From assembly GCF_015160855.1 (NCBI RefSeq), contig NZ_CP063373.1:4154001-4218000 (forward strand): DNA of 64,000 bases, read 5' to 3'. The notes below the pieces were generated by a model. The model was not told where the DNA came from. It was given only the letters and a program-made list of their open reading frames with translations, and ran no database searches. Numbering within the stretch: position 1 is the stretch's first letter; each line of letters starts with the position of its first letter. The position numbers and the translations under genes are program-made. This stretch comes from Streptomyces ferrugineus. Its GTDB lineage: Bacteria > Actinomycetota > Actinomycetes > Streptomycetales > Streptomycetaceae. This document shows, in pieces, positions 1 through 64,000 of the stretch.

Positions 1-280
1 CGGTGAAGAACCGGGTGATCAGGACGTTGGTGTCGGGGAAGTAGAACTGCTTGGTCCGGGCCGGCACCGCCGCGGCCAGCTCGAAGCAGCCGCCCCGCTC
101 CGCGTCCAGGATCGCCGCGAAGACGCTGGGGGCGTCGAAGGACGGGCAGCAGTACCAGTCGATCGTGCCGTCCGTGCCCACCAGGGCCACGCTGCGCAGA
201 TCGCCGATCAGCCCGTGCTCGGCGATCGGCACGTACCGTGACGCCCCGGGGGCGTCCGTCCCCGTCGGGATCGTGCTCAT
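1..280 (-). CDS. Glycoside hydrolase family 15-like protein (trehalase/glucoamylase type), N-terminal part
   Basis: Only the first 93 residues are present; the rest lies beyond the left edge. The N-terminus carries the hallmark of cytosolic actinobacterial GH15 proteins: YVPIAEHGLIGDLRSVALVG, then DGTIDWYCCPSFDAPSVFAA. In this family that segment opens the beta-sandwich domain that precedes an (alpha/alpha)6 catalytic barrel. Family members hydrolyse trehalose or other alpha-glucosides; the catalytic part is not visible, so the substrate cannot be assigned. The ATG at 278-280 is the only sensible start. It lies 82 bp downstream of the DeoR-family gene on the same strand, so the two could be co-transcribed. 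Confidence 0.85.
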   Translation of the reverse strand, partial: MSTIPTGTDAPGASRYVPIAEHGLIGDLRSVALVGTDGTIDWYCCPSFDAPSVFAAILDAERGGCFELAAAVPARTKQFYFPDTNVLITRFFT

Positions 281-362
281 CGCAGCCTCCCTGGCCCGCC
301 ATGCGCCTCGCTCCCAGCGTAGGTGGAAACCGCCGGGCGAGGGGGCGCACGGGATCCGGGGC

Positions 363-1142
363 TCAGACCGCGATGACCCTCAGCCCCGCCTCCTCGAAGC
401 CCCGCACCGTCTCCGGGTCCGCCGCCGCGTCCGTGACCAGTGTGTCCACCGCGTCGGCGGCGCAGATCCGGGCGAACGCGCGCCGGCCGAGCTTGCTGGA
501 GTCCGCCGCCACGACCACCCGCTCGGCGCGCTCGCACAGTAGCCGGTTGATCGCCGCCTCCGCCTCGTCGTGCGCGGCGGCGCCGTGCGTGACGTCGAAG
601 GCGACGACGCCGAGCACCGCCACATCGATGGTGATCTGGCCCAGCACCCCGTCCGCGAGCGGACCGATCAGCTCGTACGACTGCGGACGCGCGACCCCGC
701 CGGTGACCACGATCTTGAACTGGGGGCGCACGGCCAGCTCGTTGGCGATGTTGAGCGCGTTCGTGACGATGGTCAGCGCGGGCGAGCCGGACGTCAGATC
801 GCTGCGCACCGCCAGGGCGCGCGCCACCTCGGTGGTCGTCGTGCCGCCGGTCAGCCCGACCGCCTCGCCGGGCGCGATCAGCTCGGCCACCGCCTTGGCG
901 ACGCGCTGCTTCTCGGAGGCGTGCCGGGCCGTCTTGTAGCGCAGCGGCAGCTCGTACGACACCCCGTGCACCACCGCGCCGCCCCGGGTGCGGACGAGCA
1001 TCTGCTGCTCGGCGAGCTGGTCGAAGTCACGGCGGATCGTGGCGGCCGACACCGCCAGCTCTGCGGCCGCCTCCTCGACGTCCAGCCGGCCCCGCTCGAC
1101 GAGCAGCTCCAGCAGCGCCTTCCAGCGGGCGTCGCGCGACAT
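363..1142 (-). CDS. DeoR/GlpR-family transcriptional regulator
   Basis: This 259-residue protein has the standard DeoR layout. An N-terminal winged helix (about residues 5-60, ELAVSAATIRRDFDQL) is followed by a DeoRC sensor domain related to ribose-5-phosphate isomerase, with GLTGGTTTTEVARAL and the tail motif VVVAADSSKLGRRAF. Such regulators sense phosphorylated sugars and usually repress nearby sugar genes. The ATG at 1142 is preceded by GGAGGG; the open frame continues upstream but without a better start. It is divergent from the SIS isomerase and aldolase genes, 144 bp away, so it probably controls them through the shared gap. The ligand is unknown, but a hexosamine or tagatose phosphate would fit the neighbours. 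Confidence 0.9.
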   Translation of the reverse strand: MSRDARWKALLELLVERGRLDVEEAAAELAVSAATIRRDFDQLAEQQMLVRTRGGAVVHGVSYELPLRYKTARHASEKQRVAKAVAELIAPGEAVGLTGGTTTTEVARALAVRSDLTSGSPALTIVTNALNIANELAVRPQFKIVVTGGVARPQSYELIGPLADGVLGQITIDVAVLGVVAFDVTHGAAAHDEAEAAINRLLCERAERVVVAADSSKLGRRAFARICAADAVDTLVTDAAADPETVRGFEEAGLRVIAV

Positions 1143-1200
1143 CCACCCTCCATTCCTCGGCCTTCCGGCGACCCTAGCGCACCCCGTCGCGCCCGACTGC

Positions 1201-1228
1201 TTGATAATGCTCGAAAGTCGGCGATACC
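1201..1228 (+). promoter_or_regulatory. Candidate promoter and operator region for the SIS/aldolase genes
   Basis: TTGATA at 1201-1206 and GATACC at 1223-1228 are separated by 16 bp, close to the principal-sigma pattern. A 6-bp inverted repeat, ATGCTC (1207-1212) and GAGCAT (1239-1244), brackets the -10 and the expected start point, where a DeoR repressor could bind. This stretch is AT-rich compared with its surroundings. No experimental support is available. Confidence 0.4.
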
Positions 1229-1286
1229 TTGCAAGAAAGAGCATGCAGTCCGGAGTGGGAAGAACGGGAAGCCGGAGGGTGGCGGC

Positions 1287-2168
1287 ATGACACATGTCGA
1301 GGACGAGCTCAACAGCCAGCCCGAGTGCTGGACACGCGCCGCGGCCGAGGCGGCCGGCCTCGGCGGGTCGCTTCCGGCGCCGGGGGAGCGGACCGCGGTC
1401 GTCGGCTGCGGGACGTCGTACTTCATGGCGCAGGCCTTCGCCGCACTGCGCGAGGGATCGGGCCAGGGGGAGACCGACGCCTTCGCCGCGTCGGAGTTCC
1501 CGCACGGGCGCACCTACGACCGTGTCCTCGCCCTCACCCGCTCCGGTACCACCACCGAGGTGCTCGACCTGCTCGGGCGGCTGAACGGACGTACACGCAC
1601 CGCCGCGATCACCGCCGACCCCGACACGCCCGTGATCGAGGCCGTCGACGACCTCGTCGTCCTCGACTACGCGGACGAACGGTCCGTGGTGCAGACCCGC
1701 TTCGCGACCACCGCCCTCACCCTGCTGCGCGCCCACCTCGGCCTGCACACCGACGCCGTCGTGGCCGACGCCCGCACCGCGCTCGCCGCCGAACTGCCCG
1801 AAGGGCTCGTGGAGTGCGGGCAGTTCACCTTCCTCGGCCGCGGCTGGACCGTGGGACTCGCCAACGAGGCCGGGCTGAAGATGCGCGAGGCGTCGCTGTC
1901 CTGGACCGAGGCCTACCCGGCGATGGAGTACCGGCACGGCCCGATCTCCATCACCACCGGCTCCACCGCGACCTGGATGTTCGGCGAGGCGCCCGAAGGG
2001 CTCGCCGAACAGGTCCGTGCCACCGGCGCGCTGTGGATCGAGGGCCGCCTCGACCCCCTCGCCGAACTGGTCCGCGCCCAGCGCCTCGCCGTCGCCGTCG
2101 CCGCGGCCCGCGGCCTCGACCCGGACCGGCCGCGCCACCTGACCCGCTCGGTGATCCTCACCCCCTGA
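1287..2168 (+). CDS. SIS-domain sugar phosphate isomerase/deaminase
   Basis: The 293-residue protein contains two SIS (phosphosugar-binding) repeats. The first starts near VVGCGTSYFMAQAFAALRE and contains LALTRSGTTTEVLDLL; the second has FLGRGWTVGLANEAGLKMRE and EAYPAMEYRHGPIS, resembling the isomerase half of GlmS and AgaS. Family members interconvert or deaminate amino-sugar or ketose/aldose phosphates. The ATG follows GGAGGG at 1274-1279. Together with the downstream aldolase and the divergent DeoR regulator it resembles an N-acetylgalactosamine/tagatose type catabolic set (agaS plus kbaY-like), but no kinase or transporter is adjacent, so the substrate is inferred. Confidence 0.85.
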   Translation: MTHVEDELNSQPECWTRAAAEAAGLGGSLPAPGERTAVVGCGTSYFMAQAFAALREGSGQGETDAFAASEFPHGRTYDRVLALTRSGTTTEVLDLLGRLNGRTRTAAITADPDTPVIEAVDDLVVLDYADERSVVQTRFATTALTLLRAHLGLHTDAVVADARTALAAELPEGLVECGQFTFLGRGWTVGLANEAGLKMREASLSWTEAYPAMEYRHGPISITTGSTATWMFGEAPEGLAEQVRATGALWIEGRLDPLAELVRAQRLAVAVAAARGLDPDRPRHLTRSVILTP

Positions 2169-2221
2169 CGCGTCCCCCCACACCGAGACGCGTCCCCTCC
2201 CGCGCCGAGAAAGGACCGGCC

Positions 2222-3088
2222 GTGCCCCTCGCGACCACCGGCGAGCTCATCACCAGCGCCGCCACAGCCCGTTCAGCCGTCGCCGCCTTCAACGTCATCA
2301 CCCTGGAGCACGTCGAGGCCGTCATCGCCGGTGCGGAGTCGGCGGGTTCGCCCGTCGTCCTCCAGGTCAGCGAGAACGCCGTCAAGTTCCGCTACGGACG
2401 GCTCCTGCCGCTCGCCCGCGCGGCCGTCGCCGCCGCCGAACGAGCCGCCGTCCCCGTCGCGCTGCACCTGGACCACATCCAGAGCGACGACCTGCTGCGC
2501 CAGGCGTCGGACGCCGGGTTCAGCTCCGTGATGTACGACGCGGCCCGCCTGCCGTACGCGGACAACCTCGCCGCGACCAAGGCCGCCGTCGACTGGGCGC
2601 ACGCCCAAGGCCTGTGGATCGAGGCCGAGTTGGGGCGGCTGGGCGGCAAGAACGGCGAGCCGCCCCTGGACGCCCACGCCCCGGGCGCCCGCACCGACCC
2701 CACCGAGGCCCACGCCTTCGTCACCGACTCCGGCGTAGACGCTCTCGCCGTGGCCATCGGCAGCTCGCACGCCATGACCACCCGCACCGCCACCCTCGAC
2801 CACGACCTCCTCAAACGCCTCTCCGCCACCCTCGACGTCCCCCTCGTCCTGCACGGCTCCTCCGGCGTCCCCGACGCCGAACTGGCTGCGGCGGTCGCGG
2901 GCGGCATCGCCAAGGTCAACGTCGGCACGGCCCTCAACATCGCCATGACGGGCGCGATCCGCGACTTCCTCGCCGCGCATCCCGAGGCCGTCGACTCACG
3001 CAAGTACCTGAGCGTGGGGAGGGAGGCGATGGTGGACGCGGTGGTGCGCATCGTCCGGGTGCTGAGGGCCGCCGCGGCTACCGCTTGA
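2222..3088 (+). CDS. Class II fructose/tagatose-bisphosphate aldolase family protein
   Basis: This 288-residue zinc aldolase begins at a GTG preceded by GAAAGGA. Family motifs are AFNVITLEHVEAVIAGAE, the metal-binding LHLDHIQSDDLL, EAELGRLGGKNG, and VLHGSSGVPDAELAAAVAGGIAKVNVGT. Its length fits the GatY/KbaY group (about 285 residues) rather than long-form FbaA. It follows the SIS gene by 53 bp and is likely co-transcribed, splitting a ketose-1,6- or 1-phosphate product. Its last 11 bp overlap the end of the convergent rRNA methyltransferase gene. Confidence 0.88.
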   Translation: MPLATTGELITSAATARSAVAAFNVITLEHVEAVIAGAESAGSPVVLQVSENAVKFRYGRLLPLARAAVAAAERAAVPVALHLDHIQSDDLLRQASDAGFSSVMYDAARLPYADNLAATKAAVDWAHAQGLWIEAELGRLGGKNGEPPLDAHAPGARTDPTEAHAFVTDSGVDALAVAIGSSHAMTTRTATLDHDLLKRLSATLDVPLVLHGSSGVPDAELAAAVAGGIAKVNVGTALNIAMTGAIRDFLAAHPEAVDSRKYLSVGREAMVDAVVRIVRVLRAAAATA

Positions 3089-4223
3089 CGGCTTTGAGCA
3101 CCACGAACTTCGGGTCGCTCGCGACCGTTTGACTGTTGCCGAACAGCCGCCGCAGCTTCACGTGGTACCCGAGATGCCGGTTGCCGATCACCCACAGCTC
3201 GCCGCCCGGCCGGAGCGCCCGCCGGGCACCCGTGAACATCCGCCAGGCCGTCGAGTCCGTCGTCGCCTGGTGGGAGTGGAACGGCGGATTGTTGAGCACG
3301 AGGTCGACACTCCCGGCCGGCACGCCCGCCATCCCGTCCCCGACCCGGAACTCGGCGTGCCCCGGCACCCCGTTCGCCCGGTACGTCGCCTCAGCCGAGG
3401 CCACCGCCTGGAACGACTCGTCCACGAACAGCACCTCGGCCGCCGGGTCCGCCAGCGCCACCGCCGTACCCACGACACCGTTGCCGCACCCCAGGTCCAC
3501 CACCCGCCGCTCGCCCCTGACCTCCGGCAGATGCCCCAGGAAGAACCGCGTACCGATGTCGAGCCGGTCGGCACAGAAGACGCCGGCGTGGTTGACGACC
3601 GGGCGCCGTGAGACCGCGCCGACGCCGTCGGGGAGCGTGTAGGTGTACGGCCACGGGTTGGCGGGCCGGCCCTGCGACGGCCCGGGCGTGCAGAAGATCA
3701 GCCGGGCCTTCTTCTCCGCCAGCGAGGTGCGGGTCGGTCCGATGATCCGCTCGAACAGCTGGAGTGTCGAGGTGTGGATCTCCTTCACCATGCCCGTGCC
3801 GACGACCACCGTGCCCTCGTGCACCGCGGGCGCCAGCCGCAGCAGCTGGTCCTCCAGCAGCGCCAGGCTCTTCGGCACCCGCACCAGCAGGACGTCGACC
3901 CGGTCCGGCGGGGTGTCCTGCGTGGTGAGCAGCCGGACGGTGCCGGGCTCGACGCCGTGCCGGGCGAGGTTGGCCCGGGTCGCCTCCTGGGCCAGGTAGG
4001 AGTCCGTGATCTGCGTCGGCCGGTGCGCCGCCAGCGCGGTGACCAGGGCGCCCCAGCGGTCACCGACGACCACGACCGTGCCGGACAGCTCGATCTCCCG
4101 CGCCGCCAGATGCCCGAGGAGGTACTCGTCGGAGGCGTCCCAGGCGCGCAGCCGCTCGCGCGGGTCCTCGGGGAAACGGGTCAGTGCGAGCTCGCCCCAG
4201 GGCGTCGTCATACGGTCGTTCAT
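3078..4223 (-). CDS. Class I SAM-dependent rRNA (guanine-N2) methyltransferase, RlmG/RsmC type
   Basis: The 381-residue protein has a degenerate N-terminal methyltransferase-like domain and a catalytic C-terminal domain, the two-domain build of RlmG and RsmC. SAM-binding motif I is VVDLGCGNGVVGTAVA (about residue 240), and the N2-guanine signature LNNPPFHSH follows at about residue 310. The length matches RlmG, which methylates 23S rRNA G1835, but RsmC-like activity on 16S rRNA cannot be excluded. The ATG at 4223 has no clear ribosome-binding site; an in-frame ATG at 4211 is an alternative. It converges on the aldolase gene with an 11-bp overlap. Confidence 0.88.
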   Translation of the reverse strand: MNDRMTTPWGELALTRFPEDPRERLRAWDASDEYLLGHLAAREIELSGTVVVVGDRWGALVTALAAHRPTQITDSYLAQEATRANLARHGVEPGTVRLLTTQDTPPDRVDVLLVRVPKSLALLEDQLLRLAPAVHEGTVVVGTGMVKEIHTSTLQLFERIIGPTRTSLAEKKARLIFCTPGPSQGRPANPWPYTYTLPDGVGAVSRRPVVNHAGVFCADRLDIGTRFFLGHLPEVRGERRVVDLGCGNGVVGTAVALADPAAEVLFVDESFQAVASAEATYRANGVPGHAEFRVGDGMAGVPAGSVDLVLNNPPFHSHQATTDSTAWRMFTGARRALRPGGELWVIGNRHLGYHVKLRRLFGNSQTVASDPKFVVLKAVKR

Positions 4224-4313
4224 CGTGCGTCAAGGCTAAGCGACCCCGGCGACGCGCCCGCACCCGTGGTCGGCCGAGCCGCAGCTCACAACCGGTGGGG
4301 GAGGATGGAAGGC

Positions 4314-4955
4314 ATGGACGCCGAGCTGTTCCCCAGGGAGCGTACTCAGGTCGCGCCCGGCGCGGTCCATGTGCCCCGCTGGCTGGACACCGAGCGCCAG
4401 CGCGAGCTGCTCGCGGCCTGCCGCGCGTGGGCCCGCCCACCGACCGGCCTGCGCACGGTCCGCACCCCCGGCGGCGGCACCATGACCGCCCGGCAGGTCT
4501 GCCTGGGCTGGCACTGGTACCCGTACGCCTACGCCCGCACGGTCGTCGACGGCGACGGCACCCCGGTGAAGCCGTTCCCCGGGTGGCTCGGCGAGCTCGG
4601 CCGCAGCGCGGTGCGGGAGACCCTGGGCGAACCGGAGGCGCCGTACGACATCGCGCTGATCAACTTCTACGACGCCGACGCCCGCATGGGCATGCACCGC
4701 GACAGCGACGAGAAGTCGCACGCGCCGGTCGTGTCCCTGAGCCTCGGCGACACCTGTGTCTTCCGCTTCGGCAACACCGAGACCCGGAGCCGGCCGTACA
4801 CGGACGTCGAGCTGCGCAGCGGCGATCTGTTCGTCTTCGGCGGCCCCGCACGGCTCGCCTACCACGGCGTGCCGAAGGTGCACCCGGGCACCGCACCGCC
4901 GGAGTTGGGACTGACCGGGCGGCTGAACGTCACGCTCAGAGTGAGCGGGCTGTAG
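4314..4955 (+). CDS. AlkB-like alpha-ketoglutarate-dependent dioxygenase
   Basis: The 213-residue protein shows the iron ligands and the 2-oxoglutarate-binding arginines of the AlkB family. MHRDSDE supplies the HxD pair, HGVPKV the distal His, and RLNVTLR the RxxxxxR motif; INFYDADARMGMH is the family stretch before HxD. AlkB proteins oxidatively remove alkyl groups from nucleic acid bases. The ATG at 4314 is chosen because GGAGG at 4300-4304 lies at proper spacing from it and would be immediately adjacent to the alternative ATG at 4305. The gene stands alone between the divergent methyltransferase and the ROK gene. Confidence 0.9.
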   Translation: MDAELFPRERTQVAPGAVHVPRWLDTERQRELLAACRAWARPPTGLRTVRTPGGGTMTARQVCLGWHWYPYAYARTVVDGDGTPVKPFPGWLGELGRSAVRETLGEPEAPYDIALINFYDADARMGMHRDSDEKSHAPVVSLSLGDTCVFRFGNTETRSRPYTDVELRSGDLFVFGGPARLAYHGVPKVHPGTAPPELGLTGRLNVTLRVSGL

Positions 4956-4991
4956 GCCGTCCCGTTCGCGGATCATGGGAGACTCCCCCTC

Positions 4992-6230
4992 ATGAGCGGC
5001 AAGGCGGACCCCCGGCCGGCGGGGGAAGGGACCACCTCGAGGACGCGGTTGGACCGGGGGCGCGGTGCGCTGGGACCCGCGTTGGAGCTCGTGCACACCG
5101 GACGCGCCCCCACCCGCGCCGTCCTCACCGCCGAGCTCGGGGTGACCCGGGCCACGGCCGGCGCGGTCGCCGCCGAGCTGGAGGCGCTCGGGCTGATCCG
5201 GGTCGACGCCCGGCCCGGCGCGGCGGCCGGGTCGCAGGGGCGGCCCTCGCACCGGCTGTCGGTCGCCGAGGACGGCCCCGTCGTGCTCGCCGCGCAGGTG
5301 CACGCCGACGGGTTCCGGGCGGCGCTGGTCGGCCTGGGCGGCCGGATCGTCGCCACCGCGCCGGGCTGCGAGACCGTGGACGCCGATCCGGCGAAGGTCC
5401 TCGGGTCGGTGGTCGAAGCCGGCGCCGACCTGCTGAGCGCAACCGGGCGGCGCTGCGTCGGCGCCGGACTCGCCGTACCGTCCGCCGTCGCCGAACCGGA
5501 CGGCCTGGCCCTGAACCCCCTGCACGTGGCGTGGCCCGTGGGCGCCCCCGTCCGCCGTATCTTCGCGGAGTGCGTGCGCGCGGCCGGGATCACCGGACCC
5601 GCCTTCGCGGGCAACGACGTCAACCTCGCCGCGCTCGCCGAGCACCGGCACGGCGCCGGACGCGGCGCCCGCGACCTGCTGTGCGTGGCCACCGGGCACC
5701 GGGGCGTCGGCGGCGCGCTGGTGCTGGACGGCCGGCTGCACACCGGCAGTTCGGGCCTGGCCCTGGAGGTCGGCCACCTCACCGTCAACCCCGAGGGCAG
5801 ACCCTGCCACTGCGGCAGCCGGGGCTGCCTCGACGTCGAGGCCGACCCGCTGGCCCTCCTCATGGCGGCGGGGCGGGAGCCCGGCCCCGAGGTCTCGCTG
5901 CTCCAGCAGGCCAAGGACCTGATCCGCGACCACTACCACGACCCGACGGTCCGTACGGCCACCGAGGCCCTCATCGACCGCCTCGGCCTCGGCCTCGCGG
6001 GCCTGGTCAACATCCTCAACCCGGACCGCATCATCCTCGGCGGCCTCCACCGCACCCTCCTGGACACCGACCCCGAACGCCTGCGCGCCGTGGTCGCCGA
6101 CCGCAGCCTGTGGGGCCAGAGCGGCGGCGTCCCGATCCTCGCCTGCACTCTCGACCACAACAGCCTGGTCGGCGCGGCCGAGTTGGCCTGGCAGCCGGTG
6201 CTGGACGATCCGCTGGGGGCGCTGACGTAA
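4992..6230 (+). CDS. ROK-family transcriptional regulator/sugar kinase-like protein
   Basis: The 412-residue protein has an N-terminal winged helix (about 30-80, VLTAELGVTRATAGAVAAEL) and a ROK domain with LCVATGHRGVGGALVLDG and the zinc-type motif CHCGSRGCLDVEADP. That arrangement is typical of NagC/Mlc/XylR-like repressors in streptomycetes. Position in a sugar-gene neighbourhood suggests control of carbohydrate use, but no divergent target is adjacent; it starts 36 bp after alkB-like. Kinase activity is not obvious because residues of the phosphate-binding loop could not be aligned confidently. Confidence 0.87.
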   Translation: MSGKADPRPAGEGTTSRTRLDRGRGALGPALELVHTGRAPTRAVLTAELGVTRATAGAVAAELEALGLIRVDARPGAAAGSQGRPSHRLSVAEDGPVVLAAQVHADGFRAALVGLGGRIVATAPGCETVDADPAKVLGSVVEAGADLLSATGRRCVGAGLAVPSAVAEPDGLALNPLHVAWPVGAPVRRIFAECVRAAGITGPAFAGNDVNLAALAEHRHGAGRGARDLLCVATGHRGVGGALVLDGRLHTGSSGLALEVGHLTVNPEGRPCHCGSRGCLDVEADPLALLMAAGREPGPEVSLLQQAKDLIRDHYHDPTVRTATEALIDRLGLGLAGLVNILNPDRIILGGLHRTLLDTDPERLRAVVADRSLWGQSGGVPILACTLDHNSLVGAAELAWQPVLDDPLGALT

Positions 6231-6396
6231 GGGTCACCCCTCCTCGGCGGTCTCCAGGATCCGCGTCCGGGGCGCACCGGCCAGGGGTCGTCGACCGGCC
6301 GCTGGTCGGCATGGCTCCTCCTGGGCCGTTCCCGCCGCTCACCTCCATGCTCGACCGCGGGTCGGACGGCCGCACGCCGGCGGTAGGCTCGAAGGC

Positions 6397-6846
6397 ATGC
6401 GGATCTCCGTCTCCTCGGACATGGACGAACCAGTGGCCCGATTCCTCGTCGCCGAGCTGCGCGAGCGCGGCCACGAGGTGGCCACCCACGGCGCGCTCAG
6501 CCCCGGCGACAACCCCCAGTGGGCGCCCTGCTCGGAGGCCGCCGCCCGCGAGGTCGCCGCCGGGACGGCGGACCAGGCGGTCGTGTGCTGCTGGACCGGC
6601 ACGGGCGCGTCGATCGCCGCGAACAAGGTGCCGGGGGTACGGGCCGCCCTGTGCACCGACGCGTACACCGCGGACGGCGCCCGCCGCTGGAACGACGCCA
6701 ACGTGCTCGCCCTGAGCCTGCGACTGACGTCCGAGCCGCTCCTCAAGGAGATCCTCGACGCCTGGTTCGCCGCGCGGGCCAGCGAGGACGCCGAGGACCG
6801 GGGGAACGTGTCCCACATCGGACAGCTCGACGACAGCAGGCTTTAG
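6397..6846 (+). CDS. RpiB/LacA/LacB-family sugar phosphate isomerase
   Basis: The 149-residue protein matches the RpiB fold in length and sequence: MRISVSSDMDEPVARFLVAEL at the start and CCWTGTGASIAANKVPGV around the active-site Cys. Family members isomerise aldose and ketose phosphates (ribose-5-phosphate, allose-6-phosphate, galactose-6-phosphate). In most RpiB proteins the catalytic Cys is followed by Gly (CGTG); here it is CWTGTG, so this belongs to a divergent subgroup and its substrate may differ from ribose-5-phosphate. The gene is separated from ROK by 166 bp that hold no other feature I can support. Confidence 0.85.
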   Translation: MRISVSSDMDEPVARFLVAELRERGHEVATHGALSPGDNPQWAPCSEAAAREVAAGTADQAVVCCWTGTGASIAANKVPGVRAALCTDAYTADGARRWNDANVLALSLRLTSEPLLKEILDAWFAARASEDAEDRGNVSHIGQLDDSRL

Positions 6847-6907
6847 CCCTCCGGGTCCGCCGTCGACCGACCGAGCCCCGGCGACGACGGTGCCCCCACC
6901 GAGCGGC

Positions 6908-6928
6908 AGCCGGTTCCCGAAGCCGGCT
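6908..6928. terminator. Stem-loop between convergent genes
   Basis: AGCCGGTT and AAGCCGGCT form an 8-bp stem (one G-T pair) around a CCCG loop. It lies between the ends of the RpiB-like and DUF4865 genes, where a bidirectional terminator is expected. There is no T-tract, as is common in high-GC actinomycetes. Confidence 0.35.
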
Positions 6929-6960
6929 CAGGCCATCCCCGAGGACCGTGGGGACCGCCC

Positions 6961-7450
6961 TCACCACTGCCGGCCCCGCGGCAACGCGCCGCGCCCCGGC
7001 GCCGACAGGCGCAGCACCTGGTACACATCGCCCTCGGCCTTGGGCGCGTCGTGCTCCCAGAGCGAGAAGTGGACGACCTCCCACGCATGCGTGTCGACAG
7101 CGGCGGCCGCCAGCACGGCACCGTCCTGAGCCGCCAGCCGCGCCGTCTCACTCACCGCGTCCGCCATGAACGCGGCCAACTCCACACCCTCCGGCACCGG
7201 TTGACGCCGACGCACGGCGAGCCCGGCGGGGGAGCCCGCGGCGCCGCCCCACAGAAAGGCGTTCATGCCCTCCATGGTGTTCCAGAGGTAGAACGGCCCG
7301 TACTGGTTGACCGCCGAGCCGTGCACGCCGCGCTCGCGCAGCAGATACGTCTTGGCCGTCCCAGTCGTCCAGCAGATGCTCGAGGCGGGCGACGCGGGAG
7401 CGGATGACGTCCGTGTCGCAGTCGGCGGGCAGGGTGAACTCGTACTGCAT
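6961..7450 (-). pseudogene. DUF4865 family protein with an internal frameshift
   Basis: Translation from the ATG at 7448-7450 gives MQYEFTLPADCDTDVIRSRV and continues to LEHLLDDWDG, then leaves the family frame. The +1/-1 frame picks up at AKTYLLRERGVHGSAVNQYG and carries the DUF4865 signature PFYLWNTMEGMNAFLWGG to a stop at 6961. Joined, the two parts give about 163 residues, near the usual family length. The break lies at about 7350-7362 and could be a true mutation or a sequencing error. DUF4865 has no established function. It sits 36 bp downstream of the TetR gene on the same strand, an arrangement I recall for this family, so they are probably co-transcribed. Confidence 0.75.
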
Positions 7451-7485
7451 GGCGTGCACGCCAAGTCCCTTCTCGGGCCCCCGGA

Positions 7486-8097
7486 TCAGGGGGCACGGGT
7501 GTCGGCCGGCGGGGAGAGCAGCGAGAGCAGCCCCCGGACCCCCGCGTCGAAGGCGGCGGGCGAGCCGGACGCGCGGGCGAGGACATAGCCGCCCTGGACG
7601 GTCGCGACGATCGTCGCCGCGATCTCCTCGCCGTCGAGCCCGGCCGCGAACCCGCCCCGCTCCCTGCCCTCCTCGACGATCTGGGCGAGCCGCTCCCGCA
7701 GCCAGTCGAGCGTCTCGTCGACGGGCGCCCGCAGCGCGTCGCTGGCGATCACGTACGGATCCATCGTCAGCCGTCCGACCGGGCAACCGCGCAGCACGTC
7801 GCGCTCGCGCCGCAGATACGCCTCGATGCGCTCGTACGGCGTTCCCGGCCCGTCGAGTACTCCCTCGGCGGTAGCCCGCATCTCCTCGGCGGTCCGCCGG
7901 ATCGCGGCCAGCGCGAGATCCGGCTTCCCCTTGAAGTGGTGGTACATGCTGCCCTGTCCGGCGCCCGAGCGCTCCGGGATCGCTTTGGGGCTGGTGCCCA
8001 CATAGCCGCGCTCCCACAGCAGCTCACGGGTGGACTCGATCAATCGATCCCCTGCAGAGCAGTGGAACCCGCCCTGCCTACTCCCCGCGAGGTACAC
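7486..8097 (-). CDS. TetR/AcrR-family transcriptional regulator
   Basis: The protein has a TetR N-terminal helix-turn-helix with RLIESTRELLWERGYVGTSP and GAGQGSMYHHFKGKPDLALAA, and an all-helical ligand domain with GCPVGRLTMDP. The longest version (203 residues) starts at GTG 8097; its first 17 residues do not look like TetR sequence, so a shorter form from the TTG at 8043 or another nearby codon is possible. It probably regulates itself and the DUF4865 gene downstream. In this subgroup PKAI is often PKAIQERAG; here it is PKAIPERSG. Confidence 0.88.
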   Translation of the reverse strand: MYLAGSRQGGFHCSAGDRLIESTRELLWERGYVGTSPKAIPERSGAGQGSMYHHFKGKPDLALAAIRRTAEEMRATAEGVLDGPGTPYERIEAYLRRERDVLRGCPVGRLTMDPYVIASDALRAPVDETLDWLRERLAQIVEEGRERGGFAAGLDGEEIAATIVATVQGGYVLARASGSPAAFDAGVRGLLSLLSPPADTRAP

Positions 8098-8197
8098 GCA
8101 CTGCCGCTGGCCGTACGACGACCCGGACCCCCCTCCGGCGCGAGTCTCGAGGCATCACCGAACGAACCGTCCGAACCGAATCGGGAGATGACTCGAG

Positions 8198-8479
8198 ATG
8201 CAGACCTTGGCACACTTCGCCGACGGCGGCCCCGGGCCGTGGATCCTCTTCTTCCCGCTCATCTGGGCAGCCGTCGTGATCGGCGGTATCACCCTGCTGC
8301 GCCGCACGGTGTGGCGCGGACGCCGGGGCCCGTGGCGCTCGGCCCCCGACGACAACTCGCCCATCACGGTGCTCGGCCACCGCTTCGCCTCCGGCGAGAT
8401 CGACGAGGACGAGTACTGGCGCCGGCTGTCCGTCCTGGACGAGCAGTTCGGCCGCACGGGCAAGGGCGGTGCGGCATGA
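8198..8479 (+). CDS. Small membrane protein with SHOCT domain
   Basis: This 93-residue protein has one transmembrane segment (about residues 14-35, PGPWILFFPLIWAAVVIGGI), a basic stretch, and a C-terminal SHOCT motif (VLGHRFASGEIDEDEYWRRL). SHOCT domains are short oligomerisation modules often found at the ends of membrane proteins. Its stop overlaps the ATG of the ABC ATPase by 4 bp (ATGA), so it is translated together with the exporter and may be an accessory or regulatory subunit. That role is inference. Confidence 0.8.
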   Translation: MQTLAHFADGGPGPWILFFPLIWAAVVIGGITLLRRTVWRGRRGPWRSAPDDNSPITVLGHRFASGEIDEDEYWRRLSVLDEQFGRTGKGGAA

Positions 8480-9234
8480 CGTCCACGACCGTCACGACCA
8501 CCACGTCGACGGCCGCCCGGGTCGTCGACGCCGTGAAGGTGTACGGCAGCGGCGACACCAGCGTGCGGGCCCTGGACGGGGTGAGCGTCGACTTCCCGGT
8601 CGGCCGCTTCACCGCGATCATGGGGCCCTCGGGCTCCGGCAAGTCCACCTTGATGCACTGCGCGGCCGGCCTCGACACGCTCACCTCGGGCACCGCCCAC
8701 ATCGGCGACACGGAGCTGAGCAGCCTCGACGACCGTCGGCTCACCCTGCTGCGGCGGGACCGCGTGGGCTTTGTGTTCCAGTCGTTCAACCTGGTGCCGA
8801 CGCTGACCGTCGCGGAGAACATCACGCTGCCGCTGGACCTCGCGGGCGGCAGGGGCGACGCGGAGTGGATCGACGCGCTGATCGACGTCGTCGGCCTGCG
8901 CGACCGGCTCCACCACCGCCCCTCCGAGCTCTCCGGAGGCCAGCAGCAGCGCGTCGCCGTGGCCCGCGCCTTCGCCGGCCGGCCGGACGTCGTCTTCGCC
9001 GACGAGCCGACCGGCAACCTCGACTCCCGCTCCGGTGGCGAGGTGCTCGGCCTGCTCGGCCGCACGGTGCGCCAGACGGCCCGCACGGTCGTCATGGTCA
9101 CCCACGACCCGGTGGCCGCCGCCCACGCCGACGAGGTCGTCTTCCTCGCCGACGGGCGCCTGGTCGACCGTATGCAGGCCCCGACCGCGGACACGGTCCT
9201 GGATCGCATGAAAGCCTTCGAGGTGCCGTCATGA
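8476..9234 (+). CDS. ABC transporter ATP-binding protein (LolD/MacB type)
   Basis: The 252-residue ATPase has Walker A GPSGSGKST, Q-loop FVFQSFNLVPTLTVAENI, signature LSGGQQQRVAVARAF, Walker B VVFADEPTGNLDS, and switch His VMVTHDP. The ENITLPL and EPTGNLDSRSG patterns place it in the LolD/MacB/FtsE group, which drives FtsX-like permeases. Both ends are coupled: the start overlaps the SHOCT gene and the stop overlaps the permease start (ATGA), so the three form one translational unit. Confidence 0.93.
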   Translation: MTSTTVTTTTSTAARVVDAVKVYGSGDTSVRALDGVSVDFPVGRFTAIMGPSGSGKSTLMHCAAGLDTLTSGTAHIGDTELSSLDDRRLTLLRRDRVGFVFQSFNLVPTLTVAENITLPLDLAGGRGDAEWIDALIDVVGLRDRLHHRPSELSGGQQQRVAVARAFAGRPDVVFADEPTGNLDSRSGGEVLGLLGRTVRQTARTVVMVTHDPVAAAHADEVVFLADGRLVDRMQAPTADTVLDRMKAFEVPS

Positions 9235-11792
9235 ACGCATCCGTCCGCCTGAGCGTGTCCTCCCTGCGCGCCCACAAGCGACGCTTCGCCGGTACCTTCC
9301 TCGCGGTGTTCCTCGGCGTGGCCTTCCTCGCCGGGACGCTCGTCATGGGCGACACGCTGCGCGCCAGCTTCGACACCATGTTCGGCAACGCGACCAGCGG
9401 CACCGACGCCGTCGTCCGCAGCGCCGACGCCATCACCACGCCCGGCGAGAGCGAGGGCGTGCGCGAGCCGGTCGACGCGGACCTGGTGAGCAGGATCGAG
9501 CAGGTCCCCGGCGTCGCGGCCGCCGCGCCCACCATCCAGGGCGCCGGCCAGCTCGTCGGCAAGGACGGCGACCCCATCGGGGGTCAGGGCCCGCCCACCC
9601 TCGCCGGCAACTGGATCAACGACCCGAAGCTCAACGCCTACCAGCTCGCCGAGGGGCACGCGCCGCGGAAGTCCGGCGAGGTCGTCATCGACCGCGGCAC
9701 CGCCGAGCGCGGCGACCTGAAGATCGGCGACACCACGACCCTGCGCACGCCCGACCCGGTCCAGGTGACCGTCGTCGGCCTCGCGACCTTCGGCGGCGAG
9801 GACGGCATGGCCCAGGTGACCTTCACCGGCATGACCCGGGCCGACGCCGAGAAGTACCTCACCGCCCGGCCCGGCGAGGCCGCGACCATCCAGGTGCGGG
9901 CCGGACCCGACGTCGGTCAGCGGGAGCTGGTCGACCGGCTGACTCCGGTGCTTCCCGAGGGCGTCGAGGCCATCACCGGTCAGGAGTCGGCCGAGGAGAA
10001 CACCGACATGATCTCCAGTCAGTTCCTGTCCGTCTTCACCACCTTCCTGCTCGTGTTCTCGGGCGTGGCCCTGCTGGTGGCCACCTTCTCCATCCACAAC
10101 ACCTTCGCGATCGTCGTCGCCCAACGCACCCGCGAGAACGCCCTGTTGCGCGCCCTGGGCGCCGCACGCCGCCAGGTCACCGCATCGACCCTGGTGGAGG
10201 CGACCGCGGTGGCCGTCACCGCCTCGGCGGCCGGTCTGGCGGGCGGCATCGGCATCGCGGCGGGCCTGCAGGCACTGTTCCCGGCGATCGGATTCCCGTT
10301 CCCCGAGGGCGACTTGGTGACCAGCGCCCTGTCCATGTCGCTGCCCCTCGCCGTCGGCATCGTGGTCTGCCTCGGCTCCGCCCTGCTGCCCGCCGTACGG
10401 GCCGGCCACACGGCACCGCTGGCCGCCCTGCGCGAGACGGCGGTGGACACCTCCGGCGCCTCCCGCTCCCGCGCCGTGATCGGCATGGGGCTCATCGCCC
10501 TCGCGGTCGCCGTCACCCTCACCGGCGTCCTGGTCTCCCCGTCCATCTGGCTGGCCGGAACCGGTGGCGTCCTCGCCCTGGTCGCCTTCGTGGTCCTGGG
10601 CCCGGTCGCCGCCACGACCGCGGTACGGGTTCTCGGCGGCCCCCTCGACCGACTGCGCGGCGTCACCGGCGGCCTCGCCCGGCGCAACGCCCTGCGCAGC
10701 CCCAAGCGGACGGCGGCGACCGCCAGCGCCCTGATGATCGGCGTGGCCGTGGTTTCTCTGTTCACGGTGTTCGGAGCCTCGCTGAAGGCGACCATGGACC
10801 AGACCGTGTCCCGGTCCTTCGCGGGCGACGTCGCCGTCAGCACCCCGTCGTTCGGGGCGGGCGGCAGCGGGCTGAGCCCACGCCTGGCCGACGCGGTCCA
10901 GCGACTGCCCGAGGTGGACACCGCCGTCGGGCTCGGCCGAGGAGTCGCGAAGGTCGACGGCGAGGGCCGGGCGCTGACGGTCACCGACCCGGTCGCCCTG
11001 GAACGGACCTTCGACCTCGGCAAGGTCGACGGCTCCCTGCGCGACCTCGGCACCGACGGCATCGCCATCACCGAGAAGGAGGCCGACAAGCAGAACCTGA
11101 CGACGGGTGACAAGGCCCGCCTCACCTTCACGGACGGCCGGACCGAGACCTTCACGGTCCGCGCGCTCTATGGCCAGTCCGAACTCGCCGGCGACTACGT
11201 CATCACCCGTGACGCGTGGGCGCCGCACCGCACCCAGGACGCCGACACCCTGCTCGCCGTCTCCTTCAAGGACGGCGTCGGCACGGACGAGGGCAAGGCG
11301 GCGGTCGAGAAAGCCGCGGAACGGTACGGCGACCCCGACGTCCAGACCCGGGACGAGTACGCGCAGTCCTCGGCGGGCGGTATCGACATGATGCTCACCC
11401 TGGTCTACGCACTGCTCGCGCTCGCCGTGCTCATCGCGCTCCTGGGCATCGCCAACACGCTGACCCTGGCCATCCACGAACGCACCCGCGAGCTGGGCCT
11501 GTTGCGGGCCGTGGGCCAGACCCGCCCCCAGCTGCGCGCGATAGTGCGCTGGGAGTCGGTCCTGGTCGCGGCCTTCGGGACCGTGGGCGGCCTCGCCCTC
11601 GGCGGATTCCTCGGCTGGGTCCTGGTCAAGGCCTCCGACGGCGCGAGCGACAGCGCCTTCGCCTTCGCGATGCCGCCGCTGCAACTGGCGGTGGTGGCCC
11701 TGGTCGGCCTGACGGCCGGAGCCCTGGCGGGACTGCGCCCGGCGCGCCGCGCCGCACGCCTGGACGTGCTGCGGGCCATCGCCACGGAGTGA
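9231..11792 (+). CDS. FtsX-like ABC transporter permease
   Basis: The 853-residue permease begins with a cytoplasmic NASVRLSVSSLRAHKRRF segment and one TM helix, followed by a large extracellular MacB-like domain (about 45-250). Three TM helices follow with the FtsX core pattern RTRENALLRALGAARRQV, then a second extracellular domain and a second FtsX core with NTLTLAIHERTRELGLLRAV. This duplicated layout is typical of actinobacterial single-chain permeases paired with a LolD-like ATPase; they move lipophilic compounds or peptides or act mechanically on the envelope. The substrate is not visible. Confidence 0.92.
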   Translation: MNASVRLSVSSLRAHKRRFAGTFLAVFLGVAFLAGTLVMGDTLRASFDTMFGNATSGTDAVVRSADAITTPGESEGVREPVDADLVSRIEQVPGVAAAAPTIQGAGQLVGKDGDPIGGQGPPTLAGNWINDPKLNAYQLAEGHAPRKSGEVVIDRGTAERGDLKIGDTTTLRTPDPVQVTVVGLATFGGEDGMAQVTFTGMTRADAEKYLTARPGEAATIQVRAGPDVGQRELVDRLTPVLPEGVEAITGQESAEENTDMISSQFLSVFTTFLLVFSGVALLVATFSIHNTFAIVVAQRTRENALLRALGAARRQVTASTLVEATAVAVTASAAGLAGGIGIAAGLQALFPAIGFPFPEGDLVTSALSMSLPLAVGIVVCLGSALLPAVRAGHTAPLAALRETAVDTSGASRSRAVIGMGLIALAVAVTLTGVLVSPSIWLAGTGGVLALVAFVVLGPVAATTAVRVLGGPLDRLRGVTGGLARRNALRSPKRTAATASALMIGVAVVSLFTVFGASLKATMDQTVSRSFAGDVAVSTPSFGAGGSGLSPRLADAVQRLPEVDTAVGLGRGVAKVDGEGRALTVTDPVALERTFDLGKVDGSLRDLGTDGIAITEKEADKQNLTTGDKARLTFTDGRTETFTVRALYGQSELAGDYVITRDAWAPHRTQDADTLLAVSFKDGVGTDEGKAAVEKAAERYGDPDVQTRDEYAQSSAGGIDMMLTLVYALLALAVLIALLGIANTLTLAIHERTRELGLLRAVGQTRPQLRAIVRWESVLVAAFGTVGGLALGGFLGWVLVKASDGASDSAFAFAMPPLQLAVVALVGLTAGALAGLRPARRAARLDVLRAIATE

Positions 11793-11845
11793 CAGCGGCC
11801 CTCAAGGCCAACGGCGGCCGGCGCGCACCGACCGCCGCCCCCTCA

Positions 11846-11879
11846 CCGCCCGGTCAGCCGGCAACGGCCGACCGGGCGG
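11846..11879. terminator. Strong stem-loop at the convergent ends of permease and ATP-binding protein genes
   Basis: CCGCCCGGTC, A, GCCG pairs with CGGC, C, GACCGGGCGG around a GCAA tetraloop: 14 paired bases with one internal A-C mismatch. The stem overlaps the last codons of the ATP-binding protein (stop at 11854-11856), so that gene carries its terminator inside the coding end. Confidence 0.6.
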
Positions 11880-12399
11880 GAGCGCGTTCGGGCCTGCGCA
11901 GATCGACCCGCTGCCCGACCTCCGCGAACCGTCGCGCGGGCTTGTCCACCACCGCCCGCTGCGGCGGCCGCGCGGCCGCCGCCCGCGCCGCCGCCACCGG
12001 CGTCGGCAGCGTGAACCACACGACCTTGCCGGACGCGCCGTCCGGCCGCGCGCCCCAGCTCTCACTGACCGCGGCCACCATCGCCAGCCCGCGCCCGCAC
12101 GTGGCGAGCGTGTCGCCGTCCTTGATGTCCGCCACGACCGGCAGTCGCGGGTCGTGGTCGCGCACCGAGACCATGAGCCGGTCGAGCAGCAGCTCGATCT
12201 CCACGGTGCACGTCTTGTCCGGCTGGGCGTGCTGGTGAACGTTGGTCAGCAACTCGGTCAGACCGAGGGCGGCGCGGTCTATCAACGGATCCAGATGCCA
12301 ATAACGCAACTGCGCCGATACGATTCTGCGGACCTGACCGATCCGCGACGGCAGGGCTTGGAGCTCCACCGTGCAGTGCCTGCTTGGGTAACTGATCAC
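11854..12399 (-). CDS. HATPase_c-family ATP-binding protein (anti-sigma kinase-like)
   Basis: The 181-residue protein has a single Bergerat-fold ATPase domain: N-box LGLTELLTNVHQHAQP and G-box region DTLATCGRGLAMVAAVSESWG. It resembles the RsbW/SpoIIAB-like ATP-binding proteins that are abundant in streptomycetes; these bind sigma factors or anti-anti-sigma partners. The C-terminal 40 residues are Ala/Arg/Pro rich and low in complexity. It starts at GTG 12399. No partner gene is adjacent, so its target is unknown. Confidence 0.82.
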   Translation of the reverse strand: MISYPSRHCTVELQALPSRIGQVRRIVSAQLRYWHLDPLIDRAALGLTELLTNVHQHAQPDKTCTVEIELLLDRLMVSVRDHDPRLPVVADIKDGDTLATCGRGLAMVAAVSESWGARPDGASGKVVWFTLPTPVAAARAAAARPPQRAVVDKPARRFAEVGQRVDLRRPERAPARSAVAG

Positions 12400-12583
12400 G
12401 GCTGCGACTCCCCGACTGAAGAGGTCCGGAAGAACACGGAGTACGGATCCAGCAGGGTGCTTGAAGAAAACGGCCGCCTGCTGTCGTGGCCGGCGGGCTG
12501 GTTCGCAGCGTTATCGCCGGTAAACCCAGAGTGACGTGAGACCAGCGTGACGCAGGGGGTGCGGTACCGCAACTCGCGGTGAC

Positions 12584-12907
12584 TCAGCCCTTACGCCCCG
12601 CGGCCTTCCGTACGGCCTCGATGAACCGGCGTGCCGCGGGTGGGCCGGGCTCTCCCGGAGCGGGGTCGTGATCGCCCAACGTCAGTGAATAGCGCTTGCC
12701 GTTGAGGTCCGCGAGCGCCCGGTCGTCCGGGGCGAACCAGGGCTTGGACGCCCGTACGGCCTGCACCGGCGCACTGTCGATCTCGCTGCCGTAGCTGGTG
12801 AGCAGCTCCACCCGGCCGTCGCTGATCCGTATCTGCCCGGCCCGGGTCAGCGAGCGCAGCCGCTTCCCGATCCGCACGCCCGTGGCCCTGAACTCCGGCT
12901 CAGCCAT
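12584..12907 (-). CDS. Conserved hypothetical protein, 107 aa
   Basis: I do not recognise a named family. The protein opens with AEPEFRATGVRIGKRLRSL, has alternating beta-type stretches (GQIRISDGRVELLTSYGSEI, KRYSLTLGDHD) and ends in a basic helix (ARRFIEAVRKAAGRKG). There is no signal peptide or TM segment. Codon usage and strong third-position GC support a real gene. It is separated from the HATPase gene by 184 bp in which I see nothing further. Confidence 0.6.
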   Translation of the reverse strand: MAEPEFRATGVRIGKRLRSLTRAGQIRISDGRVELLTSYGSEIDSAPVQAVRASKPWFAPDDRALADLNGKRYSLTLGDHDPAPGEPGPPAARRFIEAVRKAAGRKG

Positions 12908-13134
12908 GCCCCGCCCCTTAGTGCGCCTCGGTGTGCCGGTCCGTCCCGCGTGGGCCGTAACCGGCTCTGATCGTGATCCAGTGTGCCCCCGTTCGGGACC
13001 GCTGTCCCGTCCGGTGCAGTGTGCCCGCGTACCGCGTCAAGCACCAGTACACACGTCCCACCTGGGCGCGAGCACTCGGAGCACTCGCGCGAATGCGCCC
13101 CCGACGGCGGCGTGAGACCACCGGTCCAGGGTTG

Positions 13135-13194
13135 CCTTTGAGGTTCTCAAAGGTGTGTTTATGCAGGTGAGAAGCGTGCGGAAGGTGTTTATGC
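13135..13194 (+). promoter_or_regulatory. Inverted and direct repeats upstream of the cysteine desulfhydrase-like gene
   Basis: The 341-bp gap 12908-13248 has no gene. Near its right end there is a perfect 8-bp inverted repeat, CCTTTGAG (13135-13142) and CTCAAAGG (13146-13153), and then two copies of GTGTTTATGC at 13155-13164 and 13185-13194, exactly 30 bp apart (three helical turns). These AT-richer repeats lie 55-115 bp before the GTG start, where an activator or repressor would bind. The binding protein is unknown. Confidence 0.5.
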
Positions 13195-13248
13195 TCGAAG
13201 CGGCGGACACGCGGGTCGCCGTTGTCCGAAGAGTATGAGGAGCACGCC

Positions 13249-14373
13249 GTGAGCACCGTCCAGCAGACCCCGTCCGGAGTGACCCTCGACATCGACCACA
13301 GTGACGCCGCCTACCGCGTCTGGCTGAAAGAAGCCGTCCGCAAGGTGCAGGCCGACGCCAACCGCTCGGCCGACACACATCTGCTGCGTTTCCCGCTGCC
13401 CGAGCGGTGGGGCATCGACCTGTACCTCAAGGACGAGTCGACCCACCCGACCGGCAGTCTCAAACACCGCCTCGCCCGCTCGCTGTTCCTCTACGGTCTG
13501 TGCAATGGCTGGATCCGGCCGGGCCGCCCGGTGATCGAGGCCTCCAGCGGCTCGACGGCCGTCTCCGAGGCGTACTTCGCCAAGCTGATCGGCGTGCCCT
13601 TCATCGCGGTCATGCCCCGCACGACGAGCGCCGAGAAGTGCCGCCTCATCGAGTTCCACGGCGGACAGTGCCACTTCGTGGACGACTCGCGGAAGATGTA
13701 CGAGGAGTCCGCACGCCTCGCGATCGAGACCGGCGGCCACTACATGGACCAGTTCACCTACGCCGAACGGGCCACGGACTGGCGCGGAAACAACAACATC
13801 GCCGAGTCCATCTTCCGCCAGCTGCGCCTGGAGCGGTTCCCCGAGCCCGCGTGGATCGTCGCCACGGCCGGCACCGGCGGCACCTCCGCGACCCTCGCGC
13901 GCTACGTCCACTACATGCAGTACGACACCCGCATCTGCGTCGCCGACCCGGAGAACTCCTGCTTCTTCGAGGGCTGGACCACCGGCGATCCGGACGTCAC
14001 CTGCGACTGCGGTTCCCGTATCGAGGGCATCGGCCGTCCCCGCATGGAGCCGAGCTTCGTGCCCGGCGCGATCGACCGGATGATGAAGGTGCCGGACGCG
14101 GCCAGCGTGGCCGCCGTGCGCGCCCTGGAGCGGGCCATCGGCCGCAAGGCGGGCGGCTCGACCGGCACCGGGCTGTGGAGCGCGCTGAAGATCGTCGCCG
14201 AGATGGTGGCCGACGGACGGCAGGGGAGCGTGGTGACGCTGCTGTGCGACCCGGGGGACCGGTACCTCGACAAGTACTACTCGGACGCGTGGCTGACCGA
14301 GCAGGGCCTGGACATCGCCCCCTACACGGCGGCCGTGGAGCAGCTTCTGGAGACGGGCGTCTGGCCCGAGTGA
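13249..14373 (+). CDS. PLP-dependent cysteine synthase family protein, Cds1-like cysteine desulfhydrase
   Basis: The 374-residue fold-type II PLP enzyme has the cofactor lysine in [14 protein letters not shown], the substrate loop [15 protein letters not shown] and the phosphate loop [14 protein letters not shown]. The segments [14 protein letters not shown] and [19 protein letters not shown] are typical of the Cds1 group (Rv3684 of Mycobacterium tuberculosis), which degrades L-cysteine to pyruvate, ammonia and sulfide, rather than of CysK/CysM. The GTG at 13249 follows GAGGAG at 7 bp; the open frame extends 27 bp upstream to a TTG with no ribosome-binding site. It ends 3 bp before the convergent SRPBCC gene. 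Confidence 0.88.
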
Positions 14374-14376
14374 ACC

Positions 14377-14856
14377 TCAGCGGGAAGCCGCGGCCAGCCG
14401 CCGGTCCAACGAGGTCACTGCGTCCCGGAAGGCCCGCCCGAGGCCGGCCCGTGCGAGGCCGAACGTGAACCGGAAGGGCGCCGTGCCGTCCACGGCGAAC
14501 GTCCACTGCACCCGCGTCCCCGCCCCCGCCGGGGCGAGCCGCCACTCCTCGACCATCGCCCGGGCCCCCGGCGCGTTGGTGACGTCGACGCGGTAGGCGT
14601 ACACCTCCGGGCTCTTCGCCGCGAGGATCGTCTCCTCGAAGCGCGTACCGCCCCTGAGCCGGATCTCGCGCCGCGCACCGTCGTCGAGCGGGCGGGCCAG
14701 CGTCACCGCGGCGAACCACTCCGTCCAGCCCGGCACGTCCTCGGCGAGCGCCCGGAACACCGTCTCCGGTGGCGCGGAGATCTCCCTCGCGAAGACATGC
14801 CGTACGGGCGCGCTCCCGACGAAGTCGAGCCCCACCTCACGCAGCAGGTGAGCCAT
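14377..14856 (-). CDS. SRPBCC family protein (polyketide cyclase/START-like)
   Basis: The 159-residue protein fits the single-domain SRPBCC fold: HVFAREISAPPETVFRALAED at the N-terminus, WTEWFAAV after the first helices, a central beta sheet, and a long C-terminal helix (FTFGLARAGLGRAFRDAVTS). Such proteins bind small hydrophobic ligands; the exact role is unknown. AGGGGG precedes the ATG. Confidence 0.83.
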   Translation of the reverse strand: MAHLLREVGLDFVGSAPVRHVFAREISAPPETVFRALAEDVPGWTEWFAAVTLARPLDDGARREIRLRGGTRFEETILAAKSPEVYAYRVDVTNAPGARAMVEEWRLAPAGAGTRVQWTFAVDGTAPFRFTFGLARAGLGRAFRDAVTSLDRRLAAASR

Positions 14857-14914
14857 GGACGAAACCCCCTATGCCGACACCGCACCGGGCAGCGCCACCA
14901 TAGCTGGCACCCCG

Positions 14915-15745
14915 TCAGATGTCTGCACCCTCATCGGGCTCGCCGGCCACCACCAGCCGCCGCAGATGCTCGGCGATCTCCGCACGCGCCGCGCGCTCGA
15001 GGCCGGCGTCCGTCACCAGGGTGTCGACCTGCTCCAGCGCCGCGAACGAACTCAGCCCCACCACACCCCACTTGGTGTGGTCGGCGACCACCACGACCCG
15101 GCGCGCCGACTGCACAAGGCGCCGGTTGGTCTCGGCCTCCGCGAGGTTCGGCGTGGACAGGCCGGCCTCGACCGATATGCCGTGCACCCCGAGGAACAGC
15201 ACGTCGAAGTGGAGCGCCCCGATCGCCTGGTCGGCCACCGGGCCCACCAGCGAGTCGGACGGGGTGCGCACCCCGCCGGTCAGCACCACCGTGGCCGCGC
15301 CCTGCCGGGGGCCCGTCGTGCGCTGCGCGGCGTGGAAGACGTCGGCGACCCGCACCGAGTTCGTGACCACGGTGAGGTCGGGCACGTCGACCAGCTGATG
15401 GGCCAGCGCGTACGTCGTCGTACCGCCCGACAGAGCGATGGCACTGCCCGGCGCGACCAGCTCGGCCGCCGCCCGCGCGATGTCCTCCTTGGCCGTCAGC
15501 TCCAGACCCGACTTCGCCTCGAAACCCGGCTCGTGCGTGCTGGCCTCGACCACCGGGACCGCGCCGCCGTGCACCTTCTCCAGCACGCCCTGCCGGGCGA
15601 GCGCGTCGAGATCGCGGCGCACCGTCATGTCCGACACGCCGAGCTTGCGGGTCAGCTCGTTGACGCGGACGCCGCCCCGGCGCCGCACCTCGTCCAGGAT
15701 CAGGGAGCGCCGCTGCTCCGCGAGGAGGTTCTGATTCTCGCTCAC
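14915..15745 (-). CDS. DeoR/GlpR-family transcriptional regulator (second)
   Basis: The 276-residue protein has a DeoR helix-turn-helix (RRSLILDEVRRRGGVRVNEL, then LGVSDMTVRRDLDAL) and a DeoRC domain with ALSGGTTTYALAHQL, FLGVHGISVEAGLSTPNLAE and VVVADHTKWGVVG. It is more GlpR/FruR-like than the first DeoR protein of this window. GTG at 15745 follows AAAGGATC. No sugar gene is adjacent; the next gene on the opposite strand encodes a membrane hydrolase, so its target is probably elsewhere. Confidence 0.9.
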   Translation of the reverse strand: MSENQNLLAEQRRSLILDEVRRRGGVRVNELTRKLGVSDMTVRRDLDALARQGVLEKVHGGAVPVVEASTHEPGFEAKSGLELTAKEDIARAAAELVAPGSAIALSGGTTTYALAHQLVDVPDLTVVTNSVRVADVFHAAQRTTGPRQGAATVVLTGGVRTPSDSLVGPVADQAIGALHFDVLFLGVHGISVEAGLSTPNLAEAETNRRLVQSARRVVVVADHTKWGVVGLSSFAALEQVDTLVTDAGLERAARAEIAEHLRRLVVAGEPDEGADI

Positions 15746-16038
15746 GTACGCTTGGATCCTTTCGCCTCGAGCCGTCCGACACACCCCGCGTACCGGCTCT
15801 CACAAGGACATTCTCGCGTCCCTCCGGGCCGATGGGACGTCCCATCCTCGCATGGAGGGGTACCCCTTGCGCCACTGGTCGTCCCGACGCGCGCATGCCA
15901 CATCGATATCGTCCGTTCCGCTGTACTTCACGCGGAACGGGGAGATTCCGTGAGAAGAGGTGTGCGGGACCCTCCCGGTGGAGATCCTGTGCCCGCACGG
16001 ACAGAAGCCGACGGCTCGTCACGGGGGAAGTGCGAACA

Positions 16039-18390
16039 GTGGAACGTGCTGCGACGGGCGGGGCGGGCCCCGCCACGGAACTGCCCGACAGGCGGGGTGC
16101 GGGGCACCCGGATGCCGGGACCGCCCTGGAACTCCTGGTCCACGGCGTGGGCGGCACCACGCCGCAGGAGATGCTCGACGATCCGCGCACCGTACGGATC
16201 ACCGGCGACGACACGGCCGCCGTATTCCGGCGCGCCGACGACGTCGACGCGGAGAGCCGGCCGGACGACTACCGGGGCAAACCGGTGCCCGAGGCGTACG
16301 TCTGGTGCAACCTCACCTCCGGCAACAGCGCACGCGCCCTGTGGCTGTTGCTGCTGCCGTTCATGGTGGTCAACCTCGCCCACTGGATGCGCCCGACCAC
16401 CCGGGGTCGCGCGCGGACGGTACGCCTGTACGGACTGCTCGTACGGCTCGCGGGGCTGACGCTGACCGTGCTGCTCGTCGCCGCCGCCTGCGAGGTCGCC
16501 CTCGACCTCGCGGCCTGGCAGTGCGCGGGCACGCGCGCGTGCGCCGAGCAGCACAGCTGGCTGGGCTTCCTGTCGCCCGCGGCCTCGGGCGACGGCTGGT
16601 GGAGCCACCCCGGCCGCAGGCTCGCCCTGGCGGCTGTGGTGCCCGCCGCGCTGACCGGCCTGCTGTGGTACCTCTCCCGCCGCACCTGGAGCGCGTACGA
16701 GTCCCAGCAGCCGATGACCCGCGAGCCCGAGCCCGACGAGGAGCCCGGCGGCACCTCCCTGGGCCGCCCCGGCTTCTGGTACGGCCGCCGCCTGGTCGCC
16801 CGACTGCGCGCCGCGCACACCGCCGCCGGCCTGCTCACGGTCGCCGCGGCGGTCGGCTCGGCGGCCGCGCGCTTCGACCGCCGGCCCGGCGGAACCGCAC
16901 TCCTCGACGCACTGGGCTGGCTCCTGGACGCGGCACTGGTCGGCTGCGCGACCGTCGTGGTCTGGGTGGTCTGCCGCCGCGGCCGCAGCGAGAACCGCCT
17001 CGACCAGGAACTCGACGAACATCTCGTACGGCGCCTGCCGCTCGCCGCCCTCGTCCTGCTGGCGCTCACCCTGGTGTACGCCGGCTGGGACCGGCCCGGC
17101 TGGCAGTCGACCGGCCGTCTCCCGGGCGACCCCACCTTCGGCGCCATCGCCTTCCTCCAGGGCCTGCTCGTCATCGTCCTGGCCGTCGTCGCCCACGTCC
17201 TGCACCGCACGCGGCCCGACCCGCGCGCCGCGATGCGCGGCCTCGGCGGACCGGCCGTGGTGATGCTGGCCTGCGCCCTCGGCGGGGTGATGTCCGGCGG
17301 CGTCGCCCAGCGGGTCGCCGACTGGCTCGACGGCGCGGGCACGTCGATCGTCGGCCCGCCGGTCCTGCTGACCTGGCAGGCCTCCGTGATCCCGCCGCTG
17401 CTGGTCCTCCTGCTGCTGCTCTGCGGCGGGCTGGCCCGGCGGGCCTGGCGACTGCGCCGCGCCGAGCTGGGCACGGTGGAGCGCGACTACGCCGGCGAGC
17501 CCCGGGACACGGCACGCACCGGCCGTATCGCGAGCACGCGCGCGATGGCCACGCTCACCGACCGCGCGCCCCTCGTCGTCGCCACCACCGCCGCGGCGAC
17601 GCTGCTCCTGGGCGCCGGAGCCCTGGTCGGCGCCCTGACCACCGACGAGACACCGAGCGGGGCCGCCGACGTGACGTACGCCTTCGTGCACGGCGCCGCC
17701 CAGACCGCGCAGGCGCTGGGCTCCTGGCTGATCGGCGTCGGCTTCATACTGTTCGTCACCTGGGGCAGGCGCGCCTACAAGGACGCCTCCGCACGGCGCA
17801 CCATCGGCATCCTGTGGGACGTCGGCACCTTCTGGCCGCGCGCCGCACACCCCTTCGCGCCGCCCTGCTACGCCGAGCGCGCGGTGCCCGACCTCACGTG
17901 GCGGATGGCGACCTGGACCCGCGCCGAGGAGGGCCGCCGCCTGGTCATCTCCGGGCACTCCCAGGGCAGTGTGCTCGCGGCCGCCGCGGTCTGGCAGCTC
18001 ACACCGACCGACCGCAAGCGGGTCGCGCTGCTGACCTACGGCTCCCCGCTGGAGCGCCTGTACGGTCGCTGGTTCCCGGCCCACTTCGGCCCGGCCGCGC
18101 TCACCTCCCTGCACGCCGAGGTCGACTGCTGGCGCAATCTGTACCGGATCACCGACCCCATCGGCGGCCCGGTCCGGCTGCCCGGCGACTGCGGCCCCGC
18201 GGTGGACCGCGAACCCCTCAAGGACCCGCTGGCGTACGGCCGCACCGTGGAGCACCCGCTGCCCGCGCCCATCCTCGGCCACGGCGAGTACCAGGCCGAC
18301 CCGGTGTTCGCCAAGGAGCGGGAGCGCCTGCTGGCACGGCTCCGGCCCGGGGTGCCCGGTCAGCGGCCGCAGGCCACGCCCGAGAGCTGA
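16039..18390 (+). CDS. Large integral membrane protein with split alpha/beta-hydrolase features
   Basis: The 783-residue protein starts with a hydrolase-like oxyanion segment (LELLVHGVGGTTPQEMLDDP), contains about ten hydrophobic segments between residues 100 and 600, and ends with a hydrolase half carrying the nucleophile elbow VISGHSQGSVLAAAA and YGSPLERLYGRWFP. A C-terminal His in PILGHGEYQAD could complete the triad. This suggests a membrane-anchored lipase/esterase with the TM region inserted in the hydrolase fold. GTG 16039 is chosen because GGGGGA at 16023-16028 is 10 bp upstream; GTG 16030 is an alternative. Function unknown. Confidence 0.75.
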   Translation: MERAATGGAGPATELPDRRGAGHPDAGTALELLVHGVGGTTPQEMLDDPRTVRITGDDTAAVFRRADDVDAESRPDDYRGKPVPEAYVWCNLTSGNSARALWLLLLPFMVVNLAHWMRPTTRGRARTVRLYGLLVRLAGLTLTVLLVAAACEVALDLAAWQCAGTRACAEQHSWLGFLSPAASGDGWWSHPGRRLALAAVVPAALTGLLWYLSRRTWSAYESQQPMTREPEPDEEPGGTSLGRPGFWYGRRLVARLRAAHTAAGLLTVAAAVGSAAARFDRRPGGTALLDALGWLLDAALVGCATVVVWVVCRRGRSENRLDQELDEHLVRRLPLAALVLLALTLVYAGWDRPGWQSTGRLPGDPTFGAIAFLQGLLVIVLAVVAHVLHRTRPDPRAAMRGLGGPAVVMLACALGGVMSGGVAQRVADWLDGAGTSIVGPPVLLTWQASVIPPLLVLLLLLCGGLARRAWRLRRAELGTVERDYAGEPRDTARTGRIASTRAMATLTDRAPLVVATTAAATLLLGAGALVGALTTDETPSGAADVTYAFVHGAAQTAQALGSWLIGVGFILFVTWGRRAYKDASARRTIGILWDVGTFWPRAAHPFAPPCYAERAVPDLTWRMATWTRAEEGRRLVISGHSQGSVLAAAAVWQLTPTDRKRVALLTYGSPLERLYGRWFPAHFGPAALTSLHAEVDCWRNLYRITDPIGGPVRLPGDCGPAVDREPLKDPLAYGRTVEHPLPAPILGHGEYQADPVFAKERERLLARLRPGVPGQRPQATPES

Positions 18391-18414
18391 TCGGGCCGGC
18401 TCGCGCGCGGCGGG

Positions 18415-20859
18415 TCAGATCAGCTCCGGCAGGTCCTCCTCGTACAGCAGCGTCAGGTCGTCCGTGCTGGGCTCCTCCAGCTGGGCGACCCGGCCCGCGT
18501 GCCGTTCCACCATCGCCTCGAAGGTCTGGCGTGCCGTACGGCCGTTGCCGAACGCCGGGCCCTTGGGGATCGCCGTGAAGTACTTCAGCAGGGCCTCGCA
18601 GACACCCGGGCCGAGCCGGTACTCGTGCTCCTCGGCCTGCTGCTCCACGATCCGCAGCAGCTCGTCGGGGCCGTAGTCGCTGAAGGTGATGGTCCGTGAG
18701 AAGCGGGACGCCACCCCGGGGTTGACCGACAGGAAGCGCTCCATCTCGGCGGTGTAGCCCGCCACGATCACCACGACCGCGTCGCGGTGGTCCTCCATCA
18801 GCTTCACCAGCGTGTCGATGGCCTCCTTGCCGAAGTCCCGGCCCGAGTCCTCCGGCGACAGCGCGTACGCCTCGTCGATGAACAGCACGCCGCCACGCGC
18901 CTTGTCGAACGCCTCCTGTGTGCGGATCGCCGTGGAGCCGATGTGCTCGCCGACCAGGTCGACACGGGACACCTCCACCAGGTGACCCTGCTCCAGGACG
19001 CCGAGGGAGGCCAGGATCTCGCCGTAGAGGCGGGCGACCGTCGTCTTGCCGGTGCCGGGGGAGCCGGTGAAGACCAGATGCCGCTTGACCGACGCCGCCT
19101 TCAGGCCCGCCTGCTGGCGGCGCCGGCCCACCTCGATCATGTCGGTGAGGGCCCGCACCTCGCGCTTGACGCTCTCCAGGCCCACCAGCGCGTCCAGTTC
19201 ACCGAGGACGGCCTTGGATGTCCGCGTCGGCTTCTCCTCGGCCTGCGTGGCGGCGACGAGCGGCTCCTGCTCGGTGGTGCGCTGGCCGGGGATGGCGCCG
19301 AGCAGGCCGGGAGACTGGTGCGCCGTCTGCACCGCGGGCTCCGGCGCCGGAGGCGGCTGCCTGAGGCCCGCGCTCTCGTCGCTGGTGCAGTCCTCCACAT
19401 CGGGGCCCACCCCGGAGGCCGCGTCCGGCCCGCCGTCCGCGAACTCGTACCCCCCGCGCGCGCAGCGCTCCGTACGGCACTTCTTCAGCGTCGTACGGCA
19501 GCCGTCGATCACATGGAAGCCATAGCCGGAGCTGCCCCGCACCCGGCAGTTCAGGAAGGTGCCGCGGCCGCCCGCCGAGACGTAGAACCCGGCCTCCGCC
19601 GGGGACTCGACCGTGCAGCGCTCGACGGTGGGGTCGGCGCCCTTGGTGACGATCACGCCGGTCTGGGTGCCGTCCAGAGTGCAGTTGTTGAGCATGCCGC
19701 CGCTGCCGTGGTCGCGGAACCAGGCGCCCGTCGCCGCGTCCCGGATCCGGCAGTCGTCGAGCTGGGCGGTCGCGCCGTCGCTCACCGAGACGGCCGTGTT
19801 GCGCACCTGGGACAGGTCGCTGTCGACGACGTCCGCGCGGGAGCCGCGGTCGAGGACGAACAGCGCGTCCGGCACGTCGCGCACCCGGCAGGAGTCCAGG
19901 ACGGCGGTCGCGCCGTCGCTCACCCACACCGCGGGATAGTCGCCCGTGCTGTCGAAGATCTCGCACTGGTTGGCGTCCACGCGCGTGCCCGGATCCCACA
20001 CCGACAGCCCGTTGCGCCCGAACTGACGCACCGTCGTGCGGGTCAGGGTGAGGATCGAGCGGGAGCGCAGGTCGACCGCGTTCTCCGGGATGTCGTGGAT
20101 ACGGCAGTCGGCCAGCGTCAGCACGGCGTCGGTGTCGAGGGTGACACCGTCGGCGGTGGTGCGGTGAACGTCGCAGTCGGTGAGGTGGGCGGTGGCCCGG
20201 CCGGTGACCTGGACACCGGAGCCCCGGACCTCGTAGACCTCGCAACCCACCGCTTCCAGCGCGGAGTTCTCCCCGGTCGCCGTCAGTCCCGAGCCCGCGG
20301 CGTGGTGCACCCGGCAGCGCTCCAGCCGGGGGTGGGCGCCGCCGCGCACGGCGATGCCGGCCTGACCGGCCGCGACGACCTCGCACTCCTCGAACACCCC
20401 GCCCCCGCCGTCCAGTACGGCGATGCCGATGCCCGCGGGGTTGTCGACGGTGCAGCGCCGCACGGTCGGCCGCGCCGCGCCGCGCACCTCGATCCCGGCC
20501 GCGGACCGCGTGACGATCCGGACGTCCGTCAGCTCCGGGGCACCCTCCTCGACCAGCAGCGCGGGGGCCGCCGCGTCCTGGCCCTCCACATGCAGGTCCT
20601 GAACCACCGCCGACGCGCGCACCGTCAGCGGTACACCGTCCACGGGCGCGATGCGCACCGAGCCAGGGGAGCCCTCGGGGCCGCGCAGGGTCACCGCCCG
20701 CTGGACGACGAGGTTCTCCCGGTAGGTGCCGGGCGCGACGGTGAGGACGTCACCCTCGGCCGCGGCCTCCAGGGCGGCGGCGAGCGATGCGTACTCACCC
20801 GTGCGGCGCCGCCACCGCGATGTGCCGGTGTGCGTCACCTGGACCGTGCCCTGTGCCAT
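18415..20859 (-). CDS. Right-handed beta-helix repeat protein fused to an AAA+ (CbbX/SpoVK-type) ATPase
   Basis: The 814-residue protein has two parts. Residues 20-490 are a chain of about 20 beta-helix turns (repeats such as ADCRIHDIPENAVDLRSRS and DSCRVRDVPDALFVLDRGS) of the pectate-lyase/NosD type. After a linker (about 500-560) comes an AAA+ domain with Walker A FTGSPGTGKTT (about 599-606), Walker B GVLFIDEAYAL (about 658-668) and arginine-finger region GVASRFSRTI. The ATPase resembles CbbX, SpoVK and the ATPase half of type VII secretion EccA. Acting as a chaperone or remodelling motor whose helix binds a partner is inference. It has its own ATG and no operon partner. Confidence 0.85.
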   Translation of the reverse strand: MAQGTVQVTHTGTSRWRRRTGEYASLAAALEAAAEGDVLTVAPGTYRENLVVQRAVTLRGPEGSPGSVRIAPVDGVPLTVRASAVVQDLHVEGQDAAAPALLVEEGAPELTDVRIVTRSAAGIEVRGAARPTVRRCTVDNPAGIGIAVLDGGGGVFEECEVVAAGQAGIAVRGGAHPRLERCRVHHAAGSGLTATGENSALEAVGCEVYEVRGSGVQVTGRATAHLTDCDVHRTTADGVTLDTDAVLTLADCRIHDIPENAVDLRSRSILTLTRTTVRQFGRNGLSVWDPGTRVDANQCEIFDSTGDYPAVWVSDGATAVLDSCRVRDVPDALFVLDRGSRADVVDSDLSQVRNTAVSVSDGATAQLDDCRIRDAATGAWFRDHGSGGMLNNCTLDGTQTGVIVTKGADPTVERCTVESPAEAGFYVSAGGRGTFLNCRVRGSSGYGFHVIDGCRTTLKKCRTERCARGGYEFADGGPDAASGVGPDVEDCTSDESAGLRQPPPAPEPAVQTAHQSPGLLGAIPGQRTTEQEPLVAATQAEEKPTRTSKAVLGELDALVGLESVKREVRALTDMIEVGRRRQQAGLKAASVKRHLVFTGSPGTGKTTVARLYGEILASLGVLEQGHLVEVSRVDLVGEHIGSTAIRTQEAFDKARGGVLFIDEAYALSPEDSGRDFGKEAIDTLVKLMEDHRDAVVVIVAGYTAEMERFLSVNPGVASRFSRTITFSDYGPDELLRIVEQQAEEHEYRLGPGVCEALLKYFTAIPKGPAFGNGRTARQTFEAMVERHAGRVAQLEEPSTDDLTLLYEEDLPELI

Positions 20860-20968
20860 GGCGTTGACGTGCCCCCACCTCGTAGTACGCGGGTTTTGCT
20901 GCCGAAGAGTTCGGCCGGTCCACCGTAGCGTGCGCGCGGGCGGTGGGTTGACCAGAGCGGGAAGGCCG

Positions 20969-21574
20969 TCAGCTGCCGGTGCCGGTCCGGCCCCAGTCCG
21001 GACCCGCTCTGTCCCAGGCCTGGTCCCAACGCTCGTACCGGCGACGGACCATGCGCCAGACGACCAGCCGTCTCACGCCCTCGATCAGGCCGACCGTCAG
21101 CAGCGCCGCCCCGAACCCGGCGAGCACGGCATGCGTCGCCGCCGTCGCGGAGTCCAGCGGACGGGCCACGGTGCGGCCGTGCTCGTCGGTCCACAGCGGG
21201 AAGCGGTCGCCCGGGCGGGGGGTTTCGAGGCGGGCCATGACCCGGTCCTGGTGCACGGTGCCGTCCGGTGCGGTCCAGTCGGCCAGCACCCGGGTGCGCA
21301 TGTTCCGTCCGGTGGCCGCCTCGGGGTCGACGTCCAGTGAGGAGCCGGGCACCTTGCGGACCACCGTCGCCGTCACCAGGTGCCGGGACGCGCGCTGTTC
21401 ACGCACGGACTCCTGCAGGGTGCCCTGGGCGAGACCGCCCACCAGCGCGCCCACCAAGGGCGTCACGACCAGGATCAGCAACAGGGCCGCCAGAGCGACC
21501 CAGGCCTCGGCCAGATCGGTCGCACGGCGCAGCGGATTGTGTCGCCAGCGCCAGAGTCCGCTGATCGCCCGCAT
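20969..21574 (-). CDS. Rv1733c-like two-TM membrane protein
   Basis: The 201-residue protein has TM helices at about 24-50 (AWVALAALLLILVVTPLVGA) and 145-168 (HAVLAGFGAALLTVGLIEGV) with an extracytoplasmic domain between them containing TATVVRKVPGS and WTAPDGTVHQDRVMAR. The pattern matches the Rv1733c family of actinobacterial membrane proteins, whose function is not known. ATG at 21574; the next 180 bp upstream show no gene. Confidence 0.75.
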   Translation of the reverse strand: MRAISGLWRWRHNPLRRATDLAEAWVALAALLLILVVTPLVGALVGGLAQGTLQESVREQRASRHLVTATVVRKVPGSSLDVDPEAATGRNMRTRVLADWTAPDGTVHQDRVMARLETPRPGDRFPLWTDEHGRTVARPLDSATAATHAVLAGFGAALLTVGLIEGVRRLVVWRMVRRRYERWDQAWDRAGPDWGRTGTGS

Positions 21575-21754
21575 CGTCCGGCCACCCCCTTCCCCCTCCG
21601 TGATAACCCGTGGCGGAGCCGTTCACCGGCGGGCCCCGCCGAAGAGAGAGCGAAATCACCTGCGTTCGGGGCCTTTCATGAACTTCTCACGAAGAGTCCA
21701 ACGCACGGGCTCCGAGCCGAGGTTCCCACCCGGCGTCGTCGGCGGGGATCCTTC

Positions 21755-22582
21755 TCAGCCGAGCACCGTGACCGGGTCGCCCACCCTGATCGTGCCTCGG
21801 GACAGGGGCACCAGGTTCTGGCCGAACAGCAGCCCTCCGCCCAGGCGGCGGTGTCTGCCCAGGGTGAGCAGGGGCTCCCTGCCACGCTCGGCGGTGGTCT
21901 GGTCGGTCGTGGTCACCACACAGCGCCCGGACTTCTTGGCGGCGCGGAAGGCGACCTCGCCGATGGAGATCCGCGACCAGTCGTCCTCGGCCCAGGCGGC
22001 GGTGCCCGACACGACCACGTTCGGCCGGAAACGGTTCATGGGCAGCGGGCCCTCGTGCGCGTGATCACCCCGTGCGATCAGGGAATTGAGGGCGTCGAGG
22101 GAGGCGGTCGTGGTGAGCAGCAAGGGGTAGCCGTCGGCGAAGCTGACCGTCTCGCCCGGCAGGGCGTACTCCGGGTCGACGGGCCGGCAGGTGCCCGGGT
22201 CGGCCATGTACACCAGGCGCGCACCGACGCCGAGATAGGCGCTGTACCAGAGGTGTGCGGCGTCGTCCTCGGCGAGCACCGCCTCGACCTTGTCCCGGAA
22301 GAGCTCCACCGGCATCGTGCCGACCGGGCTCGGCACGGGCACGGTCAGCGGATCCATGCCGGGCGCGGTCAGCCGAACGCCGCCGCCGGCCAACGGCTCG
22401 GCGGCGGCCAGCGCCAGGCGCGGTTGCTGGCGCTGTGTCACGACCTTTCCCCCGTCGTCGATCAGCATCCAGCGTCGATCTCCGGCCAGCCCCCAGGGCT
22501 CCACGAGGGCTTCCGGGCGCGCTGTGCCCCGGCAAGCCTTGACCGGATGAACGTGAATCGACTTCAGCTGCGCATGCCCCAT
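21755..22582 (-). CDS. MOSC domain-containing protein (YcbX/mARC-like)
   Basis: The 275-residue protein has an N-terminal MOSC_N beta-barrel (LKSIHVHPVKACRGTARPEA, then GLAGDRRWMLID) and a C-terminal MOSC domain with NRFRPNVVVSG and the molybdenum-ligand Cys region FRAAKKSGRCVVTTTDQTT. YcbX and mARC proteins use a molybdenum cofactor to reduce N-hydroxylated compounds. The spacing and the conserved Cys support the same type of activity here, without a visible ferredoxin domain, so an external electron donor would be needed. Confidence 0.88.
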   Translation of the reverse strand: MGHAQLKSIHVHPVKACRGTARPEALVEPWGLAGDRRWMLIDDGGKVVTQRQQPRLALAAAEPLAGGGVRLTAPGMDPLTVPVPSPVGTMPVELFRDKVEAVLAEDDAAHLWYSAYLGVGARLVYMADPGTCRPVDPEYALPGETVSFADGYPLLLTTTASLDALNSLIARGDHAHEGPLPMNRFRPNVVVSGTAAWAEDDWSRISIGEVAFRAAKKSGRCVVTTTDQTTAERGREPLLTLGRHRRLGGGLLFGQNLVPLSRGTIRVGDPVTVLG

Positions 22583-22624
22583 GGGGCCATCGTGCCAGGT
22601 GGCGCCGACAGCCCTGGGGACAGC

Positions 22625-23059
22625 TCAGTAGCCGCGGTACTGCTGGTTGTTGTACGGGTCCTGATAGGGAGCCGCGGCGGGGCGGGGAGCCGCGGGGCGC
22701 ATGGCCTCGTAGCCCGTGCCGCCGGGGGCCACCGGGCGAGGCTGCTGGGCCTGCGGACCCGGGTAGCCGCGCGGCGCGGCCGCCTGCTGCGGGATGTAGG
22801 CCGCGGGCGCCTGCTGCAGCGGGGAGGGCTGCTGCGCCTGCGGATAACCGTAGGAGGGCTGGGACGGGGCCGCCGGGAGGGCGGGCAGCGCCGACGGCAG
22901 CGCGGGCAGGTTGCTGCCCGGGGTGTCGTAGGCGGCGGGGACCCGGATCGGGGCGATCTGCGGGGTACCCCGCTCGGCCACGAGCGAGTCGTAGATCGGG
23001 GTGTCCGGGAAGGAGGCGGAGTAGTAGCCGCCGCCATAGGTGGAGCGGGGGGAGGTCAT
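22625..23059 (-). CDS. Proline/glutamine/alanine-rich small protein (DUF6643-like)
   Basis: The 144-residue protein starts with a conserved SPRSTYGGGYYSASFPDTPI block and then becomes low complexity (Pro, Gln, Ala, Tyr). This is a widespread Streptomyces protein of unknown role; the first 45 residues are the conserved part. No signal peptide is seen. It is divergent from the TerD gene across a 294-bp gap that holds a perfect GGTGGT-TG-ACCACC palindrome near 23222-23235 but no gene. Confidence 0.7.
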   Translation of the reverse strand: MTSPRSTYGGGYYSASFPDTPIYDSLVAERGTPQIAPIRVPAAYDTPGSNLPALPSALPALPAAPSQPSYGYPQAQQPSPLQQAPAAYIPQQAAAPRGYPGPQAQQPRPVAPGGTGYEAMRPAAPRPAAAPYQDPYNNQQYRGY

Positions 23060-23353
23060 GGCGCATACGTTAAGCCCACGATGTGCTGGTTGGGGAGACC
23101 GATAAGAGGGTTGTTTTACGTGTCTGCAGTGACGCTGGATCCCCAATGCGAGCGAACTTGGCAAAAAGGGACGCCAATCGGCGTTCGGATCGTGTAAATG
23201 CCGAGTTCCGGGCCGGTTACCGGTGGTTGACCACCAGTGTTGCCGTGCCCCTGATCGGAGTCCGACGTGGCGGGGAATAGGTTGACCCTGTAGAGAGAAC
23301 CCAATGGGCGGCCGGGACATCCCTGGCACGGCGATCAGGCGATGGGGGCGGAC

Positions 23354-24628
23354 ATGACAATGCCGAAAGGATCGAATGCGCCGGTGCCGACGACGGCACT
23401 GCGAGTCGAATTGGGCTGGCGCTCCGGACCCGGCGTGCCCGACGTGGACGCCTCGGCACTGCTGCTCGTCGGCGGAAAGGTCCGCTCCGACGCGGACTTC
23501 GTCTTCTACAACCAGGCGACGCACTCCTCGGGCGCCGTCCGGCACGAGGGCAAGCGGGACGCCGGCGGCCGGGTGACCGACAGCCTGCTCGTCGACCTCG
23601 CGCGCGTGGAGCCCGCCATCGAGACCGTCATCCTCGCCGCCTCCGCGGACGGCGGTACGTTCGGTCAGGTCCCGGACCTCTGCATCGACGTCAAGGACGC
23701 CGCGCAGGGCACCGCCGTCGCCCGCTTCGAGAGCGACGGCGCCACCGTCGAAACCGCTTTCGTGCTCGGTGAGTTCTACCGCCGCCAGGGCGCGTGGAAG
23801 TTCCGCGCCGTCGGCCAGGGCTACGGCAGCGGCCTCGAGGGCCTCGCCACCGACTACGGCATCACGGTCGACGAACCCCAGCAGACGCCGTCCACCCTGA
23901 CGTCGCCCCCGCCCGCGGCGCCCCCGATGACCACGCCGCCGCCCGCCATGCCGCCGGCCGCCCCGACTCCGCCGCCCCAGGCGCCGCCGGTCAGCCTCAG
24001 CAAGGTCACGCTCACCAAGGCAGCCCCCTCGGTCTCGCTGACCAAGCAGGGCGGCACCTCGGGCACCATGCGCGTGAACCTCAACTGGGAGGTGCGCAAG
24101 CAGTTCTCCGGCTGGGCGAGCAAACTGGGCCGCCCGGTCGCCATGCACAACGACCTCGACCTCGACCTGTGCGCCCTGTTCGAACTGACCGACGGCAGGA
24201 AGGGGGTCATCCAGTCCCTCGGCAACGCCTACGGCGCCCTGCACCAGCCGCCGTACATCCACCTCGACGGCGACGACCGCACCGGTGCCGTGGCCAGCGG
24301 CGAGAACCTCACCATCAACCTCGATCACCAGCAGGCCTTCCGGCGCATCCTGGTCTTCGTGACCATCTACGAAGGGGCGCGCTCCTTCGCCGACCTGCAC
24401 GCCACGGTCACCCTCACACCGCAGCACGGCGCCCCGGTCGACTTCTCCCTCGACGAGTGCACGGTCCCCTCGACGGTGTGTGCCCTCGCCCTGATCACCA
24501 ACACCGGCGACGACCTGATCGTCCAGCGCGAGGCCCGCTACCTGGTGCCCGAGCGCGGGGTCAGCCCGCAGCGCACGGTCGACCACGCCTACGGGTGGGG
24601 CATGAACTGGACGCCCGGCCGCAAGTAG
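23354..24628 (+). CDS. Double TerD-domain protein
   Basis: The 424-residue protein has an N-terminal TerD domain (about 10-175; GVPDVDASALLLVGGKVRSD and FVFYNQATHSSGAVRH), a Pro-rich linker (about 183-215) and a C-terminal TerD-like domain (about 235-420; VNLNWEVRKQFSG and LDLDLCALFELTDGRKG). The acidic LDLDLCALFEL stretch is where TerD proteins bind calcium. TerD proteins belong to tellurite- and stress-linked ter clusters; here it is alone. The ATG at 23354 fits the family N-terminus better than the in-frame ATG at 23342. Confidence 0.88.
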   Translation: MTMPKGSNAPVPTTALRVELGWRSGPGVPDVDASALLLVGGKVRSDADFVFYNQATHSSGAVRHEGKRDAGGRVTDSLLVDLARVEPAIETVILAASADGGTFGQVPDLCIDVKDAAQGTAVARFESDGATVETAFVLGEFYRRQGAWKFRAVGQGYGSGLEGLATDYGITVDEPQQTPSTLTSPPPAAPPMTTPPPAMPPAAPTPPPQAPPVSLSKVTLTKAAPSVSLTKQGGTSGTMRVNLNWEVRKQFSGWASKLGRPVAMHNDLDLDLCALFELTDGRKGVIQSLGNAYGALHQPPYIHLDGDDRTGAVASGENLTINLDHQQAFRRILVFVTIYEGARSFADLHATVTLTPQHGAPVDFSLDECTVPSTVCALALITNTGDDLIVQREARYLVPERGVSPQRTVDHAYGWGMNWTPGRK

Positions 24629-25804
24629 TCAGCCCTCGTCGGGCAGGGCGTCCGGGCGCGTGTAGGTGCGGCCCTTCCAGGCCGCGCCGCGCCCCCGGTA
24701 GTGCTGCACCGCGGAATCGACCGTCATCAGCAGATAGAGGAACGCGGTGAACGGCAGCAGGGGAGCGAGCCACAGCGGCTGGCGGTAGTAACGGAGCATC
24801 GGTACGTACGTCCCCGTCATCACCAGCCACGCGAGGCCCCCGGCGGCCGCCGTCGCCGCATCCGCACCGACCAGGCCCGCGACCACGGCCACGGGCGGCA
24901 CCAGATACACCAGCGCGAGCCCGGCGACCGTCCCGGCCAGCAGCAGCGGGCTGTGCCGCAACTGGGCGTACGCGCTGCGCGAGACCATCCGCCACAGATC
25001 GCGCAGCCGCGGATACGGACGCACGCTGTCCACCCGCTCGGCCAGCCCCAGCCAGATATGGCCGCCGCCGCGCTTGACGGCCCGCGCGAGCGCCACGTCG
25101 TCGATGACGGCGTGCCGGATGGCGTCCGGGACGCGGGCCCGCTCGGCGGCATCCGTACGCAGCAGCACACAGCCGCCGGCCGCGGCCGCCGTCCGCGCCC
25201 CCTTCCTGCCGATCCACCGGAAGGGATACAACTGCGCGAAGAAGTACACGAAGGCGGGCACGACCAGCCGCTCCCACAGGCTCTCCACCCGCAGCCGCGC
25301 CATTTGCGAGACGGCGTCGAAGCCGCCGCTGCGGGCCGCCGCGACCAGCTCCCGCAGGCTGTCGGGCGCGTGCGCGATGTCGGCGTCCGTCAGCAGGAGG
25401 TACTCGGGGGCACGCGCGCGTGCCAGGCCGATGCCGTGCCGCACCGCCCAGAGCTTGCCCGTCCAGCCGGCGGGCGGCTCGCCGGGGGAGTCCACCGTCA
25501 GCGGCAGTCCGCCGTGCTTCCGCGCCAGCTCGCGCGCGAGTTCCCCGGTGCCGTCCGAACTGCCGTCGTCGACGAGGAAGATCTCCGCAGGCCCGGGGTA
25601 GTCCTGGGCGAGCAGCGACGGAAGGCTCCGGGGCAGGACCGCGGCCTCGTCGCGCGCCGGCACCACGATGCAGACCGACGGCCACTCGTCCGGCCGCGTC
25701 CGCCGCGGAAGCCTGACATCAGTACGCCAGAAGAAGCCCTGGCACAGCAGCAGCCACAGCCAGGCGGCCAGTGATCCGGCGGCGGTCCACGCGATGGCGC
25801 TCAC
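24629..25804 (-). CDS. HpnB-like family 2 glycosyltransferase, membrane-bound
   Basis: The 391-residue protein has an N-terminal TM helix, a GT-A catalytic domain with CIVVPARDEAAVLPRSLPSL, FLVDDGSSDGTGE, the DxD-like LLLTDADIAHAP, and three or four TM helices after residue 290. The segment PPAGWTGKLWAVRHG is typical of hopene-associated glycosyltransferase HpnB. No other hopanoid gene is in the window. The GTG at 25804 is preferred (GGTGGGG upstream); TTG 25837 would add 11 residues. It ends directly next to the TerD gene in convergent orientation. Confidence 0.82.
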   Translation of the reverse strand: MSAIAWTAAGSLAAWLWLLLCQGFFWRTDVRLPRRTRPDEWPSVCIVVPARDEAAVLPRSLPSLLAQDYPGPAEIFLVDDGSSDGTGELARELARKHGGLPLTVDSPGEPPAGWTGKLWAVRHGIGLARARAPEYLLLTDADIAHAPDSLRELVAAARSGGFDAVSQMARLRVESLWERLVVPAFVYFFAQLYPFRWIGRKGARTAAAAGGCVLLRTDAAERARVPDAIRHAVIDDVALARAVKRGGGHIWLGLAERVDSVRPYPRLRDLWRMVSRSAYAQLRHSPLLLAGTVAGLALVYLVPPVAVVAGLVGADAATAAAGGLAWLVMTGTYVPMLRYYRQPLWLAPLLPFTAFLYLLMTVDSAVQHYRGRGAAWKGRTYTRPDALPDEG

Positions 25805-25861
25805 GCGCGAAGTCTGCCCCACCGAAGCGGCCGGCAACGGCCCATCGTCTATCGTGGCCGG

Positions 25862-26647
25862 GTGAAGATCGCGCTGATGGACTCCGGAATCGGCTTGCTC
25901 GCGGCCACCGCCGCGGTACGACGGCTGCGACCCGACGCGGACCTCGTGCTCTCACTGGACCCCGACGGCATGCCCTGGGGGCCCCGAACCACCGAAGACC
26001 TCACACGGCGCGCCGTGGCCGTCGCCGACGCCGCCGCCGCGCACCGGCCCGACGCACTGATCATCGGCTGCAACACCGCCTCGGTGCACGCCCTGTCCAC
26101 CCTGCGCGCCCGGTTCGAACCCGGCATACCGGTCATCGGCACGGTCCCGGCCATCAAGCCGGCCGCGGCCGGCGGCGGCCCCGTCGCGATCTGGGCCACG
26201 CCCGCCACGACCGGCAGTCCTTACCAGCGCGGACTGATCAAGGACTTCGCCGACGGCGTCCCCGTCACCGAGGTGCCGTGCTTCGGGCTGGCCGAAGCGG
26301 TCGAGCACGCGGACGAGACGGCGATCGAGGCCGCCGTCGCCGCGGCCGCCGCGCTGACCCCCGCGGACGTGACGACCGTCGTCCTGGGCTGCACGCACTA
26401 CGAACTCGTCGCCGAACGCATCCGCACCGCCGTCCAGCGCCCCGGCCGCCCGCCGCTCGTCCTGCACGGCTCCGCCGGAGCGGTCGCCGCCCAGGCGCTG
26501 CGTCGGCTCGGCGAGCCGCCCACCCCCGAGGCCGAGGCGAGCGGCACCCTGACCGTGCTGCTGAGCGGCCGCGAGGGCGAGCTCCCCGAGCCCGCCCTGA
26601 TCTACGACGAAGGCCGTCTGCTCCAAGCGGTCAGCCCCGCGCAGTGA
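25862..26647 (+). CDS. Glutamate/aspartate racemase family protein (MurI-like)
   Basis: The 261-residue protein has the pseudo-symmetric active site of cofactor-independent racemases: the first Cys in IIGCNTASVHAL, the second in VVLGCTHYELVA, and the N-terminal MDSGIGLLAA loop. MurI supplies D-glutamate for peptidoglycan. The protein is divergent at its C-terminus (GTLTVLLSGREGELPEPAL) compared with housekeeping MurI, so it may be a second racemase. GTG start at 25862, divergent from the glycosyltransferase gene. Confidence 0.85.
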   Translation: MKIALMDSGIGLLAATAAVRRLRPDADLVLSLDPDGMPWGPRTTEDLTRRAVAVADAAAAHRPDALIIGCNTASVHALSTLRARFEPGIPVIGTVPAIKPAAAGGGPVAIWATPATTGSPYQRGLIKDFADGVPVTEVPCFGLAEAVEHADETAIEAAVAAAAALTPADVTTVVLGCTHYELVAERIRTAVQRPGRPPLVLHGSAGAVAAQALRRLGEPPTPEAEASGTLTVLLSGREGELPEPALIYDEGRLLQAVSPAQ

Positions 26648-26661
26648 CCGACGGTCACAAA

Positions 26662-26686
26662 GCGGACGCGTATGGTCCGCGGGTTT
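26662..26686 (+). terminator. Putative terminator after the racemase gene
   Basis: GCGGAC (26662-26667) and GTCCGC (26675-26680) form a perfect 6-bp stem with a 7-nt loop, followed by GGGTTT. It begins 15 bp after the racemase stop codon. Confidence 0.45.
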
Positions 26687-26753
26687 CCCGGTCGGCGCAG
26701 TCACCCTCTGCGTCGAGGTACCGGCGCAGCGAAACCTGAGTAACCTCATAGCC

Positions 26754-27296
26754 ATGAGGGACCACCCCCACGGCAGGAACCCGCACCCCGATGTCTGGAC
26801 CGGGCGGGCGACCAACCGGGTCCAGTGGCTGCTGGCACTCATCGGCGCCGCCTGCATGGCGCTCGGGATCGAGCTGGCGGTCGACTCGCCGTGGACGGGC
26901 GGCGGCGCGCCGCTCGCCATGGCCGTCGTGGGCTGTATCGCGGCCGGGGTGCTGGTCCTCTTCGGCACGCTGGCCTTCGTGCATGTGGCCCTCAAGGTCG
27001 ACCAGGAGTGCCTTGAGGTGCGCTGCGGCCACATCGGTGTGCCGCGCCGCCGCATCCCGCTGTCCGAGGTGGTGGGCGCCGACTTCGTGCCCCATGTGAC
27101 CCCGCGGCACTGGGGTGGCTGGGGCTACAGGTGGCGACCCGAGAAGGGCACCGCGGTCGTCGTACGGCGTGGTGAGGGTCTGGTGCTGCGGCTGTGGGAC
27201 GGCCACACGTTCACGATCACCGTGGACGACGCGGAGACGGCCGTGAGCGTGATCAGGGAGCGACTGCGGATGCGGGCGGCTGGAACCGCGCACTGA
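26754..27296 (+). CDS. Membrane protein of unknown function, 180 aa (two TM, PH-like C-terminus)
   Basis: Two adjacent TM helices (about 24-45 and 56-80) are followed by a cytoplasmic beta-rich domain (LEVRCGHIGVPRRRIPLSEV, WGYRWRPEKGTAVVVRRGEG, FTITVDDAETAVSVI) that resembles bacterial PH-like domains such as DUF3093. The role is unknown. It is alone between the racemase gene and the convergent ligase-like gene; the 111 bp that follow show no feature. Confidence 0.7.
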   Translation: MRDHPHGRNPHPDVWTGRATNRVQWLLALIGAACMALGIELAVDSPWTGGGAPLAMAVVGCIAAGVLVLFGTLAFVHVALKVDQECLEVRCGHIGVPRRRIPLSEVVGADFVPHVTPRHWGGWGYRWRPEKGTAVVVRRGEGLVLRLWDGHTFTITVDDAETAVSVIRERLRMRAAGTAH

Positions 27297-27407
27297 CGAG
27301 GCCGTGATCGGGTTCCTGGCTTGGTGGTCCGAGTAGCCATGTGCGTCGGCCACAGCTCCGTATGTCGGTTGGCACCATGTGGATCCGCTACACCGCCGTT
27401 CACGGAA

Positions 27408-28475
27408 TCATGGGGACAGCCGGTCTCCACGCGCATGAGTGTCGTCCTCGCGCTGCGATGACTCGACGGCGATCGGGCGTGCCGTGGCCAGCCCGGCCAG
27501 CAGACCCGCGCCGACCGACACCGCGGTGAAGCTGAGCGCGTTACCGACCGCGGCGATCGCCGCCACGGCCGTGAGTGCCGCACCCGCGGTGAGTGCGACC
27601 GGCGTGGGGCGGGTGGTGCGCCACAGTGCGAACAGGATCCAGCAGAAGGCCGCCGCCAGCAGCAGTACGCCGACGAGGCCCTGTTCCGCCGCCTGCTGGA
27701 GGGGCGCCGAGTGCGGCTTGCCGTCGGACAGCAGTGTCCTGGTCGCCGTCGTGCCGAGTTCCCTGAAGCGCCCCGGGCCCACGCCCAGGGCGAGGTCCTC
27801 GCGTGCCAGGCGCAGTGCGTCGTGCCACAGGTCGATCCGGTGGGCCGTCAGTTGGTCCTCCAGCCGGGCGAACAGCCCGCCGGGCACCGCGTTCGCTGCG
27901 ATCGCCCAGGTCAGGCCGGTGACCGAGGCCGCGGTCAGGGCCAGTCCCGCGATGCCGAGGCCGCGACGGCGGATGCGGCCGGCGGCGAGCGAGCACAGCA
28001 GGACCGCGCAGCAGATGACGAAGCCGCTGGTCGAGCCCAGAGCGGCGGCGGTCACCGCGATTCCGGCCGCGAGGGCCCGTAGGCCCAGGCGCAGGGCGGG
28101 CGACGTCGTGGCCCAGGCGGCGCAGCAGGCGGCGCCGACGGAGAGGGTCAGTACGGCGGCGGTGGCCCCGGCGTGGCCCAGGGGGGTGACGATCTGCGGG
28201 CCGGGGGAGAGATGCGGAGCGCTCACCGTCAGGCTCACTCCGCCCAGAGCCCCCGCGCAGGGCGCGGCGACCGGCAGCAGCGCCCCGCCGATCCGGCCCG
28301 CGGCGTAGCCGGCGGCCACGGCGAGGATCGCCAGCAGCACACCCTCGGGGCGGCCGTCGTGCACGGCGGCCGACACCAGCGACCACGCGGCGCAGGCGCC
28401 CAGCACCACCACGCCCGCCGCGTCAGAAACGTTTCGTCTGTCACCGTCCTCATGCGGACCTGCCACAGACGTCAT
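27408..28475 (-). CDS. O-antigen ligase/polymerase-like membrane protein (Wzy_C family)
   Basis: The 355-residue protein is almost entirely hydrophobic with about nine TM segments. Between them lies the periplasmic loop HRIDLWHDALRLAREDLALG followed by VGPGRFRELGTT and HSAPLQQAAEQGLVG, the signature of the Wzy_C/O-antigen ligase family (H-x-D/E ... GxGxGxF ... HN/HS). Such proteins join or polymerise glycans on lipid carriers. It is divergent from the N-acyltransferase gene. The ATG at 28475 is chosen; its N-terminus is short and acidic before the first helix. Confidence 0.78.
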   Translation of the reverse strand: MTSVAGPHEDGDRRNVSDAAGVVVLGACAAWSLVSAAVHDGRPEGVLLAILAVAAGYAAGRIGGALLPVAAPCAGALGGVSLTVSAPHLSPGPQIVTPLGHAGATAAVLTLSVGAACCAAWATTSPALRLGLRALAAGIAVTAAALGSTSGFVICCAVLLCSLAAGRIRRRGLGIAGLALTAASVTGLTWAIAANAVPGGLFARLEDQLTAHRIDLWHDALRLAREDLALGVGPGRFRELGTTATRTLLSDGKPHSAPLQQAAEQGLVGVLLLAAAFCWILFALWRTTRPTPVALTAGAALTAVAAIAAVGNALSFTAVSVGAGLLAGLATARPIAVESSQREDDTHARGDRLSP

Positions 28476-28775
28476 CCCCGCGACACCCAACCCGCCCCCC
28501 GAAACCGGTCCCCCGACCTGTGACGGACCCTCGCCGCCCGGACGGACCCCACCGGCCGGTACGACTGAGGCTCCGGCATACCGTAACGGCTTATGGTCGA
28601 TTTGTGGACGTGTCGTGCAGGAACGATGCGTCGGTCTGTCGACGGCTTCGCGGCCGGGCTTCTCGCCACGGTCCGTACTCGCCCGGAACCATACGTACCG
28701 CTCGGGCCCGCCCAGGACCCCGTCGCCGCCGGGCCGCGCTGTCCGTGCCAAGGTCAACCGCCGTACACTCCCGGA
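28476..28775. other. Intergenic region between divergent ligase-like and lnt genes
   Basis: This 300-bp gap separates divergent genes and should hold both promoters. The lnt reading frame is open back to an ATG at 28593, but the encoded residues (Arg/Pro/Cys-rich) do not look like an Lnt N-terminus and no ribosome-binding site precedes it. An AT-richer patch near 28575-28625 is the most promoter-like stretch; I cannot define boxes in it. Confidence 0.4.
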
Positions 28776-30386
28776 GTGACCGTCACCGCAACCTCCGTGG
28801 ACGAGTCGGACCAACTGGAGCCGCAGATAGCGCCCGCTTCGCGCGTGGCACGGCTCGTGCGCCTGGTTCCGGCCCTCACCGCGGCGCTCTCCGGAGTGCT
28901 GCTCTACGTCAGCTTCCCGCCGCGCACCCTGTGGTGGCTGGCCCTGCCGGCCTTCGCCGTCTTCGGCTGGGTGCTGCGCGGCCGCAGCTGGAAGGCGGGC
29001 CTCGGCCTCGGCTACCTCTTCGGCCTCGGCTTCCTGCTGCCGCTGCTGGTGTGGACCGGAGTGGAGGTCGGGCCCGGCCCCTGGCTCGCGCTCGCCGCGA
29101 TCGAGGCGCTCTTCGTCGCGCTGGTGGGCGCGGGCGTCGCCGCGGTGTCGAAGCTGCCGGGCTGGCCGCTGTGGGCGGCGGCGCTCTGGATCGCCGGAGA
29201 GGCGGCGCGCGCGCGTGCTCCGTTCAACGGCTTCCCCTGGGGCAAGATCGCGTTCGGCCAGGCCGACGGTCTCTTCCTGCCGCTCGCCGCGGTGGGCGGC
29301 ACGCCGGTGCTCGGCTTCGCGATCGTCCTGTGCGGCTTCGGGCTCTACGAGTTCGTACGCCTGGTCCTTCAACGGCGGCGCACTCGGGCCATCCAGCGGT
29401 CCGCTGCGGCCGTGGCCCTGCTGAGCGTGGCCGTGCCCGTGGTGGGCGCCGTGGCCGCGCGGCCGCTGGTCAGCGACAAGGCCGAGGACGGTACGGCCAC
29501 CGTCGCGGTCATCCAGGGCAACGTGCCGCGCGCGGGGCTGGACTTCAACTCCCAGCGGCGGGCCGTACTGGACTACCACGCGCGGGAGACCGAACGCCTG
29601 GCCGCTGAGATCAAGGCGGGCAAGGCCGAGCAGCCCGACTTCGTGCTGTGGCCCGAGAACTCCTCCGACATCGACCCCTTCGCCAACGCCGACGCCCGTG
29701 CCGTCATCGACACGGCCGCCAAGGCGATCGGTGCGCCCATCTCGGTGGGCGGTGTCGTCGAACGGGACGGAAAGCTGCTCAACGAGCAGATCCTGTGGGA
29801 CCCGGTCAAGGGACCCGTCGACACCTACGACAAGCGGCAGATCCAGCCCTTCGGCGAGTACCTGCCACTGCGCTCGCTCGTCGGGGCGATCAACGAGAAC
29901 TGGACCTCGATGGTCCGCAAGGACTTCAGCCGGGGCAGTGAGCCGGGCGTGTTCACCATGGACGGCGCCAAGGTCGGCCTGGTCACCTGCTACGAGGCGG
30001 CCTTCGACTGGGCGGTCCGCTCCGAGGTCACCGACGGCGCGCAGATGATCTCCGTGCCGAGCAACAACGCGACCTTCGACCGCAGCGAGATGACCTATCA
30101 GCAGCTCGCCATGTCCCGCGTCCGCGCCGTCGAGCACAGCCGGACCGTCACCGTGCCGGTGACCAGCGGTGTCAGCGCGATCATCATGCCGGACGGGAAG
30201 ATCACGCAGCGGACGGGCATGTTCGTCGCCGACTCGCTGGTCCAGGAGGTCCCGCTGCGCTCCAGCGAGACGCCCGCCACGCGGCTGGGCATCCTGCCGG
30301 AGATCGCCCTGCTGGTCGTCGCCGCGGGCGGTCTCGGCTGGGCGATCGGCGCCGGGCTCCGCGCGCGGCGCGCCGGTGACGTGTAG
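28776..30386 (+). CDS. lnt: Apolipoprotein N-acyltransferase
   Basis: The 536-residue protein has an N-terminal membrane domain (about six TM, 25-215) and a nitrilase-like domain. The catalytic triad is visible: Glu in DFVLWPENSSDID, Lys in TYDKRQIQPFGEYLPLRS and Cys in VGLVTCYEAAFDWAV. Lnt transfers an acyl chain from phospholipid to the N-terminal Cys of lipoproteins. FGEYLPLRSLVG and PSNNATFDRSEMTYQQ are further Lnt hallmarks. The GTG at 28776 gives a family-like length. The downstream stem-loop suggests a single-gene transcript. Confidence 0.92.
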   Translation: MTVTATSVDESDQLEPQIAPASRVARLVRLVPALTAALSGVLLYVSFPPRTLWWLALPAFAVFGWVLRGRSWKAGLGLGYLFGLGFLLPLLVWTGVEVGPGPWLALAAIEALFVALVGAGVAAVSKLPGWPLWAAALWIAGEAARARAPFNGFPWGKIAFGQADGLFLPLAAVGGTPVLGFAIVLCGFGLYEFVRLVLQRRRTRAIQRSAAAVALLSVAVPVVGAVAARPLVSDKAEDGTATVAVIQGNVPRAGLDFNSQRRAVLDYHARETERLAAEIKAGKAEQPDFVLWPENSSDIDPFANADARAVIDTAAKAIGAPISVGGVVERDGKLLNEQILWDPVKGPVDTYDKRQIQPFGEYLPLRSLVGAINENWTSMVRKDFSRGSEPGVFTMDGAKVGLVTCYEAAFDWAVRSEVTDGAQMISVPSNNATFDRSEMTYQQLAMSRVRAVEHSRTVTVPVTSGVSAIIMPDGKITQRTGMFVADSLVQEVPLRSSETPATRLGILPEIALLVVAAGGLGWAIGAGLRARRAGDV

Positions 30387-30403
30387 CCGTACGCCGGTCG
30401 CAC

Positions 30404-30425
30404 GCCCCCGGAACTCGCCGGGGGC
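30404..30425 (+). terminator. Terminator after lnt
   Basis: GCCCCCGG and CCGGGGGC form a perfect 8-bp stem around an AACTCG loop, 18 bp after the lnt stop codon. No T-tract follows. Confidence 0.65.
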
Positions 30426-30454
30426 GCCCCCACCGGCCCGTTAGGGTCGGGGCC

Positions 30455-30934
30455 ATGGCTACTCCTGACTTCATTCGTACGATCCGGGCCTCGGCCGGCC
30501 ACCAACTGCTGTGGCTCCCCGGGATCAGTGCCGTCGTCTTCGACGACGAGGGACGGGTCCTGCTGGGGCAGCGCGCGGACAACCACAAGTGGACGGTGAT
30601 CAACGGCATCCCCGACCCGGGCGAGCAGCCCGCCGACTGCGCCGTGCGCGAGGTGCAGGAGGAGACGGGCGTGCGGTGCGTCGCCGAGCGGGTCGTGCTG
30701 GTCAGGTCCGGCAGCCAGGTCACCTATCCCAACGGCGACATGTGCCAGTTCATGGACATCACCTTCCGCTGCCGCGCCGTCGGCGGCGAGGCCCGCGTGA
30801 ACGACGACGAGTCCGTACAGGTGGGCTGGTTCGAGGTGGACGCGCTGCCCGAGATGGACGAGCGTCAGCTGTTTCGGATCAAGCAAGCACTGGCCGACGA
30901 ACCCACGTGGTTTGAACCTATGGCCTCGGACTGA
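30455..30934 (+). CDS. Nudix hydrolase
   Basis: The 159-residue protein contains an exact Nudix box (GIPDPGE, seven residues, REVQEETGV) at about residues 50-72. Nudix enzymes cleave nucleoside diphosphates linked to another moiety. LLWLPGISAVVFDDEGRVLL precedes it and VTYPNGDMCQFMDITFRC follows, as in a common Streptomyces Nudix subgroup. The substrate cannot be read from the sequence. It is a single gene with ATG start. Confidence 0.9.
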   Translation: MATPDFIRTIRASAGHQLLWLPGISAVVFDDEGRVLLGQRADNHKWTVINGIPDPGEQPADCAVREVQEETGVRCVAERVVLVRSGSQVTYPNGDMCQFMDITFRCRAVGGEARVNDDESVQVGWFEVDALPEMDERQLFRIKQALADEPTWFEPMASD

Positions 30935-30988
30935 AGTATGTGCGGCAACCATATGTGGCCTGGTGGCGGTGCTGCCTAGGGTCGAGCC

Positions 30989-31798
30989 ATGACCTCGCCC
31001 AGCACCCTCCCGGCCCGAGGCCCGTCCTCGCCCTCCCCGCTCGACCTCGGCGGCCGCACCGCGCTGGTCACCGGTGCCGCCGGTGGCATCGGCCGTGCCT
31101 GTGCGCTACGGCTCGCGGCCGCAGGGGCCAAGGTCAGAGCGGTCGACCGGGACGCCGCGGGCCTGGAGGAGCTCGCCGAGCGGGCCCGGGGGCTCGCCGG
31201 CGCGGTGGAAGCACATGTCCTCGATCTCACCGACCTGGACGCCGCCGAACTCGCCGCCGCCGGCACCGACGTCCTGGTCAACAACGCGGGGCTGCAGCTG
31301 GTGCGGCCCATCGAGGAGTTCCCGCCCGACGTCTTCCACACGGTGCTCACCGTGATGCTGGAGGCGCCGTTCCGGCTCATCCGGGGTGCCCTGCCCCATA
31401 TGTACGGGCAGGGCTGGGGCCGGATCGTCAATGTGTCCTCCGTCCATGGGCTGCGCGCCTCGGCATTCAAGTCGGCCTATGTGGCCGCCAAACATGGCCT
31501 GGAAGGACTCTCCAAGACCGCCGCCCTGGAGGGCGCACCCCATGGCGTCACCTCCAACTGTGTGAACCCCGCCTATGTGCGCACCCCACTGGTCGAGAAG
31601 CAGATCGCCGACCAGGCCCGGGCGCACGGCATCCCCGAGGAGCGGGTGCTGTCCGAGGTGCTGCTGCAGGACAGCGCCGTCAAGCGGCTCATCGAACCGG
31701 AGGAGGTCGCGGAGGCCGTGGCGTACTTGTGCGGCCCACAGTCCTCCTTCGTGACCGGCACGTCGCTGGTGCTCGACGGTGGCTGGACCGCGCACTGA
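30989..31798 (+). CDS. Short-chain dehydrogenase, probable 3-hydroxybutyrate dehydrogenase
   Basis: The 269-residue SDR has the cofactor motif VTGAAGGIGRA, NNAG in VLVNNAGLQLV, catalytic Ser in NVSSVHGLRAS and YxxxK in SAYVAAKHGLEG. The segments LQLVRPIEEFPPDVF, CVNPAYVRTPLVEKQI and VTGTSLVLDGGWTAH match bacterial D-3-hydroxybutyrate dehydrogenases, which oxidise 3-hydroxybutyrate to acetoacetate with NAD. The following regulator and transporter genes fit a hydroxy-acid utilisation module. Confidence 0.85.
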   Translation: MTSPSTLPARGPSSPSPLDLGGRTALVTGAAGGIGRACALRLAAAGAKVRAVDRDAAGLEELAERARGLAGAVEAHVLDLTDLDAAELAAAGTDVLVNNAGLQLVRPIEEFPPDVFHTVLTVMLEAPFRLIRGALPHMYGQGWGRIVNVSSVHGLRASAFKSAYVAAKHGLEGLSKTAALEGAPHGVTSNCVNPAYVRTPLVEKQIADQARAHGIPEERVLSEVLLQDSAVKRLIEPEEVAEAVAYLCGPQSSFVTGTSLVLDGGWTAH

Positions 31799-31855
31799 CC
31801 GGCTGGGGCCGGCCGTGTTCCGAGTTGTCCACAGGGCTGACGGGACGACGGTGCG

Positions 31856-33820
31856 ATGAGCAATCCTGTCGGCATGTCCCGCGATCACGTGCACCCCGAC
31901 CAGCGTTCCGCCGCCGCAGCCGGAGCGCCCCTGAGCAGCGTCGAGACACCGTTTCTCGAGCTGCTGGCCCGGGGAGCGTCCGCCGACGCCTACGAGCAGC
32001 CGGCGCTGCTCGCCCGTGCCGAGGGCAGAGCCACCGAGCAGATCGTCGCCCTCGAACAGGCCAAGCTGCTCGCGCTGCGCGTCCGCTCCGAGCTGGAGGG
32101 ACGGCGCCGACGCGAGGCCGAGCTGTCGGCCCTGTTCGAGACGGCCCACGACCTGGCCGGACTGCGGGACCTGGACGCCGTACTACAGGCGATCGTGCAG
32201 CGCGCCCGCTCACTCCTCGGCACGGACGTCGCCTACCTCAGCCTGAACGACCCGGCCCGGGGCGACACCTATATGCGGGTGACCGAGGGCTCGGTCGCCG
32301 CCCGCTTCCAGCAGCTGCGGCTCGGCATGGGGGAGGGGCTCGGCGGACTCGTCGCGCAGACCGCCCGCCCCTATGTCACCGACGACTACTTCAAGGACGA
32401 CCGCTTCCAGCACACCCTCACCATCGACGCCGGAGTGCGCGACGAAGGGCTGGTCGCCATCCTCGGGGTGCCGCTGATGCTGGGGCACCATGTCATCGGG
32501 GTCCTCTTCGCGGCGGACCGGCGCGCCCGGGTCTTCGAGCGGGAGCAGATCGCGCTGCTCGGCTCCTTCGCCGCCCTCGCCGCGGCCGCCATCGACACCG
32601 CGAACCTGCTCACCGAGACCCGCTCGGCCCTCGCCGACCTGGAGCGGGCGAACGAGATCATCCGGGACCGCAGCGGAGTCATCGAACGGGCCTCCGACGT
32701 ACACGACCGGCTCGCCCAACTCGTACTGCACGGCGGCGGGGTGCACGACGTGGCCGCCGCCGTCTCCCAAGTCCTGGACGGCGCGGTCGAGTTCACCGAG
32801 GTCACCGCCACACCGGCCGAGGCCCTGGAGGCATCCCGCGCCGAAGGCCACGCGGTACGTCACGCCGACGACTGGATCGCCGCCGTGGTCGCGGGCGGCG
32901 AACTCCTCGGCGCACTGGTGCTGCGCGGCCAGCCCGGCCTCGACCCCGTCGACCAGCGCACCCTGGAACGGGCCGCGACGGTCACCTCTCTTCTGCTCCT
33001 GGCCCGGCGCTCCGCGGCCGAGGCCGAACAGCGGGTGCGGGGCGAGCTGTTGGACGACCTCCTCGACGCCCGCGACCGAGACCCCCGGCTGCTGCGCGAG
33101 CGCGCGGCGAGGCTGAACGCCGACCTCGACGCCACCCACGTCGTCCTCGCCGCCCGTCTCGACGCCGCAGCGGCCGACGCCGACCAGGAGGCAGCCGCGC
33201 GCAGACGCCTGTGGTCCGCCGCGTCCCACCTCGCCGCGACCCGGCACGGACTGGCCGCCGCCCGCGACGGCGGCACCGTACTGCTCCTGCCCCTCGCATC
33301 GGGAGACACGGCCACCGCCGTGGCCCGCCGCGCCGCCCGGCACCTCGGTACGGCCGTACACGAAGCCGTCAGCGTCGGCGCCTCCGCCCCGGTCGAGGAC
33401 CTGGCCGCCCGCCCGGACACCGTGGCCGCCGCCTACGAGGAGAGCCGGCGCTGCCTCGACGCACTGCGACTGCTCGGCCGTTCCGGGGACGGCGCAGCCG
33501 CCGAGGACTTCGGATTCCTGGGGCTGCTGCTGGCGGGGGACCGGGACATCGCAGGCTTCGTCGACCGTACGATTGGCCAGCTCGTCGCCTACGACGAGCG
33601 CCGCGGCACCGACCTGCTGCACACCCTCGACGCGTACTTCGCCTGCGGAATGAGCCCGGCCCGCACCAAGGACGAACTCCACGTCCATGTGAACACGGTC
33701 GCGCAGCGCCTGGAGCGCGTCGGCCGCCTCCTGGGCGCCGACTGGCAGAGCCCGGCGCGCGTCCTGGAGATCCAACTGGCCCTGCGTCTGCACCGGTTGT
33801 CGGCACCGACACAGCGCTGA
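31856..33820 (+). CDS. GAF-domain PucR/CdaR-type transcriptional regulator
   Basis: The 654-residue protein has a coiled N-terminus (about 55-90), a GAF domain (about 95-255; GMGEGLGGLVAQTARPYVTD and ILGVPLMLGHHVIGVLFAAD), a central GGDEF-like/CdaR region, and the PucR C-terminal helix-turn-helix (LLHTLDAYFACGMSPARTKD, LHVHVNTVAQRLERVGRLLG). Such proteins usually activate catabolic genes. It follows the 3-hydroxybutyrate dehydrogenase gene by 57 bp and converges on an MHS transporter gene; in streptomycetes this trio recurs, so it likely controls both. ATG 31856 is preferred; ATG 31874 lacks a ribosome-binding site. Confidence 0.85.
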   Translation: MSNPVGMSRDHVHPDQRSAAAAGAPLSSVETPFLELLARGASADAYEQPALLARAEGRATEQIVALEQAKLLALRVRSELEGRRRREAELSALFETAHDLAGLRDLDAVLQAIVQRARSLLGTDVAYLSLNDPARGDTYMRVTEGSVAARFQQLRLGMGEGLGGLVAQTARPYVTDDYFKDDRFQHTLTIDAGVRDEGLVAILGVPLMLGHHVIGVLFAADRRARVFEREQIALLGSFAALAAAAIDTANLLTETRSALADLERANEIIRDRSGVIERASDVHDRLAQLVLHGGGVHDVAAAVSQVLDGAVEFTEVTATPAEALEASRAEGHAVRHADDWIAAVVAGGELLGALVLRGQPGLDPVDQRTLERAATVTSLLLLARRSAAEAEQRVRGELLDDLLDARDRDPRLLRERAARLNADLDATHVVLAARLDAAAADADQEAAARRRLWSAASHLAATRHGLAAARDGGTVLLLPLASGDTATAVARRAARHLGTAVHEAVSVGASAPVEDLAARPDTVAAAYEESRRCLDALRLLGRSGDGAAAEDFGFLGLLLAGDRDIAGFVDRTIGQLVAYDERRGTDLLHTLDAYFACGMSPARTKDELHVHVNTVAQRLERVGRLLGADWQSPARVLEIQLALRLHRLSAPTQR

Positions 33821-33847
33821 CCCCCGCACGCACGGGCGTACGGGGGT
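33820..33847. terminator. Bidirectional terminator between regulator and MHS transporter genes
   Basis: ACCCCCGCACG (33820-33830) pairs with CGTACGGGGGT (33837-33847) with one C-A mismatch around a 6-nt loop. It starts at the last base of the regulator stop codon and serves the two convergent genes. Confidence 0.65.
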
Positions 33848-33893
33848 CGGATTCCCGGGCCGGCCGCGTGAGCCGGTGACCAGGGGCCGGAGA

Positions 33894-35288
33894 TCAGACG
33901 GTGTGCGCGTCCGTCGCCGGGGCCGCCGCGGGCTCGGCATCGGCGGCCGAAGGGGCGATGTCGGCCAGATCCCGGTGACGGGTCTCCTTGGCCGCGCCGA
34001 CCGCGATCACCGTCAGGACGGCAGCGGCGATGACGTAGAGCGCGATCGGGGTGGAACTGCCGTAGTCGGACAGCAGCGCGGTGGCGATCAGCGGTGCGGG
34101 AGCGCCCGCCGCGACCGAGGCGAACTGGGCACCGATCGAGGCACCGGAGTAGCGCATCCGGGTGGCGAACATCTCGGAGAAGAAGGCGGCCTGGGGTGCG
34201 TACATGGCGCCGTGCAACACCAGACCCACGGTCACGGCGAGGAGCAGACTGCCGAAACCGCCGGTGTCGATGAGCCAGAAGAACGGGAACATCCACAGCC
34301 CGACGCCGATCGCGCCCACCAGATAGACGGGACGGCGACCGATCCGGTCCGACAGCGCACCCCAGCCCGGGATGACGGCGAAGTGCACGGCCGAGGCGAT
34401 CAGGACGGCGTTGAGGGCGGTCTGCTTGGAGACACCGGCGGACGTGGTGGCGTAGACGAGGATGAAGGCCGTGATGACGTAGTAGCTGATGTTCTCCGCC
34501 ATACGCGCGCCCATCGCGACCAGCACATCACGCCAGTGGTGCCGCAGCACGGAGACCAGCGGCAGCTTCTCGGCATCGGCCGCGGAGGCGGTTGTGGCCT
34601 TGCGTGCCTCCGCCTGCGCCAGTGCCTGCTTGAAGACAGGCGATTCATCGACAGAGAGACGAATCCACAAACCGACGATCACCAGCACACCGGAGAGCAG
34701 GAACGGGATCCGCCACCCCCAGCTTCCGAAGGCGCTGTCCGACAGCACCGCCGTCAGCAGCGACAGCACACCGGTCGCCAGCAACTGTCCCGCGGGCGCA
34801 CCGGTCTGGGGCCACGAGGCCCAGAAGCCACGCCGACGCGCGTCCCCGTGCTCCGACACCAGCAGCACGGCCCCGCCCCACTCACCACCGAGTGCGAAGC
34901 CCTGCACCAGCCGCAACACGGTCAGCAGCACAGGCGCCGCGGACCCGATGGTCGCGTGCGTCGGCAGCAGTCCGATCGCGAAGGTCGCCCCACCCATCAG
35001 CAGCAGGCTCAACACCAGCAGCTTCTTACGGCCGAGCCGGTCACCGTAGTGCCCGAAGACCAGAGCGCCCAGCGGCCGTGCGGCGAATCCGACGGCGTAC
35101 GTCAGGAACGACAGCAGAGTGCCGACGAGAGGGTCGGAGTCCGGAAAGAACAGCTTGTTGAAGACGAGGGCGGCGGCCGACCCGTAGAGGAAGAAGTCGT
35201 ACCACTCGATGGTGGTGCCGATGAGGCTGGCGGCGACGATGCGACGGAGGTTCGCGGGTGGTGGGGGAGCGGTGGTTCCGGAGGCCAT
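33894..35288 (-). CDS. MHS-family major facilitator transporter
   Basis: The 464-residue protein has 12 predicted TM helices and metabolite:H+ symporter (MHS) motifs: AASLIGTTIEWYDFFLYGSA at the N-terminus, FGHYGDRLGRKKLL between TM2 and TM3, and GALSDRIGRRPVY between TM8 and TM9. MHS transporters import carboxylates such as citrate, shikimate, proline/betaine and alpha-ketoglutarate. Beside the 3-hydroxybutyrate dehydrogenase, a short hydroxy-acid is a likely substrate (inference). ATG 35288 follows GAGGAAG; the in-frame upstream start is less likely. Confidence 0.9.
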   Translation of the reverse strand: MASGTTAPPPPANLRRIVAASLIGTTIEWYDFFLYGSAAALVFNKLFFPDSDPLVGTLLSFLTYAVGFAARPLGALVFGHYGDRLGRKKLLVLSLLLMGGATFAIGLLPTHATIGSAAPVLLTVLRLVQGFALGGEWGGAVLLVSEHGDARRRGFWASWPQTGAPAGQLLATGVLSLLTAVLSDSAFGSWGWRIPFLLSGVLVIVGLWIRLSVDESPVFKQALAQAEARKATTASAADAEKLPLVSVLRHHWRDVLVAMGARMAENISYYVITAFILVYATTSAGVSKQTALNAVLIASAVHFAVIPGWGALSDRIGRRPVYLVGAIGVGLWMFPFFWLIDTGGFGSLLLAVTVGLVLHGAMYAPQAAFFSEMFATRMRYSGASIGAQFASVAAGAPAPLIATALLSDYGSSTPIALYVIAAAVLTVIAVGAAKETRHRDLADIAPSAADAEPAAAPATDAHTV

Positions 35289-35552
35289 GTGCGCCACTTC
35301 CTCGTGTGCGGTGGGGACGGGTATGTGTTCGCACACCGTAGGAAGGCGCAGGTCAGGGGCACATGTGGTGGGGCTACATAGTTCGGGGGCGGGGTGTGCG
35401 TGTTGCCCCTATGTCGGCACGGGCCGTCCCTGCCACCGACTTCCTTGAGCGCATCCCAGGAATGGCTGATTCACACCTAAGAGATCAGTCACCATCCGTT
35501 GATGAATCATTACTATGTGCCACCCAATGACAGCCTCGTCGAAGGAAGCCGT

Positions 35553-36248
35553 GTGGAGCGCAGCCGTACCGACCTGAAGATCCGCGCCGTCCTCGCCGCG
35601 ATGGGCGTCACCGCCGCCCTCGCGGCCGCGCCCTCCGCCCAGGCGGCCCCGGCCGAGCCGGGCGCTCCTCGGGCCGTCGCCACGGCACCGGCTCCCTGCA
35701 CAGGCGAGTTCGAGGGCGACAAGCGGCTCGGTCCGAAGCACCTGCCGCGGAAGTGGCAGCAGCCGGTGGGGCCGCTGCTCAACCACTACCATCGCACCGG
35801 AAAGCTGTCCTCCACCGAGTTCCTCGAGAAGTACTGGCAAGGGCCTGCCGGCACCGGCAGCTGGAAGTACCCGCCGAACGACGGTTTCGCCGAGGTCAAC
35901 GGCACCGTCGACAAGGCCCCCAAGCTACTGGTCGACGGCCAGCGTCTGGACCGCTTCGGCTCCGAGTACGGCTCGTATCTCGCCCCCGCCGGTGACGCGT
36001 ACGCCAAGCGCGCCCTGCCCCCGCAGAACCTCAACACCCGGGACGCGGCCTTCCCGTGCGACTATCACCTGTACAAGGTGACCAAGCCGTTCGTCGTCTG
36101 GCAGGGCTCCATCGCTCCCTGGTTCGAGCAGCCGGGCGGTGGACAACAGATCAAGCTCGACCCGGCTTTCCTGGATCCGGGCGAGGGACAGCGTCTGAAC
36201 GTCAACTGGCTCCTGGACCACGGTTATCTGGCCCGCGTCCCCTCGTGA
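35553..36248 (+). CDS. Secreted TNT-domain protein (tuberculosis necrotizing toxin-like NAD glycohydrolase)
   Basis: The 231-residue protein has a Sec signal peptide (about 1-31, ending APSAQA), a short Cys-containing linker and a C-terminal TNT domain (about 100-231). TNT features are WKYPPNDGFAEVNGT, LDRFGSEYGSYLAPAGDAYA, LPPQNLNT, and VWQGSIAPWFEQPGGGQQ. In Mycobacterium tuberculosis CpnT this domain hydrolyses NAD, with a Gln in the GGG loop region important for activity; Q193 here is the likely equivalent. The GTG at 35553 follows GAAGGAAG and gives a clean signal peptide; an ATG at 35499 has none. Its stop overlaps the next gene by 4 bp. Confidence 0.85.
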   Translation: MERSRTDLKIRAVLAAMGVTAALAAAPSAQAAPAEPGAPRAVATAPAPCTGEFEGDKRLGPKHLPRKWQQPVGPLLNHYHRTGKLSSTEFLEKYWQGPAGTGSWKYPPNDGFAEVNGTVDKAPKLLVDGQRLDRFGSEYGSYLAPAGDAYAKRALPPQNLNTRDAAFPCDYHLYKVTKPFVVWQGSIAPWFEQPGGGQQIKLDPAFLDPGEGQRLNVNWLLDHGYLARVPS

Positions 36249-36484
36249 GCCACCGGCAGACACTCGAGCGGGTACTCCGAGAGGCTGGAGTGCCCTCCGA
36301 GCACTACTGGATCGAGGGCGTCCACGAACCCACGCCCACCCCGCCCGACTTCGTCTATCTGCGCGCACGGCCGGACGGCGGCTGGGAGACAGGGGTATTC
36401 GAACGGGGCACGTACGAGCCCGCCGCCGAGCATCCGACAGAAGCCGCCGCATGCGCCCACCTCCGTACCTTGCTCGGCGTCTGA
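36245..36484 (+). CDS. Small protein overlapping the TNT gene, candidate immunity or accessory protein
   Basis: The 79-residue protein starts at a GTG that overlaps the TNT stop (GTGA), so the two are translationally coupled. It has no signal peptide or TM segment, so it would stay in the cytoplasm, as an immunity factor must. Visible features are an N-terminal helix (RQTLERVLREAGVPSEHYW), a proline turn (HEPTPTPPDFVYL) and a C-terminal helix (TEAAACAHLRTLLGV). It is much shorter than the mycobacterial immunity factor IFT and I see no clear homology to it; the role rests on context. Confidence 0.6.
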   Translation: MSHRQTLERVLREAGVPSEHYWIEGVHEPTPTPPDFVYLRARPDGGWETGVFERGTYEPAAEHPTEAAACAHLRTLLGV

Positions 36485-36646
36485 TCATCAACCGCAAGAA
36501 CGCTCCTACCGGTCTCCTTCCGTCCGGCGGGGTCGAAACGGCGTACTCCGAGGATTCATCACTGGTACAGGTCGCTGCGGCGGTGGTACGGACACATGCT
36601 TCGACGGCTCCCCCCGGTTGTCAGGCGCGAAGTTCGAGCACGTGGG

Positions 36647-37810
36647 TCAGCATGTGACGGTGGCGGCAGGCGGAGTCCATCGGTGGGTGCGGGGAACCGT
36701 GTCGGAGATGCCGTAGTCCTTCTTGAGCTGTTCGGGGATCGCGTAGTGCATGACGCGTCCGCGGGTGAGAGAGGACAGCTCGAAGATGGTGGTGAGGTGG
36801 CCGAGGCGGTCCAGGGCCCAGGCGCCGAGCGGGGAGTGGTCCTCGATGGTCTCCAGGACGCCGAGCAGGTGGGGGACGGCCTTGACGACGGTGTCCCAGG
36901 AGCTGCGGGGGACTTGGAGCCAGTCGGCACAGGTGCCGCCGATGAGGTGGCGGATCAGCGCGGAGACGATCGGGTCGAAGAACGTGCCGGGTACGACCTC
37001 CTCGTACAGGTCGATCAGCTGCCGCGTCAGGTTTGCGCCCTCGGCGGACGGCCCCATGTGCCGGATCATGTACAGGTCGAAGAACTGGCGGGCCTCTTCC
37101 AGGGTTTTCGGGACGGCGTCCTGGCCGACGCCGAGCATCGCTCCGACGACCCGCCAAGCGTAGAAGTACGCCTCGGCGCCCTCGGTGGACATGTGGATGC
37201 CCAGGCGGTGCAGGGAGTCGAGCACGAGCAGGGAGAAGGACATCTGCCCGCCGATCATGTCCTCCTGGCAGATCGGCACGCCCAGTGCCGCGGTGTCCCA
37301 GCGGTTCTCGCGCTTGAGGTGGTGGCGGATGGAGGCGTGCAGGAGTCGGACCTTCTGGGCGGCGGGGATGAAGCGGCTGCCGGCTTCGAAGGCGCCGGGC
37401 TGCATGAGGTAGACGGTGAACTGGCCGGTCTCCGCCATCCGCTTGGAGGGGTACTTCAGTCCGTGGGTGGCCGACAGCAGCCTGGCCACGTGCGGGATGG
37501 CGTAGCAGGCGGGCATGGAGGCGAAGGACAGGGCGGTGGAGATGTGCACGTTGTTGTCGATGAAGAACAGCCGGGCCTTCTCCATCTCCCCCCAGTCGAC
37601 CCAGGTCGGCGGGACGCTGGTGGCCTGGAGGTAGTCCCGTGCGATGTCGGGCAGCCCGTCCGGCAGGGGAGCGCCGGCGGTGGAGACGTAGCGCATCAGG
37701 GTGTTGAACTTGCCGACCTCTCCGCGGTCGAAGAGCGCGGCGACGGTGGCGTCGGCGAGTTCGTCGCCGGCTTGGCGCAGGGAGTCCATCGATGCCTCGG
37801 TGTACGTCAT
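36647..37810 (-). CDS. MpaB/latex-clearing-protein-type oxygenase (DUF2236)
   Basis: The 387-residue all-helical protein belongs to DUF2236, the family of latex clearing protein Lcp and of MpaB, heme b oxygenases that cleave C=C bonds in isoprenoid chains. Family marks are GEVGKFNTLMRYVS, MAETGQFTVYLM, RLLHASIRHHLKRENRW and VPICQEDMIGGQMSFS. H158 in RLLHASIRHH is the likely heme ligand, by analogy with Lcp. No signal peptide is present, so it acts in the cytosol, unlike secreted Lcp. It follows the polyprenyl synthase by 112 bp; ATG 37810 has AAGGAA. A polyprenyl chain made by the neighbour is the likely substrate (inference). Confidence 0.85.
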   Translation of the reverse strand: MTYTEASMDSLRQAGDELADATVAALFDRGEVGKFNTLMRYVSTAGAPLPDGLPDIARDYLQATSVPPTWVDWGEMEKARLFFIDNNVHISTALSFASMPACYAIPHVARLLSATHGLKYPSKRMAETGQFTVYLMQPGAFEAGSRFIPAAQKVRLLHASIRHHLKRENRWDTAALGVPICQEDMIGGQMSFSLLVLDSLHRLGIHMSTEGAEAYFYAWRVVGAMLGVGQDAVPKTLEEARQFFDLYMIRHMGPSAEGANLTRQLIDLYEEVVPGTFFDPIVSALIRHLIGGTCADWLQVPRSSWDTVVKAVPHLLGVLETIEDHSPLGAWALDRLGHLTTIFELSSLTRGRVMHYAIPEQLKKDYGISDTVPRTHRWTPPAATVTC

Positions 37811-37874
37811 GGCAGGGTTCCTTGCCTTCCACGGGGTGCTCGACGAGTGGCGGGAGGGTCTGGTCTGGGGCGGC

Positions 37875-37916
37875 AGGGGATTGCGCCGCTCCTGTAGGGG
37901 CTTGCGCCGCTCCCGT
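37875..37916. repeat. Tandem pair of 21-bp repeats
   Basis: Two head-to-tail 21-bp units (37875-37895 and 37896-37916) differ at two positions; the shared core is TTGCGCCGCTCC. They fill part of the 112-bp gap between the polyprenyl synthase stop and the oxygenase start. They may be a replication slip or a duplicated regulatory site. Confidence 0.7.
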
Positions 37917-37922
37917 GCGGGG

Positions 37923-38975
37923 TCAGGACAGGCGGATGGCGGCCGAGTGCGCCAGCGCGGTCAGGGCAGCGGCGGCATGCGGGGGCAGGTTCAGCTCGTG
38001 GAGTGCTCCGAGGGCTTCCTCGACCCGAGCGGTGATCATGTCCTCGACGCGGTCGGGTGTCTTCAGCCGGCGCATCACCTCGCGGACCGCGCGCAGACCG
38101 TCCCCGTCCGGGTCGCGTCGGCCCAGAAGGGCGCGGAGCTGTTCCCGCTCGTTGTCACCGGCGATGCGCCAGGTCTCCGCCAGCAGGGCTGTGGGCCGGT
38201 GGCCGCGTACATCGTCGGCGTTGGCCTTGCCGGTGCGTGCCGGGTCTCCGAACAGACCGAGGAGGTCGTCTCGTAGCTGGAACGCCTCACCCAGCGGGAG
38301 TCCGTAGGCGGAGTAGCCTTCGCGCAGCCGCCCGTCCGCGCCGGCGAGGGCACCGCCGATCAGCAGGGGCTGCTCGACGGTGTACTTGGCGGTCTTGTAC
38401 CGGATGACCTTCAGCGACGCCGTGGTGTCCGGCTCGGCCCCGGTACGCAGGATTTCCAGGCACTCGCCCGCGATCAACTCGCGGGCCAGCGCCGACCACA
38501 ACGGGCGGGCCCGAGCCAGGTATGCGGCGGGCAGACCGCTGGTGGCGAACAGCTGTCCGGCCAGGCCCATCAGCAGATCCCCCACCAGCATCGCCAGCGA
38601 CCTGGCGGCGGCGACGGCACGCGGGCGACGGCGTACGGCACCACGCAGAGCGATGTGCGTGGTGGGCCGGCCGTGGCGTAACGGGCTGTCGTCGATGAGG
38701 TCGTCGTGCACGACCGCGGCGGCATGCACCAGTTCCAGGGAGGCCGCCGCCCGCACCAGAGCATCGCTGTCCGGCTGCCCCACGGCGCGCCAGCCCCAGT
38801 AGCAGAACGCCGCCCGCATCCGCTTGCCGTCCGCGACCACGGCCTCCAGTTGGTCGGCCACCGGACCCAGGAGCGGATCGATCGCCGCGAACTGATCGGC
38901 CTCCCCGGCGACGAACGAGTGCACCACCTCGTCGACACGGGCCTTGAACGCGGCCGGCTCCCACCGGTCAGACAT
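37923..38975 (-). CDS. Polyprenyl (geranylgeranyl-type) diphosphate synthase
   Basis: The 350-residue protein is an E-type prenyltransferase. The first Asp-rich motif is VVHDDLIDDSPLRHG (D91-D96), the second is FQLRDDLLGLFGD (D236-D237), and KTAKYTVEQPLLIGGAL is the usual helix-G segment. Small residues (Ala86, Ala87) precede the first motif, which in this family permits products of C20 or longer. Such enzymes condense IPP onto an allylic diphosphate. ATG 38975, or 38978 giving one more Met, overlaps the end of the upstream small gene, so the two are coupled. Confidence 0.92.
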   Translation of the reverse strand: MSDRWEPAAFKARVDEVVHSFVAGEADQFAAIDPLLGPVADQLEAVVADGKRMRAAFCYWGWRAVGQPDSDALVRAAASLELVHAAAVVHDDLIDDSPLRHGRPTTHIALRGAVRRRPRAVAAARSLAMLVGDLLMGLAGQLFATSGLPAAYLARARPLWSALARELIAGECLEILRTGAEPDTTASLKVIRYKTAKYTVEQPLLIGGALAGADGRLREGYSAYGLPLGEAFQLRDDLLGLFGDPARTGKANADDVRGHRPTALLAETWRIAGDNEREQLRALLGRRDPDGDGLRAVREVMRRLKTPDRVEDMITARVEEALGALHELNLPPHAAAALTALAHSAAIRLS

Positions 38976-39246
38976 CATCGGTGGCCCGCCGAGCCAGGGC
39001 GTGCCGGGCAAGAATCTCCAGATGGGCCGGGGGTACGGCCGCGTACCGGTCCAGCATCAGCCGCCCGCGCGCCGTCAGATCATGCTCAGCCTCCGCCGCC
39101 AGCTCCGCCGCGTCCGCGCGACGCAGCAGCCCCCGCACCGCCCCCAGGGCGGAACCCACCGTGCTCACCGCAAGATCGGCCAGCCCGGCCACCAGCAGGA
39201 CCGCCCGCTCGTCCAAGCCCTCGCGTCGTTCAGCTTGTTGCGTCAT
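38968..39246 (-). CDS. Small protein encoded upstream of the polyprenyl synthase, 92 aa
   Basis: I do not recognise a characterised family. The protein has a hydrophobic/amphipathic segment (about 15-42, AVLLVAGLADLAVSTVGSAL) and an acidic-basic helical C-terminus (AAELAAEAEHDLTARGRLML, then HLEILARHALARRA). It is the first gene of the three-gene operon and its stop overlaps the synthase start by 8-11 bp. GGGGAG precedes the ATG. A membrane-peripheral partner of the synthase or oxygenase is possible but unproven. Confidence 0.65.
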   Translation of the reverse strand: MTQQAERREGLDERAVLLVAGLADLAVSTVGSALGAVRGLLRRADAAELAAEAEHDLTARGRLMLDRYAAVPPAHLEILARHALARRATDDV

Positions 39247-39495
39247 GCCACTCCCCACCCACGGCACTTCCGGGCGGCGCCGGTCACGCGCCGTCGCCCC
39301 AGCATCGCGACACAACGGGCATGGGAGAGAAGGGATTCACGATCGAGTGATCACATCGCTTGACCGTGCGAACAGCGGCCTCCTCAGAGGTGACGCTGCC
39401 AGCCCTGGGCGGGTGTGAGACATCGGCCGCGGGCGACGGCGACGAACTTGATGATGCGACGGCGCGGGCCCCTCCACCTGTCTAACGTTCCTCGC

Positions 39496-41271
39496 ATGGA
39501 TCATCGCGAGCGGCAGTCGGTACAGCACTTCGATCACTGTCCGTGGCTCTTCGCCGAGGAGGCGACCAGGGCGCAGCGCCTGGCCCAGCAGGAGCGGCAG
39601 CGGGCCGTCGGCGGGGACACCGAGATCGGCGAGCGGTGTTACGTCGCCGACTCCGCAGCCGTGTTCCCGGACCGGCTGCGGCTCGGCGACGACTCGTACA
39701 TCGCCGCGCATGCCTACGTCACCGGTGAGTTGACGACCGGTACGGACTGCACCCTGAACCCCTTCACCACGGTCCGGGGCACGGTCACTCTGGGCGACGG
39801 CGTGCGGATCGGCGCGCACAGCTCGGTGCTCGGCTTCAACCACTCCATGGCTCCCGACCGGCCGGTCTTCCAACAGCCCCTTACCAGCCGGGGGATCAAC
39901 GTGGGGGACGACGTGTGGATCGGCTCGCACGTGGTCGTGGTGGACGGTGTGACCATCGGTGACCACTGTGTCGTCGGCGCCGGGGCGGTGGTCACCAGAG
40001 ATCTGCCCGCCTGGACCGTGGCCGCCGGGAACCCGGCGCGGCCGATACGCGACCGGCGAGACAGGAGCGCGGGTCCGGCGGGAACGCCCGGAGACGTCGC
40101 GAACGACCTGACCCGCTTCGCCGACAGCGCCCGTGCTCAGGCCGCCGACATCCTCGCCCGGTGCTGGGACGGCGACCGGTACGTCGACCGACCCGGGGCC
40201 GTCCCCACGATGCGTGCGCACTGCGACGCCGTGGAGATCGCCGACCTGCTGCTCGGTTCCGCTCCGCCGCAGCTGGCCGCCGATGAGCACGTCCAGCGGC
40301 TGAGTGCGGCTCAGGACCCCGTCAGCGGTCTCGTGCCGGAACTCGGCGAGCCGCTCCCGAGCGAGGACGACGGCGACGACGGCGACGGCGACGGCGATGA
40401 CGGCGACGGCCTGACAGGAGACGGGGCCGCCCTCTACCACATCCTGTCCGTCGGCTACGCCCTCGACCTGCTGGGCGCATCGTTCCCGCACCCGGTACCC
40501 GGAGTACGGGAGATGACGGCAGGTCAACTCCTCGTACGTCTGGAAAGCCTGCCCTGGCGCGACAACGCGTGGGCCGCCGGTGCCTGGATCGATGCCTGGG
40601 CCACGGCCGCACACTGGAACCTACGGCACGGCGAGGGTGGCACGTCCGGCTCGCTGGAGGCGCTGTTCGGCTGGCTGCTCACCCGGGCCGACCCCTGGAC
40701 GGGCATGTGGGGGCGCCCTTCCGCGCAGGCCGGCCGACTCCAGGTCGTCAACGGCTACTACCGTCTCACGCGCGGCTCGTTCGCCCAGTTCGGAGTGCCG
40801 GTGCCGGATCCGGAGCGGGTGGTGGACACCGTCCTGGCCCACGCCCACGACGCCCGTCACTTCGGGGCCGGACAGGAGAACGCCTGCAACGTGCTGGACG
40901 TCGCCCACCCGCTGTGGATGTGCTCCCGGCAGCTCACCACGGGCACCGGAGGCGACGGGTATCGCTCGGCGGACATCCGAGCCTGGGCCGAGCGGCAGCT
41001 GGCAGCGGTGCTGTCCGCGTGGCGGGACGGCCAGGGGTTCGGGTTCGGTGCCGCCGCGGTCGGTCCCGGTCCGGAGCCCGGGCTCCAGGGCACCGAAATG
41101 TGGCTGGCGATCGTCTGGTACCTGGCTGATCTGCTGGGCCGGTCGGACGCGCTGGGCTATCGCCCCCGCGGTGTCCACCGGCCGGAACCGGGCACCGTCT
41201 TCCCGGCCCCGCCGCATGCCCGTCCTGCCCCTCCGGGCCCCGGCCCTGGGCACCCCTCGACCTGTGCCTGA
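39496..41271 (+). CDS. Left-handed beta-helix acyltransferase fused to an alpha-helical domain
   Basis: The 591-residue protein has an N-terminal hexapeptide-repeat acyltransferase domain (about 45-185) with imperfect [LIV]-G-x4 repeats (TLGDGVRIGAHSSVLGFNHS, NVGDDVWIGSHVVVVDGVTI) ending in RDLPAWTVAAGNPARPI, as in galactoside/maltose-type O-acetyltransferases. An acidic Asp-Gly linker (about 290-305) leads to a helical region (about 310-560) with HILSVGYALDLLGASF, AHWNLRHG and GLQGTEMWLAIVWYLADLLG, which looks like an (alpha/alpha) barrel but matches no family I can name. The fusion suggests glycan modification. ATG 39496 has weak ribosome-binding sequence. Confidence 0.75.
   Translation: MDHRERQSVQHFDHCPWLFAEEATRAQRLAQQERQRAVGGDTEIGERCYVADSAAVFPDRLRLGDDSYIAAHAYVTGELTTGTDCTLNPFTTVRGTVTLGDGVRIGAHSSVLGFNHSMAPDRPVFQQPLTSRGINVGDDVWIGSHVVVVDGVTIGDHCVVGAGAVVTRDLPAWTVAAGNPARPIRDRRDRSAGPAGTPGDVANDLTRFADSARAQAADILARCWDGDRYVDRPGAVPTMRAHCDAVEIADLLLGSAPPQLAADEHVQRLSAAQDPVSGLVPELGEPLPSEDDGDDGDGDGDDGDGLTGDGAALYHILSVGYALDLLGASFPHPVPGVREMTAGQLLVRLESLPWRDNAWAAGAWIDAWATAAHWNLRHGEGGTSGSLEALFGWLLTRADPWTGMWGRPSAQAGRLQVVNGYYRLTRGSFAQFGVPVPDPERVVDTVLAHAHDARHFGAGQENACNVLDVAHPLWMCSRQLTTGTGGDGYRSADIRAWAERQLAAVLSAWRDGQGFGFGAAAVGPGPEPGLQGTEMWLAIVWYLADLLGRSDALGYRPRGVHRPEPGTVFPAPPHARPAPPGPGPGHPSTCA
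40363..40410 (+). repeat. GACGGC microsatellite inside the acyltransferase gene
   Basis: Imperfect tandem copies of GACGGC/GACGAC encode an Asp-Gly linker (EDDGDDGDGDGDDGDG). Copy number could change by slippage in multiples of three, altering linker length without breaking the frame. Confidence 0.8.
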
Positions 41272-41434
41272 GCCGCAAGGCCCGGGCCAACGACTGTCGC
41301 ACCGGCATCGGCCGGACGCCGACCTCGACAGCCGCCACCTCGTACAGCTCGGCGCCGAAGCCCTTCGGCGCTCAACGGCCCCACAAGGCGACGGCCCGGC
41401 GCAGTCGTGAAGCGGATGGAGGCGGGCTGTCCTG

Positions 41435-42601
41435 CTACTGCTCACCCAGAGCGGTGGCGCCTTGGTCGACCTCGACGTCCGAGCGCCGTACGCCGATGAA
41501 TCGCGTGGGTCGGAAACGTCGGAGGAGGTCCTGCTCCTGATCGGTGGTGATCTCGGTCGCGGCCAGCCGTCCCAGAATCGGCGCCAGGGTGACCCCGCTG
41601 TGCGAGACGAGGCAGTAGACGCGGGACTGCCCCGAGGCGTAGCCGGCGACGGTATGGCCGTCCGCGGGCAGTGACCGGAAGCCGATGCGCAGGTCGATTT
41701 CCGGTGCACGGCCGGGGCCGGTCAGCAGTGCGGAGAACCGCCGGGCGATGGTGCGTGCGAGGTCCCCGTCCGCGGACGGAGGAGCTGCCGGATCGACCTC
41801 CGCATTCAGATCAAGAGCCTGCAGGACGGTCTGCCCGCCGCCCGCGGGGCGGAGATTGAGGCCAGGACTATGGATCACACAGCGCAGGTCGAGTTCCGGC
41901 GACCTGGCGTACCCGAGCAGGCCGACCGTCTGCGATCCGCGACCCGTATCCGTCACCATCGGAACGTCGATGCCGGTCCGTGCCGCGAGTCGTTGGGTCC
42001 AGCGGCCCGCCGCCAGGACGACTCGATCGCCTCTGAAGATCTCGCCTCCGGCCAGGGCGACGGACACTCCGTCAGACCCCTCATCGATGGCCTTGACCTC
42101 TCCGGACACCAGCCTGGCTCCGTGCTGTTCGGCGTCTGCCAGAAGGTTCGCCACGAAGACTTCCGGCAGCACGTACCCCTCGCTGGGGAAGTAGGCGATG
42201 GACGTGATGGGCTCCGGGACCCGGAGGTCGCCCGCGATCCGCGTGGCCTCCTCGGGCGTGACCCAGTGGGCGGGGTAGCCGAGCGACCGGAGCCGTTCCA
42301 CGTTGTCGGCGAGCCATTGTTCGCTGGAGGAGTCCGCCCACTGCAGCGCTCCGCTGGGGAAGTACGAAGGGGCGCCGCGCAGTTGCTCCGCGAGCCTGGG
42401 GTGCTCCTCCATACCCGCGAGGTTCAGCGCGTGGTAGTCCGGGTCCAGCTTCCGGCTCGAGTTGGTCCAGGCAAAGGTGGTGGCGGTGGTACCGGCGCCG
42501 GCTCCCCACTGATCCAGCAGGAGGACCTCCGCACCGACGACGGCAAGCTGCCTCGCGACGCTCAACCCCAGCACGCCGGCACCGATGATGATGACCTTCA
42601 T
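41435..42601 (-). CDS. FAD-dependent oxidoreductase (DAO/glycine oxidase-like)
   Basis: The 388-residue protein starts with the Rossmann motif MKVIIIGAGVLGLSVARQLA and has the DAO-fold blocks DQWGAGAGTTATTFAWTNSS, VVLAAGRWTQRLAA and FRSLPADGHTVAGYA near the C-terminus. DAO-family enzymes oxidise amines or amino acids with FAD. The ATG follows AGAAGGGAA. The 163-bp gap before the acyltransferase end and the 275-bp gap upstream hold no other recognisable feature. The substrate is unknown. Confidence 0.85.
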   Translation of the reverse strand: MKVIIIGAGVLGLSVARQLAVVGAEVLLLDQWGAGAGTTATTFAWTNSSRKLDPDYHALNLAGMEEHPRLAEQLRGAPSYFPSGALQWADSSSEQWLADNVERLRSLGYPAHWVTPEEATRIAGDLRVPEPITSIAYFPSEGYVLPEVFVANLLADAEQHGARLVSGEVKAIDEGSDGVSVALAGGEIFRGDRVVLAAGRWTQRLAARTGIDVPMVTDTGRGSQTVGLLGYARSPELDLRCVIHSPGLNLRPAGGGQTVLQALDLNAEVDPAAPPSADGDLARTIARRFSALLTGPGRAPEIDLRIGFRSLPADGHTVAGYASGQSRVYCLVSHSGVTLAPILGRLAATEITTDQEQDLLRRFRPTRFIGVRRSDVEVDQGATALGEQ

Positions 42602-42876
42602 CGTCTGCGCGTTCCCTTCTGTGGAAGGCACGCCGCTCACGGAGCGGGACGGTCGGCATGGAACCGAACAAGGCACATGGACAGTAGCGCGGCCATCGTC
42701 CGCTGGTAACACGGAATGCCCCGGCGAGGGCGCCGTCGTCGTACGTCCGCCTCATACCGCGGTACGACGTCGACCCCTCGGACCAGCCCGCGGGGGGACC
42801 GGATCGGTGCCGTTCCGTTCCTAGCGTTGCTGGTGAGTCGTCCGACGGGCGCTCGAAGCCGAGGGAAGGCACGCTG

Positions 42877-43062
42877 ATGATCGAGGCACGGCTACTGACC
42901 AAGGGGTACGGGGAGAAGACCGCGGCGGCCGCACTCCAGGAGCTGGGCTCGTCGAGCGCGGTCGTCTGCACACCGAGCTCCAACGTCGGCGCCGTCGCCG
43001 CCTATGAGTCGGCAGGATTCCGGCGGTGCCCCGAGGTCCGGGATCGATACCGGGACGTCTAG
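42877..43062 (+). pseudogene. C-terminal fragment of a GNAT acetyltransferase
   Basis: This 61-codon frame aligns with only the last third of a GNAT protein: GYGEKTAAAALQELGSSSAV is a worn acetyl-CoA loop region, and TPSSNVGAVAAYESAGF is the conserved C-terminal helix, ending at EVRDRYRD. The N-terminal half, including beta strands 1-4, is absent upstream. It is therefore a gene remnant. Confidence 0.75.
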
Positions 43063-43128
43063 GTGTTGCGGGACCGGAGGCTGTTGACGCCTGGAAGTTC
43101 GCGGTGGGTCCGGACGTTGCCTCCAGGT

Positions 43129-43497
43129 ATGAGGATCAGCGAAGCGTCCAGGGTCAGCGGCGTGAGTGCCAGGTCGTTGCGGTACTACGAGGATGAGGGC
43201 TTGATCGTCCCGGGCCGTTTCAGCAACGGGTACCGCGACTACTGCAGGTCGACCATCGACCGGGTCCTCGTCATCCGCTCGCTGCTGGAGTCCGGACTGC
43301 CCGTGCGGTTGATCAAGGAGGTCCTGCCTCATCTCACGGACGGTCCCGATGATGTCGGCACGGACGTGGTGTGCGCGGAGTTCCTGCACGAGGTGCGGAG
43401 TTATCGCGATCGGCTCGCTGCCCGCATCGCCGATCTCAGTGCTCAGCGGGCGGCACTCGACGCCTACCTGCGAGAGGTCCGGCCCACGGACGCATGA
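43129..43497 (+). CDS. MerR-family transcriptional regulator
   Basis: The 122-residue protein has the MerR helix-turn-helix (MRISEASRVSGVSARSLRYY, EDEGLIVPGRF) and a dimerisation helix with LIKEVLPHLTDG. It lacks the cysteines of metal sensors, so it belongs with small-molecule or redox-type MerR proteins. An upstream GTG at 43063 would add residues unlike the family; ATG 43129 gives the canonical N-terminus. It lies 86 bp before the quinone oxidoreductase gene and probably activates it. Confidence 0.9.
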   Translation: MRISEASRVSGVSARSLRYYEDEGLIVPGRFSNGYRDYCRSTIDRVLVIRSLLESGLPVRLIKEVLPHLTDGPDDVGTDVVCAEFLHEVRSYRDRLAARIADLSAQRAALDAYLREVRPTDA

Positions 43498-43504
43498 TCG
43501 CCGC

Positions 43505-43537
43505 TTGACCTTGACGCCAGTGTGAGGCTTCTACGTT
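43505..43537 (+). promoter_or_regulatory. MerR-type promoter candidate upstream of the oxidoreductase
   Basis: Two overlapping -35 candidates (TTGACC at 43505-43510, TTGACG at 43511-43516) precede TCTACGTT at 43530-43537. TTGACC to TCTACG has a 19-bp spacer, the lengthened spacing typical of MerR-activated promoters, with weak dyad symmetry inside (TTGACGCCAGTGTGAGGCTT). Transcription would start close to the ATG at 43545. Confidence 0.45.
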
Positions 43538-43583
43538 CCCCGGCATGGAGATCAACGAGCAGCACCACGGCGTGGAGCGGACG

Positions 43584-44561
43584 ATGCGGGCCCTGGTCCA
43601 GCACTCGCACGGCGGGCCGAAGGACCAGAGCCTTACGACGGACCAGCGCCGCCCCACTCCGGGTGCCGGCGAGTATCTGATTCGAGTCGGCGCCGCCGGG
43701 GTGAACTTCGCGGACGTTATGCAGACCCGGGGAACCTACGCAGGAGGACCACAGGCGCCCTACGTGGCGGGCTTCGAAGCGGCCGGCGAGATCGTCGCCG
43801 TCGGTCCGGAGGTCGCCGACGCGCTTGAGGTCGGCGCCCACGTCGTCGGAGCCGGCCCGGGCGCCTTCGCGCAGTACATGACGATGCCGGCCGCGGAGGC
43901 GCTTGCCGTCCCATCCGGCTGGACGGACGCCGAAGCCCTTGGTCTGGTGTTGAACTGGGCGACCGCGTTGGCGGCACTGAAGCCGCTGGGCGAGGTCGAA
44001 AGGGGTGACGCGGTGCTCATTCATGCCGCGGCCGGCGGTGTGGGCCAGGCGGCCGTCCGCCTCGCCCACCACTACGGCGCGCGTGTGATCGCCACGGCCT
44101 CACCCGCCAAGCACGGCACCGTCAAAGCGCTCGGCGCCGAGGCGGTCCTGGACAGCACCCGCCCCGATCTGACCGCGGAGATCACCCGCCTGACCGGCGG
44201 CGTGGACCTGGTCCTGGAGTCCGTGGGACGAGCCACGTTCCAAGTCAGCCTGGCCGTCACCCAACCCTTCACCGGACGCATCGTCGTGTTCGGTGCCGCC
44301 TCCGGCAACGCCGGCCTGACCACACACGACCTGGTCTTCACCCACCCCGTGCAGGTCAAGGGCCTGCACATCGGCACGCTGGCAGCCGCGGCCCCGTCCA
44401 TCTATGGCGAACTGCTCGCCGAGCTCGACACGCTCATCGCCGCCGGCGTGTACTTGCCCGGCACTCCCCAGGTCCACCCTCTGTCGGAGGGACCGGCCGT
44501 GCTGCGGGAGCTCGAAGCGGGCCGGACCCACGGCAAGCACGCTCTAGATCCCTGGCGCTAG
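43584..44561 (+). CDS. NADPH:quinone oxidoreductase / zinc-free alcohol dehydrogenase family protein
   Basis: The 325-residue MDR protein has GVNFADVMQTRGTYAGGPQA, GFEAAGEIVAVGPEV, the nucleotide motif HAAAGGVGQAAVRLAHHYGA and VFGAASG. No structural or catalytic zinc ligands are present, so it is of the quinone oxidoreductase (QOR/CrtR-like) type. The family N-terminus begins at MRALVQHSHGGP (ATG 43584, preceded by GGAG); an ATG at 43545 would add 13 residues and would suit a nearly leaderless transcript. The gene is paired with the MerR regulator. Confidence 0.88.
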   Translation: MRALVQHSHGGPKDQSLTTDQRRPTPGAGEYLIRVGAAGVNFADVMQTRGTYAGGPQAPYVAGFEAAGEIVAVGPEVADALEVGAHVVGAGPGAFAQYMTMPAAEALAVPSGWTDAEALGLVLNWATALAALKPLGEVERGDAVLIHAAAGGVGQAAVRLAHHYGARVIATASPAKHGTVKALGAEAVLDSTRPDLTAEITRLTGGVDLVLESVGRATFQVSLAVTQPFTGRIVVFGAASGNAGLTTHDLVFTHPVQVKGLHIGTLAAAAPSIYGELLAELDTLIAAGVYLPGTPQVHPLSEGPAVLRELEAGRTHGKHALDPWR

Positions 44562-44627
44562 GAACCGGCTGCGTCTCGCGCAGCGCTGCAAGGCCGGATC
44601 GCCTTCGGACTCCCGGCCGACAAGGCT

Positions 44628-44711
44628 GTGAGGAAGGCCGGGCGGATCCCAGAGGGCGGTGGCGGCCACGTCTGCCGTCACTCCGCAGTCGACGGATTCA
44701 GCCGAGACGAC
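44628..44711 (+). pseudogene. Remnant of an IS481-like transposase
   Basis: In the 385-bp stretch 44562-44946 without an intact gene, one frame reads RKAGRIPEGGGGHV and then HSAVDGFSR. These are two neighbouring blocks of IS481-type DDE transposases (G-RIPEGGGW and Y-H-AVD-(H/G)-SR) joined with the intervening residues deleted. No terminal repeats or target duplications are visible. The match is short, so the call is tentative. Confidence 0.4.
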
Positions 44712-44946
44712 GTCACTTGGCGGGTCCGGCCCACAACGAGCGCACATGACCAATGTGTTGAGCGACGAGGCGGCGGCAACGTCGCCCATCGCGGGAACCT
44801 CGAGCAGCAGGCGGACATGAGCGAACTGATCCAGTCGGGCGTGGCAGACACTCCGAGCATGTCGGCTGGGAGCCTTGCTCATGTCCGCCCTCACAGTACG
44901 AGATCTCATCCGAAGCCCGAAGCCTGAAGCCCGAAGCGCGAAGCGA

Positions 44947-45969
44947 TCAGCGCAGCACGAACCCGGGCGTCATGTCGTCGTCGGGATCGACTACGAACAC
45001 ATGCTCGCCCGTGGCATAGGCGGTCCCGGTCACCATGGGCGTCACCGCGTCCCGGCCGTGTTCGACGCCGCGGCCGATGACGCGGCCGCGGAAGGTGGAG
45101 CCCACGATGGAGTGGTGCACGAGGTGCCGGTCCTCGGTGAGGCGGCCGGTCGCCGCCAGCGTGGCGATGCGCGCGCAGGTCCCGGACCCGCAGGGGGAGC
45201 GGTCGACCTCTCCGTCGGCGAAGACGGTGACGTTGCGCTGGACCGGGTTTCCGGTCTCGTCGTCGCCCAGGTCCTCGAAGAAGATCACGCCGTAGACGCC
45301 GTTCAGGCGTGCGTCGGCCGGATGTTCGGCGTACCTGGTGCCGTTGAGCTCGTACTTCATCTCCCGGCTCAGCTCGATCAGCCTCGGCAGGTCCCGGGCG
45401 GTGACGGTGAGTCCGAGGTCGGCGGCGTCGACGTGGGCGTAGATCGCGCCGCCGAAGCTGATGGCCGTATTGATGGTCCCTGCCGATGTCTCGACCTTCA
45501 CCAGGTCGTGCAGCTGGTAGCTGGGGACGTTGACGAAGTCCACCGATCTCACCTTGCCGTCCGGGCCGGTCGCGACGCGGGCGGTGACGCGGCCGGAGGG
45601 GACGTCGATGACGACGTCGGTGACCCCGCCGTCGGCGATCGGCACCCGGCCCGTCCTGATCGCCCAGGCGCCGAGGGCGATGGTGCCGTGCCCGCAGGCC
45701 GTGGAGAATCCGTCCTTGTGCCAGAAGAGCACGCCGAAGTGTGCGCCGTCGTCGTCGGGTTCGGTGATGAAGCCGCCGTACATGTCGGCGTGGCCGCGCG
45801 GCTCGGAGCACAGCAGTGCCCGCAGTCCGTCGACCGCGGGGTCGCGCATGGCCTCGACCCGCTTGTCGGCGACCGTTCGTGCGTGCAGGGGCGGCACGTC
45901 GGTCACGATGCGGAACGGCTCGCCTGCCGTGTGGTAGTCCACTGTGCGGACCGTGAAGCGGTGCTCCAT
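44947..45969 (-). CDS. Proline racemase family protein (proline racemase/4-hydroxyproline epimerase type)
   Basis: The 340-residue protein has both catalytic Cys: C92 in DGFSTACGHGTIALG and C260 in DRSPCGSGTCARIATL. A Cys/Cys pair is typical of proline racemase and 4-hydroxyproline 2-epimerase; trans-3-hydroxyproline dehydratases usually replace one Cys with Ser or Thr. VDYHTAGEPFRIVTD is the family N-terminus. ATG 45969 follows GGTGGGG. It diverges from an ornithine cyclodeaminase-family gene across a perfect palindrome, indicating shared regulation. Confidence 0.88.
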   Translation of the reverse strand: MEHRFTVRTVDYHTAGEPFRIVTDVPPLHARTVADKRVEAMRDPAVDGLRALLCSEPRGHADMYGGFITEPDDDGAHFGVLFWHKDGFSTACGHGTIALGAWAIRTGRVPIADGGVTDVVIDVPSGRVTARVATGPDGKVRSVDFVNVPSYQLHDLVKVETSAGTINTAISFGGAIYAHVDAADLGLTVTARDLPRLIELSREMKYELNGTRYAEHPADARLNGVYGVIFFEDLGDDETGNPVQRNVTVFADGEVDRSPCGSGTCARIATLAATGRLTEDRHLVHHSIVGSTFRGRVIGRGVEHGRDAVTPMVTGTAYATGEHVFVVDPDDDMTPGFVLR

Positions 45970-46027
45970 GGCTGCCCCACCCCTCTCGCCCGTGCTTCCG
46001 TTTACGGACACCATCAGCGCCAGCATT

Positions 46028-46080
46028 GCCGATCCCCGGTGACAGTGCAATGTTACATTGCACTGTCACCGGGGATCGGC
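46028..46080. promoter_or_regulatory. Perfect 53-nt palindrome between divergent racemase and reductase genes
   Basis: Left arm 46028-46053 and right arm 46055-46080 are exact reverse complements (26 bp each) around a single T at 46054. The AT-rich centre is GTGCAATGTTACATTGCAC, a classic operator core for a GntR/FCD-type dimer. It lies 58 bp upstream of the racemase start and 24 bp upstream of the reductase start, so a bound regulator would cover both promoters; the same sequence in RNA would form a very stable hairpin. Confidence 0.9.
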
Positions 46081-46104
46081 CTGCCTCAACAGGGACGGGA
46101 TTTC

Positions 46105-47028
46105 ATGAAGACCATCAGCCTCAGCGAGCGCGAGGTCCGTGCGGCCGTGTCGATGCGCGAGGCGATCGACGCCGTGCGTCGCGGCTTCGTCGGCCTCGCG
46201 AACGGCGAGTTCGAGATGCCGACGCGTACCGCGCTGCGGGACGGTCGGTTCCTCGTGATGTCGGCCCACCATCGGCCGACCGAGTCGGCGATGATCAAGA
46301 CCCTGAGCGTCAACTTCGACCGTGTGCCCGCCATCACCGGCACCGTCGTCTGGAGCACCCTGGATCGGCTCGACCACCTGATCGCAGACGCCGCCGCCGT
46401 CACGACCCTGCGCACGGGCGCGGCGGTCGGCGTCGCCACCGACCTCTTCGCCGCTCCCGACGCCGACCGGCTCACCCTGATCGGCGCCGGCGGCCAGGCC
46501 CTCGACCAGGTGCGCGCCGTCCACACCGTTCGCCCCCTGCGGCACCTGACCATCGTAGGCACCGGCACGGGACGAGCCCACGCGCTGGCGGACACCCTGC
46601 GAGCCGAACTCGACGGCACCGAGATCAGGACCGCCACCGACCCGGCCTCGGCCGTCGCCGACGCTCACATCGTGTGCTGTGCCACCCCGGCGACCAGCCC
46701 GCTCTTCCCCGGGTCCGCCCTTCCGGCTCGGGTGCACGTCAACGCCATCGGCGCCTTCCGTCCCTCCATGCGGGAGCTGCCGGACGAACTGCTGGCCACC
46801 GGCACCGTGATCATCGATGAACTCGGCGCCGTCCTCGAAGAGTCCGGCGAGATCATCCACGCTCTCCAGGCCGGCGCCATCACCCAGGACGACCTCACCG
46901 AACTGGGCACCGCCCTGACCGCGGCCCCACCGGCCCCGCGTGGCAAGCGCACGGTGTTCAAGACCGTCGGTGTCGCCATGCAGGACTGGGCCATTGCCCG
47001 CCTTCTGGCCGACAAGTTCCTCTGCTGA
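46105..47028 (+). CDS. Ornithine cyclodeaminase/mu-crystallin family protein (ketimine reductase-like)
   Basis: The 307-residue protein has SMREAIDAVRRGFVGLANGE, the substrate segment MSAHHRPTESAMIKTLSVNF, and the NAD(P) motif LTLIGAGGQALDQVRAVHTV. The family includes ornithine cyclodeaminase, alanine dehydrogenase and delta-1-pyrroline-2-carboxylate reductase; the last is the usual partner of proline racemase-family enzymes in hydroxyproline use and is the best context fit. ATG 46105 follows AGGGACGGGA. The gene ends just before a decayed region. Confidence 0.85.
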   Translation: MKTISLSEREVRAAVSMREAIDAVRRGFVGLANGEFEMPTRTALRDGRFLVMSAHHRPTESAMIKTLSVNFDRVPAITGTVVWSTLDRLDHLIADAAAVTTLRTGAAVGVATDLFAAPDADRLTLIGAGGQALDQVRAVHTVRPLRHLTIVGTGTGRAHALADTLRAELDGTEIRTATDPASAVADAHIVCCATPATSPLFPGSALPARVHVNAIGAFRPSMRELPDELLATGTVIIDELGAVLEESGEIIHALQAGAITQDDLTELGTALTAAPPAPRGKRTVFKTVGVAMQDWAIARLLADKFLC

Positions 47029-47172
47029 ACTCCGCTCAGCATGGTTCCGCCTCCTCGGTCGGCCTCACCCACCTGGGCGCGCTGTTCGACGAGGTCGTCG
47101 CCTGGAGCACCGCCCTCGCGGGGCTGCGCGATCCGGCCGTCACGGCGGCCGCCTGACTCCGGCGCCGGCGCC

Positions 47173-47600
47173 TCTGAGGATGAAGGGCGGGCCGCAAGCC
47201 GCCGCCACGTGCTCGCGGGAGCCCCCGCCGGCGCCGCGATGGGACCGAGCGCGTTCGCGACATCCCCGGCGCCGGCGGCACCTGCGGCCGACGTGCTGCC
47301 CGAGACCGACGTCCTGGTCCGTGGCACCACCACCGAGTCGGTGGGCAAGTGGCTGCCGGCGCCCGCGCACTCGGTCGTCATCGACGCCGCCGTGGCCTGT
47401 TACTGCCCGGCTTCGTCGACACCCACCGGCACATGTGGCAGTCCGCACTGCGCGGTGTGGAAGCGGAGTGGACCCTTGGCGACCACTTCGCATGGATGAT
47501 GCAGAAATGGGAGGCCGTCAACGACGGGGTCACCACCGTCACTGACTGGTCCCACGGGACTGCGTCCCCCGACCTCGGCTGGGTCGGCCGGGCGGCCGGA
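47173..47600 (+). pseudogene. Decayed amidohydrolase with Tat signal
   Basis: One frame encodes a Tat-like signal (SRRHVLAGAPAGAAMGPSAF) and the start of an amidohydrolase (ETDVLVRGTT, KWLPAPAHSVVIDA). After a frameshift near 47395 another frame continues with the metal-binding LLPGFVDTHRHMWQSALRGV and EWTLGDHFAWMMQ, then skips family sequence to DGVTTVTDWSHG and loses homology. So it has a frameshift and at least one internal deletion, and lacks most of the barrel. The 145 bp before it contain another short C-terminal scrap without family identity. Confidence 0.75.
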
Positions 47601-47710
47601 CCAACTCGTCACCATGCAGATCGCGTTCGACATCGGCTGCCCCACCGACGACGCCTGCCTGATGAGCCCTCGACGAAGTGGCTGTCGTGCCGGATGCCCG
47701 CAAAGGAAAG

Positions 47711-47734
47711 GGCAAGGAGAACTCTCTCCTTGCC
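47711..47734 (+). promoter_or_regulatory. Perfect inverted repeat upstream of the rifampin phosphotransferase
   Basis: GGCAAGGAGA (47711-47720) and TCTCCTTGCC (47725-47734) form a 10-bp perfect stem with an ACTC loop. It lies 24 bp upstream of the RAE-like site. It may be an operator or a terminator of upstream read-through; no T-tract follows. Confidence 0.55.
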
Positions 47735-47757
47735 ACTCTCAACGTATAGCGCGCCGG

Positions 47758-47776
47758 GGGGCTTGCCGCAAGACCC
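47758..47776 (+). promoter_or_regulatory. Rifamycin-associated element (RAE)-like site
   Basis: GGGGCTTGCCGCAAGACCC is a 19-bp sequence with a CTTGC-C-GCAAG dyad flanked by G and C runs. From memory it matches the form of the 19-bp RAE that precedes rifamycin-inactivating genes in actinomycetes and makes them rifampin-inducible. TATAGC at 47745-47750 could be the -10 box, placing the element at the start of the transcript. It is 95 bp before the GTG start. Confidence 0.7.
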
Positions 47777-47871
47777 GGGTCACGGCGCACAATCGTCGGC
47801 CGAGGCCACAACCTGCGGAAATGGGGGAAGCACGACGTGCGTGCGTTGGGAAAGCGACCAGAGGCGGGGAC

Positions 47872-50469
47872 GTGAACGAGCAGTACGTGTTGGACCTTCA
47901 AGAGGTGGACGAGACGCAGGTCGCGGTCGTTGGCGGCAAGGGCGCGCACCTGGGCGGGCTGTCGCGGATCGAAGGCATCCGTGTGCCGGGTGGCTTCTGC
48001 GTGACGACGGACGCCTTCCGCCGGATCATGGCTGAGGCTCCGGACATCGACGATCGGCTCGATCAGCTCTCCCGCACGAACCCGGACGACCGGGAGGCGA
48101 TCCGTGCGCTCGGCGCGCGGATTCGCCGGACCATCGAAGAGATCGCCATTCCGGGCGATCTCGCGGCGGCGATCACCCGCGCCCACGCCCGGCTCGGCGA
48201 GCAGGCCGCCTGCGCCGTCCGATCCAGCGCGACGGCGGAGGATCTGCCGACGGCCTCCTTCGCCGGCCAGCAGGACACCTACCTGAACGTCATGGGGCCG
48301 ACGGAGATCCTCCGGCACGTCAGCCGGTGCTGGGCCTCGCTGTTCACCGAGCGGGCCGTGACCTACCGCCAGCGCAACGGCATCGACCACCGTACGGTCC
48401 ATATGGCGGTGGTCGTGCAGCAGATGGTCTTCCCGGATGCGGCCGGCATCCTGTTCACGGCCGACCCCGTCACGGGCAATCGGAAGGTCGCCACCGTGGA
48501 CGCCGGTTTCGGCCTCGGTGAGGCACTGGTCTCCGGCCTGGTGAACCCGGACGTCTTCAAGGTGCGACACGGCGAAGTCGTCGTCAGGACGATCGCCGCC
48601 AAACAGCGTGCCGTGCTCGCCCTTCCGGCTGGCGGGACGCGGGAGGTGGCGATCGACTCGCAGCGGCAGGAGCAGCCGGCGCTGACGGATGCGCAGGTCG
48701 TGCGGCTCGTGGAGCTCGGCCGGCGGATCGAAGCGCACTTCGGCCGCCCGCAGGACATCGAATGGTGCCTGGTCGACGATGACTTCCGGATCGTTCAGAG
48801 CCGGCCGATCACGACCCTGTTTCCCATCCCCGAGACCGACGACCAGGAGAACCACGTCTACGTCTCCGTCGGCCATCAGCAGATGATGACCGACCCCATG
48901 AAGCCCCTGGGGCTCTCCATGTGGCAGCTGACGGCCATGGCACCGATGCACGAGGCCGGCGGGAGGCTGTTCGTCGATGTCACCCGGCGCCTGGCCTCGC
49001 CCGCGAGCCGAGCCGTCCTCCTGGACCTGATGGGGAGGGGAGATCCGCTGGTCAGGGACGCGCTGGAGACCGTACTCGACCGCGACGACTTCGTCCCGTC
49101 GCTCCCGGACGCGAGTCCCGGCGGACCTCCGGCCGGCGGCGCGTCCGCGCCGATCGCGACCGATCCCGCCATCGTCACCGAGCTGATCGAACGCAGCCAG
49201 GCGTCCATCGCCGCCCTGGAGCGCGACATCCGGACGAAGACCGGACCGGCGTTGTTCGACTTCCTGCTGGAGGCCGTCGAGGAGCACAAGCGAGTCCTCA
49301 GTGATCCGCTGAGCTTCCAGGCGATCATGGCGGGGATGGAGGCCACCTGGTGGCTCAACGACAAGCTGCGGGAGTGGCTCGGCGAGAAGAACGCGGCTGA
49401 CACGCTCACGCTGTCCGCCCCCGACAACGTCACCTCGGAGATGGGACTGGCGCTGCTCGACGTCGCGGACGTCATCCGCCGGCGGCCGGAGGTGGTGGCG
49501 TTCCTCCAGGGCGTCGAGGACGAGGACTTCCTGGACGAGCTGCCGAAACTCCCGGGCGGGGTCGAAGCGCGGGACGCCATCGAGGCCTACCTCGACCGGT
49601 ACGGCATGCGCTGCGTCGGCGAGATCGACATCACGAGGCCGCGTTGGCGCGAGCGCCCCACCACGCTCGTGCCCGTGATCCTCGACAACGTCAGGATCTT
49701 CGAGCACGGTGCCGCCGAACGGCGCTTCGAGGAAGGCCGGCAGAAGGCGCGGAAGAAGGAACAGGACGTTCTGTCACGCCTGCGCGCCCTGCCGGACGGG
49801 GACCGGAAAGCCGACGAGACCAAGCGGATGATCGACCGGGTCCGCACCTTCATCGGGTACCGGGAGTACCCGAAGTACGGCATCATCAGCCGCTACTTCG
49901 TCTACAAGCAGGCCCTGCTGGACGAGGCCGAGCGCCTCGTGCAGGCCGATGTCCTTCCCGCGAAGGAGGACATCTTCTACCTCACCTTCCAGGAACTCCA
50001 CGACGTCGTGCGCACGAACCAGGTCGACGGCCGGCTCATCCAGCAGCGCAAGGACGCGTTCCGGTCGTACCACGCGCTCACACCGCCCCGGGTCCTCACC
50101 TCGGACGGCGAGGCCCTCACCGGGGCGTACCGGCGCGACGACGTGCCGGCCGGCGCCCTGATCGGCGTACCGGTCTCCGCCGGGACCATCGAGGGAAGGG
50201 CCCGCGTCATCCTCGACATGGCGAAGGCCGATCTCGAGGCGGGCGACATCCTGGTCACAGCCCACACGGACCCCAGCTGGTCGCCGCTGTTCGTCGGCAT
50301 CGCGGGCCTGGTGACGGAGGTGGGCGGCCTGATGACCCATGGTGCGGTGATCGCCCGGGAGTACGGCCTGCCGGCCGTCGTGGGCGTCGAGCAGGCCACC
50401 CGGCTGATCCGGGACGGACAGCGGATCCGCGTGCACGGAACCGACGGCTACGTCGAGATACTTGCGTGA
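47872..50469 (+). CDS. rph: Rifampin phosphotransferase
   Basis: The 865-residue protein has the three-domain build of Rph: an ATP-binding domain (about 1-315, GGKGAHLGGLSRIEGIRVPG, ACAVRSSATAEDLPTASFAG), a rifampin-binding helical domain (about 330-750) and a phosphohistidine swivelling domain with H823 in GGLMTHGAVIAREYGLPAV. It transfers the beta-phosphate of ATP to the C21 hydroxyl of rifamycins, inactivating them. The length agrees with characterised Rph proteins. GTG 47872 follows GAGGCGGGGA. The upstream RAE-like element predicts rifamycin induction. Confidence 0.93.
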   Translation: MNEQYVLDLQEVDETQVAVVGGKGAHLGGLSRIEGIRVPGGFCVTTDAFRRIMAEAPDIDDRLDQLSRTNPDDREAIRALGARIRRTIEEIAIPGDLAAAITRAHARLGEQAACAVRSSATAEDLPTASFAGQQDTYLNVMGPTEILRHVSRCWASLFTERAVTYRQRNGIDHRTVHMAVVVQQMVFPDAAGILFTADPVTGNRKVATVDAGFGLGEALVSGLVNPDVFKVRHGEVVVRTIAAKQRAVLALPAGGTREVAIDSQRQEQPALTDAQVVRLVELGRRIEAHFGRPQDIEWCLVDDDFRIVQSRPITTLFPIPETDDQENHVYVSVGHQQMMTDPMKPLGLSMWQLTAMAPMHEAGGRLFVDVTRRLASPASRAVLLDLMGRGDPLVRDALETVLDRDDFVPSLPDASPGGPPAGGASAPIATDPAIVTELIERSQASIAALERDIRTKTGPALFDFLLEAVEEHKRVLSDPLSFQAIMAGMEATWWLNDKLREWLGEKNAADTLTLSAPDNVTSEMGLALLDVADVIRRRPEVVAFLQGVEDEDFLDELPKLPGGVEARDAIEAYLDRYGMRCVGEIDITRPRWRERPTTLVPVILDNVRIFEHGAAERRFEEGRQKARKKEQDVLSRLRALPDGDRKADETKRMIDRVRTFIGYREYPKYGIISRYFVYKQALLDEAERLVQADVLPAKEDIFYLTFQELHDVVRTNQVDGRLIQQRKDAFRSYHALTPPRVLTSDGEALTGAYRRDDVPAGALIGVPVSAGTIEGRARVILDMAKADLEAGDILVTAHTDPSWSPLFVGIAGLVTEVGGLMTHGAVIAREYGLPAVVGVEQATRLIRDGQRIRVHGTDGYVEILA

Positions 50470-50509
50470 AACGCGCCGAGCGGTTGGTCTGTGCGATCGC
50501 GTCCTGGAT

Positions 50510-50674
50510 GTGGAGCTACGGCAGTTGCGCTGCCTCGTCGCGATCGTCGACGAGGGCACCTTCACCGACGCGGCCACCGCGCTCGGCGTCTCCCAGGCGC
50601 CCGTGTCCCGAACCCTCGCCTCACTCGAACATGCCGTGGGCGTACGGCTGTTGCGCGTACGTCGCGCCAGGTGA
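50510..50674 (+). pseudogene. N-terminal fragment of a LysR-family regulator
   Basis: Only the helix-turn-helix remains: ELRQLRCLVAIVDEGTFTDA, ATALGVSQAPVSRTLASLEH, VGVRLLRV, then a stop at 50674 where the family would continue. No effector-binding domain follows in any frame. It begins 40 bp after rph. Confidence 0.75.
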
Positions 50675-50789
50675 CGGCCACCGTGACCGGGCTGCGGGTG
50701 GCTGCCAAGGCGAGCGGGTGCTGGCGGAGGTGAAGGACCTGGTCCGGGAGACCACCTCGGGCCACACCCGCCAGCGGATCGGCTACGCC

Positions 50790-51298
50790 TGGTCGGCGCT
50801 CGGCCGCGCCGCCCAGGCCGTGGGGAAGGTCCCCCTCGACGTCCGGTCCCTGGGTGCGGACCTGCCCACCGTCGTGGGACACAAGATGCGGGCCCCCAAG
50901 GGCGCCGCGGCGCTGTACGTGCGCGAGGGCGTGCGACTGGAACCGGTCGTCCACGGCGGCGGCCAGGAGCGCGGCCTGCGGGCCGAAACGGAGAACGTCG
51001 CTCTCGCCGTCGCCCTCGGCACCGCCGCACCACGCTGAACGTCAGCATCGACGGCTTCCTCGGCCATGAACTCCTTGCCGCCGTCCCCGAGATCGCCGCC
51101 TCGGCCGGGTCGGCCTGCCGCAGCGGCAGCCACACCCCCTCCACGGTCCTGACTGCCATGGGCCTCGATCCGGCCCGTGCGCTCGGGGCGCTGCGGCTGT
51201 CGCTGGGCCGCTGGACGACGGCGGCCGGCATCGAGACGGCGGCGACGGCACTCACCAGGGCGATCGAGTGGCTTGTCAGCCCACGCGGATCACCGTGA
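50790..51298 (+). pseudogene. C-terminal remains of a cysteine desulfurase (NifS/IscS-like)
   Basis: One frame gives AQAVGKVPLDVRSLGADLP, the PLP-lysine segment VVGHKMRAPKGAAALYVREG and VVHGGGQERGLRAETENVAL, then stops near 51036. The next frame resumes with ELLAAVPEIAASAGSACRSG and ALGALRLSLGRWTT to a stop at 51298. The N-terminal half is missing and residues between the two parts are deleted, so the gene is dead. Its end overlaps the 3' end of the SUKH gene on the other strand. Confidence 0.75.
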
Positions 51299-53168
51299 AC
51301 GTCTCTCCGTCCCTCGGCGGACGCGTCCAGGAACGGGTGGTGAACGTGTGCAGCCGCCCGTTCACGATGGCGTGACGTGGCAGGGACGCACCGAACTCCC
51401 CGGCCACCGCTTCCAGCAGCGGCCGCTCCGCCTCGGCGGCGTTGTCCAGGTCAGCGAAGAACCGGCTCGGGTCCAGCGCTTGCGGTATCTCCCCGCGCCG
51501 CTCGATCTCTCCGTTCGAGTAGGTGAACGCGTACTGCTCGACCCCGTCTCGCGCCACCGAAAGGTGGAAGTGCGGCTCCCCGAACCGCGGCCTCAGGCCG
51601 CTCCACACCACGATCGCACGGGTGCCCGCGCTGGCGCCCTCGGCCGGGGAGATCAATCGCCGCTGGTCGAAGGGGGCGGGTTCGCCGTCGAAGGCGAAGC
51701 TCCAGTCGGGGCCGGCCCGGCCGACCGCCATGAGAGCCCTGTCGTCGTAGGACGAGAACTCCCTCTGGTCGTTGAGAGATCTGCGGCGCGCGTCCCACAA
51801 GGTCATGGGTTCGTTCAGCGCGGTGTCGTCCCCGTCCGCGAGACGTGCGGGCAGCTCCGCCGGCTCCACCCCTTCCACGAGGACGAACCGGTAGGAGATG
51901 CGGTTGTTGCCCGGATCCGGCTCCGCGAGCCATGCCAGGTCGCCCGGGTCCAGCCCGGCCTCAGGACCCGGTGCCTCACCCGCCTGCCCGCCCCTTGGCG
52001 TGGACAGCAGCTCGCGGCCCCGCTCCGGGGTCAGCAGCGACCCGAGCACGGGGTCGGCCAGCCACCCCAGCGGCGCCAGGTGATCCGGTCCCAGCGGCTC
52101 CCACAGGGGCAGGGCATCCAACAGCGTCCGCCATGCGCCGTCGGTGTCTCCCCACCGCGCCGACTCCCGCGCCCGCTCGACCGCCTCCCCGAACGGCCCG
52201 GCCGCCGTGTACCGGTACTGGCCGCTTCTGACCTGATCCAGCGTCGCGTACGCCAGTGCCACCAAATCGTCGTCGGCGCCCCGCAGATGGAACCGCAGCG
52301 TGGAGTCGTCCCGGTACGAGTGCGCCGCGTGCTCGGCGACCAGCGGCGGCAGCAGATCGGGTGCGTACCGCGGGTCCGTCGCCAGGCCGTCGAAGTACAC
52401 CATGTAGGACTGTCCGAGCAGACGGCGTATCTGGTCACCCAGCCCGGCGGCCCGCGGTCTGCCGTACTCCTTGGCCTCGTCCAGCGCCTTCACGGCCCGC
52501 TCCCAGCCGCCGCGCAGCGCCTCCAGCCGGGCCTCCTGCATCGACGCGTCCAGCCTCTGCGTCGTGTCGTTGACGAACGCCGGCGCCCCGTCGCCCCGGC
52601 GCGCCCGCAGGCTGTGGAACTGCCGGTACATGTCCCGCATGAACTCGAGGAAGTTCGCGTGCCGCTCGGGTGGCTCGGCCCGCCAGCTCGCCCACGTGTA
52701 CACGGCCCACTCGCCGTGCTCGTCCATGTCCTCGGGATCCAGGAGGACGTGGGTGGCGTCGGACTCGACGTCGAGCTGCAGCCCGCGCCGCCAGAGGTCC
52801 GCCTCCCGCCGCTCCTCGGGCCCGGAGTCCTCGTCCAAGTACTCCTCGAACAGGTCCGCGAGTCCCGACTCGTTGTCGTGCCAGTGCGCGGCCGCGGTCC
52901 CCGCCAGCAGCCACACGAACCCGCCCGCGTGCCGCCACCCGTCACTGACCTCGAGGAACTCCCGGTACGACGGGGGCATCCGGCGGCCGAGGCGCTCCTC
53001 CATGGCCGCGATCCGCTCCTCGGTCGCGGGCGGGAACCCGAGCCATCGTGCCTGCCGGGCGCTCTCGTCGTCCTCGCTCCGAACGTCGTCGTCCGGCAGG
53101 GAATCGGCCCACTCCCCGCTCCATCCGAGCAGGAAGGACCGCCAGTCGAATGCCGTGGAATCCGTCAT
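51276..53168 (-). CDS. SMI1/KNR4 (SUKH) family protein, 630 aa
   Basis: The N-terminal part carries a SUKH domain (about 40-150: GFPPATEERIAAMEERLGRR, MPPSYREFLEVSDGWRHAGG, EWAVYTWASWRAEPPERHANF). The remaining 450 residues are helical and then beta-rich (ALPLWEPLGPDHLAPLGWLA, WSFAFDGEPAPFDQRRLISP, HFHLSVARDGVEQYAFTYSN) with no family I recognise. SUKH proteins are often immunity proteins of polymorphic toxins or regulators. No toxin gene is adjacent. ATG 53168 is chosen; an upstream start at 53198 is possible. Confidence 0.75.
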   Translation of the reverse strand: MTDSTAFDWRSFLLGWSGEWADSLPDDDVRSEDDESARQARWLGFPPATEERIAAMEERLGRRMPPSYREFLEVSDGWRHAGGFVWLLAGTAAAHWHDNESGLADLFEEYLDEDSGPEERREADLWRRGLQLDVESDATHVLLDPEDMDEHGEWAVYTWASWRAEPPERHANFLEFMRDMYRQFHSLRARRGDGAPAFVNDTTQRLDASMQEARLEALRGGWERAVKALDEAKEYGRPRAAGLGDQIRRLLGQSYMVYFDGLATDPRYAPDLLPPLVAEHAAHSYRDDSTLRFHLRGADDDLVALAYATLDQVRSGQYRYTAAGPFGEAVERARESARWGDTDGAWRTLLDALPLWEPLGPDHLAPLGWLADPVLGSLLTPERGRELLSTPRGGQAGEAPGPEAGLDPGDLAWLAEPDPGNNRISYRFVLVEGVEPAELPARLADGDDTALNEPMTLWDARRRSLNDQREFSSYDDRALMAVGRAGPDWSFAFDGEPAPFDQRRLISPAEGASAGTRAIVVWSGLRPRFGEPHFHLSVARDGVEQYAFTYSNGEIERRGEIPQALDPSRFFADLDNAAEAERPLLEAVAGEFGASLPRHAIVNGRLHTFTTRSWTRPPRDGETFTVIRVG

Positions 53169-53219
53169 GCGTCCGATGCTGCCACCCGCCACTGACAACG
53201 CGTCGGCCGCGCACGGGAG

Positions 53220-53873
53220 TCACCGGGCCTTGAGCGTCACCAGATGCTCTCCGTGTGCCGTGCGCACCTCGTAGCGCACGATCTCGTCCATGTGCATCGC
53301 CGACGCGCCTGTCATGGTGTTCTCGCGGGCGTCGTGATGGGCGGCGGACCAACTGGTCACCGTCTCCTCCGAGCCGTCCCGGCCGATGGCCACCAGATGA
53401 CAGGGGCGCGGACCGGCGCCGTCCTTCACCTTCAGCTCCACCTGGCTGCCGTACGCCTCGTTCTCGGTCGTGACCTGCGCCCACACCCCGGACCGCGCGT
53501 CGGTCGCCTCGACGACCTGGGCGCCCCTGTCGTCGCCGCTCGCCATGATCGCGACACCGGGGCCGGCGAGGGCGATCACCACCGAGGCGGCCACGGCGTA
53601 CAGGGTGCGCCGGCGTCGGGCGCGACGGCGGACCGCCACCGCTTCGAGCAGCCGGTTCAGCATCTGCGGACCCGGCTTGGTCATGGGGTGCACGAATCGG
53701 GGCGTGGACCGCCGGTACAGCATCAACTGGCGGGTGATGGGCCCGAACTCGGTCACGTGTGCGGCGCAGCGCGCGCACTCCATGAGGTGGTCCTCGAAGC
53801 GGAACGCCTCCGCCTCGTTCAGCACGCCGAGCGCGTACGCGGCGACGTCGCGATGCCTCTCCAGGGACCTCAT
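53220..53873 (-). CDS. Zinc-finger anti-sigma factor
   Basis: The 217-residue protein has an N-terminal zinc-binding anti-sigma domain (HRDVAAYALGVLNEAEAFRF, then HLMECARCAAHV with the HxxxCxxC motif), a TM helix (about 90-112) and an extracytoplasmic domain ending HGEHLVTLKAR that resembles the RskA/RslA C-terminal region. It would hold the ECF sigma factor encoded 0.8 kb upstream on the same strand until an external signal releases it. ATG 53873 follows GAGGAT. Confidence 0.88.
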   Translation of the reverse strand: MRSLERHRDVAAYALGVLNEAEAFRFEDHLMECARCAAHVTEFGPITRQLMLYRRSTPRFVHPMTKPGPQMLNRLLEAVAVRRRARRRRTLYAVAASVVIALAGPGVAIMASGDDRGAQVVEATDARSGVWAQVTTENEAYGSQVELKVKDGAGPRPCHLVAIGRDGSEETVTSWSAAHHDARENTMTGASAMHMDEIVRYEVRTAHGEHLVTLKAR

Positions 53874-53935
53874 GCCGAATCCTCGTGCCGTTGGGTGCGG
53901 GGTGGGTTACTCCTTGCACCCACTGGTACGCACCA

Positions 53936-53953
53936 GACAGTCGAATCACTCAA
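53936..53953 (-). promoter_or_regulatory. Shared motif upstream of the anti-sigma gene (copy 1)
   Basis: Read on the minus strand this is TTGAGTGATTCGACTGTC, 63 bp before the anti-sigma start. A near-identical sequence precedes the neighbouring gene of the cluster (copy 2 at 54620-54636). It may be part of a promoter recognised by the local sigma factor. Confidence 0.35.
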
Positions 53954-54024
53954 GCCCCTTACCGAATCGCAACCCAAGGATTCGGAGCGGTCGGCGCCGA
54001 GGATTGGTCCGAGGAGAAAAGAAC

Positions 54025-54540
54025 TTAAAAAAGATGGATGGCGAGGTGCCCGAGCGGCAGTCCGAGCTGCCACGCAGGGGTCCACACCTTGGGGCCCTCG
54101 TCCTCACCGACCGGTACGCCGCCGCCCGGCACCGCGTTCAGATCGGGCGCGAGCAGTTCGGTCTCCTGCAGCCAGCGCCAGGCCGCCTCGGCCAGCTCCA
54201 GGTCGGGCGCGGGCCCGCCGGAGTCGGCCGCCTGGGCCGCGAGGCCCGCGATGCGCTCGCGCACCCAGTCCTGCCACGGCTGGTCGTAGGCCGTCAGTGA
54301 CAGCCAGGTCTCCAGCTGGGTGACCACCCGGATGCCGGAGAGCTCGCCGTCGGTGTCGGACAGGAAGATGGTGAGCGCCAGGGCGTCGCGCCCGGCGCGG
54401 AACTCGAAGGACGTCGGCGGCATGAGATCGCCGGTCCGCAGCAGCTCGTCGGCGATGTACTCGGCGTACAACCACGCCATGGGGACGGTGAGTTCGCCGC
54501 CGCCGGTGCCGTCCGTGCTCTCCTGACCTCTGTGCAGCAT
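54025..54540 (-). CDS. Conserved protein of unknown function between ECF sigma and anti-sigma genes
   Basis: The 171-residue protein is acidic, without signal peptide or TM segment. Features seen are AWLYAEYIADELLRTGDLMP, FEFRAGRDALALTIFLSDTD, LETWLSLTAYDQPWQDWVRE and a C-terminal KVWTPAWQLGLPLGHLAIHL. I do not recognise a family. AGGAAGGG precedes the ATG. Position between sigma and anti-sigma genes suggests a link with that pathway, but gaps of about 150 bp on both sides allow independent promoters. Confidence 0.7.
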   Translation of the reverse strand: MLHRGQESTDGTGGGELTVPMAWLYAEYIADELLRTGDLMPPTSFEFRAGRDALALTIFLSDTDGELSGIRVVTQLETWLSLTAYDQPWQDWVRERIAGLAAQAADSGGPAPDLELAEAAWRWLQETELLAPDLNAVPGGGVPVGEDEGPKVWTPAWQLGLPLGHLAIHLF

Positions 54541-54619
54541 CCCTTCCTGCCTTCCTCCGGTGAGTGCGTCGCCCCACCCCGGGGCCGTGGGCCCTTGCCC
54601 AATCCGGAACACGGATGAG

Positions 54620-54636
54620 GACAGCCGATTACTCAA
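54620..54636 (-). promoter_or_regulatory. Shared motif upstream of the 171-aa gene (copy 2)
   Basis: On the minus strand this reads TTGAGTAATCGGCTGTC, 80 bp upstream of the 171-residue gene. It matches the motif upstream of the anti-sigma gene apart from one inserted base and two substitutions. Confidence 0.35.
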
Positions 54637-54686
54637 CCGGGGTGTTCAGCAAGGCGCTTTACGGAGGTTTGACTCGCCCTTCGGTT

Positions 54687-55235
54687 TCACCGCAGGTCGG
54701 CCGCGTATCCGGGAAGCACCCGGCGCAGGGCGCGCAGCGCATAGTACGCGCGGGACTTCACCGTACCGGGCGGAATACCGAGGGTTTCCGCGGCCTCCGC
54801 AACACTCGCCCCTTGGAAGTACACGAGCACCAGGACTTCACGGTGCTCCGGAGTGAGTGTCTTCACAGCCTCGCGGACATCGAGCATCTCGGCGGCCCGC
54901 TCGGCGTGGTCGGAGATCACCCGCGCGTTCTCCAGAATCGCGTCCCCGACCTCCGGCGGCCGCGCCTGCCGGGCCCGCCGCGCGTCGATCGCGAGCCGCC
55001 GCCCGACCGTCAGCAGCCAGGGCCGTACGGAGTCGAAGTCGTCGGCGCGCAGGGCCTCGGGATGCTGCCAGGCGCGCACCAGCGTCTCCTGCACGAGGTC
55101 CTCGGCGCGCTGCCGGTCGCCGTCGCAGAGCCGGAGCAGCAGCGCGAACAGGGGCCGGCCGTGCTCGCGCTGCAGCGCGGCGAGCTCGTGCTCGGCGGTC
55201 GTAGTCCCGTTGGGGAGGGTGGTTCCGGCCGTCAT
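54687..55235 (-). CDS. ECF-family RNA polymerase sigma factor
   Basis: The 182-residue protein has sigma region 2 (LLRLCDGDRQRAEDLVQETL, VRAWQHPEALR) and region 4 (LTPEHREVLVLVYFQGASVA, ETLGIPPGTVKSRAYYALRA). It is of the SigK/SigL-like ECF type paired with zinc anti-sigma factors, and such an anti-sigma gene lies downstream on the same strand. The ATG at 55235 gives the normal length; the open frame extends further upstream without family similarity. Confidence 0.92.
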   Translation of the reverse strand: MTAGTTLPNGTTTAEHELAALQREHGRPLFALLLRLCDGDRQRAEDLVQETLVRAWQHPEALRADDFDSVRPWLLTVGRRLAIDARRARQARPPEVGDAILENARVISDHAERAAEMLDVREAVKTLTPEHREVLVLVYFQGASVAEAAETLGIPPGTVKSRAYYALRALRRVLPGYAADLR

Positions 55236-55448
55236 GGCCGTATGGCATCGCAGGCGGCTGCTGTGGGACAGAGCACACACACGGATCTGCGGCGGACGGT
55301 CGATCGCGTCGGCGAACGGTTCGATGAACGGTCCCTTCCGCAAGCCGGGGCGCGCCGGACGGGCTAATCGAAGCGGCCGGATTGTTTGCGGGAGTGCACT
55401 ATTTCGTACCTATTTTGGTGCGTATATACGACCACAAGGGGTGAGCTG

Positions 55449-56591
55449 ATGATCGCACGCAGTCGGCTTGTGGCCATCGCTGCCACGGCTGTCCTCGCCG
55501 CAGGAGCCGCCTGCCAGGCCCACAACCGCGAGGCCTCGGGACGCCCGGCCCCCTCCGGGTCCCGGAGCTTCACCCTCGTCGCCTCGGGTGACGTCCTCCC
55601 GCACACCTCGATCATCGATCGCGCGCGCTTCGACGCGGGCGGCAAGGGGTACGACTTCCGTCCGATGTTCGCCGGCGTCAAACCCGTGGTCTCGGGCGCC
55701 GATCTGGCGCTGTGCCATATGGAGACCATCTACGGCGAGAACGGCGAGTACAGCGGCTACCCCCTCTTCAAGTCCCCGCCCGAAGTGGCCCGGGGCCTCG
55801 CCGCCACGGGCTACGACGGCTGCTCCACCGCCTCCAACCACAGCCTCGACGACGGGGCCGCCGGCATCCTGCGCACGCTGAACGCCCTCGATCAGGCGAA
55901 GGTGCGGCACGCGGGGACGGCGCGCACCGCGGGCGAGGCGCGCAGTGTGACGGTGCTGCGCGCGGGGGCGGCCAAGGTCGCGCATCTGGCGTACACCTAC
56001 GGCGTCAACGACTTCCCGCTCCCGCCGGGCCAGCCCTGGGCGGTCAACCTGATCGACCGGGAGAAGATCGTCGCCGACGCGCGCGCCGCCCGGAAGGGGG
56101 GTGCCGACGTCGTCGTCGTGTCGCTGCACTGGGGCACCGAGTGGCAGGACGCGCCCGACGACGACCAGGTGAACCTGGCCCGTGAGCTCACCTCCGCCCG
56201 TTCCGGCGAGCGCCCCGACATCGACCTGATCCTCGGTACCCACGCCCATGTTCCGCAGGCCTACGAGAAGGTCAACGGCACGTGGGTGGTCTACGGCATG
56301 GGTGACCAGGTCGCCGGCGCGATGTACAACCACCAGGGCGTTCAGGACCCGCGCGGCAACCAGTCCACGCTGGCCCGCTTCACCTTCGCCCCGCCGAGCG
56401 AGGCCGGGGAACGCTGGGAGGTGTCGAAGGCCGAGTTCGTCCCGCAGCTGTTCGACATCGACGCCGGCCGGGTGCTCAACCTCAACCGGGCCATCGCCAA
56501 GGGCGCCGAACTGCGCGGGGTGCGGGACCGGATCCGGGAGGTCGTGCTGAGCCGGGGGGCCGGGGACGACGGGCTGGAGATGGGGGAGTAG
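55449..56591 (+). CDS. CapA-family poly-gamma-glutamate/capsule biosynthesis-like lipoprotein
   Basis: The 380-residue protein has a lipoprotein signal (MIARSRLVAIAATAVLAAGA, then Cys in the lipobox) and a CapA/PgsA metallophosphatase-like domain with VASGDVLPH, LCHMETIYG, TASNHSLDDG, VVSLHWGTEW and LILGTHAHVPQ. Family members are membrane-anchored and linked to poly-gamma-glutamate or other polymer export; many Streptomyces copies have no polymer cluster. ATG 55449 follows AAGGGGTGAG. TATATA at 55423-55428 in a locally AT-rich patch may be its -10 box. Confidence 0.9.
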   Translation: MIARSRLVAIAATAVLAAGAACQAHNREASGRPAPSGSRSFTLVASGDVLPHTSIIDRARFDAGGKGYDFRPMFAGVKPVVSGADLALCHMETIYGENGEYSGYPLFKSPPEVARGLAATGYDGCSTASNHSLDDGAAGILRTLNALDQAKVRHAGTARTAGEARSVTVLRAGAAKVAHLAYTYGVNDFPLPPGQPWAVNLIDREKIVADARAARKGGADVVVVSLHWGTEWQDAPDDDQVNLARELTSARSGERPDIDLILGTHAHVPQAYEKVNGTWVVYGMGDQVAGAMYNHQGVQDPRGNQSTLARFTFAPPSEAGERWEVSKAEFVPQLFDIDAGRVLNLNRAIAKGAELRGVRDRIREVVLSRGAGDDGLEMGE

Positions 56592-56622
56592 GCCCATCCA
56601 CGCCCGCCCGCCGGCATGGCCG

Positions 56623-57096
56623 TCAGTCCATGTCCACGTGGTCGAAGGTCTTCAGCATCTGCTTCAGCACCCGCACGCACGCCTGGAGCTCGTCCTCGGT
56701 CAGATCGCCGCCGACCTGCCGGTTCAGGGCGTGCTCGCGGGCGAGGATCGCGGTGATGACGGCCTGGCCCTCAGCCGTGATCCGGATCAGCGAGGAGCGC
56801 TGGTGCGCCGGATTGGGGGTGGCCTCGACCCACCCCCTGGCCGCCGCGTCGTTGACCATGCGCTGCACGAACTGCCGGGTCAGCGTCATGACCCGGCCCA
56901 TCTGGGGCACCGTCATGGGCCCGTATCTGTGCAGCAGGACGAGGACGGAGCGCACGCCGACGGACACCCCCTCGACCTCCTCGCCCTGTTCGAGCTTGCG
57001 CAGGCCGCGCCGGTACAGCGCGCCGATCAGGTCGAACACCTCGCTGATCCGGTCGCCGAGATCGTCGGGGGAGAGGGGCTTGGCGGAGTCGCTCAC
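56623..57096 (-). CDS. MarR-family transcriptional regulator
   Basis: The 157-residue protein has a MarR winged helix: VGVRSVLVLLHRYGPMTVPQ, MGRVMTLTRQFVQRMVNDAA and the wing with ATPNPAHQRSSLIRI. GTG 57096 is the start that fits family length. It is divergent from the alpha/beta hydrolase gene with only 57 bp between starts, and two copies of a repeat in that gap are likely its operators. It probably represses both genes. Confidence 0.88.
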   Translation of the reverse strand: MSDSAKPLSPDDLGDRISEVFDLIGALYRRGLRKLEQGEEVEGVSVGVRSVLVLLHRYGPMTVPQMGRVMTLTRQFVQRMVNDAAARGWVEATPNPAHQRSSLIRITAEGQAVITAILAREHALNRQVGGDLTEDELQACVRVLKQMLKTFDHVDMD

Positions 57097-57106
57097 CGGA
57101 CCATCA

Positions 57107-57154
57107 TGACACCTCGGTTGCCAAACCGCGGAGAAGATGACACCTTGGTTGTCA
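57107..57154. promoter_or_regulatory. Two operator-like repeats between marR and hydrolase genes
   Basis: TGACACCTCGGTTGCCA (57107-57123) and TGACACCTTGGTTGTCA (57138-57154) are direct copies with two differences, 31 bp apart. Each has imperfect dyad symmetry (TGACA...TGTCA in the second). The second copy runs into the A of the hydrolase ATG, so a bound MarR dimer would block that start directly. Confidence 0.65.
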
Positions 57155-57981
57155 TGACGACAGCGAAGAAGGCTTCGGATCTGCGCATGTTCGCCTCCGC
57201 CGACGGAGACCTCGCCCACCGCGACGCCGGGGCCGGGGACCTCGTGGTCCTGATCCACCCCGGATACGTCGACCACCGCTACTTCGACGACCAGATACCG
57301 GCCCTGGTCTCCGCCGGTCACCGCGTCATCGCGGCCGATGTACGCGGCCACGGCTTCTCCGCCAACGCGAGCAAGCCGTTCCGCTGGGCCGACGACCTCG
57401 GTGGCCTGCTGCGCCATCTCGATGCCGGGCCCGCGGTCCTGGTCGGCGCGTGCATGGGCGCGGCGGTCGTCACCGACACCGCCCTGGAATACCCCGAGCT
57501 GGTACGCGCGGTGGTCGTCAGCGGCGGCGGGACCAGCGCGTTCGAGTACTCCGACCCGTGGACGAAGGAGCGGGCCGCCGAGTCGGCGCGCATGCTGGGC
57601 GCCGGCGACGTCGCCGCCTGGGTCGAGGCCTTCGCCAAGAACGTGGTCGGGCCGCACCGCACCCTGGACGAGGTGGACCCCGACGCCGTGCGCAGGATGC
57701 GGGAGATGGCGGCCCACACCATCGCCAAGCACACCCTGGGCGAGAAGGACTGGCACGTGCCCCTCGCCGACCCCTGGAGCCGGGTGCCGCAGATCGACGT
57801 GCCCGTGCTCGCCATCCATGGCGCGCTCGACGCGGCCGACGGCATCGAGATGGCCGAACGGCTCGTCCACGGCGTGCGCGACGGCCGCTCGGTGACCATC
57901 GAGGACACCGGGCACTTCCCGAGCCTGGAGCGGCCCGAGACCTTCAACCGGATCCTGCTCGACTTCCTGCGGACCCTGTGA
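57154..57981 (+). CDS. Alpha/beta hydrolase with Cys in the nucleophile elbow
   Basis: The 275-residue protein has the oxyanion segment LVVLIHPGYVDHRYFD, VIAADVRGHGFSAN, and a nucleophile elbow VLVGACMGAAVV in which Cys100 replaces the usual Ser. The acid and base are probably in AIHGALDAADG and EDTGHFPSLERP. A Cys nucleophile is known from dienelactone hydrolases and rare in this family. The ATG lies within a MarR operator copy and has no ribosome-binding site, consistent with a leaderless or near-leaderless transcript. It is divergent from the MarR gene. Confidence 0.87.
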   Translation: MTTAKKASDLRMFASADGDLAHRDAGAGDLVVLIHPGYVDHRYFDDQIPALVSAGHRVIAADVRGHGFSANASKPFRWADDLGGLLRHLDAGPAVLVGACMGAAVVTDTALEYPELVRAVVVSGGGTSAFEYSDPWTKERAAESARMLGAGDVAAWVEAFAKNVVGPHRTLDEVDPDAVRRMREMAAHTIAKHTLGEKDWHVPLADPWSRVPQIDVPVLAIHGALDAADGIEMAERLVHGVRDGRSVTIEDTGHFPSLERPETFNRILLDFLRTL

Positions 57982-57993
57982 CGCCCCGTCGCC

Positions 57994-58425
57994 TCAGCGT
58001 GCGACCACGTAACTCAGGTCCTGCACGCTGAGCGACGCCGGCCTCAGACGCAGCCACACGGTGCCGCGCTCCGCCGGGTCGTCGTGCAGATAGTGCACGA
58101 ACCGCGGATCCCAGCGGCCCTCGTCCGTCCCCAGATAGCGCGTCAGCTTGCGCCGGCCGCGAGGGACGTCGAAGGCCACGAGTTCGGCTTCGCCCCGCGC
58201 GATCACCTGGCGCACCAGGCCCGTCGCCGGATCGCACTCGTCGACCACGAGGGCCACCGCCGGGTCCTCCCGGACCCGGTGCACCAGCCGCGCCCACGGC
58301 CCGGTCAGGATCCAGAAGGCGCCGTCCTCCCAGAGGAACCAGACCGGGCGCACCGTCGGCCCGTTGGTCGCGATGCGCGCGGTCAGCGGCTGCCGGAGGA
58401 AGGCATCGACGTCGAAGTCGGTCAC
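57994..58425 (-). CDS. PPOX-class flavin/F420-dependent split-barrel protein
   Basis: The 143-residue protein fits the pyridoxamine 5-phosphate oxidase-like split barrel: PLTARIATNGPTVRPVWFLW, FWILTGPWARLVHRVREDPA and VALVVDECDPATGLVRQVIA, ending in RPASLSVQDLSYVVAR. Actinobacterial members bind FMN or F420; which one cannot be told. GTG 58425 (or 58428) follows GAGGAT. It ends 12 bp from the convergent hydrolase gene. The 228 bp upstream to the stress protein gene hold GC-rich sequence without a gene. Confidence 0.83.
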   Translation of the reverse strand: MTDFDVDAFLRQPLTARIATNGPTVRPVWFLWEDGAFWILTGPWARLVHRVREDPAVALVVDECDPATGLVRQVIARGEAELVAFDVPRGRRKLTRYLGTDEGRWDPRFVHYLHDDPAERGTVWLRLRPASLSVQDLSYVVAR

Positions 58426-58653
58426 CACAGCATCCTCGGGCAGCCGACCACCCCGCGCATCAGGCCCGGACTCGTCCCTTCGCCCTAGGCCCCAGTCGTC
58501 AGATTCCCGCCTGCCGCGCGGCGCCATGCACGCTCCTGCACGCGCGAACCGGCTTCGCTCGGCTCGCGCGGGGGCGCCCCCGTCGCGGCGGGCGCGCGGC
58601 CCGCCCTTCGGGCGACGGGAATTCGACGACAGGGGCCCAGGCCCCGCGGCGGG

Positions 58654-59115
58654 CTACGGCACCACCGTCACCGGCCACCGACCGGCCTTGACCAGCCGAA
58701 TCGCGACCGACCCCACGATCCGGTGCCCCGCCTGCTCCGACGCGCCCACCACCACGGCGTCGGCCTTCAGATCGTCCGCCGCCTTCACCAGCCCGCTGAA
58801 GGGATCGCCCTGGAACGTGTGGAACTCCCAGCGGACGTCGAATATCCCCTTCAACCGCTCCGTCGCGTCCCGGATCTGGGCGATCAGATCCTCGGCGATC
58901 TCGTTGGTCGTCTCCGCGACCGGCGCCCCGAGTGCCGCGCCCGCCGCCATCACCGGCTGCACGTACACCACGGCGAGCAGCGCGTTCTGCCGCCGGGCCA
59001 GACCACCGGCGTACGCCGCCGCGCGCAGCGAGGAGTCGGAGCCGTCCACCCCGACCACGATGACCTTGGGCCCGTCCGTGCCCCGCTCGAACCGGTGCGC
59101 GTGCTGTTCCGTCAC
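58654..59115 (-). CDS. Universal stress protein
   Basis: The 153-residue protein is a single UspA domain: VIVVGVDGSDSSLRAAAYAG at the start and VVVGASEQAGHRIVGSVAIR, ending in GRWPVTVVP. The G-2x-G-9x-G(S/T) ATP-binding pattern is only partly kept (GASEQAGHRIVGSVAIRL). It is divergent from lysX. It starts at GTG 59115 with no clear ribosome-binding site. Confidence 0.88.
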   Translation of the reverse strand: MTEQHAHRFERGTDGPKVIVVGVDGSDSSLRAAAYAGGLARRQNALLAVVYVQPVMAAGAALGAPVAETTNEIAEDLIAQIRDATERLKGIFDVRWEFHTFQGDPFSGLVKAADDLKADAVVVGASEQAGHRIVGSVAIRLVKAGRWPVTVVP

Positions 59116-59202
59116 GGCAGGAGGCTATCGGAGGTCGCAGATCCGCCCGCCGGCCGGGACGCTCGACGGGCGAGGAGGCCCGGGGCTTCCTACAGTCGGA
59201 AC

Positions 59203-62200
59203 ATGAGTGCCACCGTGGAGGCCGCACGGGACAAGGACACCACGGGCCCCATACGGCCGCCCGGCCATGGCCTGACCAGCAGGGTGCCGGAAGGTTTCGC
59301 GACCTTCCTCGGCGCCCTCGGACTGCTCTGCGCCCTGCTGGCCCTCATCCCACCGCTGCGCACCGGCCTGCGCCCGGTCGTGCGCGCCCTCGACGAGATC
59401 ATCGTCCCCGTCAGCGCCAACCTCGCCTACGCCGTCTTCCTCTTCCTGCTCGCCGCCGCCACGGCCGCCCGCAAGAAGATCGCCTGGTGGCTGCTCGTCG
59501 TCCATCTCGGCCTGCTCGTCCTCACCGACGCCCTCGGCACGGCCCTCGGCGACTACTCGGGCTCCATACCCTCCCTCGTCGTGTGCGGCCTCGCCCTGGC
59601 CCTGCTCGTCGTCGCCCGCAGGGAGTTCTACGCCGCCTCCCGCCACGGAGCCGTACGAAGAGCCCTCGGCGTCCTCGTCGTCGGGCTCGCCGCCGGGATC
59701 CTCGTCGGCTGGGGGCTCGTCGAACTGTTCCCCGGCACACTGCCGCAGAGCCAGCGACTGGCGTGGGCCGCCGACCGGGTCTGCGGCGGCCTCGTCTCCG
59801 GCGCCACCTACGACGGACGGCCACCGCACCCCCTGTACTTCCTGCTCGGCCTGTTCGGCGCGCTCGCCCTCCTCAACGCCGCCGCGACGCTGTTCCGCTC
59901 GCAGCGCATGGAGGCCGCCCTGCACGACGACGAGGAGGCCCGCGTCCGCGCCCTCCTCAAGGCCTACGGCGACCAGGACTCCCTCGGCTACTTCGCCACC
60001 CGCCGCGACAAGGCCGTCGTCTTCTCACCCAGCGGCAAGGCCGCCGTCACCTACCGCGTCGAGGCCGGCGTCTGCCTCGCCAGCGGGGACCCGGTCGGCG
60101 ACCGGGAGGCCTGGCCGCACGCCATCGCCGTCTGGCTGGACCTGGCCCGCCGCTACGCCTGGGTGCCCGCGGCGATGGGCGCCTCCGAGGACGGGGCCAC
60201 CGCCTACGCCCGCTGCGGACTCGGCGCCCTCCAACTCGGCGACGAGGCGATCCTGCGCGTGCAGGACTTCGACCTCGAAGGCCGCGACATGCGGATCACC
60301 CGGCAGGCCGTCCACCGCGTCCGCCGCACCGGAGCCCACTGCCGTATCCGCCGCCACCGCACCCTCACCGAGGCGGAGATGGGAGAGGTCATCGGCAAGG
60401 CCGACGCCTGGCGCGACACCGAGACCGAACGCGGCTTCTCCATGGCCCTGGACCGCCTCGGCGACCCGGCCGACGGCGACTGCCTCCTCGTGGAGGCCCT
60501 CGGCGAGGACGGCCAACTGCTCGCCGTGCTGTCCTTCGTGCCGTGGGGCAGGGAGGGCATCTCCCTGGACCTGATGCGCCGTGACCGGGGCGCCCCCAAC
60601 GGCGTCATGGAGTTCATGGTCGCCGAGCTGTGCGCCGCGGCCCCGAAGCTGGGCATCCGCCGGATCTCCCTGAACTTCGCCGTCTTCCGCTCGGTGTTCG
60701 AGGAGGGCGCCCGCATCGGCGCCGGACCCGTACTGCGGCTGTGGCGGCGACTGCTGCTGTTCTTCTCCAAGTGGTGGCAACTGGAGGCCCTCTACCGCTC
60801 CAACGCCAAGTACGACCCGCAGTGGTTCCCCCGCTTCCTCTGCTACGGCGAGGCCGCCTCCCTCGCCCGCATCGGCCTCGCGTCCGGCATCGCCGAGGGA
60901 TTCGTCTCCGTACCGTCCCTGCACAAGCTCCGCAGAAAGGGGCACCCGCGTGGCGGGCCCCGCCCCGCGACCACCGAAGGACTGCCCTCGCTGGCGGCGC
61001 TCGGCCTCGACGGAGGGGACGAGGCCGGGGCGGCCGGGCCGGATGCGGGCCTGCCCGAGCAGGTCCGCATCCGGCACCACACCCTCGACCGGCTGCGCGC
61101 CGACGGCGTCGACCCCTACCCGGTGGGCATCCCGCACCGCACCCACGCCCTCGCCGACGTCCAAGCGGGCGAGCAGGTCACCGTGGCCGGCCGGATCATG
61201 CTGGTGCGCGACTTCGGCGGCCTCGTCTTCGCCGTGCTGCGCGACTGGTCCGGCGACCACCAACTCGCCCTCACCCGCAAGGACACCGGCGCCGCCCTCG
61301 ACCGCTTCACCGCCGACACCGACATCGGCGACCTCATCAGCGCCACCGGCCTGGCCGGCACCAGCGACAAGGGCGAGCCGACCGTCTTCGTCACCTCCTG
61401 GCAGCTCATCGGCAAGTGCCTGCGCCCGCTGCCCGACAAACGCCGGGGCCTCGCCGACCCCGAGGCCAAGGTCCGCCTGCGCTACCTCGACCTGGTCTCC
61501 AGCCCCGCCGCCCGCGACGTGGTCCGCACCCGCTCCACCGCCGTACAGGCGGTGCGCCAGGGCCTGCTGGAACGCGGCTTCCTCGAGGTGGAGACGCCGG
61601 TGCTGCAGCAGATCCACGGCGGCGCCAACGCCCGCCCCTTCACCACCCACATCAACGCCTACGACCTCGACCTCTATCTGCGCATCGCCCCCGAGCTGTA
61701 CCTGAAACGGCTGTGCGTGGGCGGCCTGGAGAAGGTCTTCGAGATGGGCCGCACCTTCCGCAACGAGGGCACCGACTACAAGCACAACCCCGAGTTCACG
61801 ATCCTGGAGGCCTACCAGGCGTACGCCGACTACGACGTGATGCTCGACCTCGTCCGCGAGCTGATCCAGGGCGCCGCGACGGCCGCCTTCGGCTCGCCGG
61901 TCGCCCGCAAGGACGGCACGGAGTACGACATCTCCGGGCAGTGGCCGGTCAAGACGGTGTACGGCGCGATCTCCGAGGTCCTGGGGGAGGAGATCGACCC
62001 CGACACCGAACTCCTGCGGCTGCACCGTCACTGCGACCGCGTGGGCGTGCCGTACACCGCCGACGACGGCCACGGCGACGTCGTCCTGGAGATGTACGAG
62101 CGCCTCGTCGAGGAGAAAACCCACCTGCCGACCTTCTACAAGGACTTCCCCACCGACGTCTCCCCGCTCACCCGCCGGCACCGCGTGGACCCCCGCCTCG

Positions 62201-62481
62201 CCGAGCGCTGGGACCTCGTCGCCTTCGGCACCGAACTCGGCACCGCCTACTCCGAACTCACCGACCCCGTCGAACAGCGCCGCCGCCTCACCGCCCAGTC
62301 CCTGCTCGCCGCCGGTGGAGACCCCGAGGCCATGGAACTCGACGAGGACTTCCTCGACGCCCTCGAATACGCCATGCCCCCCACCGGCGGCCTGGGCATC
62401 GGCGTCGACCGCCTCGTCATGTTCCTCACCGGCCTGACCATCCGTGAGACCTTGCCGTTCCCCTTGGTACGCAGCCGCTGA
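59203..62481 (+). CDS. lysX: Bifunctional lysylphosphatidylglycerol synthetase/lysine-tRNA ligase LysX
   Basis: The 1092-residue protein joins an N-terminal membrane domain (six or seven TM, about 30-235), a DUF2156 lysyl-transferase domain (about 245-580; GDQDSLGYFATRRDKAVVFS, GVMEFMVAELCAAAPKLGIR) and a complete class II lysyl-tRNA synthetase (about 620-1092) with OB-fold GRIMLVRDFGGLVFAVLRDW, motif 2 FEMGRTFRNEG and motif 3 GLGIGVDRLVMFLTG. LysX charges tRNA with lysine and transfers it to phosphatidylglycerol, lowering envelope negative charge and giving resistance to cationic peptides. ATG 59203 lies 88 bp from the divergent stress-protein start. Confidence 0.93.
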   Translation: MSATVEAARDKDTTGPIRPPGHGLTSRVPEGFATFLGALGLLCALLALIPPLRTGLRPVVRALDEIIVPVSANLAYAVFLFLLAAATAARKKIAWWLLVVHLGLLVLTDALGTALGDYSGSIPSLVVCGLALALLVVARREFYAASRHGAVRRALGVLVVGLAAGILVGWGLVELFPGTLPQSQRLAWAADRVCGGLVSGATYDGRPPHPLYFLLGLFGALALLNAAATLFRSQRMEAALHDDEEARVRALLKAYGDQDSLGYFATRRDKAVVFSPSGKAAVTYRVEAGVCLASGDPVGDREAWPHAIAVWLDLARRYAWVPAAMGASEDGATAYARCGLGALQLGDEAILRVQDFDLEGRDMRITRQAVHRVRRTGAHCRIRRHRTLTEAEMGEVIGKADAWRDTETERGFSMALDRLGDPADGDCLLVEALGEDGQLLAVLSFVPWGREGISLDLMRRDRGAPNGVMEFMVAELCAAAPKLGIRRISLNFAVFRSVFEEGARIGAGPVLRLWRRLLLFFSKWWQLEALYRSNAKYDPQWFPRFLCYGEAASLARIGLASGIAEGFVSVPSLHKLRRKGHPRGGPRPATTEGLPSLAALGLDGGDEAGAAGPDAGLPEQVRIRHHTLDRLRADGVDPYPVGIPHRTHALADVQAGEQVTVAGRIMLVRDFGGLVFAVLRDWSGDHQLALTRKDTGAALDRFTADTDIGDLISATGLAGTSDKGEPTVFVTSWQLIGKCLRPLPDKRRGLADPEAKVRLRYLDLVSSPAARDVVRTRSTAVQAVRQGLLERGFLEVETPVLQQIHGGANARPFTTHINAYDLDLYLRIAPELYLKRLCVGGLEKVFEMGRTFRNEGTDYKHNPEFTILEAYQAYADYDVMLDLVRELIQGAATAAFGSPVARKDGTEYDISGQWPVKTVYGAISEVLGEEIDPDTELLRLHRHCDRVGVPYTADDGHGDVVLEMYERLVEEKTHLPTFYKDFPTDVSPLTRRHRVDPRLAERWDLVAFGTELGTAYSELTDPVEQRRRLTAQSLLAAGGDPEAMELDEDFLDALEYAMPPTGGLGIGVDRLVMFLTGLTIRETLPFPLVRSR

Positions 62482-62582
62482 GTGACCCGCTCGGCCCCGA
62501 CCGTGGGCCGCGTGGGTGTTTTCATACCGCCGTCCCGGTGTCGTACTGGTGCGTCGGTCTCGAATCGGGCGACGGATGAGTC

Positions 62583-63434
62583 ATGACGAAGGATCAGTTG
62601 CCCCGGGGTCTGCTCAGCCGGCGCCGTGCGCTGCTCGCCGGTGCCGCGGCGGTCGGAGCCGCCGGCAGCGCCGGGCTGTTCACGACGTTCGCGGGCGACG
62701 AGCCGGTCCGGCGGCACCCCGCCCCGGCCGCGGGCCCGCAGGCGCGCCCCGCGCTCAAGCCCTCCGCCTACCGCCTCCAGCCGCTGATGGGATACGGCCC
62801 GCCCAAGGCGGCACCCCGCCGGACCCTGGTACGGCGCGCACCCCTGCTGCGGGTGTCCGGACGCGGCCGCACGATGGTGCTGACCTTCGACGACGGGCCC
62901 GACGCCCGCTACACCCCGTACATCCTGGACACCCTGCGCGAGTACGACGTGCGCGCGATGTTCTTCGTGTGCGGCGAGATGGTCGCCGACAACAGGGGCC
63001 TCCTGGCCAGGATGGCCGACGAGGGCCATGTCGTCGGCAACCACACCTGGTCCCACCCGCTCCTCACCCGGCTCGGCCGCGGCAGGATCCGCAGGGAGAT
63101 GGAGCGCACCTGCGACATCATCGAGGAGTCGTACGGCGAGCGCCCCGCCTGGTTCCGCGCCCCCTACGGCGCCTGGAACCGCGCCGCCTTCCAACTCGGC
63201 GCCGAACTGGGCATGGAACCGCTCGCCTGGACCGTCGACACCCTCGACTGGACCAGCCCCGGCACCGCCACCATCGTCGACCGGGTGCGGGACGGCGCCG
63301 CCCCCGGCGTCGTGGTGCTCTCGCACGACGCCGGGGGCGACCGTTCCCAGAGCGTCCTGGCACTGCGCGCCTATCTGCCGCGGCTCCTTGACGCCGGGTA
63401 TCACCTCACCGTTCCCGAATGGCATTACGCGTGA
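62583..63434 (+). CDS. Secreted polysaccharide deacetylase (NodB/CE4 family)
   Basis: The 283-residue protein has a Tat-type signal (LLSRRRALLAGAAAVGAAGS) and a NodB domain (about 95-283) with all CE4 motifs: TFDDGPD, HTWSHP, RAPYGAWN, DWTSPG and VVLSHD. CE4 enzymes remove N-acetyl groups from peptidoglycan or chitin oligomers using a metal held by Asp and two His. Export by Tat suggests folding with metal inside the cell. It is alone, 101 bp after lysX. Confidence 0.9.
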   Translation: MTKDQLPRGLLSRRRALLAGAAAVGAAGSAGLFTTFAGDEPVRRHPAPAAGPQARPALKPSAYRLQPLMGYGPPKAAPRRTLVRRAPLLRVSGRGRTMVLTFDDGPDARYTPYILDTLREYDVRAMFFVCGEMVADNRGLLARMADEGHVVGNHTWSHPLLTRLGRGRIRREMERTCDIIEESYGERPAWFRAPYGAWNRAAFQLGAELGMEPLAWTVDTLDWTSPGTATIVDRVRDGAAPGVVVLSHDAGGDRSQSVLALRAYLPRLLDAGYHLTVPEWHYA

Positions 63435-63462
63435 CGGCTTTCGCCGCCCGACCGGGAAATCC

Positions 63463-64000
63463 TCAGCGGACCTCGACCAGGCTGGCGAAAGCGACGACGT
63501 TCCCGTCATAACCGGTCTGCTTGGAGAAACCGCCGCCACAGGTGATGACCCGCAATTCGGCGTTTCCCTTGGAGGCGTAGACGCGGTCGCCGGGGAAGTT
63601 GTTCTTCTGGAACACCTCGATGCCGTACACCTCGAAAACGGCCGTCTTTCCGTCCTGGCGGGCGATCTCGACGCGATTGCCCTTCGCCAGGGAGCCGAGC
63701 CCGTAGAACACGGCGGGTCCCTGCAGGTTGTCGACATGGCCGACGACCACCGCGGTGCCCTTCTCGCCCGGCGAGACGGAACCGGTGAACCAGCCCGCCA
63801 GATTGGGGTCCTCCGGCGGTGGCGCGCCGACCCAGCCGTCCGCGTCCAGGCCGACCGGGATCATCGGCGCGTCGACCTGGATCCCGGGGATCCTGACCCG
63901 GTCCGGCAGCGAGAACGGCAACGGCTGGGCGGCCCGGGCGAGAACGGAGCCGGGCGGCTGCCGGTCCGCCGCGGCCGCCGAGGCGGGCTGCGGCGGACCC
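63463..64000 (-). CDS. Class F sortase, C-terminal part
   Basis: The reading frame is open to the right edge, so the N-terminus is missing; 178 residues are visible. After an Ala/Pro-rich linker the sortase domain begins (DRVRIPGIQVDAPMIPVGLD). Catalytic His is in VVVGHVDNLQG and Cys in LRVITCGGGFSKQTGYDGN, with an Arg position not obvious after the Cys. Class F sortases of actinomycetes attach proteins to the cell wall or act as housekeeping transpeptidases. The extracellular domain is complete from about residue 33. Confidence 0.88.
   Translation of the reverse strand, partial: GPPQPASAAAADRQPPGSVLARAAQPLPFSLPDRVRIPGIQVDAPMIPVGLDADGWVGAPPPEDPNLAGWFTGSVSPGEKGTAVVVGHVDNLQGPAVFYGLGSLAKGNRVEIARQDGKTAVFEVYGIEVFQKNNFPGDRVYASKGNAELRVITCGGGFSKQTGYDGNVVAFASLVEVR

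Follow-up and report, generated by a model that had tools for sequence, protein, structure and literature searches.

We analyzed a stretch of 64,000 nucleotides of Streptomyces ferrugineus (contig NZ_CP063373.1, positions 4,154,001 to 4,218,000 of the forward strand), referred to here as the window, which contains a divergently transcribed gene pair of the proline racemase/hydroxyproline epimerase and ornithine cyclodeaminase/mu-crystallin families. Table 1 lists the features of this locus. The gap between the two genes measures 135 nt (45970 to 46104), is flanked by an ATG at 45969 on the minus strand (racemase) and another at 46105 on the plus strand (reductase), and encloses the whole of a perfect palindrome, the center of which lies 85 nt from the racemase start codon and 51 nt from that of the reductase. 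Its two 26-nt arms (46028 to 46053 and 46055 to 46080) are 100% complementary, with a single T between them. The geometry described in the initial annotation was thereby confirmed, and its placement of the palindrome between divergent racemase and reductase genes agreed with the domain matches, PF05544 on the minus strand and PF02423 on the plus strand.

Table 1 Features of the divergent racemase/reductase locus (positions counted from the first nucleotide of the window)
Feature	Position	Strand	Basis or remark
Proline racemase/hydroxyproline epimerase family gene, 340 aa	44947..45969	-	PF05544 Pro_racemase, E 2.2e-78
Perfect palindrome, 53 nt	46028..46080	.	26-bp arms around T46054
Left outer arm	46028..46042	.	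Symmetric with right outer arm, 15/15 pairs
GTGAC box, possible extra half-site	46039..46043	.	Centered 13 nt left of operator center; weak
Candidate HypR-type operator, inner 23 nt CAGTGCAATGTTACATTGCACTG	46043..46065	.	GT-N-AC core 46052-46056; published HypR consensus
Possible extended -10 TGTTACATT for reductase gene	46051..46059	+	Overlaps operator center; by eye, inference only
GTCAC box, possible extra half-site	46065..46069	.	Centered 13 nt right of operator center; weak
Right outer arm	46066..46080	.	15/15 pairs with left outer arm
Ornithine cyclodeaminase/mu-crystallin family reductase gene, 307 aa	46105..47028	+	PF02423 OCD_Mu_crystall, E 1.8e-39

Alignment with the proline racemase 7pb3 placed a cysteine at both catalytic positions of the racemase-family protein, while 6r76 has a threonine at the second of them. 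According to the part of PMC4113996 available to us, such a Cys/Cys pair fits a racemase or a 4-hydroxyproline epimerase more than a 3-hydroxyproline dehydratase; the best NCBIfam model for the protein was trans-3-hydroxyproline dehydratase, below the cut-off. The best solved relative of the reductase is a Delta1-pyrroline-2-carboxylate reductase. By family only (PF05544 and PF02423), the two enzymes would fit hydroxyproline/proline metabolism. Downstream of the reductase gene, positions 47614 to 50469 matched a rifamycin-inactivating phosphotransferase model above its cut-off.

In order to put the palindrome into perspective, perfect inverted repeats with arms of at least 20 nt and loops of up to 12 nt were collected from 1,201,000 bases, comprising the window and 57 further stretches (ca. 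12% of this genome). Six were found, and the arms of the palindrome were the longest, although the window had been selected for containing it and it is hence no random draw within this sample. The remaining five were one loopless 46-nt palindrome and four repeats with loops of 3 to 4 nt. With the first 400 kb of the sample as training data, a first-order Markov model never produced a perfect arm longer than 13 nt in 2 Mb, which rules out a chance origin. Three long perfect hairpins of the genome sample, with 3- to 4-nt loops, resembled terminators (L109:19776-19823, L170:524-574, and L149:18954-18999). The second tight perfect palindrome, of 46 nt (L113:14536-14581, corresponding to G000:C1:264536-264581), has at its center TGTTTCACGTGAAACA, which we take to be the parS sequence, and is located just beyond the 3' end of a gene with, as judged by eye, a tRNA nucleotidyltransferase-like product. 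It is another case, within the same genome, of a protein-binding core set in longer perfect arms.

The palindrome is also unique in sequence. Searching the 9.96-Mb genome with its 19-nt core, as the initial annotation had proposed, returned this single place with up to 3 mismatches allowed, and a 20-mer spanning the arm and the edge of the core had six other matches, every one of them at 3 mismatches. A near-match search for plasmid copies of the intergenic DNA around the palindrome yielded none, and the exact sequence TGCAATGTNACATTGCA was present in 1 of 295 genomes of the genus, i.e., in this genome only. A repeated mobile palindrome (REP/MITE-like) was therefore rejected, the core occurring in one place at up to 3 mismatches and the arm-plus-core 20-mer having no second copy at up to 2.

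In Streptomyces coelicolor, HypR (SCO6294) is a FadR-subfamily GntR repressor of L-hydroxyproline use whose footprint was mapped to TACAATGTCAC and whose consensus reads CTNTGC(A/C)ATGTCAC; the authors called the symmetry of the site unclear, its targets include hypR itself and the collagenase gene SCO5912, and some, not all, of its sites overlap the -10 or the start of the target promoter (PMC6608401, in the part available to us). Judged by sequence, the 23-nt center of the palindrome, CAGTGCAATGTTACATTGCACTG, is a symmetric form of this HypR site. Read on both strands, the core is CAGTGCAATGT(T/A)AC, with one mismatch to the HypR consensus when the central position is left free and two when the C is required. 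The GntR-type character attributed to the core in the initial annotation was thus matched to a specific GntR/FadR-type site. GT and AC are mostly separated by 3 nt, and in several groups by 2 nt, in the FadR-subfamily sites covered by the accessible text of PMC4494728, whereas the palindromic GT-N-AC found here has a spacing of 1 nt and falls outside that range. The one-base spacing is, however, common to the footprinted HypR site. As far as the available part of PMC6608401 goes, the likeness to the HypR operators of S. coelicolor extends to the half-site TGCAATGT-N-AC with its one-base GT/AC spacing, to the hydroxyproline/proline-family genes and the collagenase near the sites, and to a HypR-like regulator in the same genome. 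Unlike those sites, the one described here is fully symmetric, is embedded in a 53-nt palindrome, and lies between divergent racemase and reductase genes at a great distance from hypR. Single-site FadR-subfamily divergons (PMC4494728, same limitation of the text) similarly have one site near the middle of the divergent intergenic region, but in our case the divergon lacks a regulator gene and the palindrome is longer.

Allowing up to one mismatch with the center free, the HypR consensus had no match in a background sample of 1.137 Mb and occurred at 10 places genome-wide, the palindrome included, versus 4 for the reversed control. Its two exact matches in the genome, both outside the palindrome (center free; L177 and L178), fall inside a gene or at its start; these genes, judged by eye only, were not recognized as hydroxyproline genes, so that the motif alone is not specific. 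The half-site TGCWATGTNAC, in which the W was picked after the collagenase site had been seen, was found at four places in 9.96 Mb and at none with the reversed control: in the palindrome, in the upstream regions of hypR and of an M9 collagenase gene, and in one called coding frame (L188, judged by eye only).

As for the regulator, no GntR gene adjoins the pair, in agreement with the initial annotation, and its prediction of control from elsewhere in the genome now has a good candidate on the basis of homology, a HypR-like gene on the minus strand (G000:C1:6452585-6453280) 2.25 Mb from the palindrome. There are 33 FCD-type GntR genes in this genome. Over 204 aa, the HypR-like protein shares 65% identity with a GntR encoded within a racemase cluster of another Streptomyces (L124), with which it also has the helix region YSAPTLA..(F/Y)GVSATPVREAM in common. 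Its neighbors are Pro_racemase, DHDPS, Pyr_redox, and DAO genes, much of the gene make-up described for the S. coelicolor HypR operon in the accessible text. Its assignment as HypR is by homology to the L124 regulator and by the families of its neighbors. The sites in its own cluster are more degenerate, differing from the symmetric 23-mer at 6, 7, and 8 of 22 positions.

We therefore favor, with a probability of roughly three in four, a reading in which the center of the palindrome would be the operator through which a distantly encoded HypR represses both divergent genes. A HypR dimer, supplied from the remote gene, would bind the symmetric core TGCAATGT-T-ACATTGCA, a single site that would serve both genes, and once bound would keep the racemase/epimerase gene and that of the pyrroline-carboxylate-type reductase repressed for as long as neither hydroxyproline nor a metabolite further down the pathway, the presumed inducer, is present. 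The two genes appear to be an orphan part of the HypR regulon, that is, a putative orphan divergon. It is distinctly unlikely, in our view, that the operator belongs to another regulator, either a second HypR-like GntR (L137:9063-9905, corresponding to G000:C1:7154062-7154904), which shows 48% identity and a YSAPALGERFGVSATPVREA helix, or the MerR gene at 43063 to 43497, which is, within the scanned surroundings of the pair, the regulator gene closest to it. The 450 nt upstream of the second GntR contain no HypR-type site (the best has 8 mismatches of 18), its neighbors do not appear to be hydroxyproline genes by eye from their translations, and no evidence ties MerR to the operator. The second HypR-like GntR is a weaker candidate binder than the HypR-like protein described above.

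HypR-type sites recur at racemase loci of other Streptomyces. Among 12 regulators with a YSAP/YPAP helix, many of them close orthologues, eight had such a site in the 450 nt upstream at up to 4 mismatches of 18, a further one had a site at 6 mismatches, and three had none. A perfect HypR consensus, CTGTGCAATGTCAC, precedes the closest racemase found (L194/L202, at 69%; the search found none closer), and the site CAGTGCAATGTTAC at L074 is identical to the half-site in the window. In Amycolatopsis (L056), a HypR-type GntR gene, 58% identical to the HypR of this genome, is divergent from a racemase gene followed by a reductase gene, with a HypR-type site between the GntR and the enzyme genes. Genes were called by GC3, with some calls wrong in frame or start. 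The consensus at up to one mismatch was found in the 400 nt upstream at only 3 of 28 racemase loci (L066, rechecked, was negative), compared with one match in the remaining 101 kb of the same loci, and in the 300 nt upstream at 1 of 23 reductase loci (L058). These few loci count against the HypR reading. The 23 reductase loci consist of L005 and 22 of 24 relatives, two partial or remote matches (L063 and L064) being left out. Upstream of the Amycolatopsis jejuensis reductase (59%; L058:5921), CCAGTGCTATTGCACTGTGCCATGGCACTGG forms a longer imperfect palindrome that matches the HypR consensus at one mismatch.

Another arrangement was found in some other species. Ten of the 23 reductase loci had a different operator upstream, nine of them together with a different GntR at 72% or more; in the stretches examined, three of the 23 had a racemase gene (L047, L054, and L056). 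At L047, L119, and L203, this different FCD-GntR gene sits between the racemase and the reductase. Three of four regulators with a VIN/VIS helix, a set again including many close orthologues, had a GTAAGGTGTAATACCTTAC-type operator within 450 nt upstream, and at the fourth locus (L061, start miscalled) an operator of this type precedes the reductase. Like the pair in the window, this local module has a single control region flanked by genes of these two enzyme families, but it has its own FCD-GntR between the genes and operators like GTAAGGTGTAATACCTTAC, neither of which was found here: the operator GTAAGGTNTNATACCTTAC had no match within 3 mismatches in this genome, and the local regulator was not found among loci that together include all 33 FCD genes, where HypR itself was the best match (44%). 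At L203, operator-like sequences GTAAGGTATTACACCTTAC and GTAATGTATTACACCTAAC lie on either side of the local GntR gene (L203:6752 and L203:7604). The reductases of L041, L042, and L062 (86 to 87% identity) have neither the palindrome nor a racemase in the stretch examined, which indicates that the reductase moves between contexts.

In the outer arms of the palindrome, all 15 pairs are matched, compared to 0 to 7 (mean, 4.6 of 15) at 31 other HypR-type sites. These sites were selected for resembling the window, and close orthologues are among them, which makes their core symmetry partly circular. Outer symmetry is therefore not part of the HypR-type operator elsewhere, and a reading of the arms as belonging to an extended HypR operator was rejected. 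Elsewhere in the genome, the 15-nt outer arm recurs exactly only once, as a single copy (L093, near 7645322), and copies with one mismatch are found at L090 and L162; our scans showed no palindrome around any of them. Conservation at orthologous loci was rejected as well, the arms being absent upstream at the 23 reductase loci, among which L060 has a match beginning at residue 118, so that its true upstream lies outside the view. Retention of the arms in relatives, which the initial annotation had set as the test of its reading, was accordingly not observed, with no really close relative among these loci; at other racemase loci, the core type alone recurred.

Could the arms nevertheless have been selected for binding? 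A compound operator would have three GT-N-AC boxes at a 13-bp spacing (46041, 46054, and 46067) occupied by cooperative extra HypR subunits. The three boxes are indeed present at this spacing, a second box at 13 nt also occurs at 7 of 34 HypR-type sites, and extra weaker half-sites 7 to 12 nt from the center are reported for GntR-family sites in the available part of PMC4494728. However, those seven sites are one orthologous set with a degenerate central core (TTCAC), one of the two side boxes in the window is forced by symmetry, and neither arm resembles a half-site in its outermost 11 bp, and we regard the compound operator as unlikely. A functional role of the arms, with the three boxes forming a HypR array that works cooperatively and may be linked to cruciform extrusion, appears quite improbable. 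At L123:6858 and its orthologous sites (7 loci), a second GTTAC box (GTAAC on the other strand) lies exactly 13 nt from the first.

The -10 element of Streptomyces promoters takes the form TAnnnT, and by eye TACATT is found at the center of the palindrome; a simple promoter scan of the palindrome region found no promoter. An intrinsic terminator was rejected, since the stem is not followed by a run of T. The folding of the region is strong, with -56 kcal/mol and a z score of -8.05 for RNA of positions 46020 to 46110, as would suit an RNA hairpin whose 25-bp stem, present in both leaders, stabilized the mRNA or controlled translation. Such folding is nonetheless expected of any perfect palindrome, both transcription starts would have to lie outside it while the only plausible -10 (by eye) is at its center, and no Rfam family reached the gathering score, so that we hold the hairpin to be very improbable. 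The matches below that score were mainly to microRNA hairpins, as long hairpins give, and a known RNA family was rejected. Along similar lines, the perfect symmetry, the AT-rich center, and a DNA strand fold of -34.1 kcal/mol would be compatible with a cruciform acting through supercoiling between the divergent promoters, but with the arms lacking upstream of the reductases at the 23 loci and the outer symmetry lacking at the 31 other HypR-type sites, this is extremely unlikely.

Under the preferred reading, that of an operator for a distant HypR, recognition probably does not require the 15 bp at the outer end of each arm. The extra-long arms are unusual and perhaps just a copying accident. 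Their simplest origin would be a template switch nucleated between the inverted halves of the operator, by which one flank was copied onto the other; a single such event would yield arms of this kind in one step. This is a mechanism that published work on template switching and hairpins reportedly covers.

If this interpretation is right, the palindrome would provide a symmetric version of the HypR site, whose symmetry had been reported as unclear, and would add a candidate outlying gene pair to the HypR regulon. The comparison with the local module suggests that control changed over from a GntR dedicated to the module to a repressor that is shared and encoded far away. Were the three-box array true, it would act as one switch closing both divergent promoters, and more tightly so than elsewhere in the regulon. 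The arms, for their part, offer a clean test of whether long perfect palindromic operators arise via template switching or via selection.
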